Source: Galbibacter sp. BG1
GTDB lineage: Bacteria > Bacteroidota > Bacteroidia > Flavobacteriales > Flavobacteriaceae
Assembly: GCF_013391805.1 (NCBI RefSeq)
Contig: NZ_CP058364.1
Span: forward strand, 1,860,501 to 1,924,500
DNA length: 64,000 nucleotides
Reading direction: 5' to 3'
Shown here in pieces: positions 1-64,000 of this stretch (position 1 is its first letter; the number at the start of each line of letters is the position of its first letter). The notes under the pieces were generated by a model. It was not told where the DNA came from. It made no database searches and saw only the letters and a program-made list of their open reading frames with translations. Position numbers and translations under genes: made by a program.

Positions 1-117
1 TAGCGCTGTCATATGGCATAAACACATTATGATATAGTTAACCATTTTTGTAGATTTGTTTTGCTATTTTACGCAGCAGCTGAATAGAAGTTTGGCTTCA
101 GAAAACAAAAAACCTAC

Positions 118-654
118 ATGGGAAAAGAAAAAGTTATCTTGGTTGATAATAACGACCGGCAAATTGGATTAATGGAAAAAATAGAGGCACATGAAAAAGC
201 TTTGCTGCACAGGGCATTTTCGGTGTTTGTTTTTAATGATGCTGGAGAAACCATGATTCAACAAAGGGCAGCACACAAATACCATTCCCCTGGATTGTGG
301 ACCAATACCTGTTGCAGTCACCAAAGGGAAGGGGAAAGCAATATAGAAGCAGGGAAGAGACGGTTACAGGAAGAAATGGGGTTTAGCACCGAATTGGAAG
401 AAGTGCTTTCTTTTATATATCACGCACCCTTCGATAATGGACTCACCGAACACGAATACGACCATATTTTGGTGGGTAAATTTAACGGGACGCCTCACAT
501 CAATCCAGATGAGGTAGCCTCTTGGAAATGGATGTCTTTAAAAGATATTCAAGAAGACATGAAGGTAAATCCAGATTTGTACACTGCATGGTTTAAAATA
601 ATCTTCGAAAAATTCTACGCACATATCGAAGAGCAATCATCTACCGTATTATGA
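118..654 (+). CDS. idi: Isopentenyl-diphosphate delta-isomerase, type 1
   Basis: Interconverts IPP and DMAPP for isoprenoids such as carotenoids and quinones. The 178-residue protein is a full-length type 1 (Nudix-fold) isomerase. The active-site cysteine lies in TNTCCSH (Cys65/66) and the acidic pair in TEHEYDH (Glu111, Glu113); the degenerate Nudix helix RRLQEEMG follows Cys66. The ATG at 118 is the first start after upstream stops. The stop overlaps the next ORF by 4 nt (ATGA), so the two are probably translationally coupled. In flavobacteria this gene often sits beside carotenoid genes, which would lie left of the window. Family assignment is confident; the carotenoid link is inference. 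Confidence 0.96.
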   Translation: MGKEKVILVDNNDRQIGLMEKIEAHEKALLHRAFSVFVFNDAGETMIQQRAAHKYHSPGLWTNTCCSHQREGESNIEAGKRRLQEEMGFSTELEEVLSFIYHAPFDNGLTEHEYDHILVGKFNGTPHINPDEVASWKWMSLKDIQEDMKVNPDLYTAWFKIIFEKFYAHIEEQSSTVL

Positions 655-1058
655 AATTAAAAGTAAGCAGGAAAGCACATTTTAATGCGGCACATCGATT
701 GTTTCGCAAAGATTGGGATGATGATAAAAACAAAAAAGTTTTTGGCAAGTGCAGTAATCCGCACTTTCACGGGCATAACTACGATCTTATTTTAAGTGTT
801 ACAGGTAAAATTGATCCCGAAACCGGATTTGTAATCGATTTGAGCGTTTTAAAAGAGCTTATTCAAATAGAGGTAGAAGATTACTTAGATCATAAAAATT
901 TAAATGTAGAGATCGAAGAATTTAAAAATTTAAATCCAACTGTAGAGAACATAGCTGTGGTTATTTATAACCGGTTGAAACCGTCTTTAGAAAACTTCGA
1001 TTTGGAAGTAAAGCTCTACGAGACTCCAAGGAATTTTGTTACCTATAATGGAGAATAG
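651..1058 (+). CDS. 6-pyruvoyl-tetrahydropterin synthase family protein (PTPS/QueD)
   Basis: Zinc enzyme of the T-fold family acting on 7,8-dihydroneopterin triphosphate. The 135-residue protein keeps zinc ligands His15 (FNAAHR) and His40/His42 (FHGHNY), catalytic Cys34 (GKCSNP), the Asp80-His81 dyad (LDHKNL) and Glu124 (YETP). From FGKC onward the motifs and spacing resemble animal PTPS as I remember it (GKCxNP, HGHNY, IDPxTG, LDHKNL) more than short QueD proteins. The product could therefore be 6-pyruvoyl-tetrahydropterin or the queuosine precursor 6-carboxytetrahydropterin; sequence alone does not decide. It overlaps idi by 4 nt. Family is sure, exact reaction is not, so no symbol is given. 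Confidence 0.9.
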   Translation: MKLKVSRKAHFNAAHRLFRKDWDDDKNKKVFGKCSNPHFHGHNYDLILSVTGKIDPETGFVIDLSVLKELIQIEVEDYLDHKNLNVEIEEFKNLNPTVENIAVVIYNRLKPSLENFDLEVKLYETPRNFVTYNGE

Positions 1059-1101
1059 CTAAGCAACTCATAACTCAGTAAAAAAATATAAATAACCAAG
1101 A

Positions 1102-2070
1102 ATGAAACCGTATCCAATTAAATTTACCCCGATTTTTAAAGAGTATCTCTGGGGAGGAACCAAACTCAAAGAAGTATTAGATAAAAATGTAACTACAGAA
1201 ACAGCCTCCGAGAGTTGGGAGTTGTCTGGTGTAGAAGGCAATGTATCCGTAGCTAATAATGGGGATTTAAAAGGGAAAAGCCTACAGGAGCTTATAGATG
1301 CATATCCTGAAGATTTATTGGGGAAAGGTGTTTTTAATCGCTTCGGAAATAAATTTCCAATACTCATAAAATTTATCGATGCTAAATTGGATTTATCGGT
1401 GCAGTTGCACCCTAATGATGAATTGGCTAAAGAAAGACACAATTCTTTCGGTAAAACCGAAATGTGGCATGTAATGCAAGCAGATCCCGGTTCTAAATTA
1501 ATAGTTGGTTTTAAGGAGACACTTACTAAAGAGACTTATTTAGAGCATTTAAAAAACGGGAAGCTGTTGGAAATCCTCAATCAAGAAGAGGTTAAGGCTG
1601 GCGATACGTATTTTATAAACACCGGAAAAGTACATGCCATTGGAGCGGGTATTTTGTTGGCGGAAATTCAACAAACTTCTGATGTTACCTATAGAATTTA
1701 CGATTACGATCGAAAAGATAAAGAGGGGAATACGCGGGAGCTCCATACGGAGCAAGCGGTAGATGCGATTGACTATGAAAAGAAAGACGATTATTTGGTA
1801 ACGTATTCCAAAGAGTACAATTCGTCCAACAACATGGTTACTTGCGATTATTTTATTACCAATTACTTAAACGTAGTGGGAACTTTTGTAAAGCAATTGG
1901 TAAATCGCGATTCGTTCACCATTTATATCTGTGTGGATGGAAAAGCACAAATTACAGCTGGCGAAACTACGGAAAGCTTGAACAAAGGCGAGACGATTTT
2001 AATTCCTGCCGTTGCAAACGAGGTGAGTATAAGTGCCAAGGATGCTAAAATTTTAGAGGTTCATATTTAA
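1102..2070 (+). CDS. manA: Mannose-6-phosphate isomerase, class I
   Basis: Cupin-fold zinc enzyme interconverting fructose-6-phosphate and mannose-6-phosphate, feeding GDP-mannose and surface polysaccharide synthesis. The 322-residue length fits the short class I (Bacillus-type) form. The N terminus carries the typical WGG motif (EYLWGGTKL). Metal-site motifs are visible as QLHPND, TEMWHV and TGKVHAIGAG, with a second cupin region near the C terminus (GETILIPA). It lies 43 nt downstream of the PTPS gene in the same direction, so co-transcription is possible. Start ATG at 1102 has no competing upstream start. Confidence 0.93.
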   Translation: MKPYPIKFTPIFKEYLWGGTKLKEVLDKNVTTETASESWELSGVEGNVSVANNGDLKGKSLQELIDAYPEDLLGKGVFNRFGNKFPILIKFIDAKLDLSVQLHPNDELAKERHNSFGKTEMWHVMQADPGSKLIVGFKETLTKETYLEHLKNGKLLEILNQEEVKAGDTYFINTGKVHAIGAGILLAEIQQTSDVTYRIYDYDRKDKEGNTRELHTEQAVDAIDYEKKDDYLVTYSKEYNSSNNMVTCDYFITNYLNVVGTFVKQLVNRDSFTIYICVDGKAQITAGETTESLNKGETILIPAVANEVSISAKDAKILEVHI

Positions 2071-2103
2071 AAATGCACTACTTTTGCTGGCAAAATAATT
2101 AGT

Positions 2104-2379
2104 ATGGCTAGTATAAAAGATTTAAAGAAGGATATCAATTTTGTTTTAGGGGATATTATCGAGGCGGTTTATCTATGGGAAATAAGTACCGATAACAAGA
2201 ATTCTAAAGAAGGAGATAAAATTATTGATGAAGCGATAGCTGTTTTCGACGAGCTTATTGAGAAAGTAAACAATAAAGAGGTTGAAAATAGAAGCGCGCA
2301 CCTGAAGGCGGTTAATAAAGAGTTGGAAGAAAAGGCATCTTCTTTAATAGAAAAGCTTAATAAGCTTCCGGTGTCTTAA
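2104..2379 (+). CDS. Small charged helical protein, function unknown
   Basis: The 91-residue product has no signal peptide or membrane segment. It is rich in Lys, Glu, Asp and Ile/Leu with little Pro or Gly, so it should be almost entirely alpha-helical, possibly a helical hairpin (helices roughly 5-30, 37-62 and 63-88). I do not recognise a catalytic motif. It starts 33 nt after manA, with a TActTTTG box at 2079-2086 that could be a -7 element but lacks a good -33 partner. It ends just before the tRNA-Thr promoter. The open frame and normal codon use support a real gene; no function is assigned. Confidence 0.75.
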   Translation: MASIKDLKKDINFVLGDIIEAVYLWEISTDNKNSKEGDKIIDEAIAVFDELIEKVNNKEVENRSAHLKAVNKELEEKASSLIEKLNKLPVS

Positions 2380-2418
2380 ATGACAATCCACAAAAAATAA
2401 AAATTTCTTTTTAAAAAG

Positions 2419-2449
2419 TTTGCTAAAATAATTTTCAAGATTATATTTG
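2419..2449 (+). promoter_or_regulatory. Promoter of tRNA-Thr
   Basis: TTTG at 2419-2422, a 19 bp spacer and TATATTTG at 2442-2449 match the Bacteroidetes sigma-A consensus exactly. The predicted start lies about 12-14 nt upstream of the tRNA. The same boxes with the same spacing precede the tRNA-Val pair. Confidence 0.78.
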
Positions 2450-2468
2450 CGCACTTTTTAAGGGAATT

Positions 2469-2542
2469 GCCGATGTAGCTCAGCTGGCTAGAGCAGCTGA
2501 TTTGTAATCAGCAGGTCGTGGGTTCGAGTCCCTCTATCGGCT
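2469..2542 (+). tRNA. tRNA-Thr (anticodon TGT)
   Basis: A 74 nt cloverleaf. The acceptor stem GCCGATG pairs with TATCGGC (last pair G-U). The anticodon stem GCTGA/TCAGC closes the loop TTTGTAA with anticodon TGT, reading ACA/ACG-type threonine codons. The T-arm is GTGGG-TTCGAGT-CCCTC. The discriminator is T and no CCA is encoded. A canonical promoter lies upstream and a strong hairpin terminator begins 4 nt downstream. The last 17 nt (from 2526) are repeated three more times downstream. Confidence 0.97.
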
Positions 2543-3044
2543 CTAAAGCCTCTTCACACCGAAGAGGCTTTTTTTATGCACATATTTCAAGAAAATTATT
2601 ATTTAATGAGAGGGACGAGAAGCCTGTCCCGATCGAAAAGAATTGGAGCATCGGGGAGTCCCTCTATCGGCTCTAAAGCCTCTTCATATCGAAGAGGTTT
2701 TTTTATGCACATATTTCAAGAAAATTATTATTTAATGAGAGGGACGAGAAGCCTATCCCGATCGCAAGGAAGTGGAGCATCGGGGAGTCCCTCTATCGGC
2801 TCCAAAGCCTCTTCATATCGAAGAGGCTTTTTTTATGTTCATATTTCAAGAAAGCTATTGTTTAATGAGAGGGACGAGAAGCCTGTCCCGATCGCAGAGA
2901 ATTGGAGCATCGGGGAGTCCCTCTATCGGCTCCAAAGCCTCTTCATATCGAGGAGGCTTTTTTTATATTCATATTTCAAGAAAACTATTGTTTAATGAGA
3001 GGGGCGAGAAGCCTGTCCCGATCGCAGAGAATTGGAGCATCGGG
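2526..3044 (+). repeat. Four tandem ~130 bp repeats derived from the tRNA-Thr 3' end
   Basis: Units run 2526-2655, 2656-2784, 2785-2914 and 2915-3044 (130, 129, 130, 130 bp) and differ at only a few positions each. Every unit starts with the last 17 nt of tRNA-Thr (GAGTCCCTCTATCGGCT). Next come a terminator-type hairpin (AAGCCTCTTC/GAAGAGGC plus T-run), an AT-rich segment and a GC-rich block ending ATCGGG. The first unit contains the real tRNA end. There are no spacers, so it is not a CRISPR. The layout resembles the repeats after E. coli tyrT, where each unit also carries the tRNA 3' end. Whether the RNA is functional is unknown. Confidence 0.93.
2546..2575 (+). terminator. Intrinsic terminator of tRNA-Thr (repeated in each unit)
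   Basis: A 10 bp stem AAGCCTCTTC/GAAGAGGCTT with a 5 nt loop is followed by a run of T. Copies occur at 2676-2704, 2805-2834 and 2935-2964; unit 2 has a G-U pair and unit 4 a T-G wobble, so all four keep the stem. Confidence 0.88.
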
Positions 3045-3130
3045 AAATTGACTTCCATACTTGGTTTATTTTTCAGCTAAACTTTATAAGAAGGTAAACT
3101 CTCATTATCTTTGCCGGTAGATAAAATATC

Positions 3131-4105
3131 ATGGATACAAACGCTATTTTTAATATTCAAACAGCAAACGATTTTCTAGAAACGGCACTTGCCGTTTTTC
3201 GTTTTCAGTATGCAAACAATAGTGTTTATAAAAAGTTTTGTGATCTTTTAGGGAAAACCCCAATGCAGGTGAATACCTTGGAGGACATTCCTTTTTTACC
3301 AATTCAATTTTTTAAATCACATCCTGTTTTAAGTTCGGCGCAGCCAGAAGAAATTTTATTTACCAGTAGCGGTACCACAGGTAATACCACAAGCAAACAT
3401 TATGTAACAGATCTGGAAATCTATAGGAAGAGTTTTAGAAAAGGGTTTTCCTATTTCTACGGAAATGTTGAAGAATATACGATTTTGGCATTGCTTCCCG
3501 CTTATTTGGAGCGAGAGGGATCGTCTCTGATTTACATGGTGAATGATATGATCGATCAATCCAAAATGCCCGAAAGCGGATTTTACCTTCACAACCTCGA
3601 AGAACTTGCCCAGCAATTAAAAGCATTGGAAGCGGCCGGGAGAAAAACTCTTCTTATTGGGGTCTCTTTTGCTTTGTTGGATTTGGTAGAGCAATACGAC
3701 TTTACCCTTAAGAATACAATTGTTATGGAAACTGGAGGAATGAAGGGTAGACGGAAGGAAATGATTCGTGCCGAATTGCATACCGAGCTTAAAAAGGGTT
3801 TTGGGTTGCAACATATACATTCAGAATATGGGATGACAGAGTTGTTGTCGCAGGCTTATTCCAAAGGAAGGGGTGTTTTCGATTGTCCGCCTTGGATGAA
3901 AATACTTATACGCGATCCAGAAGATGCTTTGTCGTTGCTTTCCGATGGCAAATCGGGAGGCGTTAATGTAATCGATCTCGCAAATGTAAATTCGTGCTCG
4001 TTTATCGCTACCCAAGATCTTGGGCGAATTAAAGATAAATCTTTTGAAATTATTGGCCGCTTTGATAATTCAGATATACGCGGATGTAATCTAATGGTTT
4101 TATAA
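3131..4105 (+). CDS. LuxE-family acyl-protein synthetase-like protein
   Basis: Belongs to the LuxE/acyl-adenylate branch of the ANL-like enzymes, which activate a carboxylic acid with ATP or transfer an acyl group. The 324 residues span the usual family length. The N terminus has the typical pattern of aromatic and FLPIQFFKSH motifs. The phosphate-binding loop SSGTTGNTTSKH is at 79-90 and an adenylation-type motif ETGGMKGRR sits near 198-206, followed by HSEYGMTELLSQAY. No luxCDAB genes are nearby, so it should not be read as luminescence. In Bacteroidetes such proteins are widespread and their acyl substrate is unknown to me. It starts 86 nt after the repeat array. Confidence 0.85.
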   Translation: MDTNAIFNIQTANDFLETALAVFRFQYANNSVYKKFCDLLGKTPMQVNTLEDIPFLPIQFFKSHPVLSSAQPEEILFTSSGTTGNTTSKHYVTDLEIYRKSFRKGFSYFYGNVEEYTILALLPAYLEREGSSLIYMVNDMIDQSKMPESGFYLHNLEELAQQLKALEAAGRKTLLIGVSFALLDLVEQYDFTLKNTIVMETGGMKGRRKEMIRAELHTELKKGFGLQHIHSEYGMTELLSQAYSKGRGVFDCPPWMKILIRDPEDALSLLSDGKSGGVNVIDLANVNSCSFIATQDLGRIKDKSFEIIGRFDNSDIRGCNLMVL

Positions 4106-4261
4106 AAAGTTGAAGCATCGTTTTTAGATTTGTTGAAGCTTTAAAGTATGGGTGGCTGGAATTCGTATGTTGTTGTAAAACTTCGTGTGGAATGAATTTT
4201 CCGTTCACATTGTAACTTTCAAACTTACAATAGAATAGAGGGGTGAAAAAAAAAATATAAA

Positions 4262-4295
4262 TTGAGTTATTTTTTCAATTAAAAATATATCTTTG
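4262..4295 (+). promoter_or_regulatory. Promoter of atpD-atpC
   Basis: TTG at 4262-4264, a 23 bp spacer and TATCTTTG at 4288-4295 fit the Bacteroidetes consensus at the upper spacing limit. The leader of roughly 65 nt includes an imperfect hairpin (4302-4331, GAAAAAAG.AT/ATCTTTTTTC). Confidence 0.65.
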
Positions 4296-4363
4296 CAGCG
4301 CGAAAAAAGGATGTGTTAACAATCTTTTTTCAGCAAATAATAAGCTTAACATTAAACACTTAA

Positions 4364-5875
<1,512 letters not shown>

Positions 5876-5903
5876 TTGACGCTTAACGAATAAACGAAGA
5901 GAT

Positions 5904-6182
5904 ATGATTCTTGAAATAGTTACACCAGAAGCAACCCTTTTTAGTGGAGAAGTTACCTCGGTAGCAGTTCCAGGAGTTGATGGTGAATTTCAAATGTTAG
6001 ACAATCACGCGCCCATTGTTTCTCTTTTGGGTAAAGGAAATGTGAAAATCTACGGGGATATTAAAATTGAGAAGGCGTATGCTACTAAATTCTCCAAAGG
6101 GGAAAATGGAGCTACTTTACTTCCAATTACCAGTGGAACTGTAGAAATGAATAATAATAAAGTAATTGTTTTGGCAGACTAA
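5904..6182 (+). CDS. atpC: F1Fo ATP synthase subunit epsilon (short form)
   Basis: Central-stalk subunit coupling rotation to catalysis. At 92 residues it contains only the N-terminal beta-sandwich domain (MILEIVTPE, VPGVDGEFQML, NHAPIVSLL) and lacks the C-terminal two-helix domain that inhibits ATP hydrolysis in E. coli epsilon (about 139 residues). Short forms are usual in Bacteroidetes, so this is probably not a truncation. It lies 28 nt after atpD and is followed by a strong terminator. Confidence 0.95.
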   Translation: MILEIVTPEATLFSGEVTSVAVPGVDGEFQMLDNHAPIVSLLGKGNVKIYGDIKIEKAYATKFSKGENGATLLPITSGTVEMNNNKVIVLAD

Positions 6183-6210
6183 GAACAAAATAATTATTAT
6201 ACATACTATA

Positions 6211-6245
6211 AGAGCGCTACAATTAGTTTTGTAGCGCTTTTTTTA
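6211..6245 (+). terminator. Terminator of atpDC
   Basis: Stem AGCGCTACAA/TTGTAGCGCT with a short loop and eight T ends the atpD-atpC transcript 30 nt after the atpC stop. Confidence 0.9.
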
Positions 6246-6378
6246 TGTTTTGGCCTCGCTACCTGCTTTTATTAATCATTTTTTAATGTGTGCGATTCTT
6301 AGAATACAATAACTTTTTTTAGTTTATTGTTAAAAAAATGTATCTTAGAGTACGTAATTTGTTAATATTTAGCTTGCT

Positions 6379-6816
6379 ATGATTGATGAAAACGAAGTGA
6401 AAATCCCAATATGGTTTTGGATCATTGCAATTTTTGCACTTATTTGGAATTTAATGGGTATAGGTTCTTTTATTGGTTTAATGAGTGCTTCTAAAGATTC
6501 GCTATTGGCATATCCAGATGTGGAGCAAGAGCTCTTTAGGGGATATCCAACGTGGGTGGAAGTGGTGTATGCTGTGGCTACCCTATCTGGGGTGTTGGCT
6601 AGCATAGCGCTCTTGCTAAGGCAACGATGGGCAAAATTATTATTTGGTCTGTCCTTGGTTGCTATTATCATTCAAATGATCTATAATTTAATTGCCATTA
6701 CCTCTCTAGAGATTTTTAGTCCAGAAGCGGTTATTTTGCCAGTATTTATTGTTGCAGCAGCAATATTCTATTTCTATTTTTCCTACTGGAGCATAAAAAA
6801 GGGATGGATTCATTGA
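6379..6816 (+). CDS. Four-TM membrane protein, paralogue A
   Basis: A 145-residue integral membrane protein with hydrophobic segments at about 11-34, 56-78, 85-105 and 113-135. It is homologous to the next gene: both begin with a short polar tail, then PxWFWxIAxxALxWNLMGIG, then a conserved PDVxxE motif, and end in xIKKGWxx. The role is not recognised. No soluble domain is present, so a small transporter-like or stress-related membrane protein is possible but unproven. The start ATG at 6379 is the only reasonable one before the first membrane segment. Confidence 0.85.
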   Translation: MIDENEVKIPIWFWIIAIFALIWNLMGIGSFIGLMSASKDSLLAYPDVEQELFRGYPTWVEVVYAVATLSGVLASIALLLRQRWAKLLFGLSLVAIIIQMIYNLIAITSLEIFSPEAVILPVFIVAAAIFYFYFSYWSIKKGWIH

Positions 6817-6927
6817 GGTTTTCAATAGAGGATATTACGGATGTTTTAATGGCTGTTTGAAATTTCATTTTTACGCCTTGGGATTTTTTTCAGGGACTTT
6901 ATACTATAACCAACTAAATAAATAATT

Positions 6928-7365
6928 ATGGAAAATTCAGTTTCAATCAAGCTGCCGTGGTGGTTTTGGCTTGTAGCTATCTTAGCTTTGCTCTGGAACT
7001 TAATGGGTATTGGCGCTTTTATTTTAGATGTTACTATTTCAGAAGAAACCTTAAGCGCTATGCCAGATGTGCAACGCGAAATGTATGAGAATAATCCCCT
7101 GTGGTCTAAATTAGTTTATGGAACGGCTGTTTTCACAGGTTTTATAGGTGCATTAGGATTGCTTATGAAGAAAAAATGGGCTAAGCCCGTTTTCATTATT
7201 TCCTTAATCGCTATCCTTGTACAAATGGGGTTTAGCCTGTTTGTGTTAAAAACGCCAGATGCCTTCGGACCCATGGCATACATCATACCGGTTATGGTAA
7301 TTTTAATTGCAGCATTTTTGGTTGCTTTTGCCAATAGAGGAATAAAAAAAGGGTGGCTTAGGTAG
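6928..7365 (+). CDS. Four-TM membrane protein, paralogue B
   Basis: Also 145 residues and clearly paralogous to the gene 112 bp upstream (shared NLMGIG, MPDVQREM, KKGW motifs and four membrane segments). The pair arose by tandem duplication, but the copies have diverged strongly, so the event is old and both copies are probably kept by selection. Function unknown. No terminator is obvious between the two, so they may be co-transcribed. Confidence 0.85.
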   Translation: MENSVSIKLPWWFWLVAILALLWNLMGIGAFILDVTISEETLSAMPDVQREMYENNPLWSKLVYGTAVFTGFIGALGLLMKKKWAKPVFIISLIAILVQMGFSLFVLKTPDAFGPMAYIIPVMVILIAAFLVAFANRGIKKGWLR

Positions 7366-7447
7366 TACAGAAAATAGTGTTTTATGGTATTTTTTAGCTA
7401 GATTTATTCTTATAAACAATACCATAATTTAATGGATGGAGCGTACC

Positions 7448-8383
7448 ATGAAAAAAACAGTTCTTATAACTGCTTTACTTATTACATTTTTTTTTAATTC
7501 TGATGCTTTATTCGCCCAAGAAAATTTAGTTTGGGAGTTGAAGCATGAATTACGGGATGAGTTACCATCATCTATAAAAATATATGAAACATTCTCTGCT
7601 TTAAAAGACGGTTCCCCGTTACATGCAATATATGCTGAAGTGGATATCTCGAACCCCAATATAGTTTTAAGTACGGAATACGTAGGAGCTGGAAAACCTT
7701 ATAAAACGCCTCTTCAATTTGCGGAAGAACAACAAGCGAAGGATTATGTAATCGTTAACGGGGGTTATTTTTCAGATACACAATCTGTCAGCTTAATTGT
7801 TAGGGACGGGAAACTGGTAACTCCAGGTGTTCCCATAGTAAGTGGAAAGTATCCTACGAGAGGGGCTTTCGGTATTTCAAAGGCAGGGAAACCTCACATT
7901 ACTTGGACCTATAATTTTGAAGGGGACACTATTACTTACAGTTTTTCAAAACCTAATACGAACTTAAACAAAATGCCTGTAAGAGACTCCAAAGGAGTAA
8001 AAACTTGGAAAATGACGTATGCAATTGGGGCTGGCCCCGTGCTGGTTGAGAATGGGAAGCCACGGGTGTTTGCTGAAGAAGAACACATACACACTAGTAC
8101 TTTTAAAGAAAGGGCGCCCAGAACGGCGGTAGGATATACTTTAGATGATAAAGTAATTCTTATAGTTATAGATGGCAGGCAAAAAGGATTTAGCGAAGGA
8201 GTTTCTTTGCCCGAATTGGCTTCCATTATGGTCGACTTAGGGTGTATTAAAGCCCTCAATTTAGATGGGGGAGGTTCTTCGGCCATGGTTGTTGCCGGTG
8301 CATTGATCTCTTGCCCTTCAGAAGAAGGTGGAATGCAAAGGCCTGTACCTTCTGTGTTTATGGTAAAACAAAAACAGGAGTAA
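7448..8383 (+). CDS. Secreted phosphodiester glycosidase family protein (NAGPA-like)
   Basis: Homologous to the domain that in mammals uncovers mannose-6-phosphate by removing a phosphodiester-linked sugar; bacterial members act on exported glyco-phosphodiesters. About 311 residues from the ATG at 7448. An upstream in-frame ATG at 7436 would add four residues, but MKKTVLITALL makes the better signal peptide, with cleavage near LFAQ. Family motifs are VNGGYF near residue 100, AIGAGPVLVENG and the C-terminal LNLDGGGSSAM. It is a single-domain envelope or secreted enzyme, and its true substrate is unknown. No partner genes are evident. Confidence 0.88.
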   Translation: MKKTVLITALLITFFFNSDALFAQENLVWELKHELRDELPSSIKIYETFSALKDGSPLHAIYAEVDISNPNIVLSTEYVGAGKPYKTPLQFAEEQQAKDYVIVNGGYFSDTQSVSLIVRDGKLVTPGVPIVSGKYPTRGAFGISKAGKPHITWTYNFEGDTITYSFSKPNTNLNKMPVRDSKGVKTWKMTYAIGAGPVLVENGKPRVFAEEEHIHTSTFKERAPRTAVGYTLDDKVILIVIDGRQKGFSEGVSLPELASIMVDLGCIKALNLDGGGSSAMVVAGALISCPSEEGGMQRPVPSVFMVKQKQE

Positions 8384-8429
8384 TGTTTTAAAAAACAGAA
8401 GTCTACTTTTTATGCTTCAGTTGTTTTTG

Positions 8430-9149
8430 TTATGGGAGGGTATCTTTAGAAGCCTCTCTTACGCGTTCAATATAATCGCTTAGCAGTTTTCCGTATTTGG
8501 AATCAGCTACTTCTTCCGAAAGGGAATTGTTTATGGAATCCAAATACTTTAAGTTGGTATTATAGGCTTCCGTTAAGGTTATGTAAGGTGCGGCGTACGA
8601 TGTACTATTATTGAAAATAAAATTCAACGTGTACAGATAGCTTCTTTTAGAATTGTTATTAGAAACTTTTTGTAGGGAATCTGCTAATTCTATTTTTCCG
8701 TCTTTGCTAGCTTCCAGGGTTTCCTTTAAAAGTTCTAAGTTCTTTTCAGAAAATTTTGTGGCTATTTTTTTATACTCCATCCAGGTGTCATGGCTTTTAG
8801 ACCCTTTAACCTGTGCCTCTGGAGCAAAATAATCCCTACTGGTATTTATGGTAATGGTACCTGCTTCCCCAAAAAAATCTAACCGATCGTTAAGAAGGTT
8901 GCCATCATTTTTATCGAGATAAAGTGTAAAAACTTCCGGACTTTCCACGTGGGTAGAAAAATTGAAATCGGGTTGACCGTTTATAACTACCGAATCTAAG
9001 GTAACAAGGCTGCTGTCGGCTATTTTTTGAAAGTATATGGTGCCTTTTCGCAGTCCTTCTACCGTTCCTTTAACGGTCATATTATCATTTTCTTTTCCAC
9101 AAGAAACAACAGTGAAAGCTATTAATGCAGCTAGTAGTATTCGGTACAT
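8430..9149 (-). CDS. DUF4369 lipoprotein
   Basis: The 239-residue product begins with a lipoprotein signal (hydrophobic stretch ending VVSCGKEN, lipid-attached Cys17). An N-terminal DUF4369 beta-sandwich follows (VKGTVEGLRKGTIYFQKI, then VxINGQPDFNFST). The C-terminal half is helical. DUF4369 often precedes thioredoxin-like domains in Bacteroidetes; none is present here, and no CxxC is seen. Likely periplasmic, outer or inner membrane anchored, function unknown. It is convergent with the glycosidase gene and lies 49 bp upstream of the DUF819 gene end on the same strand. Confidence 0.85.
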   Translation of the reverse strand: MYRILLAALIAFTVVSCGKENDNMTVKGTVEGLRKGTIYFQKIADSSLVTLDSVVINGQPDFNFSTHVESPEVFTLYLDKNDGNLLNDRLDFFGEAGTITINTSRDYFAPEAQVKGSKSHDTWMEYKKIATKFSEKNLELLKETLEASKDGKIELADSLQKVSNNNSKRSYLYTLNFIFNNSTSYAAPYITLTEAYNTNLKYLDSINNSLSEEVADSKYGKLLSDYIERVREASKDTLP

Positions 9150-9198
9150 AATTTATTTTTTTCTGAAGCGCAAATATGCGTAATTCTTATAAAAATTG

Positions 9199-10464
9199 CT
9201 ACACTTTTGAAGCTAATTCCATTAAATAGGCACAAAAAATAGCACCATAGGTTCCCACGGCATAGCCAAACACAGCTAGAAGAACCCCAACTGTTGCCAA
9301 GGAAGGGTGAAATTCTGCTGCTACGACAGGTGCTGAGGCAGCACCACCAACATTTGCTTGACTGCCAACAGCCAAGAAAAAATAAGGGGCTTTAATTATT
9401 TTAGCGACCACAATAAGCAATAGGGCATGAATGGTCATCCAGATCAACCCGATAGCTAGAAGTCCTGGATTTTCAAAAACCTTAAAAATATCCATTTTCA
9501 TACCAATGGTGGCTACTAAAATATAGATACAAATGGATCCAAACTTACTGGCTCCTGCCCCTTCATAATTTTTAAATTTGGTGAACGACAGGATAATTCC
9601 AATAGTAGTTGCAATGGTAATCATCCAAAAGAACTGAGAGCCAAAGGAAGACAATGCACTTTTTTTATCGCTTATGGCTTCAAAGTTATTGGTTAAAAAA
9701 GCTGAAATATTATCCGCGCCAAAATGAGCAATTCCAACGGCTACAAAAGCAATGGAAAGAATCATCATGTAATCCGTAAGGGTAGGGGTACGTGTTACTT
9801 TCTCTGCAAAGGCCAACATTTTGTCTTTTAGGGTATCGATAGCACTGTTGTCTGCTTTTAACCATTTGTCAATTTTGTCGCTTTTCCCCACTCCCAATAA
9901 AACCACGGCCATCCATAAATTAGCCACTACAATATCTACCAATACCATACCCCCATATTTCTCGGGGTTATATTTAAATATTTCCAGCATGGCAGCCTGG
10001 TTGGCACCTCCGCCAATCCAACTTCCAGCTAAGGTTGCAAGACCTCTCCAAACGGCATCTGGTCCTACACCGCCAACAGTGTCTGGAGAAATGGCAGATA
10101 CAATTAAAATGGCCAATGGCCCCCCAATAACGATACCGATAGTTCCAGTAAAAAACATAATCAATGCTTTCGGACCTAAATTAAAAACTGCTTTTAAGTC
10201 GATACTCAGTGTCATTAAAACTAAAGAGGCTGGGAGTAAATACCTGCTGGCTACATAATATAAATTAGAAGTTTCGTCGGAAATAACTCCGAAGGAATTA
10301 AAGATGGAAGGAAGTAAATAGCACATCAATACAGATGGAACAACCTTATAAAATTTACTCCAAAAGCCAGTTTTGAAAGCTGAAGTATAAAAAACGAATC
10401 CTAAACATAACATGATGATACCAAAAACAATGGTATCGATGGTGAAAATTGGAGTTTCTTCCAT
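9199..10464 (-). CDS. DUF819 family membrane transporter (YjcL-like)
   Basis: The 421-residue polytopic protein has about ten hydrophobic segments and the glycine-rich intramembrane motif AGSWIGGGANQAA near 140-155. A related C-terminal motif, AVGSQANVGGAASAPVVAA, suggests an inverted-repeat transporter fold. The family is DUF819; its substrate is not established, though the fold suggests an ion or organic-anion carrier. It starts at ATG 10464, and the gltD terminator lies upstream, so it is transcribed separately. Confidence 0.9.
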   Translation of the reverse strand: MEETPIFTIDTIVFGIIMLCLGFVFYTSAFKTGFWSKFYKVVPSVLMCYLLPSIFNSFGVISDETSNLYYVASRYLLPASLVLMTLSIDLKAVFNLGPKALIMFFTGTIGIVIGGPLAILIVSAISPDTVGGVGPDAVWRGLATLAGSWIGGGANQAAMLEIFKYNPEKYGGMVLVDIVVANLWMAVVLLGVGKSDKIDKWLKADNSAIDTLKDKMLAFAEKVTRTPTLTDYMMILSIAFVAVGIAHFGADNISAFLTNNFEAISDKKSALSSFGSQFFWMITIATTIGIILSFTKFKNYEGAGASKFGSICIYILVATIGMKMDIFKVFENPGLLAIGLIWMTIHALLLIVVAKIIKAPYFFLAVGSQANVGGAASAPVVAAEFHPSLATVGVLLAVFGYAVGTYGAIFCAYLMELASKV

Positions 10465-10522
10465 TTATTAAAAAATTTTCGGGAAAAATACAAAATAGAA
10501 ATCTAACCAAGTTCATAAGGAA

Positions 10523-10555
10523 TAAAAAAAGCCGACTTCAATAGAAATCGGCTTG
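10523..10555 (-). terminator. Terminator of gltBD
   Basis: On the minus strand the stem AAGCCGA...TCGGCTT is followed by TTTTTTT, 38-70 nt past the gltD stop. Confidence 0.85.
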
Positions 10556-10592
10556 GGAAAATTAAATAAATGTATAACGTAGTTGTTATTAT

Positions 10593-12050
10593 TTATGCGG
10601 CTGGTAAATCTCCTTTTTCTTTGACTGGTAGGGAGGAAGATCCCATTAAAAATTTATCAACATGATGAGCGGCTTCCCTACCTTCTGAAATAGCCCAAAC
10701 AATTAAAGACTGACCTCTACGCATATCCCCAGCAGTAAATATATGGGGAATATTGGTTTGGTAATTATTGCCCTTTATGTTGGATCTGTCGTCGGTGTGT
10801 AAACCTAGTTGCTCACTAAGTGTAGCTTCTGGTCCTGTGAAGCCTAGAGCCAATAAAGCTAAATCACACGGCCAATCTTTTTCAGACCCTTCAATTTCCT
10901 GTAATTGAGGCCTTTCTCCTGGAATTTTAACCCATTTAACCTCTACTGTTTTAATGGCTTTTAAATTTCCTTCTTCATCCTTAACAAACTCCTTGGTTAA
11001 AATGCTCCAATTACGTTCCACACCTTCTTCGTGGGAAGAAGTTGTTTTAAGGGTAAAGGGCCAAAAAGGCCACGGATTTTCATCGGATCTGGCTTCAGAA
11101 GGCATCGGCATAATTTCGAAATTAGTAACCGATTTTGCCCCATGACGGTTTGAAGTTCCAATACAGTCGGAACCGGTGTCTCCACCGCCAATTACTATAA
11201 CGTGTTTATCTTTAGCGTGCAAGTCTTTAGTAGTTTCTGCGAGTCCGTCAACTACTTCATTATTGCGTTTTAAAAATTCCATGGCTTGCACAACACCTTT
11301 GGCGTCGGCACCTGGAATTGGCAACTTTCTACGTTGGGTGGCTCCACCGCAAAGTACGACTGCGTCGAAATTGTTAAGCTCCTCGGCCTCGTAATTTTTT
11401 CCTACGTGAACGTCGGTTTTAAACTCGATTCCTTCTTCTTTTAAGATGTCAACTCTACGGTCGATTACTTTTTTCTCGAGTTTAAAATCTGGAATTCCAT
11501 ATCTTAAAAGTCCGCCTACTTTTTTATCCCGTTCAAAAACGGTAACAGTATGGCCGGCACGGTTTAATTGTTGGGCTGCTGCCAATCCAGAAGGGCCAGA
11601 TCCTACCACAGCCACAGTTTTTCCAGTGCGGTTTTTCGGAGGTTTTGGTTTAATCCATCCTTCTTTAAAACCTCTTTCTACGATATACTTTTCAATTAGT
11701 TCGATAGAAACAGGCGGCTGAATAATACCTAGAACGCAGGCAGATTCGCATGGAGCTGGACATAATCTTCCAGTAAATTCCGGGAAATTATTAGTGGCAT
11801 GCAATAAATTAAGCGCTTTGTTCCAATCGTTTTTATAGACGGCATCGTTAAAATCTGGAATTAAATTCCCTAATGGGCAACCACTGTGGCAGAAAGGGAT
11901 TCCACAGTCCATACAACGGCCACCTTGTTCATTTAATTCTTCTGTATTGAGTTCTTTGGTAAACTCATGGTAATTTTTAACACGCTCATCAACAGCAATC
12001 GTGTCTTCATCGCGTCTTTCGTATTCTAAAAATCCTCTTAGTTTTCCCAT
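10593..12050 (-). CDS. gltD: Glutamate synthase small subunit
   Basis: FAD/NADPH-binding partner that passes electrons to GltB for reductive transfer of the glutamine amide to 2-oxoglutarate. The 485-residue protein has the N-terminal cysteine cluster for Fe-S centres (RCMDCGIPFCHSGCPLGN, then CPAPCESAC). Two Rossmann dinucleotide motifs are visible: VAVVGSGPSGLAAA (FAD) and VIVIGGGDTGSDC (NADPH). The C-terminal FAD motif is IFTAGDMRRG. It begins 1 nt after the gltB stop and is clearly co-transcribed with it; a terminator follows. Confidence 0.98.
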   Translation of the reverse strand: MGKLRGFLEYERRDEDTIAVDERVKNYHEFTKELNTEELNEQGGRCMDCGIPFCHSGCPLGNLIPDFNDAVYKNDWNKALNLLHATNNFPEFTGRLCPAPCESACVLGIIQPPVSIELIEKYIVERGFKEGWIKPKPPKNRTGKTVAVVGSGPSGLAAAQQLNRAGHTVTVFERDKKVGGLLRYGIPDFKLEKKVIDRRVDILKEEGIEFKTDVHVGKNYEAEELNNFDAVVLCGGATQRRKLPIPGADAKGVVQAMEFLKRNNEVVDGLAETTKDLHAKDKHVIVIGGGDTGSDCIGTSNRHGAKSVTNFEIMPMPSEARSDENPWPFWPFTLKTTSSHEEGVERNWSILTKEFVKDEEGNLKAIKTVEVKWVKIPGERPQLQEIEGSEKDWPCDLALLALGFTGPEATLSEQLGLHTDDRSNIKGNNYQTNIPHIFTAGDMRRGQSLIVWAISEGREAAHHVDKFLMGSSSLPVKEKGDLPAA

Positions 12051-12051
12051 T

Positions 12052-15000
12052 TTATGCTGTTGTTAATTGTTCAACTTCTTTTTCTTGTTTTGCCAAGAAT
12101 TCTAAAGCTTTTTTGAATTCTGTAGGCATCACCTTCACAAATTTGCTACGGTTGTTATCCCAATCAGTCATAATACGTTTTGCTAACGGACTATCGGTAT
12201 ATTTAATATGGTTGCTAATTAATTGCTGTAGTTGTATTTGGTCGTTTTCAGACGGTTCTTCCAATTCGACCATTTCCATATTAAAATTGCTGCTATCGAG
12301 CTTGTTATCCGGATTGTAGATATAGGCAATTCCTCCACTCATTCCAGCGGCAAAGTTTCTACCTATTTTCCCCAGAATTACAGCTACACCACCCGTCATA
12401 TATTCACAACCGTGGTCTCCAATACCTTCTACCACAGCCTTGGCACCAGAATTTCTTACCAAGAAACGTTCTCCAGCAATTCCGTTAATATAGGCTTCCC
12501 CAGTAACGGCACCGTACATGGCAACGTTACCAATAATTACGTTTTCCTCTGGTTTAAAAGTGGCCTTTTCTGGTACTTTTACAACTAATTTTGCTCCTGA
12601 AAGTCCTTTTCCGAAGTAATCGTTTGTATTTCCGTTTACTTTTAGGGTAAGTCCTTTGGTGGCAAAAGCTCCAAAGCTCTGTCCTGCAGAACCTTCAAAA
12701 TTTAAAGTCAACGTATCTTCTGGCAATCCATTCTCGCCGTGAATTTTAGAGATTTCATTACTCAAAATAGCACCGGTAGTTCGGTTGATATTGGTGATTG
12801 GGAAATCTAAACTCATTTTCTCCTTTCGGTATACAGCCGGGTGCGCTTGTCTCAAGATCTCGAAATCTAAAACTTCTTCTAGATGATGGTCTTGCTTTTC
12901 GGTATTATGAAGTTTTACAGATTCTGGTACTCTCGGTTTGTAAAGAATATTGGAAAGATCAATTCCTTGAGCTTTGTAGTGCTCGATAGCCTTGTTCATG
13001 TTTAATTTCTGACTCTGTCCAACCATTTGTTCGATGGTACGGAACCCTAAATCGGCCATGATCTGTCTTAATTCCTGAGCTATGAAATACATAAAATTAA
13101 TTACGTGCTCTGGTGTTCCCTTGAAATTTTTACGCAGTTCTGGATCTTGGGTTGCAATACCAACTGGACAGGTGTTCAAATGGCAGGCGCGCATCATAAT
13201 ACATCCAGACGCTACTAAAGGTGCAGTGGCAAAACCAAATTCTTCGGCACCTAATAAACACGCAATAGCTACATCACGGCCTGTTTTTAACTGTCCGTCA
13301 CATTCCATTACAATTCTTCCTCTTAGGTCGTTAAGCACTAAAGTTTGTTGCGCTTCTGCGATACCCAGTTCCCATGGAAGTCCGGCATGTCGAAGCGAAG
13401 TAAGTGGGGATGCTCCCGTTCCTCCGTCGAATCCAGAGATAAGTACTACGTCTGCTTTAGCTTTGGCAACACCGGCGGCGATGGTTCCTACACCTACTTC
13501 AGAAACCAATTTTACGTTAACTCTTGCTTCCCGATTAGCATTTTTAAGATCGAAAATGAGCTGTGCTAAATCTTCGATCGAATAGATATCGTGGTGCGGG
13601 GGTGGTGAAATCAACCCTACATAAGGGGTGGAATTTCTCGTTTTGGCGATGTCTGGGTTAACTTTAGGCCCCGGAAGCTGTCCGCCCTCTCCGGGCTTAG
13701 CTCCCTGCGCCATTTTTATTTGAATTTCTTTAGCGTTGGAAAGGTAGTTTATCGATACTCCAAAACGCCCGGAAGCTACTTGTTTAATAGCACTATTTCT
13801 CCAGTTTCCATTCAAATCTTTATGGAAACGATCTGGGTCTTCCCCACCTTCACCAGAATTACTTTTACCTTGAATTCTATTCATGGCAATGGCCAGATTC
13901 TCGTGCGCTTCCTTACTAATGGATCCAAAAGACATTGCGCCTGTTTTAAAACGCTTTACAATTTCTGTCCACGGTTCCACTTCATCAATTGAAATAGGGT
14001 TGAGCTCTTGAAATTTAAACATTCCGCGTAAAGTCATCAAGCGTTCGCTTTGCTCGTTGATCATGTGGGAATATTCCTTGTAACTATCAAATTTATTGGT
14101 GCGAACGGCTTGTTGTAATTTGGCTACCGTAGTAGGATTAAACATATGCCGTTCACCATTTCTTCTCCAGCGATAGTCCCCTCCAATTTCCAAATCTAAA
14201 TCCGCTAGGGATTCACTATCTGTATACGCTTTGGAAAAGCGTTTCTGAATTTCTTTTTCAATTTCGTAAATTCCAATCCCTTCAATTCTACTTGTGGTAT
14301 TACTGAAGTATTTGTCTACAAACTTTTTATTAAGTCCTAAGGCTTCAAAGATCTGTGCTCCTCGATACGAATGTAAGGTGGAGATACCGATCTTGTTCAT
14401 AATTTTTACAATTCCCTTTCCAATGGCCTTGTTGAAGTTTAAAACTGCATCTTCAAAAGATGATTTTATTTCGTTATCGGCAACCAGCTTTGCAATAATC
14501 TCATTTACCATGTATGGGTTAATAGCACTTGCTCCATAACCAAATAATAAGGCAAAATGATGTGGCTCACGAGGCTCGGCAGACTCCACAATTATCCCTA
14601 CGGAAGATCGCTTTTCTTTTTTCTTTAGGCCGTGGTGCACATGGGAACATGCCAGTGCAGAAGGGATAGGTGCCATAGTAGGCGAAACATTCCTATCTGA
14701 AAGGATAATTATGTTGTGGCCCTCGTCTATTGCGTTGGAAATTTCATCCACCATTTCTTCCAGTCGAGCTTCAAGGCCATTCAATCCTTTATTTATATCA
14801 TAAAGGATTGAAATTGAAACGGCCTTAAAATCCGGGTGGTTAATATATTTAATCTTGTCCAGGTCTTCGTTGGAAATTACTGGATTTTGAATTTTAAGTT
14901 TTTTACATTGCTCCGGAACGATATCGAAGATATTTTTATCGCCGCCAATGGAAAGGCTAATATCGGTTACGATTTCTTCACGAATACCATCTAAAGGCGG

Positions 15001-16569
15001 GTTGGTTACCTGAGCAAATAGCTGTTTGAAATAATTAAAAAGAAGTTGTGGCTTGTCCGATAATACGGCCAAAGGAGTATCTGTTCCCATAGAACCAATA
15101 GCTTCTTTTCCTTGTGTTGCCATTGGGGTAATAAGGGTTTTTATGTCCTCATTGGTGTAGCCGAATAGTTTTTGACGTGTTATAAAGTCCTCTTTTTCAA
15201 CTGGGGTTTTATTCCCTGTATACGCTATTTTGGCTAGTGGCAATAGGTTTTGGTCCAGCCATTTGCGGTACGGACGTTTGGAAACGATACTTTCCTTTAC
15301 TTCTTCATCACCAATAATTCGTCCTTCATTCATATCCACCAAAAACATACGTCCTGGTTCCAATCTACCGTGCAATTCTACATTTTCTGGTTTTACGTCT
15401 ATCACCCCTGTTTCCGAAGACATAATTACATATCCATCTTTGGTAACGGTGTAACGGGAAGGTCTTAAACCGTTTCGGTCTAATAAAGCCCCGATATAAT
15501 TCCCATCAGTAAAAGGAATGGAAGCCGGCCCGTCCCATGGTTCCATTATACAAGAATTGTATTCGTAAAAAGCTTTTTTGCTGTCGGTCATCGATTGGTG
15601 TTTCTCCCAAGCTTCAGGAACCATCATCATCATGGCCTCAGGAAGCGAACGCCCTGTTTGCAGAAGCAATTCCAATACCATGTCCATCGAAGCCGAATCA
15701 GATTTACCTTCTAAAACAATTGGTGGGATTTCTTTGATGCTTTCCCCGAAAATTTCAGTTTTAAAAAGTTCCTCACGGGCCTTCATTCTACTTAGGTTAC
15801 CTCTTAAGGTGTTAATCTCACCATTGTGGCACATTAATCTAAAAGGCTGTGCCAAATCCCAAGTTGGGAATGTGTTGGTAGAGAAACGCTGGTGAACCAA
15901 AGCTAATTTGGTTACCACCTCTGGCTGCATTAAGTCCTTATAATAAGTACTTATGTCTTGAGGCATTAAAAGACCTTTGTAGATGATAGTATTGGTAGAT
16001 AAACTAGAAAAGTAGAAATATTCTGCTTCCGACAGGTTTGAATTTAAAATGGCGTGCTCTGCAATTTTACGACCTGCGAAAAGCTTAGCATTAAATTCCT
16101 CATCACTTAAATCTTGATTATTTTTCCCAATAAATACTTGTTTGGTTAAAGGTTCTGTTTGAGCAGCAATTTCCCCAATACAACTATGATCTACTGGAAC
16201 ATCACGCCAGCCAATAATATTTAGGCCTTGCGCTTTTATTTTTTCTTCAAATATATTGATACATATTTGAGACTGGTTTTTAGATTTTGGTAGGAATAAC
16301 ATACCAACTGCATATTCTTTCGGCTCAGGAATTTCGAACTTACAGGCTTCCTTAAAGAAAGCGTGTGGGATTTCAATAAGAATTCCGGCACCATCACCTG
16401 TTTTACCGTCGGCACTAACCGCGCCACGGTGCTCTAAGCGAATTAAAATATCAAGTGCTTTGTGAATTATATCGTTGGTTCGTACTCCGTTTAGGTTACA
16501 GATGAAACCTGCACCGCAATTGTCATGTTCAAACTCCGGGGAGTATAGTCCTTGTTTTTGTGGCTTCAT
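12052..16569 (-). CDS. gltB: Glutamate synthase large subunit
   Basis: Catalytic subunit of NADPH-dependent GOGAT, completing ammonium assimilation with glutamine synthetase. Full length at 1505 residues. The class II glutaminase domain opens with DNCGAGF (Cys18 is the likely nucleophile after a short propeptide). The central domain follows, then the FMN/2-oxoglutarate synthase domain with [24 protein letters not shown] and the 3Fe-4S cysteines in [15 protein letters not shown]. The C-terminal glycine-rich beta-helix (GXXG repeats, [20 protein letters not shown]) is present. First gene of the gltBD operon. A minus-strand promoter sits just upstream, and a 10 bp palindrome lies further out. 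Confidence 0.98.
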
Positions 16570-16585
16570 AATTACGTGGTTTCCA

Positions 16586-16617
16586 CAAATCTACTAAGAA
16601 AGCTATCTATTATTCAA
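16586..16617 (-). promoter_or_regulatory. Putative promoter of gltBD
   Basis: On the minus strand, TTG (16617-16615), a 21 bp spacer and TAGATTTG (16593-16586) fit the Bacteroidetes consensus. The start would lie only about 10 nt before the gltB ATG, so the leader is very short. Confidence 0.5.
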
Positions 16618-16838
16618 GGTTTTGAATCAAAAAATGAAATAAATCGAACGTTCGGAAATAAACACTGAGAAAAATTCAATATCGAAATTTTAGCATAGGT
16701 CAAATTATCAAATCGTTAATTCTAGGCTAAAAAATTATTAATCCCTATTATTTAAGGGGTGGTTTTGGTATTATATTGGATTTCTGATGAGGATTTTTAG
16801 TTTGGGCGGGGGTGTTTATATATTTAAGATAAAAAAAT
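16618..16838. other. AT-rich upstream region of gltB with a perfect 10 bp palindrome
   Basis: The 347 bp gap 16570-16916 has no credible ORF. Besides the promoter and the terminator of the neighbouring gene, it holds the palindrome CGAACGTTCG at 16645-16654, about 30-60 bp upstream of the putative -33 box. That position would suit an activator or repressor of nitrogen assimilation. No regulator can be named. Confidence 0.4.
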
Positions 16839-16873
16839 AAAAGTCACCCCTGCAAAACAAAGGGGTGACTTTA
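16839..16873 (-). terminator. Terminator of the acyl-CoA dehydrogenase gene
   Basis: A 12 bp stem AAAGTCACCCCT/AGGGGTGACTTT with a 9 nt loop is flanked by T-runs in both directions. On the minus strand it is followed by TTTTATTTTTTT, 44-78 nt past the stop. It may also work on the plus strand. Confidence 0.88.
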
Positions 16874-16916
16874 AAAAAGAGTGTTTTTTTATTTTTAATT
16901 AAATATTTTAAGGGGG

Positions 16917-18059
16917 TTAATCCTTCAAAATACTTCTTGAAATTACAATTTTTTGAATTTCTGAGGTTCCCTCATAGATCTGGGTAATTTTTGCATCCCT
17001 CATCAATCTTTCTACGTGGTATTCCTTAACATAACCATTTCCCCCGTGAATTTGAACAGCCTCAATAGTGGTGTCCATAGCTACTTGAGAGGCATGAAGT
17101 TTTGCCATTGCTCCCGATAAATCGTAGTCATTACCATTGTCTTTGTCCCAAGCCGCTTTTAGAACCAAATGTCTTGCAGTTTCAATTTGCGTATGCATAT
17201 CGGCCAATTTAAAGGCGATGGCTTGGTGATTGCAAATCTCTGTTCCAAATGCTTTTCTCACTTTGGAGTATTCTTTGGCCATTTCATAAGCACCTGCAGC
17301 AATCCCCAAGGCCTGGGCAGCAATCCCAATTCTTCCTCCGGCAAGGGTTTTCATCGCAAATTTAAATCCGAAACCGTCTTCGCCTATTCTGTTTTCTTTT
17401 GGCACTTTAACATCATTGAAAATTAGGGAATGCGTATCGCTTCCTCTAATTCCTAATTTTTGTTCTTTCGGCCCTATTTCAAAACCAGGCATTCCTTTTT
17501 CTAGAATTAAGGCATTGATACCTTTATGTTTTTTATCTGGATGCGTTTGGGCGATCACTAAGTAAACATCTGCGGAGTTCCCGTTAGTAATCCAGTTTTT
17601 GGTACCGTTTACTATGTAATGGTCTCCTTTGTCTATTGCAGTGGTTTTTTGAGAAGTAGCATCACTTCCCGCTTCTGGTTCCGAAAGGCAAAATGCGCCA
17701 ATAATTTCTCCGGATGCCAAAGGCTTAAGGTATTTTTGTTTTTGTTCTTCCGTTCCGTAGTTTTCAAGACCCCAGCAAACCAAAGAGTTGTTAACACTTA
17801 CTATAACAGAGGCAGATGCATCTATTTTAGAAAGTTCTTCCATAACCATTACATAAGAAATGGTGTCCATGCCGCTACCGCCGTATTCTGGCGATGTCAT
17901 CATGCCCATAAATCCAAGCTCTCCCATTTTTTTTACTTGCTCAGCTGGAAATTCCTGCTTCTCATCCCTTTCGATAACTCCAGGCAGTAATTCTGTTTTG
18001 GCAAAGTCCCTCGCGGCTTCTTTTATTAATAACTGTTCTTCAGAAAGTTTAAAATCCAT
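16917..18059 (-). CDS. Acyl-CoA dehydrogenase (short/branched-chain type)
   Basis: FAD enzyme that makes the alpha-beta double bond in acyl-CoA during fatty-acid or branched-chain amino-acid breakdown. The 380-residue length and domain order (N-terminal helical, middle beta, C-terminal helical) match butyryl/isovaleryl-type members. Motifs: FCLSEPEAGSDA (FAD/substrate), KNWITNG, and the signature QIYEGTSEIQKIV near the C terminus, which carries the catalytic-region glutamate. Chain-length preference cannot be read from the sequence. It is monocistronic with its own promoter and terminator. Start ATG at 18059. Confidence 0.95.
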   Translation of the reverse strand: MDFKLSEEQLLIKEAARDFAKTELLPGVIERDEKQEFPAEQVKKMGELGFMGMMTSPEYGGSGMDTISYVMVMEELSKIDASASVIVSVNNSLVCWGLENYGTEEQKQKYLKPLASGEIIGAFCLSEPEAGSDATSQKTTAIDKGDHYIVNGTKNWITNGNSADVYLVIAQTHPDKKHKGINALILEKGMPGFEIGPKEQKLGIRGSDTHSLIFNDVKVPKENRIGEDGFGFKFAMKTLAGGRIGIAAQALGIAAGAYEMAKEYSKVRKAFGTEICNHQAIAFKLADMHTQIETARHLVLKAAWDKDNGNDYDLSGAMAKLHASQVAMDTTIEAVQIHGGNGYVKEYHVERLMRDAKITQIYEGTSEIQKIVISRSILKD

Positions 18060-18089
18060 TCTAATTTGTTATATTTTTTAAAAATCGTT

Positions 18090-18120
18090 CAAATATAATT
18101 TTAAAATGTAACATTTTCAA
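18090..18120 (-). promoter_or_regulatory. Promoter of the acyl-CoA dehydrogenase gene
   Basis: Minus-strand TTG (18120-18118), 20 bp spacer, TATATTTG (18097-18090): a consensus Bacteroidetes promoter about 30 bp before the ATG. Confidence 0.72.
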
Positions 18121-18144
18121 TCATTCTTATTTATTTTTACTGTT

Positions 18145-19212
18145 ATGAAGATAGAAAACTACAACGTTATAGGAGTAATGTCTGGAACATCCCTCGATGG
18201 AATAGACTTGGTGTATGTGAATTTTTCTAAAGATGGTAAGTGGAGTTTTTTGGTAAAAAATTCAGAAACAGTCGGTTATATCGAGAAATGGCGAGGAATT
18301 CTCAAAAAAGCTACTCATTTAAATGAAGTAGAATTGGCTCAGTTGGATAAAGAGTATACTGTTTTTTTAGCTGAAGTAATTAAAGGGTTCAAATTGAAAA
18401 ACAACCTTCAGGAAATAGATTTTGTAGCTTCCCATGGGCATACAGTCTTTCATAAGCCAGATCAGGGAGAAACCTATCAAATAGGAAACTTGCCCATTTT
18501 GGCAGATCTACTGGGAGAAAAAGTAATTTGCGATTTTAGGGTAGAAGATGTGGCTCTTGGCGGTCAAGGGGCGCCGCTTGTGCCTATTGGCGACCAATTG
18601 CTTTTTGGTGAATACGATTATTGCTTAAACTTGGGCGGGTTTGCAAATATTTCTTTTGATGATTCCGGCGTTCGTAAAGCTTTTGATATTTGCGCCGTAA
18701 ACACCGTATTGAATCATTATGTTGCCAAACTTGACCTGGATTTTGATGATGGAGGAAAGATGGCTTCCAAAGGCGCTGTGCACGACGGATTGTTGAAAGA
18801 GCTGAACGCTTTGGAGTTTTATAAAAAGCCCTTTCCTAAATCGCTGGGTATTGAGTGGGTGGAAAGTAAGGTTTTTCCCTTGATCGATTCGTATAATAAA
18901 CTACAGGTGGTCGATATCCTAAGAACTTATGTAGAGCATGTGGCCCAGCAAATTGGTGCGGTTGTAGAACTTCCTTCTAATATATTGATTACTGGGGGAG
19001 GGGCATACAATACCTTCTTGATAAAAAGATTAAAAGCACTTACAGATGCCATTCTTATCATCCCGAATAAAAATGTGGTAGAATTTAAGGAAGCAGTAAT
19101 ATTCGCACTTTTAGGTGTTTTAAGGGAACGGAATGAAGTGAACTGCCTAAAAAGCATCACAGGGGCTTCTAAAGATCATAGTAGCGGGAAAATTTATTTA
19201 CCAAAATCCTAA
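18145..19212 (+). CDS. anmK: Anhydro-N-acetylmuramic acid kinase
   Basis: Phosphorylates and hydrolyses 1,6-anhydro-MurNAc to MurNAc-6-phosphate in cytoplasmic recycling of peptidoglycan. The 355-residue protein has the N-terminal phosphate motif GVMSGTSLDGID (10-21), FVASHGHTVFH, the catalytic-region DFRVEDVALGGQGAP, LNLGGFANISF and the C-terminal ILITGGGAYN. Length and motifs are standard. It is divergent from the acyl-CoA dehydrogenase gene; no murQ is adjacent. It is followed by the dehydrogenase gene after 143 bp. Confidence 0.96.
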   Translation: MKIENYNVIGVMSGTSLDGIDLVYVNFSKDGKWSFLVKNSETVGYIEKWRGILKKATHLNEVELAQLDKEYTVFLAEVIKGFKLKNNLQEIDFVASHGHTVFHKPDQGETYQIGNLPILADLLGEKVICDFRVEDVALGGQGAPLVPIGDQLLFGEYDYCLNLGGFANISFDDSGVRKAFDICAVNTVLNHYVAKLDLDFDDGGKMASKGAVHDGLLKELNALEFYKKPFPKSLGIEWVESKVFPLIDSYNKLQVVDILRTYVEHVAQQIGAVVELPSNILITGGGAYNTFLIKRLKALTDAILIIPNKNVVEFKEAVIFALLGVLRERNEVNCLKSITGASKDHSSGKIYLPKS

Positions 19213-19277
19213 AAAATTGCAAAACCTAAGGTTGGCATTCTTAGTTTTATATATTTGTGCATATTTTAAATAATTTT

Positions 19278-19340
19278 ACAAAATATCCTAAAGTTAATTT
19301 AGCTTTAGTTAAGATTTACTGCGGTTAAAGGATATTTTGT
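19278..19340 (+). promoter_or_regulatory. 12 bp perfect inverted repeat in the leader of the glutamate-type dehydrogenase
   Basis: ACAAAATATCCT at 19278-19289 is perfectly complementary to AGGATATTTTGT at 19329-19340. The enclosed 39 nt can form an inner stem (TAAAG/CTTTA). A TATATTTG -7 box lies upstream at 19250-19257, so the structure would be in the RNA leader, ending 15 nt before the ATG. It could hide the ribosome site or be a protein-binding site. It matches no riboswitch class I know. Confidence 0.5.
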
Positions 19341-19355
19341 GATATATACTGATAC

Positions 19356-20582
19356 ATGAAAGAATTATTAAAACAATACGAAAATAAATCTCCTGAGATT
19401 ATTTTTAATTGGAAAGATCCTGAAACTGAAGCAGAAGGATGGACGGTAATTAATTCTTTGCGCGGAGGAGCTGCAGGAGGAGGAACACGAATGCGAGTTG
19501 GTTTGGATGCAAATGAAGTATTGTCGCTGGCAAAAACTATGGAAGTTAAATTTACGGTATCTGGACCAGCTATTGGTGGTGCGAAATCGGGGATTAACTT
19601 CGATCCCAAAGACCCGAGAAAAGAAGGGGTTTTGGAGCGTTGGTACAAAGCCGTTTCCCCACTGCTTAAAAGTTATTATGGAACCGGTGGCGATTTAAAT
19701 GTAGATGAAATCCATGAAGTGATTCCAATTACCGAAAATTGTGGGGTGTGGCATCCTCAAGAAGGTGTTTTTAACGGGCATTTTAAACCTTCGGAAGCAG
19801 ATAAGATTAATAGAATCGGTCAGTTACGCCAAGGTGTAATAAAAGTTTTGGAAAATACCGATTTCTCCCCAGATGTTAAAAGAAAGTATACCGTAGCAGA
19901 TATGATTACCGGTTATGGTGTGGCAGAATCTGTAAAACATTATTACGATATTTACGGAGGAACCGTAAAAGGGAAAAAAGCAATTATACAAGGTTTTGGT
20001 AACGTGGGTGCAGCCGCTGCTTATTATCTTTCCCAAATGGGTGCCTTGATTGTTGGAATTACCGATATTAATGGAGGTGTTATTAATGAAGAAGGGTTCT
20101 CTTTTGCTGAAATAAAATCATTTTTCTTGGCGAAAAAAGGGAATACATTAGATGTTCCTAATATGCTTTCTTTTGATGAGATGAATAAACGTATTTGGAG
20201 TTTGTCGGCAGATATTTTCTTGCCATGTGCAGCATCTCGACTTATTAAAAAAGATCAAATCACTCAGCTTATCGATGCTGGATTGGAAGTGGTTTCCTGT
20301 GGTGCCAATGTTCCTTTTGCAGATAAAGAAATTTTCTTCGGCCCGATTATGGAATATACCGACCAAAGAATAAGCCTTATTCCCGACTTTATATCCAACT
20401 GCGGCATGGCGCGGGTTTTTGCTTATTTCATGGAGCGAAGAACAGAAATGACCGACGAGGCCATTTTTGAAGATACTTCCCGCACTATTAAAAAAGCATT
20501 ACAAAAAGCATATAAGCATAGCGATGAAAAAATAAATATTAGCAGCACTGCTTTCGAAATCGCTTTAAAACAATTAATTTAG
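19356..20582 (+). CDS. Glu/Leu/Phe/Val dehydrogenase family protein
   Basis: NAD(P)-dependent amino-acid dehydrogenase, likely interconverting glutamate (or a branched-chain amino acid) and its oxo-acid. 408 residues. The substrate/catalytic segment is GGAKSGINFDP (74-84), the second acidic/catalytic region is TGGDLNVDEIHEV (110-122), and the Rossmann motif is IQGFGNVGAAAA near 215. The protein diverges from classical hexameric GDH, so substrate is uncertain and no symbol is given. It stands upstream of nhaD with a 27 bp gap, suggesting co-transcription, and has the stem-loop leader described separately. Confidence 0.9.
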   Translation: MKELLKQYENKSPEIIFNWKDPETEAEGWTVINSLRGGAAGGGTRMRVGLDANEVLSLAKTMEVKFTVSGPAIGGAKSGINFDPKDPRKEGVLERWYKAVSPLLKSYYGTGGDLNVDEIHEVIPITENCGVWHPQEGVFNGHFKPSEADKINRIGQLRQGVIKVLENTDFSPDVKRKYTVADMITGYGVAESVKHYYDIYGGTVKGKKAIIQGFGNVGAAAAYYLSQMGALIVGITDINGGVINEEGFSFAEIKSFFLAKKGNTLDVPNMLSFDEMNKRIWSLSADIFLPCAASRLIKKDQITQLIDAGLEVVSCGANVPFADKEIFFGPIMEYTDQRISLIPDFISNCGMARVFAYFMERRTEMTDEAIFEDTSRTIKKALQKAYKHSDEKINISSTAFEIALKQLI

Positions 20583-20609
20583 ACGCAAAATTTATACTAA
20601 CACGATCCT

Positions 20610-21971
20610 ATGGAGACAATTATTATTCTTGTATTCGTTCTTGGTTACCTAGCCATAACATTAGAACACAATTTAAAAATAGATAAACTGATCCCAGCTT
20701 TGGGAATGATGGCCATTTTATGGGCCATAATAGCATTAACGCACATGGATGTGTTTGAGGTTAATACAGAATTAAAAGAACTGGAGTCATCAAGCCTTGA
20801 ATATATTTTATTGCATCACCTTGGAAAAACCGCTGAGATATTGATTTTCCTTATGGGAGCAATGACAATTGTTGAAATAATCGACTATTTCGATGGTTTT
20901 GCAACTATTAAAGGATATATCAATACCAAAAGTAAACGAAGATTACTGTGGATTTTCAGTGTTCTGGCTTTTGTACTTTCCGCTATCATCGATAATTTAA
21001 CCGCCACTATCGTTTTGATTACAATTCTTCAAAAAGTGATCCACGATAGAAACTTACGTTTGTGGTTTGCCGGTCTTATTATTATTGCGGCCAATGCAGG
21101 TGGAGCTTGGTCTCCTATTGGGGATGTTACTACAACCATGCTTTGGATTGGTAAAAAGGTTTCAACGCTTCAACTTGTAGAACACGTATTGGTTCCTTCC
21201 ATTTTCTGTATGGTAGTTCCAACCTTTATTGCTTCTCGATTAAGTGTTTTTAAAGGAGAAATTGAAGGAGGATTTGGAGACGTTGAGCCAAAATCTAAGT
21301 ACGGAAGTATTATGCTTTATTTAGGTTTAGGAATGATCGTATTTGTACCTTTCTTTAAAACACTTACCCATTTGCCCCCGTATGTAGGAATGATGCTTTC
21401 TTTGGCTGTAGTAGCCACTTTTGCTGAAATCTATAGTAATAAAAAGTTTGCAATATCTGGGGTTAATCAAAGTGATGGGGATTATGAAGGACACCATAGT
21501 CCTGTGCACCATTCGCTTTCTAAAATTGAAATGCCTAGCATCTTGTTCTTCTTAGGTATTTTAATGGCAGTAGCAGCATTAGAATCACTAGGAATGTTGT
21601 TCCATTTTGCTGAATCTATGGATGAAAATATGCCGTTCTTAGGAACAGAATCTATGGGTGAAAAAGTATCGGATTTAGTTGTACTTATTTTAGGTGCTGG
21701 TTCTGCTGTAATTGATAACGTGCCTTTAGTAGCAGCTAGTATTGGGATGTTCTCTGTTGGGATGGACGATCCTGTTTGGCACTTCATCGCCTATTCAGCG
21801 GGAACTGGAGGTAGTATGTTAATTATTGGTTCTGCCGCCGGTGTTGTTGCCATGGGAATGGAAAAAATTGACTTTTTCTGGTATTTGAAGAAAATCGGTT
21901 GGTTGGCTTTGATTGGTTTCCTTTCTGGAGCAGGGGTTTTCATGTTAATTAGAAATTTTATACTTAATTAA
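20610..21971 (+). CDS. nhaD: Na+/H+ antiporter, NhaD family
   Basis: Polytopic ion-transporter-superfamily antiporter exchanging Na+ for H+, typical of marine bacteria. 453 residues with about eleven hydrophobic segments. Conserved intramembrane motifs are SAIIDNLTATIV and AGGAWSPIGDVTTTMLW in the first half, and AVIDNVPLVAAS and GTGGSMLIIGSAAGV in the second, i.e. the two inverted repeats with discontinuous helices. It lies 27 nt after the dehydrogenase gene. Confidence 0.93.
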   Translation: METIIILVFVLGYLAITLEHNLKIDKLIPALGMMAILWAIIALTHMDVFEVNTELKELESSSLEYILLHHLGKTAEILIFLMGAMTIVEIIDYFDGFATIKGYINTKSKRRLLWIFSVLAFVLSAIIDNLTATIVLITILQKVIHDRNLRLWFAGLIIIAANAGGAWSPIGDVTTTMLWIGKKVSTLQLVEHVLVPSIFCMVVPTFIASRLSVFKGEIEGGFGDVEPKSKYGSIMLYLGLGMIVFVPFFKTLTHLPPYVGMMLSLAVVATFAEIYSNKKFAISGVNQSDGDYEGHHSPVHHSLSKIEMPSILFFLGILMAVAALESLGMLFHFAESMDENMPFLGTESMGEKVSDLVVLILGAGSAVIDNVPLVAASIGMFSVGMDDPVWHFIAYSAGTGGSMLIIGSAAGVVAMGMEKIDFFWYLKKIGWLALIGFLSGAGVFMLIRNFILN

Positions 21972-22029
21972 TAATTTTTAATTCAATACATCGTTATTAA
22001 CCATAACCTAATACGCTAAACAATAATAT

Positions 22030-22719
22030 ATGATATTATTTCAAGAAGCAACCCAAGAGGTGGCTGAGGAGGCTCTTTCCGAAGAAAAAACACTTTCGGT
22101 CATAGATCTAATTGTTAATGGTGGTGCAGGAAGCATCATAATTATAGGAATTCTTTTTGTACTGCTTTTTGTGGCCTTGTACATTTATTTTGAACGTACA
22201 TTTGCTATTAAGGCAGCTTCAAAAATCGATAAAAATTTTATGCTTCAAATTAGGGACCATGTCTCAAACGGAAAATTGGAAGCCGCAAAAATACTTTGTG
22301 CCCAAACCGATTCTCCTGTAGCACGATTAACAGAAAAGGGAATCTCCAGAATAGGGAAACCTTTGGAAGATATCAATAAAGCTATAGAAAATGCCGGGAC
22401 ACTGGAGGTTTATAAGCTAGAGAAGAATGTAAGTATCTTGGCAACAGTTGCCGGAGCTGCTCCTATGATTGGTTTCTTGGGGACGGTAATCGGGATGATT
22501 ATTGCATTTCACCAAATGGCTACCAGTGGAGGGCAAGCAGAAATGGGACAATTGGCAAGTGGTATTTATACCGCAATGACTACTACAGTTGCAGGTTTGG
22601 TTGTTGGTATTATAGCCTATATTGGTTATAATCATTTAGTGGTGCGTACCGATAAGGTGGTACACAATATGGAAGCGAATGCCGTGGAGTTCTTAGATCT
22701 TCTGGATGAACCAATGTAG
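22030..22719 (+). CDS. exbB: MotA/TolQ/ExbB proton channel family protein
   Basis: Inner-membrane proton channel of the TonB (or Tol) energising complex. The 229-residue product has one N-terminal membrane segment (about 35-57) and two in the C-terminal half with the family motifs GAAPMIGFLGTVIGM and the Thr-rich GIYTAMTTTVAGLVVG. The short N-terminal region begins with an acidic tail. It is first in the order exbB-exbD-tonB-folC. A perfect 12 bp hairpin separates it from exbD. ExbB and TolQ are hard to tell apart; the adjacent TonB-like gene favours ExbB. Confidence 0.9.
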   Translation: MILFQEATQEVAEEALSEEKTLSVIDLIVNGGAGSIIIIGILFVLLFVALYIYFERTFAIKAASKIDKNFMLQIRDHVSNGKLEAAKILCAQTDSPVARLTEKGISRIGKPLEDINKAIENAGTLEVYKLEKNVSILATVAGAAPMIGFLGTVIGMIIAFHQMATSGGQAEMGQLASGIYTAMTTTVAGLVVGIIAYIGYNHLVVRTDKVVHNMEANAVEFLDLLDEPM

Positions 22720-22750
22720 TCGCTTGTCGACCGCAATGCAAAACTTTATA

Positions 22751-22782
22751 AAACAGAAAACCTTATTTTAGGTTTTCTGTTT
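22751..22782 (+). terminator. Hairpin between exbB and exbD (partial terminator or RNA processing site)
   Basis: AAACAGAAAACC/GGTTTTCTGTTT, a perfect 12 bp stem with an 8 nt loop, followed by TCTCTC rather than a clean T-run. It lies 32 nt after the exbB stop and 29 nt before exbD, so it may cut distal transcription to set an excess of ExbB. Confidence 0.6.
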
Positions 22783-22811
22783 CTCTCTAAAAACACTAAA
22801 TTTTATAGTAA

Positions 22812-23198
22812 ATGAAATTAAAAGGAAGAAACAAAGTGTCGCCGGAATTCAGTATGAGTTCCATGACAGATATTGTTTTTCTGCTCTTGGTGTTCTTTAT
22901 GCTTACCTCAAATACGCCCAATGCACTCGATTTACTTTTACCTAAAGCAAAAGGAAAATCTACCAATACTCAAAATGTATCTGTAAGTATCAATAAAGAT
23001 CTGGACGTGTATGTCGATAACGTAAAGGTTAAACCGGAGTTCGTAGAGACAGAATTAAAAAGAAGACTAAAAGATGTAGAAAAGCCAACCATAATATTAA
23101 GGGCAGAGAAAAGCGTTCCTATAGATAACGCTGTTAATATAATGGATATAGCCAACCAGAATAACTATAAAGTAATTTTAGCTGTTAGACCGAAATAG
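22812..23198 (+). CDS. exbD: Biopolymer transporter ExbD/TolR family protein
   Basis: 128 residues: short cytoplasmic tail, one membrane helix (about 16-36) with the proton-path Asp in SMTDIVFLLLVFFMLTS, and a periplasmic domain ending ILAVRPK. It works with ExbB and TonB to couple the proton motive force to outer-membrane transport. The stop is 1 nt before the TonB start, so the genes are tightly coupled. Confidence 0.95.
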   Translation: MKLKGRNKVSPEFSMSSMTDIVFLLLVFFMLTSNTPNALDLLLPKAKGKSTNTQNVSVSINKDLDVYVDNVKVKPEFVETELKRRLKDVEKPTIILRAEKSVPIDNAVNIMDIANQNNYKVILAVRPK

Positions 23199-23199
23199 T

Positions 23200-24093
23200 A
23201 TGTCGCTACTAGATACAAGACATAAAAAAAAGTCGTTTACAGTAACAACCGTTCTGTTGTCGATACTGCTATTCCTCATGTTTTATATCGGACTCTCATA
23301 TTTGGATCCGCCTTTGGAAAGTGGGATCTCTGTGAATTTCGGTACCACTAACTACGGAAGCGGAAATGTTCAACCCAAAGAGAAAATAAAAAGTACTCCC
23401 GTTAAGCAGCCCGAAGTTAAGGAAACCCCGGTGGAGGAAATTCCAAAACCAACGACGCCAACCGAAACTGCTCAAACCAAATCAGAAGATGTGGTTACGC
23501 AGGATAACGAAGAATCGGTGGTAATCAAGAAAAAGAAGGAAGCCGAAGCTAAAAAGAAAGCAGAAGAGGAAGCAAAACGAAAAGCCCAGGCAGAAGCCGA
23601 GCGTAAAGAAAGAGAGCGAAAAGCCGAAGAAGAGCGGGTTCGAAAAGAGCAAGAGGCGAAGAAGAAAAACCTTGATAATTTAATTGGCGGACTCAATAGC
23701 TCCGAGGGTACTGCAACGGGAGGAGAAGGAAACGACAACCGCGCAGGCGATAAAGGTCAGCCCGATGGCGATCCCTATGCAACTAGTTACTACGGTGGCA
23801 GTGGAAGTGGTTCTGGTGGTGTGGGTTACGGACTTAATGGCCGTAATCTGGTTGCAGGAAACAAATTCGTTCAAGATTGTAATGAATCTGGTACGGTAGT
23901 GGTGCAAATTGAGGTAGATCGCTCTGGTAAGGTTATAAATGCGACTCCAGGTGTAAAGGGTACCACTAATGCTGCCAAGTGTTTATTGGATGCAGCCAGT
24001 AAAACGGCAAGATCTTACAAATGGAATTCAGATCCCAATGCCCCATCAAGGCAAATAGGTTTTATCGTGGTTAATTTTAAACTCGGTGAGTAA
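23200..24093 (+). CDS. TonB-like energy transducer
   Basis: 297 residues with one N-terminal membrane anchor (about 16-38). A Pro/Lys/Glu linker (60-115) leads into a long Ala/Lys/Glu/Arg-rich helical region (115-165) and a Gly/Ser-rich segment. The C-terminal TonB/TolA-like domain includes GTVVVQIEVDRSGKV and IGFIVVNFKL. The A/K/E/R helix resembles TolA domain II, so it could span the periplasm to a receptor. It overlaps the folC start by 8 nt. The match to TonB over TolA is judged from the C-terminal motif and is not absolute. Confidence 0.88.
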   Translation: MSLLDTRHKKKSFTVTTVLLSILLFLMFYIGLSYLDPPLESGISVNFGTTNYGSGNVQPKEKIKSTPVKQPEVKETPVEEIPKPTTPTETAQTKSEDVVTQDNEESVVIKKKKEAEAKKKAEEEAKRKAQAEAERKERERKAEEERVRKEQEAKKKNLDNLIGGLNSSEGTATGGEGNDNRAGDKGQPDGDPYATSYYGGSGSGSGGVGYGLNGRNLVAGNKFVQDCNESGTVVVQIEVDRSGKVINATPGVKGTTNAAKCLLDAASKTARSYKWNSDPNAPSRQIGFIVVNFKLGE

Positions 24094-25306
24094 TTCAAGA
24101 GCATACGAACAAACCCTAGAATGGATGTTTGGAAGGTTGCCCATGTATCAAAAACAAGGGCAATCTGCTTTTAAACCCAAGTTGACTAATACTATTCTAT
24201 TGGCAGAACATCTTCAAAACCCCGAAAATAATTTTAAATCCATTCATGTAGCCGGAACCAATGGCAAAGGTTCTACCAGCCATATGATGGCTTCTGTGCT
24301 TCAAGAAGCAGGTTATAAAGTGGGCTTGTACACTTCTCCACATTTAAAGGATTTTCGGGAGCGTATTAAAATTGATGGTAAAGAAATATCAGAAGAATTT
24401 GTGGTGAATTTCATTGCAGAAAATAAGCCGTTTTTTGAAACTCATGAACTTTCCTTTTTTGAAATGACCGTTGGGATGGCATTTCAGTATTTTTCTGAAG
24501 AAAAAGTAGATATCGCTATTGTTGAAGTAGGTCTTGGCGGGCGTTTCGATTCTACGAATATAATTACCCCAGAAATTTCTGTAATAACCAATATTGGTTT
24601 CGATCACACCGATTTTTTAGGGGATACATTGGGGAAAATAGCATGGGAAAAGGGCGGGATTATAAAACCTAACGTACCCGTAGTGATAAGTGAATATCAT
24701 GAAGAAACATTCCCCGTTTTTCAAAAAATCGCAATAGAAAAACAGGCAAGCATGAGCCTAGCTTCCAAATTGGAACTAAATTACAAAAGCGATTTGCTAG
24801 GTGATTACCAAGTAAATAATATAAAAGCTGTTGTGGCCACGCTAAAGGAGTTAAAAGGTTTTAAGGTTTCAGAAGAAAATATAATTAACGGACTTCAAAA
24901 TACGGTAAAAAATACGGGTTTGATGGGGCGTTGGCAACAGCTAGGCGAACATCCCACCATAATTTGCGACACTGCACATAATAAGGAAGGCCTTTCTATT
25001 GTTATGAAGCAGCTTTCCAAACAGGATTTTATTAGGTTACATATGGTCTTAGGGTTCGTAAAGGACAAAAAGCTAGAAGATATTGTTCCCATTTTACCAA
25101 AAAATGCATTGTATTACTTTTGTAGTCCAAATATTTCTCGCGGCTTAAATGCGGAAATACTAAAGGAAAAAGCTAAAGAAAACGGTTTGATCGGAGCGGT
25201 ATTCAGTTCAGTTTCAGAAGCTTTAGAAGCGGCTCGAAATGCAGCCAATGAAGACGATTTTATTTACGTTGGAGGCAGTACCTTTGTGGTTGCGGAGGTG
25301 GTTTAA
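24086..25306 (+). CDS. folC: Bifunctional folylpolyglutamate/dihydrofolate synthase
   Basis: Adds glutamate to dihydropteroate and folates (Mur-ligase family). 406 residues with the ATP loop VAGTNGKGSTSHM (55-67), the TSPHLKDFRERI segment, DIAIVEVGLGGRFDSTN, and the ligase motif TNIGFDHTDFLG. The start is a GTG at 24086 overlapping the TonB gene by 8 nt. The next in-frame ATG (24122) would remove the conserved YEQTLEWMF start, so GTG is preferred. The exb-tonB-folC order is an operon by spacing. Confidence 0.95.
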   Translation: MSNSRAYEQTLEWMFGRLPMYQKQGQSAFKPKLTNTILLAEHLQNPENNFKSIHVAGTNGKGSTSHMMASVLQEAGYKVGLYTSPHLKDFRERIKIDGKEISEEFVVNFIAENKPFFETHELSFFEMTVGMAFQYFSEEKVDIAIVEVGLGGRFDSTNIITPEISVITNIGFDHTDFLGDTLGKIAWEKGGIIKPNVPVVISEYHEETFPVFQKIAIEKQASMSLASKLELNYKSDLLGDYQVNNIKAVVATLKELKGFKVSEENIINGLQNTVKNTGLMGRWQQLGEHPTIICDTAHNKEGLSIVMKQLSKQDFIRLHMVLGFVKDKKLEDIVPILPKNALYYFCSPNISRGLNAEILKEKAKENGLIGAVFSSVSEALEAARNAANEDDFIYVGGSTFVVAEVV

Positions 25307-25322
25307 ATTTTTTATTTTTTTC

Positions 25323-25353
25323 TTTGCTGAAATGAAAAACTGTTCTATATTTG
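25323..25353 (+). promoter_or_regulatory. Promoter of the tRNA-Val pair
   Basis: TTTG at 25323-25326, 19 bp spacer, TATATTTG at 25346-25353. Both boxes and the spacing are identical to those of the tRNA-Thr promoter; the start would be about 15 nt before the first tRNA. Confidence 0.78.
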
Positions 25354-25375
25354 CAACCGCAATCAAGCAGATGAA

Positions 25376-25450
25376 GGGCGATTAGCTCAGTTGGTTCAGA
25401 GCACCTGCCTTACAAGCAGGGGGTCACTGGTTCGAATCCAGTATCGCCCA
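25376..25450 (+). tRNA. tRNA-Val (anticodon TAC), copy 1
   Basis: 75 nt cloverleaf: acceptor GGGCGAT/ATCGCCC, anticodon stem CCTGC/GCAGG closing loop CTTACAA (anticodon TAC), T-arm CTGG-TTCGAAT-CCAG, discriminator A. A genomic CCA follows directly at 25451-25453, unlike copy 2. A terminator follows 11 nt after the discriminator. Confidence 0.97.
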
Positions 25451-25460
25451 CCAATTTTGA

Positions 25461-25486
25461 GACTTCCTTAGCGGAAGTCTTTTTTT
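25461..25486 (+). terminator. Terminator between the tRNA-Val copies
   Basis: Stem GACTTCC/GGAAGTC, 5 nt loop, run of seven T. No consensus promoter is visible before copy 2, so read-through or a weak promoter must serve it. Confidence 0.82.
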
Positions 25487-25519
25487 ATAAAAATCTTTCA
25501 TTTATTTGATGCGTTTTAG

Positions 25520-25594
25520 GGGCGATTAGCTCAGTTGGTTCAGAGCACCTGCCTTACAAGCAGGGGGTCACTGGTTCGAATCCAGTATCGCCCA
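25520..25594 (+). tRNA. tRNA-Val (anticodon TAC), copy 2
   Basis: Identical in sequence to copy 1 over the 75 nt but followed by CAA instead of CCA, so CCA must be added enzymatically. The duplicated unit seems recent for the tRNA itself, while the flanks differ. Confidence 0.97.
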
Positions 25595-25605
25595 CAACAA
25601 GCAGT

Positions 25606-25642
25606 GAACCGGCATTTGTAAAAATGTCGGTTTCTTTGTTTT
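25606..25642 (+). terminator. Terminator after tRNA-Val copy 2
   Basis: Imperfect stem GAACCGGCATTT/AAATGTCGGTTTC with G-U pairs, then a T-rich run (TTTGTTTTTT). Confidence 0.75.
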
Positions 25643-25743
25643 TTAAAACGCCAAGTTGGCTTGAGCGTTTGAAGAATACAAAGAAACAATCACTTTAGTG
25701 CATTAAGGTTTGCTATTTGCAGGCATGCGCGGAATGGAGATTT

Positions 25744-25765
25744 AATCCAGTATCGCCCACAACAA
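25744..25765 (+). repeat. Stray copy of the tRNA-Val 3' end
   Basis: These 22 nt, ending TATCGCCCACAACAA, are identical to 25579-25600 (the last 16 nt of tRNA-Val copy 2 plus six flanking bases). No cloverleaf precedes them. A strong terminator follows, so the arrangement copies the '3' end plus terminator' unit seen after tRNA-Thr. The intervening 25643-25743 holds another small hairpin (25646-25670) and no gene. Confidence 0.88.
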
Positions 25766-25766
25766 C

Positions 25767-25796
25767 AAGCCATTCAAGAAATTGAGTGGCTTTTTT
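25767..25796 (+). terminator. Terminator following the tRNA-Val 3' end fragment
   Basis: Perfect 11 bp stem AAGCCATTCAA/TTGAGTGGCTT (one G-T pair) with GAAA tetraloop and six T. It overlaps the extended 5' end of the next ORF. Confidence 0.88.
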
Positions 25797-25808
25797 CATT
25801 TAAAAAAT

Positions 25809-26438
25809 ATGGATCAGTCGAAAAAAGAAGAGTTTTGGAATGCCTTAACCCATGGTATTGGGGCGCTTCTCAGTATGGTAGGACTTGTCTATTTGCTTCA
25901 ACAGGACAGTCATAAAACGGCATATAGCACCTTAAGTATTTGGATTTACGGACTCTCTGCTTTTCTATTGTTCTCCATTTCTACCGTTTATCATGCAGTA
26001 ACAAATATTGGTAAAAAAACTTTCCTCCGGAAGTTAGATCATATCAGCATCTATTTTTTAATTGCTGGAACGTACACCCCGGTATGTTTAATATCCTTAG
26101 AAAGTGGGTCTGGCTGGAGCTTCTTCTGGACTGTTTGGGGAATTGCAGCGGTGGGACTTATATTAAAGTTGTTTTTTACGGGAAAATTTGAATACCTCTC
26201 CCTTTTATTATATCTGGCCATGGGTTGGCTTATAGTATTTGATGTGAAAAATTTAATGGCGGCACTCTCCAAACCAGAACTATTGTATTTGGTGATGGGA
26301 GGTTTATTTTACACCATCGGCATTGTCTTTTACGCCATTAAAAAAATTCCTTATCACCATGTTATCTGGCATTTTTTTGTTTTAGGCGGTGCTATAAGTC
26401 ATTATTTTATGGTGCTGAGTTTGGTTCTGAACTTTTAA
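25809..26438 (+). CDS. Hemolysin III family membrane protein (PAQR-like)
   Basis: Seven-TM protein of the hemolysin III/YqfA/PAQR superfamily, members of which are thought to be zinc-dependent membrane hydrolases affecting lipid homeostasis. 210 residues from ATG 25809. The open frame extends to a TTG at 25782, but that lies in a terminator stem, so the ATG starting MDQSKKEEF is preferred. Family motifs: FWNALTHGIGAL at the first helix, STVYHA and RKLDHISIYFLIAGTYTP in the middle, and HHVIWHFFVLGG near the end. The conserved His residues are candidate metal ligands. Toxicity should not be assumed from the name. Confidence 0.9.
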   Translation: MDQSKKEEFWNALTHGIGALLSMVGLVYLLQQDSHKTAYSTLSIWIYGLSAFLLFSISTVYHAVTNIGKKTFLRKLDHISIYFLIAGTYTPVCLISLESGSGWSFFWTVWGIAAVGLILKLFFTGKFEYLSLLLYLAMGWLIVFDVKNLMAALSKPELLYLVMGGLFYTIGIVFYAIKKIPYHHVIWHFFVLGGAISHYFMVLSLVLNF

Positions 26439-26489
26439 GGTTAGTTTTAGAATTTGTTTTATAACCATCTGCTAAATTTATTGATGAAA

Positions 26490-28697
26490 TTAATAATACC
26501 TGAATATAAAGAAATCTTCAATATCGCTAAATGCGGGATATTTATTGGAATAAATCCCTTCAATTAAATCGGATGTTTGAGAATTGTTTAAATTATTCTT
26601 CAAAGATTTGTTTAAGTATTCATCATAATTTTCAATCGAACCATACCTTCTAATATCGACTTGTTGGATTGTTAAATTTTGATTTTGAAAATCATCCATA
26701 ATATTCCAAGTAGCTAATTCCAAGGGTAATTCGGGCAAGATGATCCTTTCAGAATCCTTACTGTTAAAAATTATTTTCCATCTATAAATATCTTGAGATT
26801 GATCATCATTTTCTAAATATACATTGCCAACATAATGATTGGCGCCTGTTGTCGTTAAATTTAGTTGGTTATTAGAAAAAGAGTAATCCAAAGTCCATGT
26901 AGGAACGTCATAAAATTCTTTTGGTTGTCCTACTCTTTTTGTGAAATAATTACCAATTGCAAGTCTATAAGAGTATTTGTGAAAATTCGTGTTAAAATCA
27001 AAGTATGCACCATTAATCTTTTCTGGGTAATTTCCGTAACTCCATATTCTATTAAAACTGCCGTTCAAAAAATCTTCTTCATTTAGGTATCCATCAAGAA
27101 TCAAGCTGGAGCCGTATTCTTGTCTAGATTCATCGGAAATAGAGGCATTAAAAAATCTTCTTTCTACGCCATCGGTTATAAAATTGTTGTAATTCAATTT
27201 AAAATTATTTTTGAGGCTGTCGCGATCAACAATATAATACTTGTAATTATTATTGTTTTGATTATGGTAGCTAAAATATACTTTAGAAGAGGTTGGTTTT
27301 AAAGTTGTTTCGTATAATTCCATCCACATCTTGTTTGTGTCGTTTATATACTGACCATTATAATCACTGCCATAAGCGTCAACGTTTATAATTGAACCTA
27401 GAGTGGGTTCAAAATTCAAGCCTGTTGAATTAACATATTTTCTTGCTTGAGAAATTTCTCTATTTGTTTGCTTCAGATGAACTTCGGAAGGGTTATTAAT
27501 AGTTAAATTTTGAAAAGTTGTTAAATAGCTAGAATCGGCATAACCAGAACTGAAAGCTGCAAAGGTCACCATGAAATTATCATTGCTGCCCAAGTTTTTT
27601 TCAGTGCTTAAAGTAACCGACCTTGTTGTTGGAAAAACTTCTTTTAAATCAAGAATTGCTCCGTTTTTATCGGATGAGAAAATATAGAATTGTGAAAACG
27701 AATTACTTATAAGGCCTTCAGGGATATTAACCACCAAAAGTCTTCTGTGAATTAAGAAATTTATTTCTTTAATGCTTTTATTTCCCTTGTGGTCTGTACT
27801 AGAAATATTCAATTTGTGATTTCCAGTTGGGTATTGTTTGGCGTCAAACTCAAAAGAAACCTTCTCGTTCTTCGTGCTTACTAAAATCGAGTCGTTTAGT
27901 TTTATTTGAATGCTATCAATATCAGAATATAAATCTTCTAAAATAGGCTCAAGAATAATTTTCCCATAAATCGTCTGACCATTTTCTATGTTTTCAAAGG
28001 TCATGCTGGGTCCCGTATTATCTGTAGTCAGGCTTATATTATAATCCGTTTTATTTCCAGCGGCATCGGAAGCAGAAATTATAAATGTCTTAATTCCATC
28101 TTCGAGAGTTAAAGTATTTATATTGAACTGGTAATTATTATCTTCTAATGATTCATGCTCTATAATAGTATCGTTCAATACCACTTCAAGCTTTGTTATT
28201 TCTTGATCGTCTTCTGCAATAAAAGTGATAATATTTTCTTCTCCATTAATAATGGTGTCATTTGCAATAGATACTTCAGAGATCGTGGGTAAAGTGTTAT
28301 CTATGAAAACCTCTTGAGTGGTTGCTGCTGTCATTCCATTAAAGCCTGTGGCGACCACTTTAAGAGAGTACTTGTCTCCTTTATTTGAAGTGTTTTTTTT
28401 GACAGAACTATAGCTAGAAAGATCTAAACTCAGTTTGAAAGGTGCTTGCAAGTCTTCGCTTAACTTGTCGCTGTTTATAAAGGCTTCAACTTTGCTTATA
28501 CTTTTTTCATCCTTGGAATTGATTTCGATGTCAATCTTGTTTCCTATTATTGGGGTTTCCGTTGTTGATGAAGAAATATCGAGACCTTCAATTTTTATAT
28601 TAAAGTTTGGAGGGGTTACATCAACCTCCTCTTTATCTTCAGAGCAGGCACCTATTATAAAGGCGAAAAAAATCAGTAGAGTAACAAATCGTAGCAT
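26490..28697 (-). CDS. Large Ig-like-domain surface lipoprotein
   Basis: The 735-residue protein starts with a lipoprotein signal ending IGACSEDKEE (lipid Cys18). At least three beta-sandwich Ig/cadherin-like repeats follow in the first ~330 residues, marked by recurring segments such as TIINGEENIITFIAEDDQEI, DAAGNKTDYNISLTTDNTG and STDHKGNKSIKEINF. The C-terminal ~400 residues are Asn/Tyr/Ser-rich and beta-rich, with no recognised fold. The gene is more AT-rich than its neighbours. A surface adhesion or binding role is plausible from architecture only. It has no obvious partner, and its 3' end is convergent with the hemolysin III gene. Confidence 0.82.
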   Translation of the reverse strand: MLRFVTLLIFFAFIIGACSEDKEEVDVTPPNFNIKIEGLDISSSTTETPIIGNKIDIEINSKDEKSISKVEAFINSDKLSEDLQAPFKLSLDLSSYSSVKKNTSNKGDKYSLKVVATGFNGMTAATTQEVFIDNTLPTISEVSIANDTIINGEENIITFIAEDDQEITKLEVVLNDTIIEHESLEDNNYQFNINTLTLEDGIKTFIISASDAAGNKTDYNISLTTDNTGPSMTFENIENGQTIYGKIILEPILEDLYSDIDSIQIKLNDSILVSTKNEKVSFEFDAKQYPTGNHKLNISSTDHKGNKSIKEINFLIHRRLLVVNIPEGLISNSFSQFYIFSSDKNGAILDLKEVFPTTRSVTLSTEKNLGSNDNFMVTFAAFSSGYADSSYLTTFQNLTINNPSEVHLKQTNREISQARKYVNSTGLNFEPTLGSIINVDAYGSDYNGQYINDTNKMWMELYETTLKPTSSKVYFSYHNQNNNNYKYYIVDRDSLKNNFKLNYNNFITDGVERRFFNASISDESRQEYGSSLILDGYLNEEDFLNGSFNRIWSYGNYPEKINGAYFDFNTNFHKYSYRLAIGNYFTKRVGQPKEFYDVPTWTLDYSFSNNQLNLTTTGANHYVGNVYLENDDQSQDIYRWKIIFNSKDSERIILPELPLELATWNIMDDFQNQNLTIQQVDIRRYGSIENYDEYLNKSLKNNLNNSQTSDLIEGIYSNKYPAFSDIEDFFIFRYY

Positions 28698-28743
28698 TAA
28701 AGTAAATGTTTAGTTTAGAGCTACTAATATATAGATTTAAAAT

Positions 28744-29172
28744 TTAAGACTTGATAAAATCTTCGAAGTCTAAATAAAATTCTTCAAACTTTTGCATAGT
28801 TTCGTTTAAAAATACCATGGTCTCTTGCCACGTATTTTTGTTATGAATGCTTACCCCTTCTTTCAAAACATAAATTCTTGAGATCTCCTTACCATTGTCT
28901 AAAAAATAAATATCCTCATAGATAGCTTCTGGTAAGTAATGTTCTATGAGAACGGACTTAAGGGACTCCATTTTTTCGTAATAGGTAATCCGTTTTTCTA
29001 GATCTTGATCTTCAATATCGAGCATCACCATAGCTTTCTTCTTATCAAAATAAAACTTAAAAGAAAAATTTTTGATTTTGGTATTGTACAGAATCCATTT
29101 CCTTGGAAAAGACTTCCCAAATGATATCCAAAATTCTTTTCGTAATGCTTTAGATTCTTCCCTGCTAAACAT
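28744..29172 (-). CDS. DUF4268 domain protein
   Basis: 142-residue soluble protein matching the stand-alone DUF4268 domain: N-terminal FWISFGKSF, central YFDKKKAMVMLDIEDQD, and an acidic C terminus. In other genomes this domain can be fused to restriction-type or nuclease-like modules. Here it is alone, with no nuclease motif and no defence neighbours. It lies 46 bp upstream of the Ig-like lipoprotein gene on the same strand; a shared transcript is possible. Function unknown. Confidence 0.85.
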   Translation of the reverse strand: MFSREESKALRKEFWISFGKSFPRKWILYNTKIKNFSFKFYFDKKKAMVMLDIEDQDLEKRITYYEKMESLKSVLIEHYLPEAIYEDIYFLDNGKEISRIYVLKEGVSIHNKNTWQETMVFLNETMQKFEEFYLDFEDFIKS

Positions 29173-29383
29173 GATAATTTAAATATGAATGCAAAAATAT
29201 TTTAATTCCGAGGAAACAGAATGTTAATAAGGTTTTTTATTATTCAATTTATCTTTATTTTCACATCAAAATATAAATATTAGTTAATGAGTGTCGTTAC
29301 TTATTTGTGAAATCGGCACTAAATTTGCTTATTTTATAGATACTTAATAAAAATAAAGAATCCCTAAATTACTGCAAAGATTA

Positions 29384-30574
29384 ATGAAACGAAGAGATTT
29401 TGTAATAAAAAGTAGTGCGGCACTAGCTGGAACATCAGTTTTTAGTGCGGTTGTACCAACTATATTTAAGGACAAGCCAATTAAAATTGGCGTTATAGGA
29501 ACTGGGAGTAGAGGCGGAGGCTTGATTCCTTTTTTAAATGAAATTGAAGGTATTGAGGTGGCGGCATGCTGCGATGTATTGCCTTTCCGCTTGGAAAAAG
29601 GATTGCGAAGAACTGGCAATAGAGCAACAGCTTATACCGATTATAGAAATCTACTGGAAGACAAAAATATAGATGCAGTTCTCATTGCAACCCCTTTCGC
29701 TACACATGGAGACATTGCTGTAGATGCCTTGCAAGCTGGCACGCATGTTTATTGTGAAAAAACAATGACGCGCGGTTACAAAGGGATAAAAGCCTTAGTC
29801 GATGCCGCCAATAAATCGGATAAAATTTTACAGACCGGACACCAATATCACAGTTCCCGTCTCTATGTAGATGTAGTTAAATCCATTCACCAAGGGAAGA
29901 TAGGAAAAATCACTTCTTTTGAATGTCAGTGGAACCGAAACGGGGATTGGCGAAGACCAGTGCCGGATCCTTCACTGGAGAGAGCTATTAATTGGCGTAT
30001 GTATGAAGAGTTTTCTGGAGGGCTTACAGCAGAACTATGCTCACATCAAATAGATTTTGCCAATTGGGTTACAAAATCCACCCCAAATAGAGTCATGGGT
30101 ATGGGAGGTATAGATTATTGGAAAGACGGGAGAGAAACCTACGATAATGTACACCTCTTATACGAATACCCAGAAGGGATAAAGGCTAGTTTCACATGTT
30201 TGACTTCCAATTCTAAGGACGATTACCAAATAAAGGTCATGGGAGACAAGGGAACCATTATTTTAGATTATACAAAAGCTTGGTTTTATCCCGAAGGCAC
30301 CTATGAAGCTAAAAAAGTAGTTGGGGAGGTAGACGGCGTTTCTGGAGCTACCATTAGTAATGGTTGGGATGAAGGAAAAGGGATTCCTTTGCCTTACAAT
30401 CATGCCAATCCAACAAAACAGGCTTTAATGGATTTTAGGGACAGTATTTTGACCAATACCACTCCAATATCCAATGCAGTTACAGGAGGTAATGCTGCTG
30501 TAGCTGTGCAAATGGGAATAGATGCCATGCACCTAAATAAAATAGTGCATTGGAAAAATGTTTCTTTGATTTAA
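29384..30574 (+). CDS. Tat-type Gfo/Idh/MocA family oxidoreductase
   Basis: NAD(P)-dependent sugar-type dehydrogenase family. 396 residues with a twin-arginine-like leader (KRRDFVIKSSAALAG) predicting Tat export. The Rossmann motif is GVIGTGSRGGG (about 38-48), and the conserved EKP-like motif appears as CEKTMTRG near 125. The C-terminal alpha/beta domain has HQIDFANW. Exported members in Bacteroidetes often act in glycan breakdown, sometimes with tightly bound cofactor. No glycan-utilisation genes are adjacent. The last 4 nt overlap the convergent ZIP gene. Confidence 0.93.
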   Translation: MKRRDFVIKSSAALAGTSVFSAVVPTIFKDKPIKIGVIGTGSRGGGLIPFLNEIEGIEVAACCDVLPFRLEKGLRRTGNRATAYTDYRNLLEDKNIDAVLIATPFATHGDIAVDALQAGTHVYCEKTMTRGYKGIKALVDAANKSDKILQTGHQYHSSRLYVDVVKSIHQGKIGKITSFECQWNRNGDWRRPVPDPSLERAINWRMYEEFSGGLTAELCSHQIDFANWVTKSTPNRVMGMGGIDYWKDGRETYDNVHLLYEYPEGIKASFTCLTSNSKDDYQIKVMGDKGTIILDYTKAWFYPEGTYEAKKVVGEVDGVSGATISNGWDEGKGIPLPYNHANPTKQALMDFRDSILTNTTPISNAVTGGNAAVAVQMGIDAMHLNKIVHWKNVSLI

Positions 30575-31245
30575 ATATAATACGCAATAAGAATCCCCAG
30601 AAAAATTACAATCAATTTTCTGAGGTTGAATTTATGTCCTTCGGAACTTTCAAAAAGTATGACGGTGGAGATATGAAGAAAAATACCGATTACAATAGCC
30701 GATATTTCATGATAGTATTTCTGCACTGTAGTGAAATTTTCGGCTATATAACTTCCAAATGGTGTCATTAAAGAAAAGAGGATAAGAAAAATGGCTACGG
30801 TGCTCTTTTTCATTTGGGCGCTCAAAAAGAATGTGCTCAAAATAATGGCAATAGGGATTTTATGGATAATTATACCATACAATAAAGTGTCGTGATTATG
30901 TATCGGGAAACCTTCCAAAATTGCGTGAATACTCAAACTTATAAACAACAGCCAAGGGAAGGTCTGCATTTCCTTATTTAAGTGTACATGTCCGTGTTCT
31001 GCACCTTTAGAAAAGAATTCCAGAAATACTTGCAGTAAAATACCCAGCATAATAAATACACCTGTTTTCTTGGGGTCCCCATCTTCATAAACTTCAGGGA
31101 ACAAATTGAAAACAGTAATGGATAATAAAAAAGCCCCACTAAAAGCCAAGAGTAGTTTAAGACTATTTTTTTCTTTGAACTTAAAAACCAGTACAAAAAC
31201 ATATCCTAAAAGTACGGCGAGGATGGGCAGAAGGTAATTTAACAT
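30571..31245 (-). CDS. ZIP family divalent metal transporter
   Basis: Imports zinc or another divalent metal. 224 residues with about eight hydrophobic segments. The signature metal-binding helices are HAILEGFPIHN (TM4) and GIIIHKIPIAIILSTFF (TM5), with the expected His and Glu/Lys positions. A short His-containing loop (EHGHVHLNKE) lies between TM3 and TM4. Metal specificity is not readable. It is convergent with the oxidoreductase gene, sharing 4 bp. Confidence 0.92.
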   Translation of the reverse strand: MLNYLLPILAVLLGYVFVLVFKFKEKNSLKLLLAFSGAFLLSITVFNLFPEVYEDGDPKKTGVFIMLGILLQVFLEFFSKGAEHGHVHLNKEMQTFPWLLFISLSIHAILEGFPIHNHDTLLYGIIIHKIPIAIILSTFFLSAQMKKSTVAIFLILFSLMTPFGSYIAENFTTVQKYYHEISAIVIGIFLHISTVILFESSEGHKFNLRKLIVIFLGILIAYYI

Positions 31246-31335
31246 ATAAAGTCCCTTTTTTTATCGGGCATTAGCGGTAAATATTATTTCAAGCAGCTAA
31301 ATTAACGTATTTTTGCCTTTTAAAGTAGCGGTTAT

Positions 31336-32502
31336 ATGTCTAATAATTTTAAAATGGTGGCCAAAACCATGTTTGGTTTTGAAGAAATACTCGAAGGCGA
31401 ACTTAAAAAGCTGGGAGCGATTAATGTAGAAAAAGGTGTTCGAAACGTTTCATTTGAAGGGGATAAAGGTTTTATGTACAAAGCAAACCTTTGCCTACGC
31501 ACAGCCATTAAAATCTTAAAACCTATTAATAGTTTTAAGGTTAGAAGTGAACAGGATTTATATGATAAGATCTATAAAATGGATTGGGAAGAGTATATGT
31601 CTTTCAACAATACTTTTGCGATCGATGCTACGGTGAATTCAGAGCAATTCAATCATTCTCTTTTTATAGCTTTAAAAACAAAAGATGCCATTGCCGATAA
31701 ATTTAGAAATACCCATGGCAAGCGTCCAGATGTAGATTTAAAATATCCAGATTTGCGTATTAATATTCATATTCAAAAGGACATTTGTAATGTCTCTTTG
31801 GATAGTTCGGGACAGTCTTTGCACCAACGAGGTTATAAAACAGCTACTAACATTGCACCTATTAACGAAGTGTTGGCAGCGGGTATGCTTCTGTTGAGCG
31901 GTTGGGATGGCCAAACCAATTTCATGGACCCTATGTGCGGTAGTGGTACCATTCCTATTGAAGCTGCGATGATTGCCTGTAATATTCCGGCAAACATAAA
32001 TAGAAGGGAATTTTCTTTTGAAAAATGGCGTGATTACGATGAAGACCTTTTTGATAAAATAGTGGAGAGCAGTTTAAAAAAGACGCGCGAATTCCATTAT
32101 AAAATCTACGGTTTCGATAAAGCACCTTCCGCAGTAAGAAAGGCAGTCGATAATGTTAAAAACGCCAATCTTTCAGATTATATAAGCATAGAGCAGGAAG
32201 ACTTTTTTGAAACGGAAAAGCAAGTGGAAGGAAAATTACATATGGTCTTCAATCCACCTTACGGAGAACGTTTGCAAATAGATATGGAGACTTTTTATGC
32301 GGAAATTGGGGATACTTTAAAACAGAAATATCCGAATACCGATGCCTGGTTTATCACTTCGAATATGGAGGCGATTAAAAATGTTGGCTTAAGACCTTCC
32401 CGAAGAATAAAACTCTTTAATGGGAAATTGGAAAGTAAACTGCTGAAATATGAAATCTACGAAGGCAGTAAAAAAGCTAAATTTAACAACCCGCCGAAAT
32501 AG
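31336..32502 (+). CDS. THUMP-domain rRNA guanine-N2 methyltransferase (RlmL N-half type)
   Basis: SAM-dependent RNA methyltransferase with an N-terminal THUMP RNA-binding domain (about 1-160) and a Rossmann methyltransferase domain. SAM motif DPMCGSGTIPIEAA lies near 200 and the catalytic NPPYGERL near 310. At 388 residues it corresponds to the RlmL half of the E. coli RlmKL fusion, so the likely product is m2G at the 23S 2445 position; the RlmK half is not nearby. A TATTTTTG -7 box lies at 31308-31315. The exact nucleotide is inferred from family only. Confidence 0.92.
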   Translation: MSNNFKMVAKTMFGFEEILEGELKKLGAINVEKGVRNVSFEGDKGFMYKANLCLRTAIKILKPINSFKVRSEQDLYDKIYKMDWEEYMSFNNTFAIDATVNSEQFNHSLFIALKTKDAIADKFRNTHGKRPDVDLKYPDLRINIHIQKDICNVSLDSSGQSLHQRGYKTATNIAPINEVLAAGMLLLSGWDGQTNFMDPMCGSGTIPIEAAMIACNIPANINRREFSFEKWRDYDEDLFDKIVESSLKKTREFHYKIYGFDKAPSAVRKAVDNVKNANLSDYISIEQEDFFETEKQVEGKLHMVFNPPYGERLQIDMETFYAEIGDTLKQKYPNTDAWFITSNMEAIKNVGLRPSRRIKLFNGKLESKLLKYEIYEGSKKAKFNNPPK

Positions 32503-32524
32503 TTAATTTAAAAGAGGTAATTAA

Positions 32525-32761
32525 ATGAAACCAAAAACAAAAGCATTTATATACAATCTATTGGGATTTGTAGGGATATTTTTAATCCTTCGTTTTGGAT
32601 TGATGTTCTTGTTCCCTTCCATAAGTCATCTTATTCTAGTGCTTATCGCAGCTTTTGCAAGCAGCATTTTGGCGCCCAAATTTGCGGTAGTTGAGCAAGG
32701 TGGGAAAGAACAGTTAAAAATGAAATGGATTTTTATAAAGGGTTTTAAAGATATTAATTAG
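32525..32761 (+). CDS. Small two-TM membrane protein
   Basis: 78 residues. Two hydrophobic segments (about 9-31 and 36-57) are followed by a short soluble tail ending KGFKDIN. It lies 22 nt after the methyltransferase gene, so it is probably co-transcribed. Family not recognised; no function assigned. Confidence 0.75.
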   Translation: MKPKTKAFIYNLLGFVGIFLILRFGLMFLFPSISHLILVLIAAFASSILAPKFAVVEQGGKEQLKMKWIFIKGFKDIN

Positions 32762-32780
32762 CAAAGCTTAGGTCCAATCG

Positions 32781-33560
32781 TTACTCTTTCTTCTTTTTTG
32801 GTTTGCTACTTTTAAACACAGGGATTAAATAAGAAATGGTATAGTTGTAACCCACGCCAAATTTACTACCGTCGGTAACTTTATTAAAGCCTGGAACGTA
32901 AAGGTTTGGAAATTGATTGGCTTGCGTATCGTTTATAAGGTAATTTAGGCGTACACTGCCACTCATAAATACATTGCGTACTATTTCTACTTTTATCCCA
33001 AAAACAACTTCCGTCCATTGCGCATTGAGTCCGCTATATTCCCCTAGGTTATCTGCTCCAGATAGTCCAGCAGCAGCTTCTCCCCAAAATTGATTGGGGG
33101 TGTAGACTTGATAATCGTTTAGGGTTTGGCTAAAGGTACTTAGGCCGAAACGAACTCCCAAATTTATAATGTTTTCCATTCCATACCAATTTTGATAAGT
33201 GTTCCAGTCGAAACCAAGTTTCACGTAGCTACCATTAGTGGTAAAATTAAAATTGTCTTCTTGGGTGGTTTTTTCTTCGTTTCCAAGCTCTGCAGCTACA
33301 TAAAAATTGTAAGAAACCCTAAAATCCCCTACCAATTCCAGTCCGCGATAGTCGTCATCCAAAAGGGAGCGTATTGGTTTACTTAGATCTACACCTATCC
33401 TTAAACCATAGCGTTGTCTGTAGATGGTACTATCCAGCTTTATTTTGTTGACAGGCACCGTATCTATGGAACTGCTATCCACTATAACAGCTTCTTTTTC
33501 TTGAGAATAAGAAGTGAATACGCAAAGAAGGATTATGGTACTAATGAAATATTTTAACAT
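32781..33560 (-). CDS. DUF6048 family outer-membrane beta-barrel protein
   Basis: 259 residues with a Sec signal peptide (hydrophobic core to SYSQ). A short linker leads into about eight to ten amphipathic beta strands, with typical outer-membrane alternation (YVKLGFDWNTYQ, FGLSTFSQTL, FGVGYNYTISYLIP). The C terminus is lysine-rich (KSSKPKKKKE). It overlaps the DUF6452 gene by 20 bp and follows rlmD and DUF6452 on one transcript. The arrangement recurs in flavobacteria as far as I recall. Function unknown. Confidence 0.85.
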   Translation of the reverse strand: MLKYFISTIILLCVFTSYSQEKEAVIVDSSSIDTVPVNKIKLDSTIYRQRYGLRIGVDLSKPIRSLLDDDYRGLELVGDFRVSYNFYVAAELGNEEKTTQEDNFNFTTNGSYVKLGFDWNTYQNWYGMENIINLGVRFGLSTFSQTLNDYQVYTPNQFWGEAAAGLSGADNLGEYSGLNAQWTEVVFGIKVEIVRNVFMSGSVRLNYLINDTQANQFPNLYVPGFNKVTDGSKFGVGYNYTISYLIPVFKSSKPKKKKE

Positions 33561-34101
33561 GAATCGTGTCTTGGTTTTCTAGATTCGTTTCTTGGTCGAA
33601 AATGGCGGTTACCCATTCGTTGGGATTCTGTACGGTATCGTTATAATCTGGATTTAAAATAGTTACTAAATCGGTAAAATTAACGCCATAACCACATCCC
33701 CTTGAAATAAATCGTTCTTGCCGGGTATAGTTAAACTGCAAGGTGTCTATATTTCCAATTTCTTCCCCATCTTCATTATCCCTGGAGTTGTTTATTAATA
33801 AAAAAGTAGAGGTGTTCTCTGAAGTTTTTAAGGGTAGGTCTACCGCAACCCGATTGCTGCGGTCTGGAAACGTGTTTAATGTATCTACTATGGTGTAGGT
33901 TCCATCTTCTGCTACGTTTACACCCAAGACACGTAATTTTGGAACTGCTTTTTCCCTTTCTTGATTATTAAAGTTGAAAAAGCCTACTTTTAAATAGGGT
34001 GTGGTTAAAGTTTCGGGCGGACAAATATCGTCTTTTTCACAAGCTGAGAATATACCAGCTCCAATTCCAAAAATAAATAGTATAAATAAAAGTTTTTTCA
34101 T
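33541..34101 (-). CDS. DUF6452 family lipoprotein
   Basis: 187 residues from the ATG at 34101; a longer reading from 34122 adds MILLKKK and places a poorer start before the signal. The lipoprotein signal ends GIFSACEKDD (Cys20). The mature part is a beta-rich domain with CPPETLTTPYLKVGFFNF and a second conserved Cys in ISRGCGYGVNF. Probably an envelope protein working with the overlapping DUF6048 beta-barrel; that link is inferred from operon overlap only. Confidence 0.85.
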   Translation of the reverse strand: MKKLLFILFIFGIGAGIFSACEKDDICPPETLTTPYLKVGFFNFNNQEREKAVPKLRVLGVNVAEDGTYTIVDTLNTFPDRSNRVAVDLPLKTSENTSTFLLINNSRDNEDGEEIGNIDTLQFNYTRQERFISRGCGYGVNFTDLVTILNPDYNDTVQNPNEWVTAIFDQETNLENQDTIHVKIFH

Positions 34102-34123
34102 CTTCTTTTTTAAAAGAATCAAT

Positions 34124-35533
34124 TTATCTTTTTTCTAAAAGTACAACATTTTCCACATGATGCGTCTGCGGGAACATATCCACGGGTTGTACCTTGGTAA
34201 CTTTGTACATGGCGTCCATTAATAATAAATCCCTTGCCTGTGTAGCGCTGTTACAACTTACGTAAACCACCTTTTTAGGGGCGATGTTCAAAATTTGTTG
34301 TACTACATCTTTATGCATGCCATCCCTTGGTGGGTCGGTAATAATAACATCTGGTTTGCCATTGCGCTGGATAAAGCCTTCGTTAAAAACAGCTTTCATA
34401 TCACCAGCGTAAAAGCTAACGTTTTCAATACCGTTTAATTGTGCATTGGCTTTGGCATCTTCAATTGCCTCTGGAACCGCTTCAACGCCAACTACTTTTT
34501 TAGCATCTTTGGCTACAAATTGAGCTATTGTTCCCGTTCCTGTATAAAGATCGTACACCAACTCCTCTCCAGATAAGCCGGCAAAGTTTCTAGTTATTTT
34601 ATAAAGTTCGTATGCTTGGGCAGAATTTGTTTGGTAAAAAGATTTAGCGTTAATTTTAAATTTAAGGCCTTCCATCTCTTCAAAAATATGATCCCTACCA
34701 GCATAACAAATAACCTCTTGATCGTAAATAGTATCGTTTGGTTTTTGATTGATCACGTATTGCAAGGAAGTTATTTCTGGAAATGTTTCTTTTAGATGGT
34801 CTAAAAGCAGTTCCCTTTCTGTAGCATTGTCATCGTAAAACTGAATAAGAATCATTATTTCCCCGGTGGAGGATGTTCGTATCATCATGGTTCTTAACAG
34901 TCCGCTTTGTTCTCTAGGATTGAAAAATGCTAAATTATTTGCAACTGCAAAATTTTTAACCGCCAGACGAATGGCATTGGAAGGATCTTCTTGGAGATGA
35001 CATTTTTTAATGTCCAATATTTTATCCCACATTCCAGGAATGTGAAAGCCCAAAGCATTTTTATCATCTACATGTTCCTCGCTTTCAATTTCTTTTTGGG
35101 TTAACCACCGGCTGTTCGAAAAAGAGAATTCCATTTTATTTCTGTAAAAATAGATGTTTTCTGAACCAAGAATAGGAGTAAATTCAGGAAGATCGATTTT
35201 ACCGATACGCTTCAAATTGTTTTCAACTTCTTTTTGTTTGTAAAACAACTGATGCTCGTACCCCATATTTTGCCATTTACATCCTCCACAGACTCCAAAA
35301 TGTTGACATTCCGGAGTGGTTCTTTTAGGGGATTCGGTATGAAAACTGGCAATTTTTCCTTCAAAATAAGCCTTACGCTTTTTAAAGGTTTGCACGTCTA
35401 CTACATCACCGGGCACGGCATAGGGAAGAAAAATAACACGCCCATCGGGTGCTTTGGCCACGCCTTTTCCTTTGGCGCCAGCATCTATTACTTCAACCTG
35501 CTCAAAAAACTGTTTTCTATTCTTTCTCGACAT
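34124..35533 (-). CDS. rlmD: 23S rRNA (uracil(1939)-C5)-methyltransferase
   Basis: Fe-S RNA methyltransferase of the RumA/TrmA family. 469 residues. An N-terminal TRAM domain (about 10-65, IDAGAKGKGVAKAPDGRVI) and the 4Fe-4S cysteines in CQHFGVCGGCKW are present. The SAM-binding region has DLYTGTGTIAQF and the catalytic cysteine is in VYVSCNSATQARD. Paralogues in this family (RlmCD) may modify another uracil too. First gene of a cluster with DUF6452 and DUF6048; 22 bp separate rlmD and DUF6452. Confidence 0.94.
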   Translation of the reverse strand: MSRKNRKQFFEQVEVIDAGAKGKGVAKAPDGRVIFLPYAVPGDVVDVQTFKKRKAYFEGKIASFHTESPKRTTPECQHFGVCGGCKWQNMGYEHQLFYKQKEVENNLKRIGKIDLPEFTPILGSENIYFYRNKMEFSFSNSRWLTQKEIESEEHVDDKNALGFHIPGMWDKILDIKKCHLQEDPSNAIRLAVKNFAVANNLAFFNPREQSGLLRTMMIRTSSTGEIMILIQFYDDNATERELLLDHLKETFPEITSLQYVINQKPNDTIYDQEVICYAGRDHIFEEMEGLKFKINAKSFYQTNSAQAYELYKITRNFAGLSGEELVYDLYTGTGTIAQFVAKDAKKVVGVEAVPEAIEDAKANAQLNGIENVSFYAGDMKAVFNEGFIQRNGKPDVIITDPPRDGMHKDVVQQILNIAPKKVVYVSCNSATQARDLLLMDAMYKVTKVQPVDMFPQTHHVENVVLLEKR

Positions 35534-35676
35534 GCGGCAAAAATAGGATTTTTTTATACCATTTCTAACTTAAAGTTAGCTAATTAAAGCAGGTTGTTTT
35601 CTGCTACAACTCACGGAGAATACCAAGAATTTCATTGTTTTACAATCGATAGTAGATTTCTTAGGGTTGAGGAAGT

Positions 35677-36939
35677 CTAATAATAATCCCGTATCCACTC
35701 CAAAATAGGAGTCATATGTTTTTTTACTTCCGTGCTTCCGCCGCGATAATGATTATTCATAAAACTAAATATTAAAATTTCCCCCGATTTGGTTTCCAAG
35801 TAACCGCTAAGGCAATAATTATTACTTAAAGTTCCTGTTTTAGCGTGAATATAGGGTTTTGGGTTTCCTTTAAAATAATTCTTGAGAGTACCTGTTTCAC
35901 CACCGGCAGGAAAGATGTCGAATAATTCTTCCGTGGGAATTTCAGAATATAATTTATTTAAGGTGAATACCATAGACTGTGGAGTGAATAAATTGTACCT
36001 CGATAATCCTGAACCATCTACCCATCTAGGGTTTTGAGCAATTCCCGAAAGTTGGTTTTCCAAAATGTGTTTCTGTGCTTTCCCAGCGCTCAGCGTATCG
36101 CTAAGCATGGAAGAAGACAATATTAAAAGTTGTTCTGCAATAAAATTATCGCTTACATGCATCATTCGTTTGTAAACGGAATCTGCTTTAATACCATATA
36201 TAAGTCGCTTTTCGCCGGATGGAAAAGAGTCGGCCAGTTTTATTTCTTTGTTCAATACGGTTTCCAGAATACTTTTAATTGTTGTGCTATCTGTAATAAA
36301 AGGAACTTCTATGGTGTCTTTACTGGACGGATTTAGATAAAATTCATTTTTAAATTGGGAACGTCTTTGTCTATTGCCAACCAATTTAACCTTCTCTTTA
36401 AAATAGCTTGGAGAAGAATATAAAGAATCGGTGTTGGCTAGGGTTGCTACATTGCCGTAGATGGGTAAAGGACTTCTTTCGGGTGCATAATAGGTGTCGT
36501 AGTCGTCCCAAGCCCAGCCCGGTCCATAAGGGTTGTCCTCCAAATTGTTATATACCAGATGGATGTTTTGCTGAAGTTTTAAAAAATTAACCAGCGAACT
36601 ATCTTTTAAATATGAATGAAGGGTAGCTGGATTCCCCAAACCTTTTACATATAAATTATTGTCTTTTATAGTGTATTGCAGAACTGGCAGATTCTCGGGT
36701 AAAAGGGCCTGTGCTGTATAAAGCGTAAAGATTTTAGTATTGCTTGCCGGGGTAAAATATTTCTCTCCATTGTAGTTTATAAGAGTGTCGCCAGATTTAG
36801 GATTGTAAACAAAAAAACCGGTAAATTGATTTTTAAAAAAGTCGGTATCCAGATTTTTAGATACGGTTTTGGCCGCTTTTTTCTGTGTTGCACATCCTAT
36901 AGAAAGGATTCCCAACAAAACAAGGAGAAGTTTTTTCAT
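35677..36939 (-). CDS. dacB: D-alanyl-D-alanine carboxypeptidase/endopeptidase (PBP4, S13 family)
   Basis: Periplasmic penicillin-binding protein trimming peptidoglycan cross-links. 420 residues with a lipoprotein-like signal (LLGILSIGCATQ, Cys17), so it is probably membrane anchored. The three active-site motifs are SNTK (in PASNTKIFTLY), SDN (in HVSDNFIAEQ) and KTG (in HAKTGTLSNN). Length and motif spacing match S13 enzymes. It has its own intergenic regions on both sides. AnmK at 18 kb belongs to the same recycling theme but is not linked. Confidence 0.93.
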   Translation of the reverse strand: MKKLLLVLLGILSIGCATQKKAAKTVSKNLDTDFFKNQFTGFFVYNPKSGDTLINYNGEKYFTPASNTKIFTLYTAQALLPENLPVLQYTIKDNNLYVKGLGNPATLHSYLKDSSLVNFLKLQQNIHLVYNNLEDNPYGPGWAWDDYDTYYAPERSPLPIYGNVATLANTDSLYSSPSYFKEKVKLVGNRQRRSQFKNEFYLNPSSKDTIEVPFITDSTTIKSILETVLNKEIKLADSFPSGEKRLIYGIKADSVYKRMMHVSDNFIAEQLLILSSSMLSDTLSAGKAQKHILENQLSGIAQNPRWVDGSGLSRYNLFTPQSMVFTLNKLYSEIPTEELFDIFPAGGETGTLKNYFKGNPKPYIHAKTGTLSNNYCLSGYLETKSGEILIFSFMNNHYRGGSTEVKKHMTPILEWIRDYY

Positions 36940-37095
36940 TCAGTTGAAATTTTAAAAATCGAAAATTAATAAAAAAATGTCTTTTATCTTGAAAAATAAG
37001 AGGTGAACATTGAAAAAACATGCATTTTATCGATAAAAATGATCGTAAGTTAATTGTTTTCATATATTTGGAATAACCTAAAATCTTACATAACA

Positions 37096-37467
37096 ATGTT
37101 TAAATCCCCTTTTTCCTTCGAAGGAAGGATCCGTAGAACCGAATATGGCTTAAGTGTTATTCTTTACATAATTGGTTATATCCTAGTATTTTTCTTAACC
37201 TCTTTATTTGCTGCTTCACTTAGCTTAGATGCCACCGGAGTAAGTTTACTGTTTTGGGTGTTTTTAATTCCCGTAATTTATTTCAACCTTGCCCAAGGTG
37301 CTAAAAGATGTCACGATCTAGGCAATAGTGGTTGGTACCAAATCATTCCATTTTATGGTTTGTGGATGTTATTTGCTGAAGGGCAATCTGGTGTAAACGA
37401 ATATGGACAAAACCCAAAAGAGATAAACCGCTATGAAGAAATTTCTGAAATTGGAAAAGCTTCGTAA
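37096..37467 (+). CDS. DUF805 family membrane protein
   Basis: 124 residues from ATG 37096; an upstream ATG at 37054 would add 14 residues overlapping a likely -7 box (TATATTTG at 37063-37070), so the later start is chosen. Typical DUF805 motifs: FSFEGRIRRTEYG at the N terminus, three membrane helices, and KRCHDLGNSGWYQIIPFYGLW. The C-terminal tail is polar. Function unknown for the family. Confidence 0.9.
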   Translation: MFKSPFSFEGRIRRTEYGLSVILYIIGYILVFFLTSLFAASLSLDATGVSLLFWVFLIPVIYFNLAQGAKRCHDLGNSGWYQIIPFYGLWMLFAEGQSGVNEYGQNPKEINRYEEISEIGKAS

Positions 37468-37564
37468 CTTTAACAGATAAATTTTGATTTTAACGATACG
37501 TCAACAATTTTATATGTGCTGTTGCGTTAATTTTATAACAACCAATTATTAAACCTTAAATACA

Positions 37565-37759
37565 ATGGCTAGAGCTATGTTTGAGTACACCAAAACGGTG
37601 TTGCAAAAGGTAAGTTTCGACCCAATTTTATTTTGCAAAGAGCTTGAAAAAGCTGCAAAAAGACTACTACCGTATGAATTGGATGAGTTAAGAATTTGGC
37701 TTAACCTCTACATTCAGGGAAAACCGGAGCTTTCCAAAAGTTTAATTTATTTTAAGTAA
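37565..37759 (+). CDS. Small conserved-looking protein, function unknown
   Basis: 64 residues, soluble, largely helical (FCKELEKAAKRLLPYELDEL) with a C-terminal basic/aromatic end. The start ATG at 37565 follows an AT-rich gap and the stop is followed by a strong terminator. Its own boundaries and normal codon use argue for a real gene. Confidence 0.72.
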   Translation: MARAMFEYTKTVLQKVSFDPILFCKELEKAAKRLLPYELDELRIWLNLYIQGKPELSKSLIYFK

Positions 37760-37773
37760 TCAAAAAGATATAA

Positions 37774-37803
37774 ATAGCCGTTTTTTTAACGGCTATTTTT
37801 TTT
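37774..37803. terminator. Bidirectional terminator shared by the 64-aa gene and oxyR
   Basis: AATAGCCGTT/AACGGCTATT with T-runs on both strands, between convergent genes. The oxyR stop codon lies inside the right arm. Confidence 0.88.
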
Positions 37804-38734
37804 GAATCGGACTCACGATTTTTACATTCTGAAAAGCGATAGCGCCCCGAACCACTGCAGAAATAGTATCTTTAAGTGCTTCGGTAATATGCATTTTTAA
37901 TTCGCTTTTGTGAAATATTAAACTCACTTCCCGAGCCGGGCTTGGCTCTTCAAAATAACGTAGATGTCTTTTTTGTTTTTCCCTAATATCCATGGTATGC
38001 AGATAGGGCAAGAGCGTCATCCCCAAACCTTCGTCAGCAAGTTTCATCATGGTTTCAAAACTTCCACTTTCCAGTTGAAAATGGTCGTCATTATAGACCT
38101 TTTTTGCCTTGCATAAATTAATTACCCCATCCCTAAAGCAATGGCCATCTTCCAAAAGAAGGATGTCGTCAATATCCAAATCGGAAATACTTACTTTCTT
38201 AAGTTTGTTCAACCGATGATTTTCTGGGATATAGGCTACAAAAGGTTCATAATACAATGCTCTTTCAATAATATGGTCGTTTTCCAATGGGGTAGCGGCA
38301 ATAGCAGCATCCAAATGGCCTTCTTCCAACTTTTCTATAAGGTTTTCTGTGTTTTGTTCTTCAATTTTTAAATTGACCTTTGGATATTTTTTCACAAAAT
38401 TCTTTAGAAACAAAGGTAAAAGTGTAGGCATTATGGTTGGGATAATACCCAATCTATATTCGCCACCGATGTAACCTTTTTCTTGGTCTACAATATCTTG
38501 AATGCGATACGATTCATTTACAATATTTCGGGCTTGCTCTACTATTTTCTCGCCTACGGCAGTAAGTTGAATGGGTTTTTTACTTCGGTCGAAAATTAAA
38601 ACATCCAATTCATCTTCCAGTTTCTGGATTTGCATGCTTAAAGTAGGTTGTGTAACAAAACTTTTTTCTGCCGCATGTGTAAAATTTTGGTATTCTGCTA
38701 CGGCAAGGACATATTGTAATTGGGTAATGGTCAT
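37793..38734 (-). CDS. oxyR: Hydrogen-peroxide-sensing LysR regulator
   Basis: 313 residues with the LysR winged HTH at the N terminus (QLQYVLAVAEYQNFTHAAEKS) and a periplasmic-binding-like effector domain. Two cysteines at 199 and 208 in GHCFRDGVINLC match in position and context the redox pair of E. coli OxyR, so peroxide sensing by disulphide formation is expected. No katG or ahpC is adjacent in the window. A TACCTTTG -7-like box precedes it on the minus strand. Confidence 0.93.
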   Translation of the reverse strand: MTITQLQYVLAVAEYQNFTHAAEKSFVTQPTLSMQIQKLEDELDVLIFDRSKKPIQLTAVGEKIVEQARNIVNESYRIQDIVDQEKGYIGGEYRLGIIPTIMPTLLPLFLKNFVKKYPKVNLKIEEQNTENLIEKLEEGHLDAAIAATPLENDHIIERALYYEPFVAYIPENHRLNKLKKVSISDLDIDDILLLEDGHCFRDGVINLCKAKKVYNDDHFQLESGSFETMMKLADEGLGMTLLPYLHTMDIREKQKRHLRYFEEPSPAREVSLIFHKSELKMHITEALKDTISAVVRGAIAFQNVKIVSPIQKK

Positions 38735-38823
38735 TCTTTAAAAAATTTAAAAGCAAAGGTACAAAACGATTGGAAAATCTTATGGTACACTTTGCTTTTA
38801 ATATAGAAAAATGATAACGACGC

Positions 38824-39255
38824 TTAAAAACGTATTTCCAGTTCCTGGTTTTTGTCGGTTACTTCAAACTTAGCACTGGAAAATTGAGGCGGACCATAAG
38901 TCATGTCATTGTTAGACATTCCATAATCTTCCAAAGGCATACCTTGGGAATTAAAGTCCATTCGCTCGTTATTGTTTTCATCATGCAGTGCTAAAATGGC
39001 ATAAGTTCCTGGGGCTACATTATTAAATGTCATGGAAACTTTACCGTCTTTAATTTCGCTGTGTAAATTTTTTATACCTGGCCCTTTCATAAACGTTTCC
39101 TCATTGTGCAAAGACAAAAGTACCATGCCTTTGCTATTGGTGACGTTGTTGATTTGTACTTCAATGGAAACCCCTTGTCCTTCCTTGTTTTTCTCTTGGC
39201 CATAGCTAAAAGCAGTACAGATAAATGTAATGGTAATAATTAAAAAGTTTTTCAT
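38824..39255 (-). CDS. DUF2141 secreted protein
   Basis: 143 residues with a Sec signal (hydrophobic core to FSYGQ). A single DUF2141 beta domain follows: VQINNVTNSKGMVLLSLHN, GTYAILALHDENNNERMDFN and PPQFSSAKFEV. The DENxNxxMD loop resembles a calcium-binding motif. Exported, function unknown. Confidence 0.88.
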   Translation of the reverse strand: MKNFLIITITFICTAFSYGQEKNKEGQGVSIEVQINNVTNSKGMVLLSLHNEETFMKGPGIKNLHSEIKDGKVSMTFNNVAPGTYAILALHDENNNERMDFNSQGMPLEDYGMSNNDMTYGPPQFSSAKFEVTDKNQELEIRF

Positions 39256-39369
39256 GATTGTATTTTTTAAAGGTTATGAAGCAAAGAACCTTTAAAAAAG
39301 AAAGATAAACCACAATTCCTTACCGAGTTGTAATATTTCGTGGATGACCTGTAAATGAGAACAGCACAA

Positions 39370-40701
39370 TTAAATAAGTCCCCTAGCTTTTATTTCTAAA
39401 TACTTGTTTATGGTGTCGATGGTGAGGTTTTCTGGAGCGGTTAAAATGGAGTAAATACCATATTTCTTTAATTCGTTTACAATAAGCCTTTTTTCAAAAG
39501 CGAACTTTTCTGCAATTACTTTATCATAAACCTCTTCCACGGTATTGGCTTTATTTTTTATAAGAACATCCAATTCAGTGTTTTTAAAGAATATCACCAC
39601 CAATAAATGGTTTTTGGCAATTCCTTTTAAGTAAGGCAATTGTCTATGCAAGGCATCCAATGTTTCAAAATTGGTATATAAAAATAGCAGGCTCCGTTGG
39701 TTGATGTGGTTTTTAATATCGGCGTACAAACGTCCAAAGTCGCTTTCCCAATAATCGGTCTCCACATTGTAGAGCGTTTCCAGAATACGTTGCATTTGGC
39801 TATTCCTACGTTCGGCAATAACGGTGTTTTCAACTTTTTTGGAAAAAGTAAACATTCCAGCCTTGTCCTGTTTTTTAAGAATAACATTGCTTATTATCAA
39901 ACTTGCGTTAATGGCATAATCGAGCAGACTAAGTTCGTTAAAAGGCATTTTCATAACCCGTCCTTTGTCGATTACCGAATACACCGGTTGGGAACGCTCG
40001 TCTTGAAATTGATTGACCATTAATTGGTTTTTCTTTGCCGTCGCCTTCCAATTAATTGTTCTCAAATCGTCTCCCTGTACATATTCCTTAATTTGCTCAA
40101 ATTCCATTGTATGTCCAATTCTTCGGATTTTTTTAATGCCGTATTGGTGCAACTGATTGGAAATTGCCAGTAAATCGTATTTCTTCAATTGTAGAAATGC
40201 AGGATACGTAGGGACCATAATTTCATCAGAAAAAATATATCTTTTACTCACCAGCCCCATAAAACTGGAAGCATAAACATTTAATTTCCCAAAGTGGTAT
40301 TCCCCTCTTTCCGTAGGTCTTAAATCGTATGTAAAACTGAGTTCTTCGGAAGGTTTAAGCTGTTTTGAAATTTTAAATTCCCTAATTTGAAATTGCTCCG
40401 GAAGCTCGTCAATTACCTTAGCATGAATTAAAAAATCGTATCGGTTTTCCAGTGTAATACTTACTTGGTTAATATCTCCATTTGAAAACTTATCGGGTGT
40501 AATGCGAGCGGCCAGCAAGCCTTTTTTTACAATAAACAGAAGGAGAATATCAAATAAAAAGAAAGCTCCAAAAACAAATAAGGACAGTTTGGAAATAAAA
40601 AAAAGCCATTCTACAATAAAACTAAGCAGAAACAGGACAACAATGGCAGATGCCATATAATAAAATCGGTTTTCTATGTAGAGTCGTTTGAGAAGCTTCA
40701 T
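39370..40701 (-). CDS. DUF58 domain protein
   Basis: 443 residues: two N-terminal membrane segments (about 14-34 and 37-57), a beta domain, then the DUF58 signature DDLRTINWKATAKKNQLMVN near 225, within a vWA-like fold. In many bacteria DUF58 proteins are encoded with a MoxR AAA ATPase, which remodels protein complexes in or near the envelope. Here it is the last gene of that operon, 25 bp after the MoxR gene. Its target is unknown. Confidence 0.9.
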   Translation of the reverse strand: MKLLKRLYIENRFYYMASAIVVLFLLSFIVEWLFFISKLSLFVFGAFFLFDILLLFIVKKGLLAARITPDKFSNGDINQVSITLENRYDFLIHAKVIDELPEQFQIREFKISKQLKPSEELSFTYDLRPTERGEYHFGKLNVYASSFMGLVSKRYIFSDEIMVPTYPAFLQLKKYDLLAISNQLHQYGIKKIRRIGHTMEFEQIKEYVQGDDLRTINWKATAKKNQLMVNQFQDERSQPVYSVIDKGRVMKMPFNELSLLDYAINASLIISNVILKKQDKAGMFTFSKKVENTVIAERRNSQMQRILETLYNVETDYWESDFGRLYADIKNHINQRSLLFLYTNFETLDALHRQLPYLKGIAKNHLLVVIFFKNTELDVLIKNKANTVEEVYDKVIAEKFAFEKRLIVNELKKYGIYSILTAPENLTIDTINKYLEIKARGLI

Positions 40702-40726
40702 GCCAGTGGTTGCCTTTAAGGTTTTG

Positions 40727-41755
40727 CTATCTAGGTATTTCTACATTTTGAATGATTTGGTTGATTATCTGCTTCGCCGTAACACCTTCCATTTCCCTTT
40801 CAGGGGTGATGATGATTCTATGTTGAATCACCGGAAACGCTACCGCTTTAATATCTTCGGGGGTAACAAAATCCCGACCGTTTATGGCTGCAAAAGCTTT
40901 GGAAGACTTTAAAATGGCGATGGAAGCCCTTGGCGAAGCACCCATATATAAAAATTCGTTGGTTCGGGTTTGGTTGATGATTTCTGCAATGTATTTTATA
41001 AGATGAGGTTCTACGATAATCTCGTTGACCAGTTTTTGGTACTTTACAATGTCTTCTTTAGAAAGAAAAGGTGTAACCTGATCAATTTTTTTGTTTTCTT
41101 TTAATTGGTGTTCGCGTAAAATAATTTCCACCTCTTCTTCAAGGGAAGGATAGGTAATGTCTATTTTAAATAAAAAACGGTCTAATTGCGCTTCTGGCAA
41201 GCGGTAAGTTCCTTCCTGTTCGATTGGATTTTGGGTGGCGAGCACTATAAAAGGCGGGGCCAAAATATACTTAGTTCCATCGATGGTAATCTGCTTTTCT
41301 TCCATTACCTCAAACAAAGCTGCTTGCGTTTTCGCCGGAGACCTATTTATTTCATCAATAAGTAGCATATTGGTAAAAACAGGCCCTTTTTTAAATTCGA
41401 ACTCCGACTTTTTCAAGTCGAAAATGGAAGTTCCCAAAATATCCGAAGGCATTAAATCGGGCGTAAACTGTATCCTTCCAAAATCTACGGTTAAGGTTTT
41501 GGCCAAAAGTTTAGCGGTAATGGTCTTGGCAATTCCCGGCACTCCTTCAATGAGCACATGGCCATTGGCAAGTAAGGCGGTGAGAAGCATATCGATCATA
41601 TGCTTTTGCCCAACAATTACCTTGCCCAGTTCTACTTTAATTTGTTGAACCGAATTTTGTAATTCCGTTAAATCCACTCTATTCTGAAAAGTGATTTCTT
41701 CTTTGTGGGTTTCTTCTCCCGTGTTTTCTGGATTGTTTTCTAAAGGTGTGTCCAT
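40727..41755 (-). CDS. MoxR family AAA+ ATPase
   Basis: About 342 residues from the ATG at 41755, which lies just beyond the DUF4350 stop; an upstream in-frame ATG at 41782 adds nine residues but overlaps that gene by 26 bp. It has Walker A GVPGIAKT, Walker B LLIDEINRSPAK, the sensor ATQNPIEQEGTY and an arginine-finger-type GASPRAS. MoxR ATPases act as chaperones assembling metal or membrane complexes. It is flanked by DUF4350 and DUF58, its usual partners. Confidence 0.94.
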   Translation of the reverse strand: MDTPLENNPENTGEETHKEEITFQNRVDLTELQNSVQQIKVELGKVIVGQKHMIDMLLTALLANGHVLIEGVPGIAKTITAKLLAKTLTVDFGRIQFTPDLMPSDILGTSIFDLKKSEFEFKKGPVFTNMLLIDEINRSPAKTQAALFEVMEEKQITIDGTKYILAPPFIVLATQNPIEQEGTYRLPEAQLDRFLFKIDITYPSLEEEVEIILREHQLKENKKIDQVTPFLSKEDIVKYQKLVNEIIVEPHLIKYIAEIINQTRTNEFLYMGASPRASIAILKSSKAFAAINGRDFVTPEDIKAVAFPVIQHRIIITPEREMEGVTAKQIINQIIQNVEIPR

Positions 41756-41756
41756 A

Positions 41757-42953
41757 TTATTTCTTCTGATAGAATTTTTCAATGCGTTTGTTGAGGTCGA
41801 TTAAGTCTTGTTCTGAAAAAGCGGTTTTGCTTCTTAGAAATATAATGAAATCAATGAGTTTTTTTGTTTGTTCAAGTTCGTTTCCCGATTTTAATGCGAG
41901 TTGATTGATGAATTTTTCATTTAAATTTTGGGTATCCAAATAATAATCCCTTCTTACCTTTTCAAGAAAGTACGTTATTTTTTTATCGATGATATTGGCG
42001 TGATCCTTGGTTTCAAAATACAAATTGGCCACTGTTTTTGTAAACTGTACCGTGGTGTTTTGCAACGGGTTGATAATGCGCATTACCCGTTGTCTGCGTT
42101 TAGCATTAAATAATATGAAGGTAACAATAAAAAACAATGCCAATAACCAAGCCCATTGTAGGGCAGGTTGTGTAAAAATATATCTCAATGGGGAATTTAT
42201 ATTGGCTGTTCCATACTTAACAGCGGCGTCGTAATATAGATTTCCGTCGGGAATATAGGAAAGCACATCGGCGATGTATTGCTGGTTGTTATCCTTCAAA
42301 AAGTAGTAATTGGTAAATAAATAAGGTTGGGTATGGAGGTAAAATTGACCGTCCCCGTGCTTTAAGCGGATAAAATTTATCTTTTTTTCTTCAAATTTTT
42401 GAAAGCCTAAAACCGTGGTGGAAGTATCTGGTAATTTTTTAAAGTAAATATTGGAGGCTCCTTTATCGGCTTTAATGGTGTCGTTTCTAAATTTTTGGTT
42501 GGCGAGTGAAAATAAGGCATCCCCTTTAAGGTCATATCGGTTTTGGGTTTCAAATGCGAGAGTATCTTTTAATAGCTGCGGAAATTCTTCCGAAGCAATA
42601 AAAACGAAATTTCCCTGCGCTACATATTCCAAAAGGTAGTTAACAGTAACTGCATCCAAATCGGGATACGGATCGACAACAAGGATGCTTCCCGAATGGG
42701 TGTAGGTAGAATCCAACCAATTGTAGTTTTGATCTAAAAACTCGTAAAGGGTAGATTTAATATCGATCACCGAATCGTTGGGAAACAAATTGGCCAGTTC
42801 GTACCGAAGAATTTTCAAACCGTAAGGCTTGGCGTGTGTTTCATTGAAAGAAGGAGACCAGTCTATAGGGCGGGGGCGGGAAACCTCAAAAACAACCGCG
42901 CCTACAAATAGCAAAACAAGCACTGTGATGTATATTTTAAGTGTCTTGCTCAT
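41757..42953 (-). CDS. DUF4350 domain membrane protein
   Basis: 398 residues: an N-terminal membrane anchor (about 8-25), a DUF4350 domain of GATase-like alpha/beta fold (about 40-225, with SGSILVVDPYPDLDA), and a second membrane helix (about 265-285). A cytoplasmic helical tail (290-398) follows, rich in Lys/Asn. The domain is typical of MoxR operons. It overlaps the DUF4129 gene by 4 nt. Confidence 0.85.
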   Translation of the reverse strand: MSKTLKIYITVLVLLFVGAVVFEVSRPRPIDWSPSFNETHAKPYGLKILRYELANLFPNDSVIDIKSTLYEFLDQNYNWLDSTYTHSGSILVVDPYPDLDAVTVNYLLEYVAQGNFVFIASEEFPQLLKDTLAFETQNRYDLKGDALFSLANQKFRNDTIKADKGASNIYFKKLPDTSTTVLGFQKFEEKKINFIRLKHGDGQFYLHTQPYLFTNYYFLKDNNQQYIADVLSYIPDGNLYYDAAVKYGTANINSPLRYIFTQPALQWAWLLALFFIVTFILFNAKRRQRVMRIINPLQNTTVQFTKTVANLYFETKDHANIIDKKITYFLEKVRRDYYLDTQNLNEKFINQLALKSGNELEQTKKLIDFIIFLRSKTAFSEQDLIDLNKRIEKFYQKK

Positions 42954-43693
42954 TTTTTAACGCTTTTGATATAATGTTCAAACTTTACAGCAGCACGATC
43001 GTACTCTGTGAGGGCTATATTGAATTCTCCATACCAAATGTAATTATAGAGGTAAGAAGCGTAAGAAAAGTCTTTTTTTAAGCTACTTTCCTTAATTTCG
43101 TTTATATAATCACTATTGGTTTTTTCCACATCAAATTCCAAATGTCCTTTTTCTGAAAGTTCTTTTAAAAACCAAACGTAATAGTAACGAATGGCCAATC
43201 TATAATTTTTTTGGGCAACGGCTTCTTCAATAAGTTGTTTAAAATCGGTTTGGTAAATATTACTTTCGATATCTTGGACATGAAGTAGTTTTTTTCCTGC
43301 CGAACGACCGAAAATCCATCTTCCTTCTTTTCTAAGAACCGCTTTTACAATAAAATAAATTACCGCTAGAACGATGAGGAAATAGAAAACCCTGGAGATA
43401 AGCTGCGAGATTCTTTGTGCTTGAATCCTGTTTTCGATATTAAAAAGATCTGAAATAAGCTCCACAAACCATTTTTTTAGTCTAGAAAACCAGTTGTTGG
43501 GATTGGCATTGGTTTCGTAATTATACTCTTCGGAAGTATATTTTTCCTTGACGTCTTTGTCTAAATTCCGTTGTTTTATCACAGAATTCCTATCCACTTG
43601 AAGGGTGTCTTTTTGAGCCAAAACAGGCTCACTAGCCGTAACATTGCTATGGCTAAATATAAAAAACAGGACTAGGGTTAGGAATCTCAACAT
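42950..43693 (-). CDS. DUF4129-type membrane protein
   Basis: 247 residues with a Sec signal or membrane segment at the N terminus (to about 20), a variable periplasmic linker and one internal membrane helix (about 100-125). The cytoplasmic C-terminal DUF4129-like region includes YRLAIRYYYVWFLKEL and SYLYNYIWYGEF. It overlaps DUF4350 by 4 nt (ATGA), so coupled translation is expected. Confidence 0.82.
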   Translation of the reverse strand: MLRFLTLVLFFIFSHSNVTASEPVLAQKDTLQVDRNSVIKQRNLDKDVKEKYTSEEYNYETNANPNNWFSRLKKWFVELISDLFNIENRIQAQRISQLISRVFYFLIVLAVIYFIVKAVLRKEGRWIFGRSAGKKLLHVQDIESNIYQTDFKQLIEEAVAQKNYRLAIRYYYVWFLKELSEKGHLEFDVEKTNSDYINEIKESSLKKDFSYASYLYNYIWYGEFNIALTEYDRAAVKFEHYIKSVKK

Positions 43694-43698
43694 CGCTT

Positions 43699-44640
43699 TT
43701 AAAAGTTTCCTATTTCATCAATGGTAGAACTGGTATGTATATTTTCAGTTTCCTCTTTTAAACTGTAGTAGATTATACTTTGGTTGGTTTGAAGCACTGT
43801 CATTAAAAAAAGGTTCAAAAAAAAAGAAAGCATATAAATAAAAACAATCATGGTCGTAAAAGTGGTGGAGAGGCCCTCATTTCCAGCACCTGTATAATCG
43901 CTAGAGCCAACAAAAATAGCACCAATCCCTAAAATATAAGGAATCATGGTAAGAATACCTTGTACCACCTGGATCATTAAATAAAACAATGCAACAGAAC
44001 CATTTGTCGCCCCGAAATTTTTAAATGACATTGTGAAGCTGTAGGAAAAGCAGTCGAAAATTCCCTTTTCACTCTGAAGGTATTCCATAAAAGCAATGAA
44101 GTAAAACTGGGTTAGCCACGCCAAAGGAATTATTATAAGTGGAATCCCGATAATGGTAACAGCCAAAACAGCAACTGCGATAAATACCACCAAGAAAATA
44201 GGGATGGCGATGAGAACACCGGCCAATAAAAACAGGAAAATTTTCCCAAGGTTACTTTTAAGTTGATTGAAGATCTCATCTTTAGAAAAATAGGCGCCAC
44301 TATTTTTGTCGTAAAGCTTAAAATATATAGGGGTATATGCGTAGTTTATTATGGCCACGCAAGCAGCTACTACAAAGAAAATGAAAAAAAATACTAACAA
44401 TAAAAATTCGTTTCCTTTGGCAAATACACCGGGGGAATCTTGATACTCTGCCGAGAAAGAATCGGCAAAAATGAAATCTAGATAATACCTTGAAAAGAAA
44501 AAGGTAAGCGCCAATAGTATCAATATAAATAAACCATTAACAATAAAATAATTCTTGTAGAAATGTTTTCCGTTTTCCTTCAAAAAAGTAAAAGTATCAG
44601 AGAAGTAAGCACCAAATGTTCTGGATTTATAAAGTTGCAT
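43699..44640 (-). CDS. Multi-pass membrane protein of the MoxR operon
   Basis: 313 residues with about six hydrophobic segments (near 28-52, 78-103, 137-190, 210-240 and 262-285). A conserved-looking FSYSFTMSFKNF motif lies between segments. No known domain recognised. It overlaps the SpoIIM gene by 14 bp and lies 5 bp upstream of the DUF4129 gene, so it belongs to the operon. It may form a complex with SpoIIM and RDD proteins; that is inference. Confidence 0.78.
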   Translation of the reverse strand: MQLYKSRTFGAYFSDTFTFLKENGKHFYKNYFIVNGLFILILLALTFFFSRYYLDFIFADSFSAEYQDSPGVFAKGNEFLLLVFFFIFFVVAACVAIINYAYTPIYFKLYDKNSGAYFSKDEIFNQLKSNLGKIFLFLLAGVLIAIPIFLVVFIAVAVLAVTIIGIPLIIIPLAWLTQFYFIAFMEYLQSEKGIFDCFSYSFTMSFKNFGATNGSVALFYLMIQVVQGILTMIPYILGIGAIFVGSSDYTGAGNEGLSTTFTTMIVFIYMLSFFLNLFLMTVLQTNQSIIYYSLKEETENIHTSSTIDEIGNF

Positions 44641-45604
44641 AGGTTTTGTTTAGTTTTTTATATACCAGTTTTGGGTATATTAAATAGTAATAAGAAATTA
44701 AGCTTAAGGTAGCCAAAATAATTCCCACCGATAGAAAATGGGGCATGGTGTTGGAGTATCTGGTAACAAAGCCTTCCAAAAATCCAGCCGCCAAAGTGAA
44801 CGGGAACGTGCTAATGAGAATTTTAACCCCTTCCTTTACTCCGTTTTTAAAAGAATCCATCCTAGAAAAAGTCTTTGGGAAAAGAATACTCGCTCCCAAT
44901 AAGAGCCCTGCGGCCCCTTCTATAACAATGGCAAATATTTCCATGGCACCATGTATCCAAATACCTCTTACACTTTCCCAAAAAACACCTTCTTTTTGAA
45001 ACATATATTGAAATGCCCCGAGCATTATTCCATTTTGTAAAAGCACCCATGCCGTACCGATACCTCCAAAAATGCCGAAAACAAAAGATTTGATACCTAC
45101 ATAAAGATTGTTGAAGGTAATGGCTACAAAACCACCCCAGTTGCTGCCACTTTTGTAGATGGCCACTGGATCTCCACTTTTAATATTTTCCAAGGTTGTA
45201 TTTACATATTGGTCCCCTAAAATGAGCCTTATAAAAGTATCGTCGTTGGCAGCGGAAATAATGCCGATACTTACAAAACAGAAAAATAAAGTGAAGGCAT
45301 AAGCAACATAACGTCTATTTTGATAAATTATGAGCGGTACTTCGGTTTTCCAGAAATATAGAATTCTGTTGGTATCTTGCCTCTTGGTTCGATAAATTTT
45401 TTGAAAAGCTTTGGCGGCGAGCTGATTTAAATATTTAATTACTTTACTTTTGGGATAATAAGTTTGCGCAAACGCCAAATCGTTGATTAATTGGATGTAT
45501 TGAGAAGCGAGATCGTCAGGATCTTTAAATTCATTCTTGAAAATAGCCTTTTCAAAGCTGAGCCATTTTTCTTTATTTTGCTTGATAAACGCAACTTCTC
45601 TCAT
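44627..45604 (-). CDS. SpoIIM-like (DUF95) membrane protein
   Basis: 325 residues: an N-terminal cytoplasmic helical part (1-100) followed by about six membrane helices with SpoIIM-family motifs NLYVGIKSFVFGIFGGIG, LLQNGIMLGAF and WIHGAMEIFAIVIEGAAG. The name reflects a sporulation protein in Firmicutes, but the family is widespread in non-sporulating bacteria. First gene of the operon that ends in DUF58; 30 bp from the divergent RDD gene. Confidence 0.9.
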   Translation of the reverse strand: MREVAFIKQNKEKWLSFEKAIFKNEFKDPDDLASQYIQLINDLAFAQTYYPKSKVIKYLNQLAAKAFQKIYRTKRQDTNRILYFWKTEVPLIIYQNRRYVAYAFTLFFCFVSIGIISAANDDTFIRLILGDQYVNTTLENIKSGDPVAIYKSGSNWGGFVAITFNNLYVGIKSFVFGIFGGIGTAWVLLQNGIMLGAFQYMFQKEGVFWESVRGIWIHGAMEIFAIVIEGAAGLLLGASILFPKTFSRMDSFKNGVKEGVKILISTFPFTLAAGFLEGFVTRYSNTMPHFLSVGIILATLSLISYYYLIYPKLVYKKLNKTYATL

Positions 45605-45634
45605 GTAGGATAAAAGTCTAAATTAAGTAAGAAA

Positions 45635-46378
45635 ATGTCAGAGTTACAAATTAACACCACACAAAATGTAAACATTACGTTTACTGCCGCATCTGTAGGA
45701 GAACGTATTCTGGCATACGGTATCGATTTTCTTATTAAAATAGCCTATGCCGTTACTTTTGGGTATTTAATTTTTAAAGTAGGCGGATTATGGGATACAG
45801 TATCCGCTCTCGATAGTTGGTCGCAGGCTGCTGTTATTATACTTTTTTTGAGCCCGGTATTTTTTTACACCTTAACGCTAGAATCCCTTTTGGAAGGGCA
45901 AACAATAGGGAAGAGAGTGGTGAAAATTAAAGTGATTAAAATAGATGGCTATCAGGCATCGTTTTCCGATTATTTGGTGCGATGGTTCTTCAGGATTATC
46001 GATATCGATATAATGAGCGGCATTATAGGATTGATATCCATAGTGGTGAGCAATAAAAGTCAGCGTTTAGGGGATATCACGGCAGGAACTTCGGTAATAA
46101 CCTTAAAAGATAAAGTTACTATCAATCACACTATTTTAGAAAACCTTGGGAAAGATTATAAGCCTACATATCCAGACGTCATCCGTCTGTCTGATAACGA
46201 TGCAAGAATAATAAAAGAGACGTATGAAACGGCCAGGAAAACATCAGATTATAAAACGATGCTAAAGCTCAAAAAGAAAATTGAAGAAGTTACGGGTATC
46301 GTTTCAATTCACGATAATTCACATACTTTTGTAAAAACCGTTTTAAGGGATTACAATTACTATACACAGCACATGTAA
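45635..46378 (+). CDS. RDD family membrane protein
   Basis: 247 residues. The RDD domain (about 10-160) has four hydrophobic segments, with GERILAYGIDFLIKIAY at the first and the QTIGKRVVKIKVIK segment before RWFFRIIDI. A cytoplasmic C-terminal tail of about 85 residues follows. It is divergent from the SpoIIM gene, a pairing known from other MoxR clusters. The stop shares 1 nt with the next start (TAATG). Confidence 0.9.
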   Translation: MSELQINTTQNVNITFTAASVGERILAYGIDFLIKIAYAVTFGYLIFKVGGLWDTVSALDSWSQAAVIILFLSPVFFYTLTLESLLEGQTIGKRVVKIKVIKIDGYQASFSDYLVRWFFRIIDIDIMSGIIGLISIVVSNKSQRLGDITAGTSVITLKDKVTINHTILENLGKDYKPTYPDVIRLSDNDARIIKETYETARKTSDYKTMLKLKKKIEEVTGIVSIHDNSHTFVKTVLRDYNYYTQHM

Positions 46379-46992
46379 TGTTTTATTATATCATCGATTT
46401 ATTGGGTACCGTAGCCTTTACCATTTCTGGGGTTATGGTTGCTATGAACAAAAGGTTAGACCCTTTTGGCATATTTATTATTGGCTTTGTGACTGCTTTG
46501 GGCGGTGGAACTATTCGGGATGTGCTTTTGGGGATTTCCCCAGTTACGTGGCTAATAAATACTACGTATATGTATGCCGTTATGGGTTCGGTAGTTATTG
46601 GAGTGCTATTTCGAGATCAATTAAAGTACTTTAATAAATCTTTACTGTTGTTCGATACTATTGGGATCGGACTGTATACAGTGGTGGGCTTGGAAAAAGG
46701 TGTCGCTGCTGGGCTTCACCCGATAATGTGTATTGCACTGGGTACCGTGAGTGCTTGTTTTGGTGGAGTACTTAGGGATATTTTATGCAATGAGATTCCA
46801 GTTATCTTCCGAAGAAAAGAAATATACGCTACTGCTTGTATCCTAGGCGGTATTAGTTATTTCGTTTTGGAGCTTTTCGACATTAAGAGTAATGTGGTGT
46901 TTGCCTTTCCAATAGTCGTTGTTATCACCATACGTTTGTTGGCGGTAAAATACAACCTAAAATTACCTTCGGTTTACCGGGATAAAGAATAG
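46378..46992 (+). CDS. TRIC/UPF0126 family cation channel-like protein
   Basis: 204 residues with two repeats of three membrane helices, each repeat having a glycine-rich motif: ALGGGTIRDVLLG and CFGGVLRDILCNEIP. The fold relates to trimeric intracellular cation channels; in bacteria the family may pass K+ or small zwitterions such as glycine. Coupled to the RDD gene by a TAATG junction. The stop is 1 nt from the convergent cyclophilin gene. Confidence 0.92.
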   Translation: MFYYIIDLLGTVAFTISGVMVAMNKRLDPFGIFIIGFVTALGGGTIRDVLLGISPVTWLINTTYMYAVMGSVVIGVLFRDQLKYFNKSLLLFDTIGIGLYTVVGLEKGVAAGLHPIMCIALGTVSACFGGVLRDILCNEIPVIFRRKEIYATACILGGISYFVLELFDIKSNVVFAFPIVVVITIRLLAVKYNLKLPSVYRDKE

Positions 46993-47721
46993 CTACTCTA
47001 CAATCTCTACAGATTTAATGATCACATTTTTTAGGGGCCATTCGTCGCTACCTGTGGGAACGTTGTTTATTTTATCAACCACATTCATTCCAGAGATTAC
47101 TCGGCCAAAAGCAGTGTATTTTCCATTGAGATGATGTGCCCCATGCTTAGCTGTTACAATAAAAAATTCATAGGGAGAAGCCAATTTATGCGGATTGGTA
47201 ACATCGTCGCTACTGGGCATGGACATTACACCACGGTCGTGCCTTAACCCTTTATCAGTATCTGGAGGCAGTAAATAGAAACCAATGCTATCCCTTTTTT
47301 TGGCAGTAGCCGTCATGTCGGTGTTTCCTCCTTGTATTATAAAATCTTTCACGACTCTATGAAAATAGGTGTTGTCAAAATAATTCTTCTTTGCCAGGTA
47401 GATGAAATTAGCGCGATGGTAGGGGGTTTCATTATATAAATCAACCGTAAAACTCCCTAAAGACGTATTTATTTTAACCACATGTTCTTTGTGGTCTTTT
47501 TGGTATTCGAAAAAAAAGGGAATTGCGTTTTCTTCTGTTAAAACAAACCGTTCTTTTTCTTTCTTTTTACGTTGTTCTTCTTTAATTTTAGCGGAATCTA
47601 CGGCTGCCGTATCTTTTGTTTTTTCTACGGAAGCATTGTCGTCTTTTTTAGAAGTATTTCCACAGCTTGATAAAATAAATAATCCTATTATTGTAACAAT
47701 TCTAACGGTATAATAGTGCAT
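46993..47721 (-). CDS. Peptidyl-prolyl cis-trans isomerase, cyclophilin type, lipoprotein
   Basis: 242 residues with lipoprotein signal (LFILSSCGNTSK, Cys20), a Lys/Glu/Ser linker (25-70) and a cyclophilin domain. Motifs: YHRANFIYLAKKNYFDNTYFH, FIIQGGNTD, and a FGRVISGMNVVDKI end. The catalytic-site Arg (YFHRVVKDF) is present. Expected to assist protein folding at the envelope. Confidence 0.93.
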   Translation of the reverse strand: MHYYTVRIVTIIGLFILSSCGNTSKKDDNASVEKTKDTAAVDSAKIKEEQRKKKEKERFVLTEENAIPFFFEYQKDHKEHVVKINTSLGSFTVDLYNETPYHRANFIYLAKKNYFDNTYFHRVVKDFIIQGGNTDMTATAKKRDSIGFYLLPPDTDKGLRHDRGVMSMPSSDDVTNPHKLASPYEFFIVTAKHGAHHLNGKYTAFGRVISGMNVVDKINNVPTGSDEWPLKNVIIKSVEIVE

Positions 47722-47780
47722 ATAAAACGAGTGTATTTAATTCAATTTAGTATGTTGTAAACCGTAAAAAATTAAATTAG

Positions 47781-48422
47781 ATGAATTTTGCTGAATTTTA
47801 CGATCTGGTTCCAAAAATAAAAAATATGCCGCTACCCGGGCAAGAATCACATTATAAAATGGCCCCTCTGTTAAGAAATAAGGAATTGGCATCTATTAAT
47901 TTGGAAGAAAAGCAACCGAAGAGGGCAGGAGTGGTAAGCTTGTTTTACCCTGATGACAAATTACAGACCCGTTTATTGCTTATTCTACGTAAAACCTATA
48001 ATGGGGTACACTCCAACCAGGTTGGGTTTCCAGGTGGGAAGGTAGAATTGTCTGATGGGGATATCGCAGAAACAGCCTTGCGGGAGACTTGGGAAGAAGT
48101 AGGGGTATCCCCGAAAAAGATTGAGTTGATTAAACAGATGTCTGAAATTTATATCCCGCCGAGCAATTTTTTAGTTCAGCCTTTTATAGGTGTAAGCAAA
48201 GAGCCACTTAGCTTTACCATGCAAGAAGATGAGGTGGAAGCTATTATAGAGGTGTTATTTAGTGAATTTATTGATGATACTTCAATATTCGAAGAAAATT
48301 TATCCACTTCCTATGCTAAAAATATCGATGTACCTGCCTTTAAACTAAACGATTATACGGTTTGGGGAGCTACTGCCATGATGTTAAGCGAGGTTAAAGA
48401 AATGTTTAAAGCACTTATCTAA
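47781..48422 (+). CDS. CoA pyrophosphatase, Nudix family
   Basis: 213 residues. The CoA-specific element NQVGFPGGK precedes the Nudix box (GKVELSDGDIAETALRETWEEVGV, residues about 86-110, with REtwEEvG). It is likely to hydrolyse CoA or oxidised CoA to 4'-phosphopantetheine and 3',5'-ADP. The N-terminal region HYKMAPLLR fits the YeaB/NudL type. Spacing of 56 bp to the acyltransferase suggests, but does not prove, co-transcription. Confidence 0.92.
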   Translation: MNFAEFYDLVPKIKNMPLPGQESHYKMAPLLRNKELASINLEEKQPKRAGVVSLFYPDDKLQTRLLLILRKTYNGVHSNQVGFPGGKVELSDGDIAETALRETWEEVGVSPKKIELIKQMSEIYIPPSNFLVQPFIGVSKEPLSFTMQEDEVEAIIEVLFSEFIDDTSIFEENLSTSYAKNIDVPAFKLNDYTVWGATAMMLSEVKEMFKALI

Positions 48423-48478
48423 GCATTGAATTTTGTATTTTTGCATACTTGTATTGATTAGAAATTTAACAAAAAGTA

Positions 48479-49282
48479 ATGGGATTATTCAAGGAAAATC
48501 CTTTCGGACATATATTATTTATTAAAAAGTGGCTTATCCGCATCGCCGGGTTGCTTACGCATAGAAGGTATCGAGGTTTTAACGAGTTACAGATCGATGG
48601 ATCTGAAATTATACGAAGCCTTCCAGATACCAATGTGCTTTTTATTTCCAATCATCAAACCTATTTTGCTGATGTGGTGGCGATGTTTCATGTATTTAAC
48701 GCAAGTCTTAGCGGTCGGGACGATTCCCTTAAAGATGTGAGTTACCTTTGGCAGCCCAAGTTGAATATTTATTACGTGGCTGCTAAAGAAACCATGAAGT
48801 CTGGGTTGTTACCTAAAATTATGGCCTATGCTGGTTCTATAAGTATCGAAAGGACTTGGAGGGCAGATGGGAAAGATGTAAGCCGACAAGTAAAATTTAG
48901 TGATATTTCCAATATAAAAAAAGCGTTGGACGACGGTTGGGTAATAACATTTCCGCAAGGTACCACACGGCCGTGGAAACCCATTAGAAAGGGTACGGCA
49001 CACATCATTAAACAATACAAACCTATTGTCATTCCAGTGGTAATCGACGGTTTTAGAAGATCTTTCGATAGAAAGGGGCTTCGGGTGAAGAAAAAAGGGA
49101 TTCTACAATCCATGGTCATAAAAGAACCATTGGATATTGATTACGACAACGAATCTATCGCAGAAATTGTAGAAAAGATTGAATATGCCATAGAGCAACA
49201 TCCATCCTTTTTAAAAGTAATTCCCGAAAATGCTATCGAGGAGATGGAAGATCTCAATAAAAAACGCCAGTGGCAATATTGA
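48479..49282 (+). CDS. Lysophospholipid (1-acylglycerol-3-phosphate) acyltransferase family
   Basis: 267 residues with PlsC-fold motifs: the catalytic SNHQTYFADV (NHx4D), the substrate motif SISIERTWRADG, and FPQGTTRPWKP, a variant of the FPEGTRS motif with Gln for Glu, then PVVIDGFRRSF. It likely transfers acyl chains to lysophospholipid or a related acceptor at the inner membrane. The E-to-Q change is unusual for canonical PlsC, so another acceptor is possible. Confidence 0.88.
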   Translation: MGLFKENPFGHILFIKKWLIRIAGLLTHRRYRGFNELQIDGSEIIRSLPDTNVLFISNHQTYFADVVAMFHVFNASLSGRDDSLKDVSYLWQPKLNIYYVAAKETMKSGLLPKIMAYAGSISIERTWRADGKDVSRQVKFSDISNIKKALDDGWVITFPQGTTRPWKPIRKGTAHIIKQYKPIVIPVVIDGFRRSFDRKGLRVKKKGILQSMVIKEPLDIDYDNESIAEIVEKIEYAIEQHPSFLKVIPENAIEEMEDLNKKRQWQY

Positions 49283-49383
49283 TGTGCGATTTGGCGTGCC
49301 GCCACCCATAGTATTGATAATTGAGTTTTATTTAAGTATCTTGAGCCTTCGCTATTAGAAAAACACTTAAATAATAAACTTTA

Positions 49384-52164
49384 ATGGTACGCATTTACTT
49401 CCTTTTAATCTTTTGCACCCTTTTTACAATTTCATTATCAGCTCAAAAAAAGCCAATTACGGTTGCCGATTTTGATACTTGGAAACAGATTGAAAACGAA
49501 CAACTTTCAGAAAACGGTCATTTTTTGGTGTACGAATACAACCCGGGCATGGGCGATGGTACTTTGGTAATAACCAATCTAAACAATGGAAAGACAGATT
49601 CGATACCAAGGGGATATGCTGCCAAAATCAATGGAAACAGTAATTTTGTAGCTTTTAAAATAAAGGCTCCCATAGAAACACGCAGAAAGGAAGAGACCAA
49701 AAAGGCTAAGAAAGCAAAGCAAACAAAAGACTCTCTTGGGATTTTTGTGCTAAACAATTCAACAACCATAAAGTATCCCGATGTTAGCGGATTTAAATTA
49801 CCGGAAGAAGGAGGAAACTGGCTTGCCTATAAAACCGTGGTAGCTAAAAAGGAAGATTCCCTTTCCATAGTTGAAAAAGATACGTTACAACAAAAGGATA
49901 AAAAAAACGCAAAAAACGATACTCTTCTTGTAGTTTATAATCCACTTACCCTTGATAGCCTTTCTTTTGAAAACCCTTCCGATTATACGTGGGCAAAACG
50001 TGCCAATAAACTTTTAATAACTTCCGAAGAAAAGGATTCCATCAAAACCAATTCTTTCCTTTTTAGGTTAGATACAGATACGAAAGCGGTAGATACCGTT
50101 TTTACTTCAGAAGGAGTGATTAAAAAAGCTGTTTTGGATGAAGAGGGAAAGCGTTTGGCTTTTCTAAGATCTCAAGATACAGGGGATGTGAAAAATTATA
50201 AACTTTTTAAAGAGGGCAATAACGGTGTAACGGTGTTGAACGAAAAACAGATAAAAGGGTTACCGGAAGAATGGTTGCCCTCGGAAAATCAACAAATTTA
50301 TTTTTCTGAGGATGGAAAGCGCCTCTACTTCGGCACCACCAAAGCAGCGATCGACCATAAAAAAGATACTCTTTTAAATGTGGAACGGGCAAGACTTGAT
50401 ATATGGTCATGGACGGATAAGGAGCTGCAGCCGATGCAAAAGTTAAATGTGAAGGAAGACAAGAATAAAACCTATATCGCTGTGTACGACTTTGAAAAAG
50501 AGGAAGCAATACAATTGGGGGATACCTTGGTGCCCGACTTACGGATTTACGATGAAGGAAAAGCAAAATATGCGGTTGGGAGTGCAAACGAAAGTTACAA
50601 AAGAGCTTCCTCTTGGTCTGCCTTATTTCTAGACGATTACTATTTGGTAGATACAGAAACAGGTGGCAAAACGAAGCTTGTTGAAGGCCAGAATAGGCTT
50701 TGGTTAGGGCCTGCCCAAAAATACGCTGTTTATTATAACCGCAAGGATAGTGTGTATTATTCTATTGATATAGAGAGCAAAAAGGAAATTCCGCTAACGG
50801 CTTCTTTGGAAATTGCGTTTTACGATGAATTGAACGACACACCCAATGATCCCCGACCTTATGGAGTAGCTGGATGGGCTGCCAACGACGATGCTATTTT
50901 TATTTACGACCGATATGATATTTGGAAAATAGATCCATCCGGAAACAAAAAACCGGAGAATGTAACTGCGGAAGGTAGAACCAATAAAACAATTTATAGA
51001 TACTTACAGTTGGATAAAGAGGAAGATTTTATCCTTCCGAAGAAAGCATTGGTGTCGGTTTTTAATGAAGAAAACAAAAAGTCTGGTTATGCTTATGCCA
51101 ATCTACTGAACAAAAGAGCTCCAAAGAATATAGTTTTTGAAGATTTAAGATTTGGGTATCCGCAAAAAGCCAAAAATTCGGAAACCACCGTGTTTACCAA
51201 AGAGAACTACAATTTGTATCCAGATTTTTGGAAAAGCGATCTTTCTTTTAAAAATCCGGTTAAAGTAACCGATGGGAATAAACAGCTACAAAATTATAAG
51301 TGGGGAAAAGTTTCGCTGGAAAGCTGGACAAATGAAGATGGGGTTAAATTGCAAGGACTTTTATATGTTCCAGAAGACTTGGATCCAAACAAAAAATATC
51401 CTTTGGTTTCTTATTTTTATGAAAGACTCTCGGATACCTATCACCGATTTTACGACCCTACCCCCAGTAGGTCTACTATTAACAAGGTTTTTTATCCCAG
51501 TAACGACTATATCGTTTTTGTGCCAGATATTGTTTACAAAAAAGGATATCCTGGAGAAAGCGCCTATAATTGTATTGTAAGCGGTATTGAAGCCATGGAG
51601 GCGAAATATAGTTTTATAGATAGTGACCGTTTGGCATTACAGGGACAAAGTTGGGGAGGTTACCAAACGGCATACATAATTACAAAAACCAATAAGTTTG
51701 CTGCTGCCATGGCAGGCGCTCCAGTAAGTAATATGACGAGCGCTTATGGCGGAATTCGATGGGGAAGTGGAATGAGCAGGATGTTTCAATATGAGCATAC
51801 ACAGAGTAGGATTGGTGGTACCCTTTGGGATGAGTTTGATTTATATGTGGAGAATTCCCCATTATTTAAAGCTCCCGAGATTACCACGCCCCTCCTAATG
51901 ATGCACAATGATAACGACGGAGCAGTTCCTTGGTATCAAGGGATTGAGTTTTTTGTAGCGCTCCGCAGATTGGATAAGCCAGTGTGGATGCTTTCCTATA
52001 ACGACGAACCCCATAATTTAAAAGGGGATAGTTGGGGAAACCGAAAAGATCTATCCATACGTATGATGCAGTTTTTCAACCATTACCTGAAAGACAAACC
52101 AGCCCCAGAATGGATGAAAAAAGGAAGACCCGCCGTGGAAAAAGAATTTAATAAAGGCTATTAA
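49384..52164 (+). CDS. Secreted prolyl oligopeptidase family (S9) peptidase
   Basis: 926 residues with a Sec signal (LIFCTLFTISLSAQ). A long N-terminal beta-propeller-like region is followed by an alpha/beta-hydrolase domain in the last ~270 residues. The catalytic triad is visible: Ser in GQSWGGYQTAY, Asp in MMHNDNDGAVPW and His in YNDEPHNLKG. The N-terminal third contains Lys-rich low-complexity parts. It likely degrades peptides in the periplasm or outside the cell. A terminator follows the stop. Confidence 0.94.
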   Translation: MVRIYFLLIFCTLFTISLSAQKKPITVADFDTWKQIENEQLSENGHFLVYEYNPGMGDGTLVITNLNNGKTDSIPRGYAAKINGNSNFVAFKIKAPIETRRKEETKKAKKAKQTKDSLGIFVLNNSTTIKYPDVSGFKLPEEGGNWLAYKTVVAKKEDSLSIVEKDTLQQKDKKNAKNDTLLVVYNPLTLDSLSFENPSDYTWAKRANKLLITSEEKDSIKTNSFLFRLDTDTKAVDTVFTSEGVIKKAVLDEEGKRLAFLRSQDTGDVKNYKLFKEGNNGVTVLNEKQIKGLPEEWLPSENQQIYFSEDGKRLYFGTTKAAIDHKKDTLLNVERARLDIWSWTDKELQPMQKLNVKEDKNKTYIAVYDFEKEEAIQLGDTLVPDLRIYDEGKAKYAVGSANESYKRASSWSALFLDDYYLVDTETGGKTKLVEGQNRLWLGPAQKYAVYYNRKDSVYYSIDIESKKEIPLTASLEIAFYDELNDTPNDPRPYGVAGWAANDDAIFIYDRYDIWKIDPSGNKKPENVTAEGRTNKTIYRYLQLDKEEDFILPKKALVSVFNEENKKSGYAYANLLNKRAPKNIVFEDLRFGYPQKAKNSETTVFTKENYNLYPDFWKSDLSFKNPVKVTDGNKQLQNYKWGKVSLESWTNEDGVKLQGLLYVPEDLDPNKKYPLVSYFYERLSDTYHRFYDPTPSRSTINKVFYPSNDYIVFVPDIVYKKGYPGESAYNCIVSGIEAMEAKYSFIDSDRLALQGQSWGGYQTAYIITKTNKFAAAMAGAPVSNMTSAYGGIRWGSGMSRMFQYEHTQSRIGGTLWDEFDLYVENSPLFKAPEITTPLLMMHNDNDGAVPWYQGIEFFVALRRLDKPVWMLSYNDEPHNLKGDSWGNRKDLSIRMMQFFNHYLKDKPAPEWMKKGRPAVEKEFNKGY

Positions 52165-52193
52165 GGCACTATCTTGCAAAAGTATATTTACAG

Positions 52194-52227
52194 GGGTCGA
52201 ACTTTTTTAAGTCCGACCTCTTTTTTT
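52194..52227 (+). terminator. Terminator of the S9 peptidase gene
   Basis: GGTCG.ACTT/AAGT.CGACC stem with one mismatch and a run of seven T, 30 nt after the stop. Confidence 0.85.
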
Positions 52228-52237
52228 AGCCCTAGTG

Positions 52238-52489
52238 TTACTTTTTATGAACGTAACTTTACTTTTTGCTTACTGAAGTTTACTTTCTCCTAACTGAGAA
52301 TTGCTTTTTAGAAACTGAGGTTTACTTTCTTGTTACTGAAGGTTGTATTTTGATTACTTCATGTAACTTTCTTCCAACTGAAGCTTGTTTTTTGTGAGTC
52401 CAAACTTACTTTCTTTCAACTGAAATATACTTTATGATGACTAAAGATTACTTTTTCCTGGCTGAAAAATGATTTTTAAAAACCCAAGG
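52238..52489. repeat. Twelve degenerate repeats in exact 21 bp phase
   Basis: Twelve consecutive units start at 52238, 52259, 52280, 52301, 52322, 52343, 52364, 52385, 52406, 52427, 52448 and 52469, always 21 bp apart. Consensus is roughly TTACTTTCTTnnAACTGAAgn. Individual units differ by many substitutions but no indels shift the phase. No frame is open through it in either direction. Twenty-one bp equals two turns of B-DNA, so the T-runs all face the same side of the helix. Confidence 0.85.
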
Positions 52490-52650
52490 TCATGTCGATC
52501 CCGAAGCCTCGGGAGAGATATCACATAACACTGATGCCAAGGAGTATGAGTCTTCTCTACAGACGCTGTCGGTCGGCATTGAAATCTACGCTCGAAGTGA
52601 CTCTGGAGTCATGTCGACTGTAAGTAGACATCACATCATCAAATTCAATG
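52490..52650. repeat. Imperfect palindromic intergenic element
   Basis: GTCATGTCGA occurs at 52489-52498 and again at 52608-52617, each followed within about 30 nt by an ATCACAT tract. Between them lies the inverted form CGCTCGAAGTGAC (52589-52601), facing the second copy across six bases. Such TGTCA-TCGAG motifs resemble dispersed intergenic repeats of flavobacteria as I recall them; copies elsewhere in the genome would be needed to prove it. No gene is seen in 52165-52670. Confidence 0.55.
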
Positions 52651-52670
52651 AAAATTGTAAGTTTTATCTT

Positions 52671-53288
52671 TTACAACTCTATTTTCTTCAACTCTCGGTA
52701 GTTTCTTTTTAAGCGTCTCATCAATATTCCGTAAAGCAAATAATAGATGCCCAAGAAGAAGCCAATAATGATGGCGGTTGCGATTATAGAAACAACAAAA
52801 ATGACTAGATAATCTTTCGTCTCTGCACCTGAAACAAATTTCTCCCAGCCTCCGTTTTGTTGTACAAACAGGTAAATAATAGAAATAATGGCAATGATGC
52901 CTGCGAACGTAAGGTTAAAAACAATGTAATGCCTAACCGTTCTGCGGGCTTTAATAATGCTTTCCAGCAAACCTTTTACAGATGCGGTGGTAGAAACCCT
53001 TTTGTAATTTTTGTAAAATCGGTAAATAAAATATATAATTACCAGAATGGAGGCGTACGTCAGATAATTTAGGGTTGGGGGCAGTTCTAAGTCTTTTTCA
53101 AAGGAGGGATGATAAAATATGCTTAGCAATACACCAAAACTCAACTCAAGTAAGCTAATGTAGAAAATCCATTTGATTGAAGAAGAAGATTTCTTCCACA
53201 GCATGGCATAGATATCTTCATAAGATAACTTAGGAAGCTCTTTTTCCTTTTTTTGCCAGTCCTTTTTTAATATATCTAACTCGTCCAT
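52671..53288 (-). CDS. Four-TM protein encoded with the ECF sigma factor
   Basis: 205 residues: cytoplasmic N terminus with Lys/Glu helix (DELDILKKDWQKKEKELPKL), four hydrophobic segments (about 40-60, 76-96, 121-144, 161-190) and a basic C-terminal tail. The start shares one nt with the sigma-factor stop (TAATG), so translation is coupled. The position and cytoplasmic N-terminal helix fit a membrane regulator of the sigma factor, but no zinc-anti-sigma HxxxCxxC motif is present. Role inferred from context only. Confidence 0.78.
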   Translation of the reverse strand: MDELDILKKDWQKKEKELPKLSYEDIYAMLWKKSSSSIKWIFYISLLELSFGVLLSIFYHPSFEKDLELPPTLNYLTYASILVIIYFIYRFYKNYKRVSTTASVKGLLESIIKARRTVRHYIVFNLTFAGIIAIISIIYLFVQQNGGWEKFVSGAETKDYLVIFVVSIIATAIIIGFFLGIYYLLYGILMRRLKRNYRELKKIEL

Positions 53289-53782
53289 TAGGGGTTCAGT
53301 ATGTTTTTTAGTTTCGTTTTAATCCGGTTCATCTTCACTCTTGCATTTACTTCAGAAATACCAATGGTCTCAGCAATTTCCTTATAATTTTTATCCTCCA
53401 AATAGAGAAAAACGAGCGCTTTTTCAATGTCGTTCAATTGTTTTATGGCATCATACATTAATCGAAGTTGCTGCTCTTCCGTGTCGTCGTAAGCCGTTGC
53501 TTTGACTTTGTAGAGCACACTATCAAAATCTTGAGTTCGTATTTGCCGCTTCGACTTTCTGTAAAGGGTAATAGCCGTGTTTAGGGAAATACGATACATC
53601 CAGGTGCTAAACTTGGCATCGCCCCGAAATTTCGGGTAGGCTTTCCAAAGTTGTATGGTGATTTCCTGAAACAAATCGTTGTGCGCATGCTGGTTGTCAG
53701 TATATATTTTGCATATTTTATGCACGATATTCTGATTTTCTTCAAGCTCTTTAACAAAGTTATGTTCCAGTTCTTTTGTCAC
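53288..53782 (-). CDS. RNA polymerase ECF-type sigma factor
   Basis: 164 residues. Region 2 (about 30-75): DLFQEITIQLWKAYPKFRGD, then AKFSTWMYRISLNTA for -10 recognition. Region 4 (about 105-160): LNDIEKALVFLYLEDKNY and the HTH IAETIGISEVNARVKMNRIK. It likely directs a small regulon together with the overlapping membrane protein. No SusCD pair is adjacent, so it is not an obvious glycan-type ECF system. Confidence 0.92.
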   Translation of the reverse strand: MTKELEHNFVKELEENQNIVHKICKIYTDNQHAHNDLFQEITIQLWKAYPKFRGDAKFSTWMYRISLNTAITLYRKSKRQIRTQDFDSVLYKVKATAYDDTEEQQLRLMYDAIKQLNDIEKALVFLYLEDKNYKEIAETIGISEVNARVKMNRIKTKLKNILNP

Positions 53783-53930
53783 TAAACAGTTTGCTTTCTT
53801 CTTTTATAAGTAGCTAAAGGTAACAGTTTGTTACAATAATTTTTAAAACATTATTTGGAACCTTAAAAAAACTTTTAAATTTTAATATTGTCATGGAATA
53901 ACTTTAAATTTGAGAAAAGACAAATTTTTT

Positions 53931-55265
53931 ATGAACATCCCACGAACGAGCGACCCGAGAGTAGTTATAATTGGTGGAGGATTTGGAGGTATTGCTTTGG
54001 CAAAAAAATTGGCCAAACAAGAAGTTCAGGTAGTTTTACTCGATAAACACAATTACCATACATTTCAACCTTTGCTGTACCAAGTTTCTACGGGAGGTTT
54101 GGAGCCCGATTCCATTGCCTATCCTATCCGGAAAATCCTTTCTAAATATCCTAATTTCTATTTCCGTTTGGCGCATGTGGAAGCGGTGGATGCTGAAAAG
54201 GAAGTTTTAAAGACCAATATTGGGGAGCTTAAATACGATTATCTCGTATTGGCGACTGGTTCAAGAACAAATTTCTTCGGAAATAAAGAGATTGAAGCGA
54301 ACAGTATGATTATGAAAACGGTTCCTGAAGCTTTGAACCTGCGTAGCTTAATCTTAGAAAATTTTGAACAGGCTTTACTCACAGATAGTCTGGATGAACG
54401 GGATGCCTTAATGAACTTTGTAATTGTGGGAGCAGGGCCAACTGGGGTAGAATTGGCAGGTGCTTTAGCGGAAATTAAAAAGGGGATTTTGCCGAAAGAC
54501 TATCCAGACCTGGATACCCGAAGGGCGCAGATAAATATTGTACAGTCTGGAGATGCCGTTTTAAAAGGAATGAGTGCTAAAGCCTCTGAAAAGGCAGAAG
54601 ATTTTTTAGAGAACTTAGGGGTTAATGTTTGGAAAAACACCAGGGTTGTTGGTTACGATGGCGATTTGGTGACTACCACTACCGATCTAAGTTTTAGAAC
54701 AGCGACCCTTATTTGGGCGGCAGGCGTTAAAGGAGAAACCATCGACGGCTTAAATGGTAAAGATTTTTTAACGTTTAGTGATAGGGTTGCCGTAAACGAA
54801 TTCAATCAAGTTAAAGGCTTTGAAAATATTTTTGCTATTGGCGATGTAGCATGTATGGTTACAAAAGGTTTACTTCATGGACACCCTATGGTTGCACAAG
54901 TAGCTATACAACAGGGCGCACATTTGGGGGATAATTTACTTCGCATTTTTGAGAAGGAACCGTTAACACCATTTGAATATAAAGATAAAGGTACCATGGC
55001 TACCATTGGAAGAAATAAAGCTGTGGTCGATTTGCCGAGGTTTAAATTTCAAGGGGTATTTGCTTGGTTTGTCTGGATGTTTGTACACTTGTTTTTCTTG
55101 ATAGGCTTTAGAAACCGAATGGTGGTTTTTATTAATTGGGTCTACAACTACGTGCGTTTTGATCGTGAAGCACGGTTGATTATTAGGCCTTATAAAAAGC
55201 CAAAAGCAAAAGTAATCCCCATAGAATCTGCAAAGATAGGCAATAAAAAAAGCGAGAATATTTAA
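53931..55265 (+). CDS. ndh: Type II NADH:quinone oxidoreductase (NDH-2)
   Basis: Non-proton-pumping FAD enzyme moving electrons from NADH to quinone at the inner membrane. About 444 residues from ATG 53931; the open frame extends to a TTG at 53910, but the ATG preceding NIPRTSDPRVVIIGGGFGG is preferred. First Rossmann motif VVIIGGGFGGIALAKKL (FAD), second FVIVGAGPTGVELAGAL (NADH), and the FAIGDVACM motif. The C terminus has a hydrophobic hairpin (FAWFVWMFVHLFFLIGF) for membrane attachment. Its last codons form part of a terminator for the convergent clpX gene. Confidence 0.94.
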   Translation: MNIPRTSDPRVVIIGGGFGGIALAKKLAKQEVQVVLLDKHNYHTFQPLLYQVSTGGLEPDSIAYPIRKILSKYPNFYFRLAHVEAVDAEKEVLKTNIGELKYDYLVLATGSRTNFFGNKEIEANSMIMKTVPEALNLRSLILENFEQALLTDSLDERDALMNFVIVGAGPTGVELAGALAEIKKGILPKDYPDLDTRRAQINIVQSGDAVLKGMSAKASEKAEDFLENLGVNVWKNTRVVGYDGDLVTTTTDLSFRTATLIWAAGVKGETIDGLNGKDFLTFSDRVAVNEFNQVKGFENIFAIGDVACMVTKGLLHGHPMVAQVAIQQGAHLGDNLLRIFEKEPLTPFEYKDKGTMATIGRNKAVVDLPRFKFQGVFAWFVWMFVHLFFLIGFRNRMVVFINWVYNYVRFDREARLIIRPYKKPKAKVIPIESAKIGNKKSENI

Positions 55266-55275
55266 ATTCCCGCTT
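55244..55275 (-). terminator. Terminator of clpX
   Basis: Read on the minus strand, AGCGGGAAT/ATTCTCGCT (one mismatch) is followed by TTTTTTT. It overlaps the last codons of ndh and starts 31 nt past the clpX stop. Confidence 0.78.
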
Positions 55276-55305
55276 CTGATATTTTAATTTATTCAAGACA
55301 AAATA

Positions 55306-56535
55306 TTAAGAAACTGCCTTAAGTTTATTCACAGTAACTTTGGTCAATTTGTCTTCTACGTATTCTTTGTCCACTACCAATTTATCCTCTTTAGAACTTG
55401 GTAAATCGAACATCGCATCGGTAAGAACCGTTTCGCACAACGACCTAAGTCCTCTTGCACCCAATTCATATTCAATTGCTTTTTCTACGATATGGTCTAG
55501 CGCATCATTGGTGATTTCAAAAGAAATATCATCCATTTCAAACAATTTAGTGTACTGTTTAATGATGGCATTTTTGGGTTCAGTTAGAATGGATCTTAAA
55601 GTTTTCGCATCCAATGGATCCATATGCGTAAGCACTGGCAAACGACCGATAATCTCTGGAATTAAACCAAATTCTTTTAAATCCTTCGGAATAATGTATT
55701 GCAGAAGATTTTCACGATCGATCATGTCTTTTTTGGCTACGCTGTACCCAACGGCCTGCATGTTCAATCTTTTGGAAATATGTCTATCAATTCCGTCAAA
55801 AGCTCCACCGGCAACAAATAAAATGTTTTCGGTATTTACTTCTATAAATTTCTGGTCAGGATGCTTTCTTCCTCCCTTTGGTGGTACATTAACCGTGGTT
55901 CCTTCCAAAAGCTTCAGTAAGGCCTGCTGTACCCCTTCCCCAGAAACATCCCTGGTAATGGATGGATTGTCGCTTTTACGGGCTATTTTATCGATTTCAT
56001 CTATAAAAACAATTCCGCGCTCTGCTTTTTCCAAGTTATAATCAGCTGCTTGTAAAAGTCTGGTTAAAATACTTTCCACATCTTCCCCAACATATCCTGC
56101 TTCTGTTAATACCGTGGCATCTACTATGGCAAGGGGAACGTTTAGCATCTTGGCAATGGTTTTTGCCATAAGGGTTTTACCGGTACCGGTTTGCCCCACC
56201 ATTATAATGTTACTCTTTTGTATTTCGATATCTTCTTTGGAAGCGGGTTGCAACAATCTTTTATAATGATTGTAAACCGCTACCGACATCACTTTTTTTG
56301 TAACATCTTGACCAATGATAAATTGATCTAAGTATTCTTTTATCTCTGCCGGTTTTTTAAGCACCAGTTCAGATGATAATTCTGTGTTTTTGGTTTGCTG
56401 CGATTCCTCTAATACAATTCCATGTGCTTGCTCAATACAACGGTCGCATATATGTGCATCCAATCCTGCTATAAGCAAGTTAGTTTCCGGTTTTTTCCGA
56501 CCACAGAATGAACATTCTAAATCTTCTTTCGCCAT
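55306..56535 (-). CDS. clpX: ATP-dependent Clp protease ATP-binding subunit ClpX
   Basis: Hexameric AAA+ unfoldase feeding ClpP. About 410 residues from the ATG before [14 protein letters not shown] at 56535; a longer frame to 56592 is not supported by family alignments. N-terminal zinc domain (CSFCG, CDRC), Walker A GQTGTGKT, Walker [14 protein letters not shown], pore loop GYVGEDVES, and the C-terminal [10 protein letters not shown] sensor 2. Gene order tig-clpP-clpX is the usual one; 92 bp separate it from clpP. Confidence 0.98.
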
Positions 56536-56627
56536 CTTTTTTTTGTTGTGAAAACGTATAATAGTCGCTTTCAATTTAAATATGTGATTCAATCTTTAAT
56601 TAAACCCTGATGCTTTACATCTTTTCT

Positions 56628-57302
56628 TTATTCCCTAACCAATACTTCGTCGATCATCCCATAGCTTTTTGCTTCTTGGGCTTTCATCCAATAGTCACGA
56701 TCGCTATCCTCGGTAACTTTTTCCATAGTCTGCCCAGAATGCTTGGCTATAATCTCGTACAATTCTTCTTTGAGTTTTAAAATCTCACGAGCGGTAATTT
56801 CTATATCGCTAGCCTGTCCCTGGGCACCGCCCAAAGGTTGGTGGATCATTACACGGCTATGAGGCAATGCAGAACGTTTTCCCTTTTCACCTGCACATAA
56901 AAGAACAGCACCCATAGAAGCCGCCATCCCAGTACAAATGGTTGCTACATCTGGCTTAATGTATTGCATGGTATCGTAAATACCCAACCCTGCATATACG
57001 CTTCCGCCAGGGGAGTTAATGTATATTTGAATATCTTTAGAAGCATCTGCACTTTCTAAAAACAATAATTGCGCTTGAATAATATTAGCTACTTGGTCGT
57101 TAATCCCTGTTCCCATAAAGATAATTCTATCCATCATCAATCTGGAGAAAACGTCCATCGCCACTGCATTTAGTTGGCGTTCTTCGATAATATTAGGGGT
57201 TAATCCCACTGGGGTAACAGCACTTACCAGTTTATCGTAGTACATACTGTTAATGCCTCTATCTTTAGTAGCAAATGCCTTAAATTCTTTTTCTATGTTC
57301 AT
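56628..57302 (-). CDS. clpP: ATP-dependent Clp protease proteolytic subunit
   Basis: 224-residue serine protease forming the tetradecameric chamber. Catalytic Ser in [16 protein letters not shown], His in [12 protein letters not shown] and Asp in the [20 protein letters not shown] segment. The N-terminal extension of about 25 residues before the conserved core is likely a propeptide. Downstream of tig and upstream of clpX. Confidence 0.98.
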
Positions 57303-57329
57303 AAAATTTATTCCTGTTATTTAGTACGT

Positions 57330-57362
57330 AAAAAGGCGTTGAACTTACAGTTTAACGCCTTA
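57330..57362 (-). terminator. Terminator or attenuator between tig and clpP
   Basis: Minus-strand stem AAGGCGTT/AACGCCTT with an 11 nt loop followed by TTTTT. It lies in the tig-clpP gap and may set relative expression rather than stop all transcription. Confidence 0.65.
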
Positions 57363-57389
57363 AAGATACTTAATTTATTTTATAAGGAT

Positions 57390-58712
57390 TTACCCATAAA
57401 CCTCTTTAACAAAGTTTTCGTAAGTAACCTCTTTTGTCTTTAAATTAGCCTTTTCCTTGTAAAGATTAACCAATTTTTCGCTCATGATCTGTTCTGATAA
57501 TCGCTTCGCTTCTTCTTGGTTGGAAAGGACACGGCTTGAAATATTTTCTAAAACTTCTTCTTCTGGATCTGTTTGCCCGAATTGAGCCATTTGCATACGA
57601 ACGTAGTTCTTGGCAAATTCCTTCAATTCATCATAACTTACTTGAAGATCGTTATCTTTCATGATCTTACCTTCAATAAGTTGGTATCTCAATCCTTTTT
57701 CAGACTTTTCGTATTCTTCGCTCGCTTCGTCATCCGAAAGTTCTTTCTCTCCAGTTGTCTGGATCCACTTTTTAAGGAATTCAGCAGGAAGATCGAATTT
57801 AGTATTGTCTACCAAATATTCAGTAATGTCATTCAGTAGTTTTTGGTCTGCTTGTTGCGTAAATTGCTTTTCTGCATCTTCTTTGATCTTGGCTCTCATT
57901 TCTTCTTCTGAAGAAACTACATCTTTACCAAAAAGTTTGTCGAATAATTCTTGGTTAAGCTCTGCTGCCTCTCTTTTATTGATCTCGTCAATAGTGAAAG
58001 TAACGTCGATATCAAGATCGTGTGCTTCGTCGTGCTCTACCTTTAGGAAGTTGATGAGGTCGTGATCGTCTTCAAACAAGCTTTTTGTTTTAAGCTCCAG
58101 CGTATCTCCTACTTTAGCACCAACAAATTTATTAAGGTTTCTTTTTCCTTTTATTTTATCTAAAGTAAGTGTAACACGGTTTTCAATCTCTTTTTCTTCA
58201 TTTTTGAAAACTCCTGTAACTTCACTTTCTTCAGTAACCTCGTCTTGAGCGATTAATTTCCCGTATTGTTTGGCAATTCTATCCACTTGCTCATCAATCA
58301 TTTTATCGTCTGCAACGATTTTGTAATGAGCAATTGGCTTTTTTGTATTTAAATCTACATTGAATTCTGGAGCAAGACCCAATTCAAATTCAAAAGAAAA
58401 ATCATCTGCATCCCAATCTAAATTATCTTGTGCTTTAGGAAGTGGATTCCCAAGAACATCTAATTTTTCTTCGGTGAGGTATTTGTTTAAAGAATCTTGT
58501 AAAAGCTTGTTTACTTCATCTACCAAAACAGCTTTTCCGTATTGCTTTTTAACCAATCCCATAGGTACATGTCCTTTTCTAAATCCTGGGATGTTTGCAG
58601 TTCTGCGGTAATCGGTTAAAATTTTATCTACTTTGTCACTGTAATCTTCCTTTGTAATAGCAACTTTTACTATTGCATTTAAATCGTCGATTTGCTCTCT
58701 TGTAATATCCAT
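57390..58712 (-). CDS. tig: Trigger factor
   Basis: Ribosome-bound chaperone with peptidyl-prolyl isomerase domain. About 440 residues from the ATG at 58712 (MDITREQIDDL); the frame runs to 58802 but that includes the promoter described at 58749-58779. N-terminal ribosome-binding signature near GFRKGHVPMGLVKKQYG, PPIase middle region with GVFKNEEKE, and a helical C-terminal domain. It is more divergent than E. coli Tig, as is usual in Bacteroidetes. First gene of the tig-clpP-clpX cluster. Confidence 0.94.
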   Translation of the reverse strand: MDITREQIDDLNAIVKVAITKEDYSDKVDKILTDYRRTANIPGFRKGHVPMGLVKKQYGKAVLVDEVNKLLQDSLNKYLTEEKLDVLGNPLPKAQDNLDWDADDFSFEFELGLAPEFNVDLNTKKPIAHYKIVADDKMIDEQVDRIAKQYGKLIAQDEVTEESEVTGVFKNEEKEIENRVTLTLDKIKGKRNLNKFVGAKVGDTLELKTKSLFEDDHDLINFLKVEHDEAHDLDIDVTFTIDEINKREAAELNQELFDKLFGKDVVSSEEEMRAKIKEDAEKQFTQQADQKLLNDITEYLVDNTKFDLPAEFLKKWIQTTGEKELSDDEASEEYEKSEKGLRYQLIEGKIMKDNDLQVSYDELKEFAKNYVRMQMAQFGQTDPEEEVLENISSRVLSNQEEAKRLSEQIMSEKLVNLYKEKANLKTKEVTYENFVKEVYG

Positions 58713-58748
58713 TATCAAAAAATATTTAATAGCCCGTAAATGGGCATG

Positions 58749-58779
58749 CAAAAGTAAAACTTTTTCAAAAGCTAACCAA
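58749..58779 (-). promoter_or_regulatory. Promoter of tig
   Basis: Minus-strand TTG (58779-58777), 20 bp spacer and TACTTTTG (58756-58749), consensus. It supports the later tig start codon. Confidence 0.7.
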
Positions 58780-58892
58780 GTTTTTAAAAGGCTGATAAAC
58801 AAAATATTAATTTTTATTTAACAGCCTTCTTATTTTAGATGTATAAAGTGCTATTTTTTAGAGTGAATAAGACTACTTTTTTCTGAAAAATA

Positions 58893-59234
58893 TTAATCTG
58901 CTCCTACGAGCGACTCGAAAATAGACTGAAGAATGGAGAGTAATAAACTAAACAATAAAGCCCACCAAATATTGGTAACGGCAAAACCGCTCACAAAATA
59001 ATCGGCCAGTAATATAATAATGGCGTTTATAATAAGTAAAAACAGGCCAAGGGTTATAATGGTGACCGGTAGTGTTAAAATAACTAGAATGGGCTTAACA
59101 ATGAAATTGAGCAAGGCCAGTACGATGGCTACAATAATAGCGGTGCCATAGCTTTCTACACCCACCCCAGGTAAAATTTTAGCTAGGATGACCACGGAAA
59201 TAGCCGTTAAAAGTATTCTGATAATAAATTTCAT
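58893..59234 (-). CDS. Phage-holin-4-like (DUF360-type) small membrane protein
   Basis: 113 residues with four hydrophobic segments (about 4-20, 28-47, 53-75 and 85-105). Motifs: VESYGTAIIVAIVLALLN and KPILVILTLPVTIITLG, typical of the mycobacterial-type four-TM 'holin superfamily IV', also called YvlD-like. The phage name does not imply a prophage; these are common chromosomal membrane proteins of unknown role. Confidence 0.9.
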   Translation of the reverse strand: MKFIIRILLTAISVVILAKILPGVGVESYGTAIIVAIVLALLNFIVKPILVILTLPVTIITLGLFLLIINAIIILLADYFVSGFAVTNIWWALLFSLLLSILQSIFESLVGAD

Positions 59235-59271
59235 AATATTGGTTTTAGTGCAATTATTATTTTAAAGATAT

Positions 59272-59302
59272 AAAAAAAGCGCCTGTGTTTACAGACGCTT
59301 TT
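59272..59302 (-). terminator. Terminator of the fadL-GDSL operon
   Basis: Minus-strand stem AAGCGTCTGT/ACAGGCGCTT (one mismatch) with TTTTTTT, 27-57 nt past the GDSL stop. Confidence 0.82.
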
Positions 59303-59328
59303 AAAAATAATATTCGGGTATTTAGTTC

Positions 59329-60849
59329 TTATTCCACAAAAATCGTTGGGAACGCCCCAGGATTTACCTCTGGTACGTTAGAGCTGTATGTGGTGTTTAT
59401 ACTTTCAATAATGGCATTGGCAATAACTGCATATCCTCTTTGCGATGGGTGTACCCCGTCTAAAGAGAACGCGCCTCCTGTAGCATACACATTGGTAATG
59501 GTGCCACCATCAAAAGAGATACCTCCCTCTGCCAATTGGTTCATAAGTGCTTCTACATCTACAAAAGCCAAACCATTTTGGTCTGCCAACGCCTTAATAG
59601 TCGTGTTGTAAGCAGTTTGTGCAGTTAGTACTTCTGTTTGTTCGGCAGGCGTTAATATGTTGGCATCTTGAAGTGGGTAAGTAACTCCTACGGTATTAAA
59701 TGGAGCTGGAATACCTTCTTGTGTGGTACCAATAAGCGAAGATGTAGGCAATGTTACCAAATCTTCAGGAGTTGCATGTCTCGCTTGTCCGTATAAATTT
59801 GCCATTAATGCTGCTTGTTGCGGCGGAATACCGCTGGCAACTAGAGCTGCGTTTAATTGTGCTTCAAGATTTGTTAGGCTTTCGTCCGTAATCATTACTG
59901 GGTTTGGTTGGGTTGCACTAAGCAAAACAACCCGATCACCAGCTCCAAATGCAGTAAGGATTTGCTTAAGTGGACCTATTAATTCTTGATTTAATTGGTT
60001 TACAGTTGCTTGATCCAAAGGTACTGGATTGTAAGGAACAGTTGTGAAATAAGGGATGGTTGTTACATTCGGAATGTTACAAACCACTCCTTTAGCATCG
60101 TTTGCTGTTAACGCCCCTAGAAGGTCGCTATAAACTTTAGCGAAAACATTTGGATCTGTAATATCGTTGGAACCGTAGGTTGTTGGATCTAGGTTTCCAG
60201 TTTGGTTAACCCCAACACCACCAGAAGTGGCGTAGCTTAAAATATCGTTGTTACCAATCCATAGTGAGAAAAACGTTGGGTTTTGTGCTACTGCATCGCC
60301 AATAACTGTAGCGTCTGGTGCAGAAGCCATTCTAATAAAGTATGGATTTGCGGCCGCTGGGAAATTTGCGATATTTCCGTATCCGGCAGCTCCCAAATGG
60401 TAGCTTTTTGCTCCTGGAACTCCCATATTGTTAAAAGGTCCGTCAAGAACATTTGTAATGTCTGTAGTTGGAGTGCCTTCTAAAACTACTGGGTTTCTGC
60501 TTCCGTCCGCAGAAATTTTAATGACTCTTCTGTTGTCTGTAATTTGTTGACCATTGGCTAGTAAGCCACCTAGGTTGTCGTTAACCAAAGGCTGGGTAAA
60601 TTCTCCTCCTCCAGCATGCAAAAATTGTGTTGCCAAGATGCTAGGGAACGAGTTTTGTTGTCCGTCTAAATAAAGGGCTCCATCTGCATACCCTGCGGTA
60701 AGGGAGTTACCTACAGCAACAAAGTTAGAGAAATCGGCTTCTCCGCTGTCATAAAATCCTGGATCGTCTACAGGATTGTCAAATTCTGGCTGGCAACTTG
60801 TAAAAGCTATCGTTGCCAGTGATAATGATAAATAAAGTATATTTTTCAT
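59329..60849 (-). CDS. SGNH/GDSL hydrolase-like lipoprotein
   Basis: 506 residues with a lipoprotein signal (IAFTSCQPEFDN, Cys19). The SGNH motifs are present: block I VAVGNSLTAGYADG (Ser nucleophile), block III LWIGNNDILSY and block V LDGVHPSQRGYAVIA (Asp/His). It probably hydrolyses ester bonds of lipids or acylated glycans at the outer membrane. It lies 23 bp downstream of fadL, suggesting joint action in uptake and processing of hydrophobic substrates; this is inference. Confidence 0.92.
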   Translation of the reverse strand: MKNILYLSLSLATIAFTSCQPEFDNPVDDPGFYDSGEADFSNFVAVGNSLTAGYADGALYLDGQQNSFPSILATQFLHAGGGEFTQPLVNDNLGGLLANGQQITDNRRVIKISADGSRNPVVLEGTPTTDITNVLDGPFNNMGVPGAKSYHLGAAGYGNIANFPAAANPYFIRMASAPDATVIGDAVAQNPTFFSLWIGNNDILSYATSGGVGVNQTGNLDPTTYGSNDITDPNVFAKVYSDLLGALTANDAKGVVCNIPNVTTIPYFTTVPYNPVPLDQATVNQLNQELIGPLKQILTAFGAGDRVVLLSATQPNPVMITDESLTNLEAQLNAALVASGIPPQQAALMANLYGQARHATPEDLVTLPTSSLIGTTQEGIPAPFNTVGVTYPLQDANILTPAEQTEVLTAQTAYNTTIKALADQNGLAFVDVEALMNQLAEGGISFDGGTITNVYATGGAFSLDGVHPSQRGYAVIANAIIESINTTYSSNVPEVNPGAFPTIFVE

Positions 60850-60872
60850 TTTTCTTAAGTAGTTAGTAGTGA

Positions 60873-62117
60873 TTAAAATCCGTAAGTGATTCCTAAACCT
60901 GGTACAAAAGCGTTGTTTTTGTACGTTCCAGAGAACGGTACGTTCTGTCCGTTTTCTTGGTAATAATTGTAAGATTCGTCTACTTCATCGAAGTGAACAT
61001 AAAGGAAAGATGCATCCAATGCAAAGCGATCACTAATATTAAAAGTGAATCCTCCCGTAAAGTTATCAGAATCATTTCTTGGGGTTTCAGGTGCAAAATA
61101 TCCAGATTGTACTGGAGATTCATCAAAATAATAACCACCTCTTAACGTAAATCGTTGCGTAGCTTTGTATTGAAGTCCGAAACGATACGTAGACGCATTT
61201 TTGTAGTTACGCGGATTTAAAGATTCATTACCATTGCTGAAGATAACGTCTAATGCTTCATAAGAGTTCCAATAAGCTCTGTTGTAATCAAAAGCAACCA
61301 ACCACTTGTCGTTGATGGCATAGGAAGCTCCAACAGTAAGTTCTGCAGGAAGTGGCAATTCAGCATCAAAAGTTACGTTTTGAAATAAAGGCGCTACCCC
61401 AGTAGGTAAATTTTGAAAATCGGCTTCCCCATCCTCGGCGTTCATATCAATTTCCGAACGGTAATTTACCCCAATCGTAAGTTTTTCAGAAGGTCTTAAC
61501 ATCATCCCCAAAGTATAACCCCAAGCGGTAATGCCGCTATCGTCTATGGTAACATTGGCTCTTTCGCCCTCTACATTGGTAGTAGTCCTGTCTAAATTTC
61601 TATTGAAATTTACTGCTCCAACAGCTAAAATTGGACCTCCACCAAAGCTTAATTTGTCGTTTACACGAACAGAAAGGGTGGGTTGAAAATAAATAGCCGA
61701 TAAACTAATATCGTTAATTAAGTGAGACCCTTCCCAGTCGGTTGGATAGGTAACTCCACTTCCATAAGGAGTGTAAACACCAAGACCTACACTAAAACGG
61801 TCGTTTATTTTATAAGAAGCATATACATTAAATGGAGTAGATACAGAGTTGTTGTCTTCTGTGTACCATCCATATTGCGCGTTTTGAAAACTAATGTTGG
61901 CAAAAACGGTATTTACTCCCGCACTTACCGTGAATTTTTCATTTAAAAAAGTTAAACCCGCAGGGTTAAAGAAAACCAATTCAGAAGAATTGATAACGGC
62001 AACACCGGTATGTCCCATGGCAAGTTGTTTTTGTCCTTGCAGGGCAATGCGGTAACCTCCAGCATAAGTAAGGGCACTAGTAAGCAAAACCATCGCCAAA
62101 AGCGTAATTTTTTTCAT
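60873..62117 (-). CDS. FadL/OmpP1/TodX family outer-membrane transporter
   Basis: 414 residues with Sec signal (SALTYAGG). The family's N-terminal hatch motif is present (GHTGVAVINSSELVFFNPAGL, about 35-55), followed by about fourteen amphipathic beta strands and a C-terminal aromatic GITYGF. It likely transports long-chain fatty acids or other hydrophobics across the outer membrane. Co-transcribed with the GDSL lipoprotein. Confidence 0.94.
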   Translation of the reverse strand: MKKITLLAMVLLTSALTYAGGYRIALQGQKQLAMGHTGVAVINSSELVFFNPAGLTFLNEKFTVSAGVNTVFANISFQNAQYGWYTEDNNSVSTPFNVYASYKINDRFSVGLGVYTPYGSGVTYPTDWEGSHLINDISLSAIYFQPTLSVRVNDKLSFGGGPILAVGAVNFNRNLDRTTTNVEGERANVTIDDSGITAWGYTLGMMLRPSEKLTIGVNYRSEIDMNAEDGEADFQNLPTGVAPLFQNVTFDAELPLPAELTVGASYAINDKWLVAFDYNRAYWNSYEALDVIFSNGNESLNPRNYKNASTYRFGLQYKATQRFTLRGGYYFDESPVQSGYFAPETPRNDSDNFTGGFTFNISDRFALDASFLYVHFDEVDESYNYYQENGQNVPFSGTYKNNAFVPGLGITYGF

Positions 62118-62152
62118 TTATTTAATGTTTTGAATTGTGAATATTAGCACCT

Positions 62153-62182
62153 CAAATTTAAAACAATATTATTCATATGCAA
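62153..62182 (-). promoter_or_regulatory. Promoter of the fadL-GDSL operon
   Basis: Minus-strand TTG (62182-62180), 19 bp spacer and TAAATTTG (62160-62153), consensus, about 35 bp before the fadL ATG. Confidence 0.75.
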
Positions 62183-62225
62183 TTTTGAGGGTATTGATAT
62201 TTTAAATTCAATAAAAAATTAACAT

Positions 62226-62996
62226 TTATTGCTTTAGGAAGCTACTTGATTTCTCAAAAAATTGCTCGGGATTTTCAGCATGAAGCCAGTGGCCTGCGTT
62301 ATCAATGGTTTCTACGGTGGCCTGTGGAAAATGTGTTTTTATAATTTCAGTGTCGTTTGGCGAGATGTATTCTGATTTTGAGCCTCTTAGAAAAAGTGTT
62401 TTTCCGGGGAACGTTTTTTGAGATGGAAGAGCTTCGCCAATCTCGTCTTGGGCTTCGCTCAATACCGGAAGGTTAAATCTAAAAGCGAGGGTTTCCTTAT
62501 CTTTCCAATAAAGGTTTTTAAGTAAAAACTGCCGTGTCCCCCAGTCGGAGATATATTTGGATAATTCTTCGTCGGCATCGCTGCGGGATGAAATGCTACT
62601 AAAATCCAAGGCCTGCAGACCGTTAATGATGGTTTGGTGATGTGGAGGGTAATATTTGGGTGCAATATCGGCAATTAATAATCTTTCAACGGATGAAGGA
62701 TTGGTAACAGCTAAAAGCATCGCCACTTTTCCGCCCATGGAATGCCCGATTAGGTTTGCTTTGCCTAGTTTTTTTTCTGAAATGTATGTAAGCACGTCTT
62801 CTACCATCAATTCGTAGGAAAACTCATTGGAATGAAAACTTTTACCGTGATTTCGTAGGTCGAGCAAGTGAACTTCAAAACCTTCATCTGCATATTTGTT
62901 GCCAAGGGTTTTCCAATTGTCTGACATCCCTAAAAAACCATGTAAAATAAGTAAAGGTTCTCCACTGCCGAGTATTTTTGATTTTAGTAATTGCAT
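62226..62996 (-). CDS. Alpha/beta-fold hydrolase (YbfF-like esterase)
   Basis: 256 residues. Oxyanion HGFLGMSDNW near the N terminus, nucleophile elbow IGHSMGGKVAML (Ser about 97), acid in the GSKSEYI region and a catalytic His in DNAGHWLHAE at the end. No signal peptide, so cytoplasmic. Substrate unknown; YbfF-type enzymes hydrolyse short acyl esters and acyl-CoA. Confidence 0.9.
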   Translation of the reverse strand: MQLLKSKILGSGEPLLILHGFLGMSDNWKTLGNKYADEGFEVHLLDLRNHGKSFHSNEFSYELMVEDVLTYISEKKLGKANLIGHSMGGKVAMLLAVTNPSSVERLLIADIAPKYYPPHHQTIINGLQALDFSSISSRSDADEELSKYISDWGTRQFLLKNLYWKDKETLAFRFNLPVLSEAQDEIGEALPSQKTFPGKTLFLRGSKSEYISPNDTEIIKTHFPQATVETIDNAGHWLHAENPEQFFEKSSSFLKQ

Positions 62997-63086
62997 ATTC
63001 TGATCTAAAAATTTAAAATTAGGGGTTAGCCTTTTTTGTTTTCATGTATTGCATTTAGCACTCAACCCTTTTGGGCGCGAAAAGCA

Positions 63087-63800
63087 TTACTTTAATTTTT
63101 GAAGGTACATCTGCACTACGTTCTCCAAGCCTAAATAAAGAGATTCGGCAATAAGCGCATGGCCTATGGAAACTTCCAGTAGGTTAGGGATGTTTTGTTT
63201 AAAATAAGCAGTGTTTTCTAAATTAAGATCATGCCCCGCGTTAATCCCCAGTCCCACTTCATTGGCTACCAAGGCAGCTTCTGTGTAAGGTTTAATTCCG
63301 TCTTTGTTTCCTTTTTCAAATTCACTGGCATAAGCCTCCGTGTACAATTCAATTCGGTCTGTACCTGTTTTGGCAGCTCCTTCCACCATTTTAGCTACCG
63401 GATCAACAAATATGGAGGTTCGAATTTTGTTCGCTTTGAATTCAGCAATAACATCTACCAAGAAATCTTTGTGTTTTAGGGTATCCCAGCCGGCATTAGA
63501 CGTAATGGCATCTACAGCGTCTGGAACCAATGTTACCTGCGTAGGCTTTACTTCCAGAACAAGATCCATAAAGCTTTTTATAGGATTGCCTTCAATATTG
63601 TATTCTGTGTAAACAACTTCTGGCAACTCCCTAGCATCTTGGTAGCGAATATGCCGTTCATCGGGGCGTGGGTGAATAGTGATGCCTTCAGCACCAAATT
63701 CTTGTATGTCTTTAGCAGTTTTAAGGAGATTGGGCACATTACCGCCTCTAGAGTTTCTAAGGGTGGCAATTTTATTGATGTTAACGCTTAGCTTCGTCAT
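63087..63800 (-). CDS. pdxJ: Pyridoxine 5'-phosphate synthase
   Basis: Condenses deoxyxylulose-5-phosphate and 3-amino-2-oxopropyl phosphate to PNP for vitamin B6. About 237 residues from the ATG at 63800 (MTKLSVNINKIATLRNSRGG); the frame runs to 63884 but that part includes the promoter, so it is excluded. TIM-barrel motifs ITIHPRPDERHI, TLVPD and INAGHDLNLEN are present. Transcribed opposite to the gene that begins at the window edge. Confidence 0.96.
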   Translation of the reverse strand: MTKLSVNINKIATLRNSRGGNVPNLLKTAKDIQEFGAEGITIHPRPDERHIRYQDARELPEVVYTEYNIEGNPIKSFMDLVLEVKPTQVTLVPDAVDAITSNAGWDTLKHKDFLVDVIAEFKANKIRTSIFVDPVAKMVEGAAKTGTDRIELYTEAYASEFEKGNKDGIKPYTEAALVANEVGLGINAGHDLNLENTAYFKQNIPNLLEVSIGHALIAESLYLGLENVVQMYLQKLK

Positions 63801-63824
63801 AAAAATTTTATTATAATGATAGTA

Positions 63825-63855
63825 CAAAAATACGAAGTGAACCATAGTACAACAA
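63825..63855 (-). promoter_or_regulatory. Promoter of pdxJ
   Basis: Minus-strand TTG (63855-63853), 20 bp spacer and TATTTTTG (63832-63825). It places the transcript start between 63825 and the 63800 ATG. Confidence 0.68.
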
Positions 63856-63989
63856 GTTATTGAGCCATATAAAGGCAAAAACAATAAATTGTTCGTCTAA
63901 AGCATTGAAGTAATAAATTCTTACTTCGTAGCACAACCCTGCTTAAATGTGCTATAAATTGATTAATTTGCCAAAGAAATAAGTTAATT

Positions 63990-64000
63990 ATGAATATACA
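63990..64000 (+). CDS. Possible start of a gene continuing past the window
   Basis: An ATG at 63990 followed by AAT ATA begins an open frame cut by the window end. Only three codons are visible. In related genomes as I recall a CBS-domain protein is often found divergent from pdxJ, but three codons cannot confirm that. Confidence 0.3.

Follow-up and report, generated by a model that had tools for sequence, protein, structure and literature searches.

Behind a tRNA-Thr gene of Galbibacter sp. BG1, the last bases of the tRNA are found again and again, in tandem, each time followed by a terminator hairpin. The question raised by this locus is whether the array is a local accident of duplication, or whether it belongs to a recurrent kind of tRNA trailer comparable to the RtT element. 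In the literature covered, reports of RtT concern E. coli and its relatives. Recurrence of this anatomy behind many tRNAs in another phylum, with a hairpin fitted to each of them, would provide a comparative system. A window of 64,000 nucleotides (the whole stretch of DNA analysed) containing the array was studied together with the rest of the genome and with related genomes.

Anatomy of the array

TRF finds a single array at 2526–3044, with a period of 130 and 4.0 copies (94% matches, score 877); the remaining four TRF rows of the window score only 56–70. The units are 130, 129, 130 and 130 bp long (spacing 129–130), and their features are listed in Table 1. The 17-nt tail GAGTCCCTCTATCGGCT is exact at all four of its positions, and corresponds each time to positions 57–73 of the tRNA, followed by C74. 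This bears out the preliminary description of the locus, which reported four head-to-tail units that begin with the final 17 nt of tRNA-Thr, the first of these being the genuine tRNA end.

The order within a unit, from 5' to 3', is tail, terminator, spacer, a sequence here called X, a motif, an inner hairpin, and then the next tail. X is 9 nt long (GAGAGGGAC) and can pair with the T-stem strand in the tail copy that follows, eight of its bases being complementary to GTCCCTCT in that tail. The motif, GAGAAGCCTGT or (in unit 2) GAGAAGCCTAT, follows directly 3' of X. Unit 4 stops at its inner hairpin. X, the motif, the inner hairpin and the missing final tail are parts that go beyond the preliminary description. 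Its statement that every unit has a terminator hairpin is correct: a consensus terminator scan lists three of the four (shuffles of the region average 1.0), and the fourth, which starts at 2675, differs by a base at the bottom of its stem, with CCTCTTC/GAAGAGG retained.

It was also suggested that read-through RNAs would have tRNA-like 3' ends. Reading of the sequence shows this to be half right. A tail copy has the 3' strands of the T-stem and of the acceptor stem, but the acceptor 5' strand is absent, and the copy would therefore not form a ready minihelix for RNase P. The further concern that an assembly error might collapse the copy number can largely be set aside: point changes distinguish the units, the genome is a single contig of 3.7 Mb, and two tails stand at the corresponding site in a sister species, all of which makes an artefact unlikely. 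A search of the genome with the array sequence (E 0.001) returns no place but the array itself.

Two other candidates in this region were rejected. An ORF of 139 aa runs across the array (2576–2995), and is taken as chance because it has no Pfam match and the unit length is not a multiple of three. The Rfam near-hits in window 2300–3300, Plastid-ycf2 and Phe_leader, are far below their own cut-offs.

Table 1. Features of the tRNA-Thr(TGT) array, in positions of the window
Feature	Position	Strand	Basis
tRNA-Thr(TGT) gene; tail (positions 57–73) at 2526–2542	2469..2543	+	ARAGORN, sequence
Unit 1 terminator hairpin and T-run	2545..2575	+	sequence, terminator scan
X1 GAGAGGGAC; 2609–2616 complementary to 2658–2665	2608..2616	+	sequence
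Unit 1 motif GAGAAGCCTGT	2617..2627	+	sequence
Unit 1 inner hairpin (CCCGATCG...GCATCGGG)	2628..2655	+	sequence
Tail copy 1	2656..2672	+	sequence
Unit 2 terminator hairpin (absent from consensus scan list)	2675..2704	+	sequence
X2	2737..2745	+	sequence
Unit 2 motif GAGAAGCCTAT	2746..2756	+	sequence
Unit 2 inner hairpin	2757..2784	+	sequence
Tail copy 2	2785..2801	+	sequence
Unit 3 terminator hairpin	2804..2834	+	sequence, terminator scan
X3	2867..2875	+	sequence
Unit 3 motif GAGAAGCCTGT	2876..2886	+	sequence
Unit 3 inner hairpin	2887..2914	+	sequence
Tail copy 3	2915..2931	+	sequence
Unit 4 terminator hairpin	2934..2964	+	sequence, terminator scan
X4 (GAGAGGGGC)	2997..3005	+	sequence
Unit 4 motif GAGAAGCCTGT	3006..3016	+	sequence
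Unit 4 inner hairpin, without tail behind	3017..3044	+	sequence
Downstream gene with LuxE (acyl-protein synthetase) domain, outside the element	3131..4105	+	ORF, domain search

Occurrence behind other tRNA genes

Comparison of sequences indicates that the array is not an isolated duplication, since six of the 40 tRNA genes in the genome, and many related loci, carry tail copies. The 40 genes were found with Rfam, and their 3' flanks were scanned over 600 nt for copies of their own tails with at most 4/17 mismatches, outside other tRNA genes. The six are the gene of the array (Thr-a), a second tRNA-Thr(TGT) (Thr-b), one tRNA-Lys (Lys-a), tRNA-Ile, tRNA-Leu(TAG) and the second tRNA-Val; a decayed copy at Lys-b, a partial copy at Gly(GCC) and, 372 nt behind tRNA-Phe, a match with 3 mismatches were excluded from this count. 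A search of the 3.7-Mb genome for CGAGAAGCCTGTCCTGAGC, with up to 3 mismatches, gives six sites, each behind a tRNA: four in the array, one at Thr-b and one at Lys-a. The reversed pattern, used as a control, gives none.

The largest array seen in the genome is that of tRNA-Leu(TAG) (tRNA at 847277; locus positions 1571–2475). It has 7.1 copies of 127 bp and eight tails including that of the gene, with tail, terminator and hairpin in each unit, and GAGAAG is absent. At window 25743–25759 there is a 16/17 tail copy of the second tRNA-Val(TAC), 165 nt downstream of it, followed by a terminator-like hairpin and with no GAGAAG before it. A tail copy with hairpin also lies between tRNA-Ile and tRNA-Ala, probably within an rRNA operon, and Croceitalea has three such units between the same two tRNAs.

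An exact 19-mer search of a named genome collection gave 63 matches at 47 loci. Of the 63, 35 lie within 700 nt behind a same-strand tRNA and have at least 13/17 of that tRNA's tail after them; several more (in L082, L101, L109 and L121) resemble, by reading, the tails of a tRNA beyond the end of the locus. The remaining matches are palindromes that lie apart from tRNA genes and come from Sphingomonas, Nitrospirales, Chloroflexi, Methyloversatilis, Mangrovimonas and a proteobacterial bin. One Kiritimatiellales tRNA-Asp locus and one Peribacteria tRNA-Tyr locus have the same layout, with CCA within the tail. As a separate observation, other phyla have CGAGAAGCCTGTCCTGAGC at places that are not near a tRNA (L106, L119), inside other inverted repeats such as AGTCGAGA/TCTCGACT.

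In the family Flavobacteriaceae, the 20-mer (up to 3 mismatches) is present in 97 of 397 genomes. Loci L125–L214, comprising 30 loci from this family search and 60 further stretches, contain 132 sites for two 20-mers; a tRNA precedes 92 of them by no more than 900 nt, and at 78 at least 13/17 of that tRNA's tail comes next. A looser motif was applied to the window, six loci of its own genus and L078–L214, a sample that is mostly Flavobacteriaceae and in which the units of one array are counted separately. This gave 155 distinct sites, of which 130 lie behind a tRNA; at 113 of them, at least 13/18 of the cognate tail follows. Units were found for 15 anticodons, namely Thr, Gln, Trp, Met, Leu, Lys(TTT), Lys(CTT), Gly, Asn, Ile, Arg, His, Asp, Ala and Tyr. 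The 17 tRNA-linked sites without a copy were inspected by reading: twelve are the last in an array, one is at a contig end, and four are single, with a partial copy or none. No tRNA lies near variants that lack GAGAAG, for example TCAAGTAGCC or TCGAGCAGC, in any fetched locus.

In a sample of 395 Bacteroidota genomes the 20-mer (up to 2 mismatches) is found in nine, six of them Flavobacteriaceae. One of the other three is tRNA-linked, with the same anatomy, at tRNA-Leu(TAA) (L257, L260), and two are not (L255, L256).

The distribution was also checked independently of the motif, using the tRNA-Trp tail in the 397 Flavobacteriaceae genomes. It is present in 343, and at more than one site in 25, on a single strand in 22 of these. 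Ten multi-tail genomes were among those listed, of which two were already motif-positive (G181, G354), two had distant sites or sites on different contigs, and six were fetched. Five of the six have GAGAAG in the spacer ahead of the copy, and the sixth has AAGAAG; both single-tail controls lack the unit.

Complementarity and folding

X was compared with the following tail in 87 distinct pairs. At positions 60, 62 and 63 pairing is higher than in any of 1000 shuffles of the partners; from position 65 onward it is close to background. A set of fixed length was also assembled, from the 64 of 113 elements that have a standard loop; 59 are distinct, and one of these was removed because its register is shifted. 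Among the resulting 58 elements, pairing of X with the tail has p ≤ 0.0065 at positions 59, 60, 62, 63 and 64 (the shuffles do not correct for relatedness), position 61 is almost invariant (p 1.0), and 65–67 are at background. Judged from these comparisons, X ends about where the T-stem ends, and the acceptor strand stays free. In the inner stem, pairs 20–37 and 22–35 lie beyond all 2000 shuffles, which ignore kinship, and pairing is retained through base changes. The sequence of the inner hairpin is quite different in the window and in loci L037, L173 and L183.

Motif positions 7 and 10 were considered as a further base pair. They are C-G or T-A in 57 of the 58 elements and T-G in one; they are not called a pair because the correlation may reflect just two sequence lineages.

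These results bear on the view that the array is a neutral by-product, in which a REP-like palindrome came to lie behind tRNA genes, and tandem duplication ending in the T-loop copies tail, terminator and palindrome together, unselected and driven by slippage. Against this, behind many tRNAs X is matched to their own tail and goes no further than the T-stem, the inner stem keeps its pairing through change, and the same order of parts is found in the E. coli tyr repeats. Other structural data favour it. Where copy and tRNA differ at positions 59–65 (n = 40), X fits only the tRNA in 18 cases, only the copy in 7, both in 11 and neither in 4, and X therefore does not appear to be clearly repaired after mutation of the copy. 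Nor are single hairpins unusually stable: seven elements folded alone have z from −1.33 to 0.51 against shuffles, and the stem of X with the tail is in the lowest-energy fold of four of the seven. The 129-nt stretch 2572–2700 has z of −2.28, yet X here pairs inside its own motif and not with the copy. Hairpin stability, in the seven elements and in this stretch, thus gives no support for RNA function.

Gain and loss between species

The number of units differs between close relatives. Tail copies at Thr-a are found in three of seven species of the window's genus, with four, two and two tails including that of the gene, so that extra tails range from 0 to 3. In another genus, one of five species has a unit at Thr-b, and in the other four the DNA found behind the copy directly follows the tRNA; one species of this genus has three units at Thr-a, and the other four have none. 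Random decay of the repeats in sister species, which the preliminary description had considered, is consequently not the main picture, since both genera show either units or a clean site. Decayed tail copies do exist elsewhere, for example at Lys-b. At Thr-a, DNA from the last tail onward aligns right behind the tRNA in two sisters, at 78–79%, while in the other two the alignment begins only 85 nt further on. Given recurrence of the anatomy in this way, sister species with and without units would offer a contrast in which effects of the trailer on tRNA levels, 3'-end processing and amino-acid starvation could be followed.

Two observations on individual loci may be added here. In locus L003 of a sister species, at ~1853–2377, 21-bp repeats in at least 18 copies lie close behind two tRNA-Thr tails. 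The Thr-b unit of G401 was considered as a homologue of the Thr-a unit of G235, and this was rejected: the 81% match rests on tRNA, motif and tail, and the spacers are not clearly alike.

A labile copy number, with 0 to 3 extra tails in one genus, would be expected of a neutral by-product, as would the fact that 12 of the 17 copy-less tRNA-linked sites end an array. A comparison of spacers cuts both ways. With the cut set at 0.35, 40 of 73 loci have a first spacer similar to the DNA that follows the copy, as after tandem duplication, and 33 do not, so that simple tandem duplication does not account for the latter. Tail identity is equally high in the two groups, at 17.4/18 with like and 17.3/18 with unlike spacers, which speaks against neutrality, with the proviso that low values could not appear because tails below 14/17 are outside the collection. 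Taking both sides together, we regard a neutral origin as rather unlikely.

The second alternative is a mobile cassette, that is, units that insert at the tail of tRNA genes through site-specific recombination and carry their own spacer and terminator, in the manner of a very small integrative element. The ends of tRNA genes are common landing sites of genomic islands, and here such an end is duplicated without harm to the gene. Occupied and empty sites are precise, with the old downstream DNA behind the last tail; in 33 of 73 loci the spacer is unrelated to the DNA after the copy; and the copy differs from the tRNA less often at positions 65–74 (12 of 740 cells) than at 61–64 (18 of 296). As with elements that integrate into tRNA genes, there is a copy of the tRNA end on the far side and a precise empty site, but precise loss through the tails would give identical empty sites, and precise gain and precise loss look alike in the present sequences. 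The tail is the host tRNA's own at each of 15 anticodons, which would be hard for one element to achieve. A 130-bp unit is too small to hold a recombinase. The units are not dispersed in the genome, no motif lies beside its two Y1 transposase genes, and an exact 19-mer search of viral contigs gave 0 hits and so no sign of viral carriage. We consider a cassette decidedly unlikely. The two Y1 transposase genes are related to each other (L215, L216); one is a match with an internal TGA, and the other is followed by an apparent further transposase gene.

Insulation of the downstream gene, proposed in the preliminary description, is possible at this locus, where four terminator hairpins stand in series (three passing the scan, every stem kept) and the LuxE domain is indeed found, but it is not a general rule, since the T-run (five T before X) is absent from 25 of 73 first spacers. 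That the extra units are kept because serial terminators shield the LuxE-domain gene from tRNA transcription is highly improbable; the Trp, Ile and Thr-b units, for their part, sit between co-directional genes.

Proposed function

We favour the interpretation that the array is a Bacteroidetes RtT-like tRNA-trailer repeat, with a copy number that is labile through its direct repeats, and which yields RNA only on read-through; we would put its probability at roughly 0.55. At the level of sequence it draws on the anatomy, the recurrence of cognate tails at 15 anticodons, the fit of X to positions 59–64 and the precise presence or absence of units. Each unit consists of a tail (57/58–74), a spacer (here with a terminator), X, GAGAAG(CC or TT)T(G or A)T, an inner hairpin and the next tail. 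Recombination or slippage between tails of 17–18 nt would raise or lower the number of copies, and such exchange would leave the tRNA intact every time. In a read-through transcript, X could pair with the T-stem strand of the copy to form a hairpin. The copy may then compete less with the real 3' end while the tRNA folds, and the trailer could become a separate structured RNA, as described for E. coli rtT.

A role of the units as RNA is possible. Their transcription is nevertheless doubtful, because a terminator precedes X in the window and a T-run is present in 48 of 73 first spacers. The fold results, and the count for the E. coli arg copies given below, also weigh against the RtT-like interpretation, which we hold less firmly for that reason.

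Comparison with known systems

We found no description of such repeats in Bacteroidetes in the literature, a weak negative as subscription journals are mostly outside the coverage. The 3'ETS-leuZ of E. coli, known here from annotation, is likewise an RNA from sequence behind a tRNA gene; it is unlike the units described here in that no tail copy is present behind leuZ.

REP and BIME elements share the inner part, CCTGAGC...GTCGAAGG, which occurs also away from tRNAs in other bacteria. In this genome the inner-part pattern has nine sites with up to 3 mismatches (reversed control 6), and only three with up to 2, one of which is Thr-b. The units here differ from REP/BIME in being tied to tRNA tails, in having one orientation, and in an outer stem formed with the tail copy. 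They are also unlike REPs mobilised by a Y1 transposase, being neither dispersed in the genome nor beside such a gene. Four passages of a paper on GTAG and CGTC palindromes make no mention of tRNA-tail repeats (PMC3733652), and another paper describes rtT as similar to attenuator-like BIME elements in Enterobacteria (PMC2965389).

The preliminary description likened the array to the E. coli tyrT/rtT repeats, as an independent case in Bacteroidetes. The likeness is upheld: the E. coli tyr locus (RtT, RF00391) has the common order of tRNA, spacer, X, GAGAAG, hairpins and tail copy, in tandem. The array is, however, no lone case, with units behind tRNAs of 15 anticodons in many genera. In E. coli tyr a 10-nt X is followed by GAGAAG in three of four copies and by GAGAAC in one. 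The classic description of rtT is reportedly one of 178-bp repeats; the tyr copies are indeed 178 apart, compared with units of about 130 bp here. The array also differs from tyr in having an intrinsic terminator in each unit, a shorter inner hairpin and a tail without CCA.

Nine regions of E. coli were examined, with 36 tRNA predictions (one odd antisense; tyrT is cut by a region edge). In these regions, tail copies outside tRNA genes are found behind tyrV, all six tRNA-Lys and three of four tRNA-Arg(ACG), and nowhere else. The copies behind lysT/W/Y/Z/Q/V match in 18/20; argV/Z/Q give three distinct copies of 18–19/20, and argY has no copy of its own. The lys and arg copies are single, between or behind genes of the operon, with no GAGAAG, and X is often short or absent. 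Compared with shuffles, X is significant in four of four tyr copies, one of six lys copies and one of three arg copies tested, where the four tyr copies are close to one observation because they belong to one array. The RF00391 model (gathering threshold 45 bits) finds four tyr and five lys places in E. coli and has no match in the arg region. It has no match at E up to 1 in window 2300–3300, and 100 Flavobacteriaceae genomes give none over the cut-off, the best scoring 19.3 bits (stricter filters; E. coli control positive).

The array thus lies behind a tRNA gene, in tandem units each with a tail copy except the last, and fails to reach the model score: it is RtT-like in layout and not a member by the Rfam model. 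According to PMC4986893, E. coli RtT RNA is released in tRNA processing and affects the stringent response. Tentatively, and with more doubt than for the array itself, we suggest that RtT-like elements may be one broad bacterial class of tRNA trailers, structured RNAs in which the outer stem re-forms the T-stem using a further copy of the tRNA's 3' end, the acceptor strand being left unpaired. Such trailers would be renewed for each tRNA by copying of the tail and writing of its complement, and would either yield a tRNA-specific small RNA or buffer 3'-end maturation.
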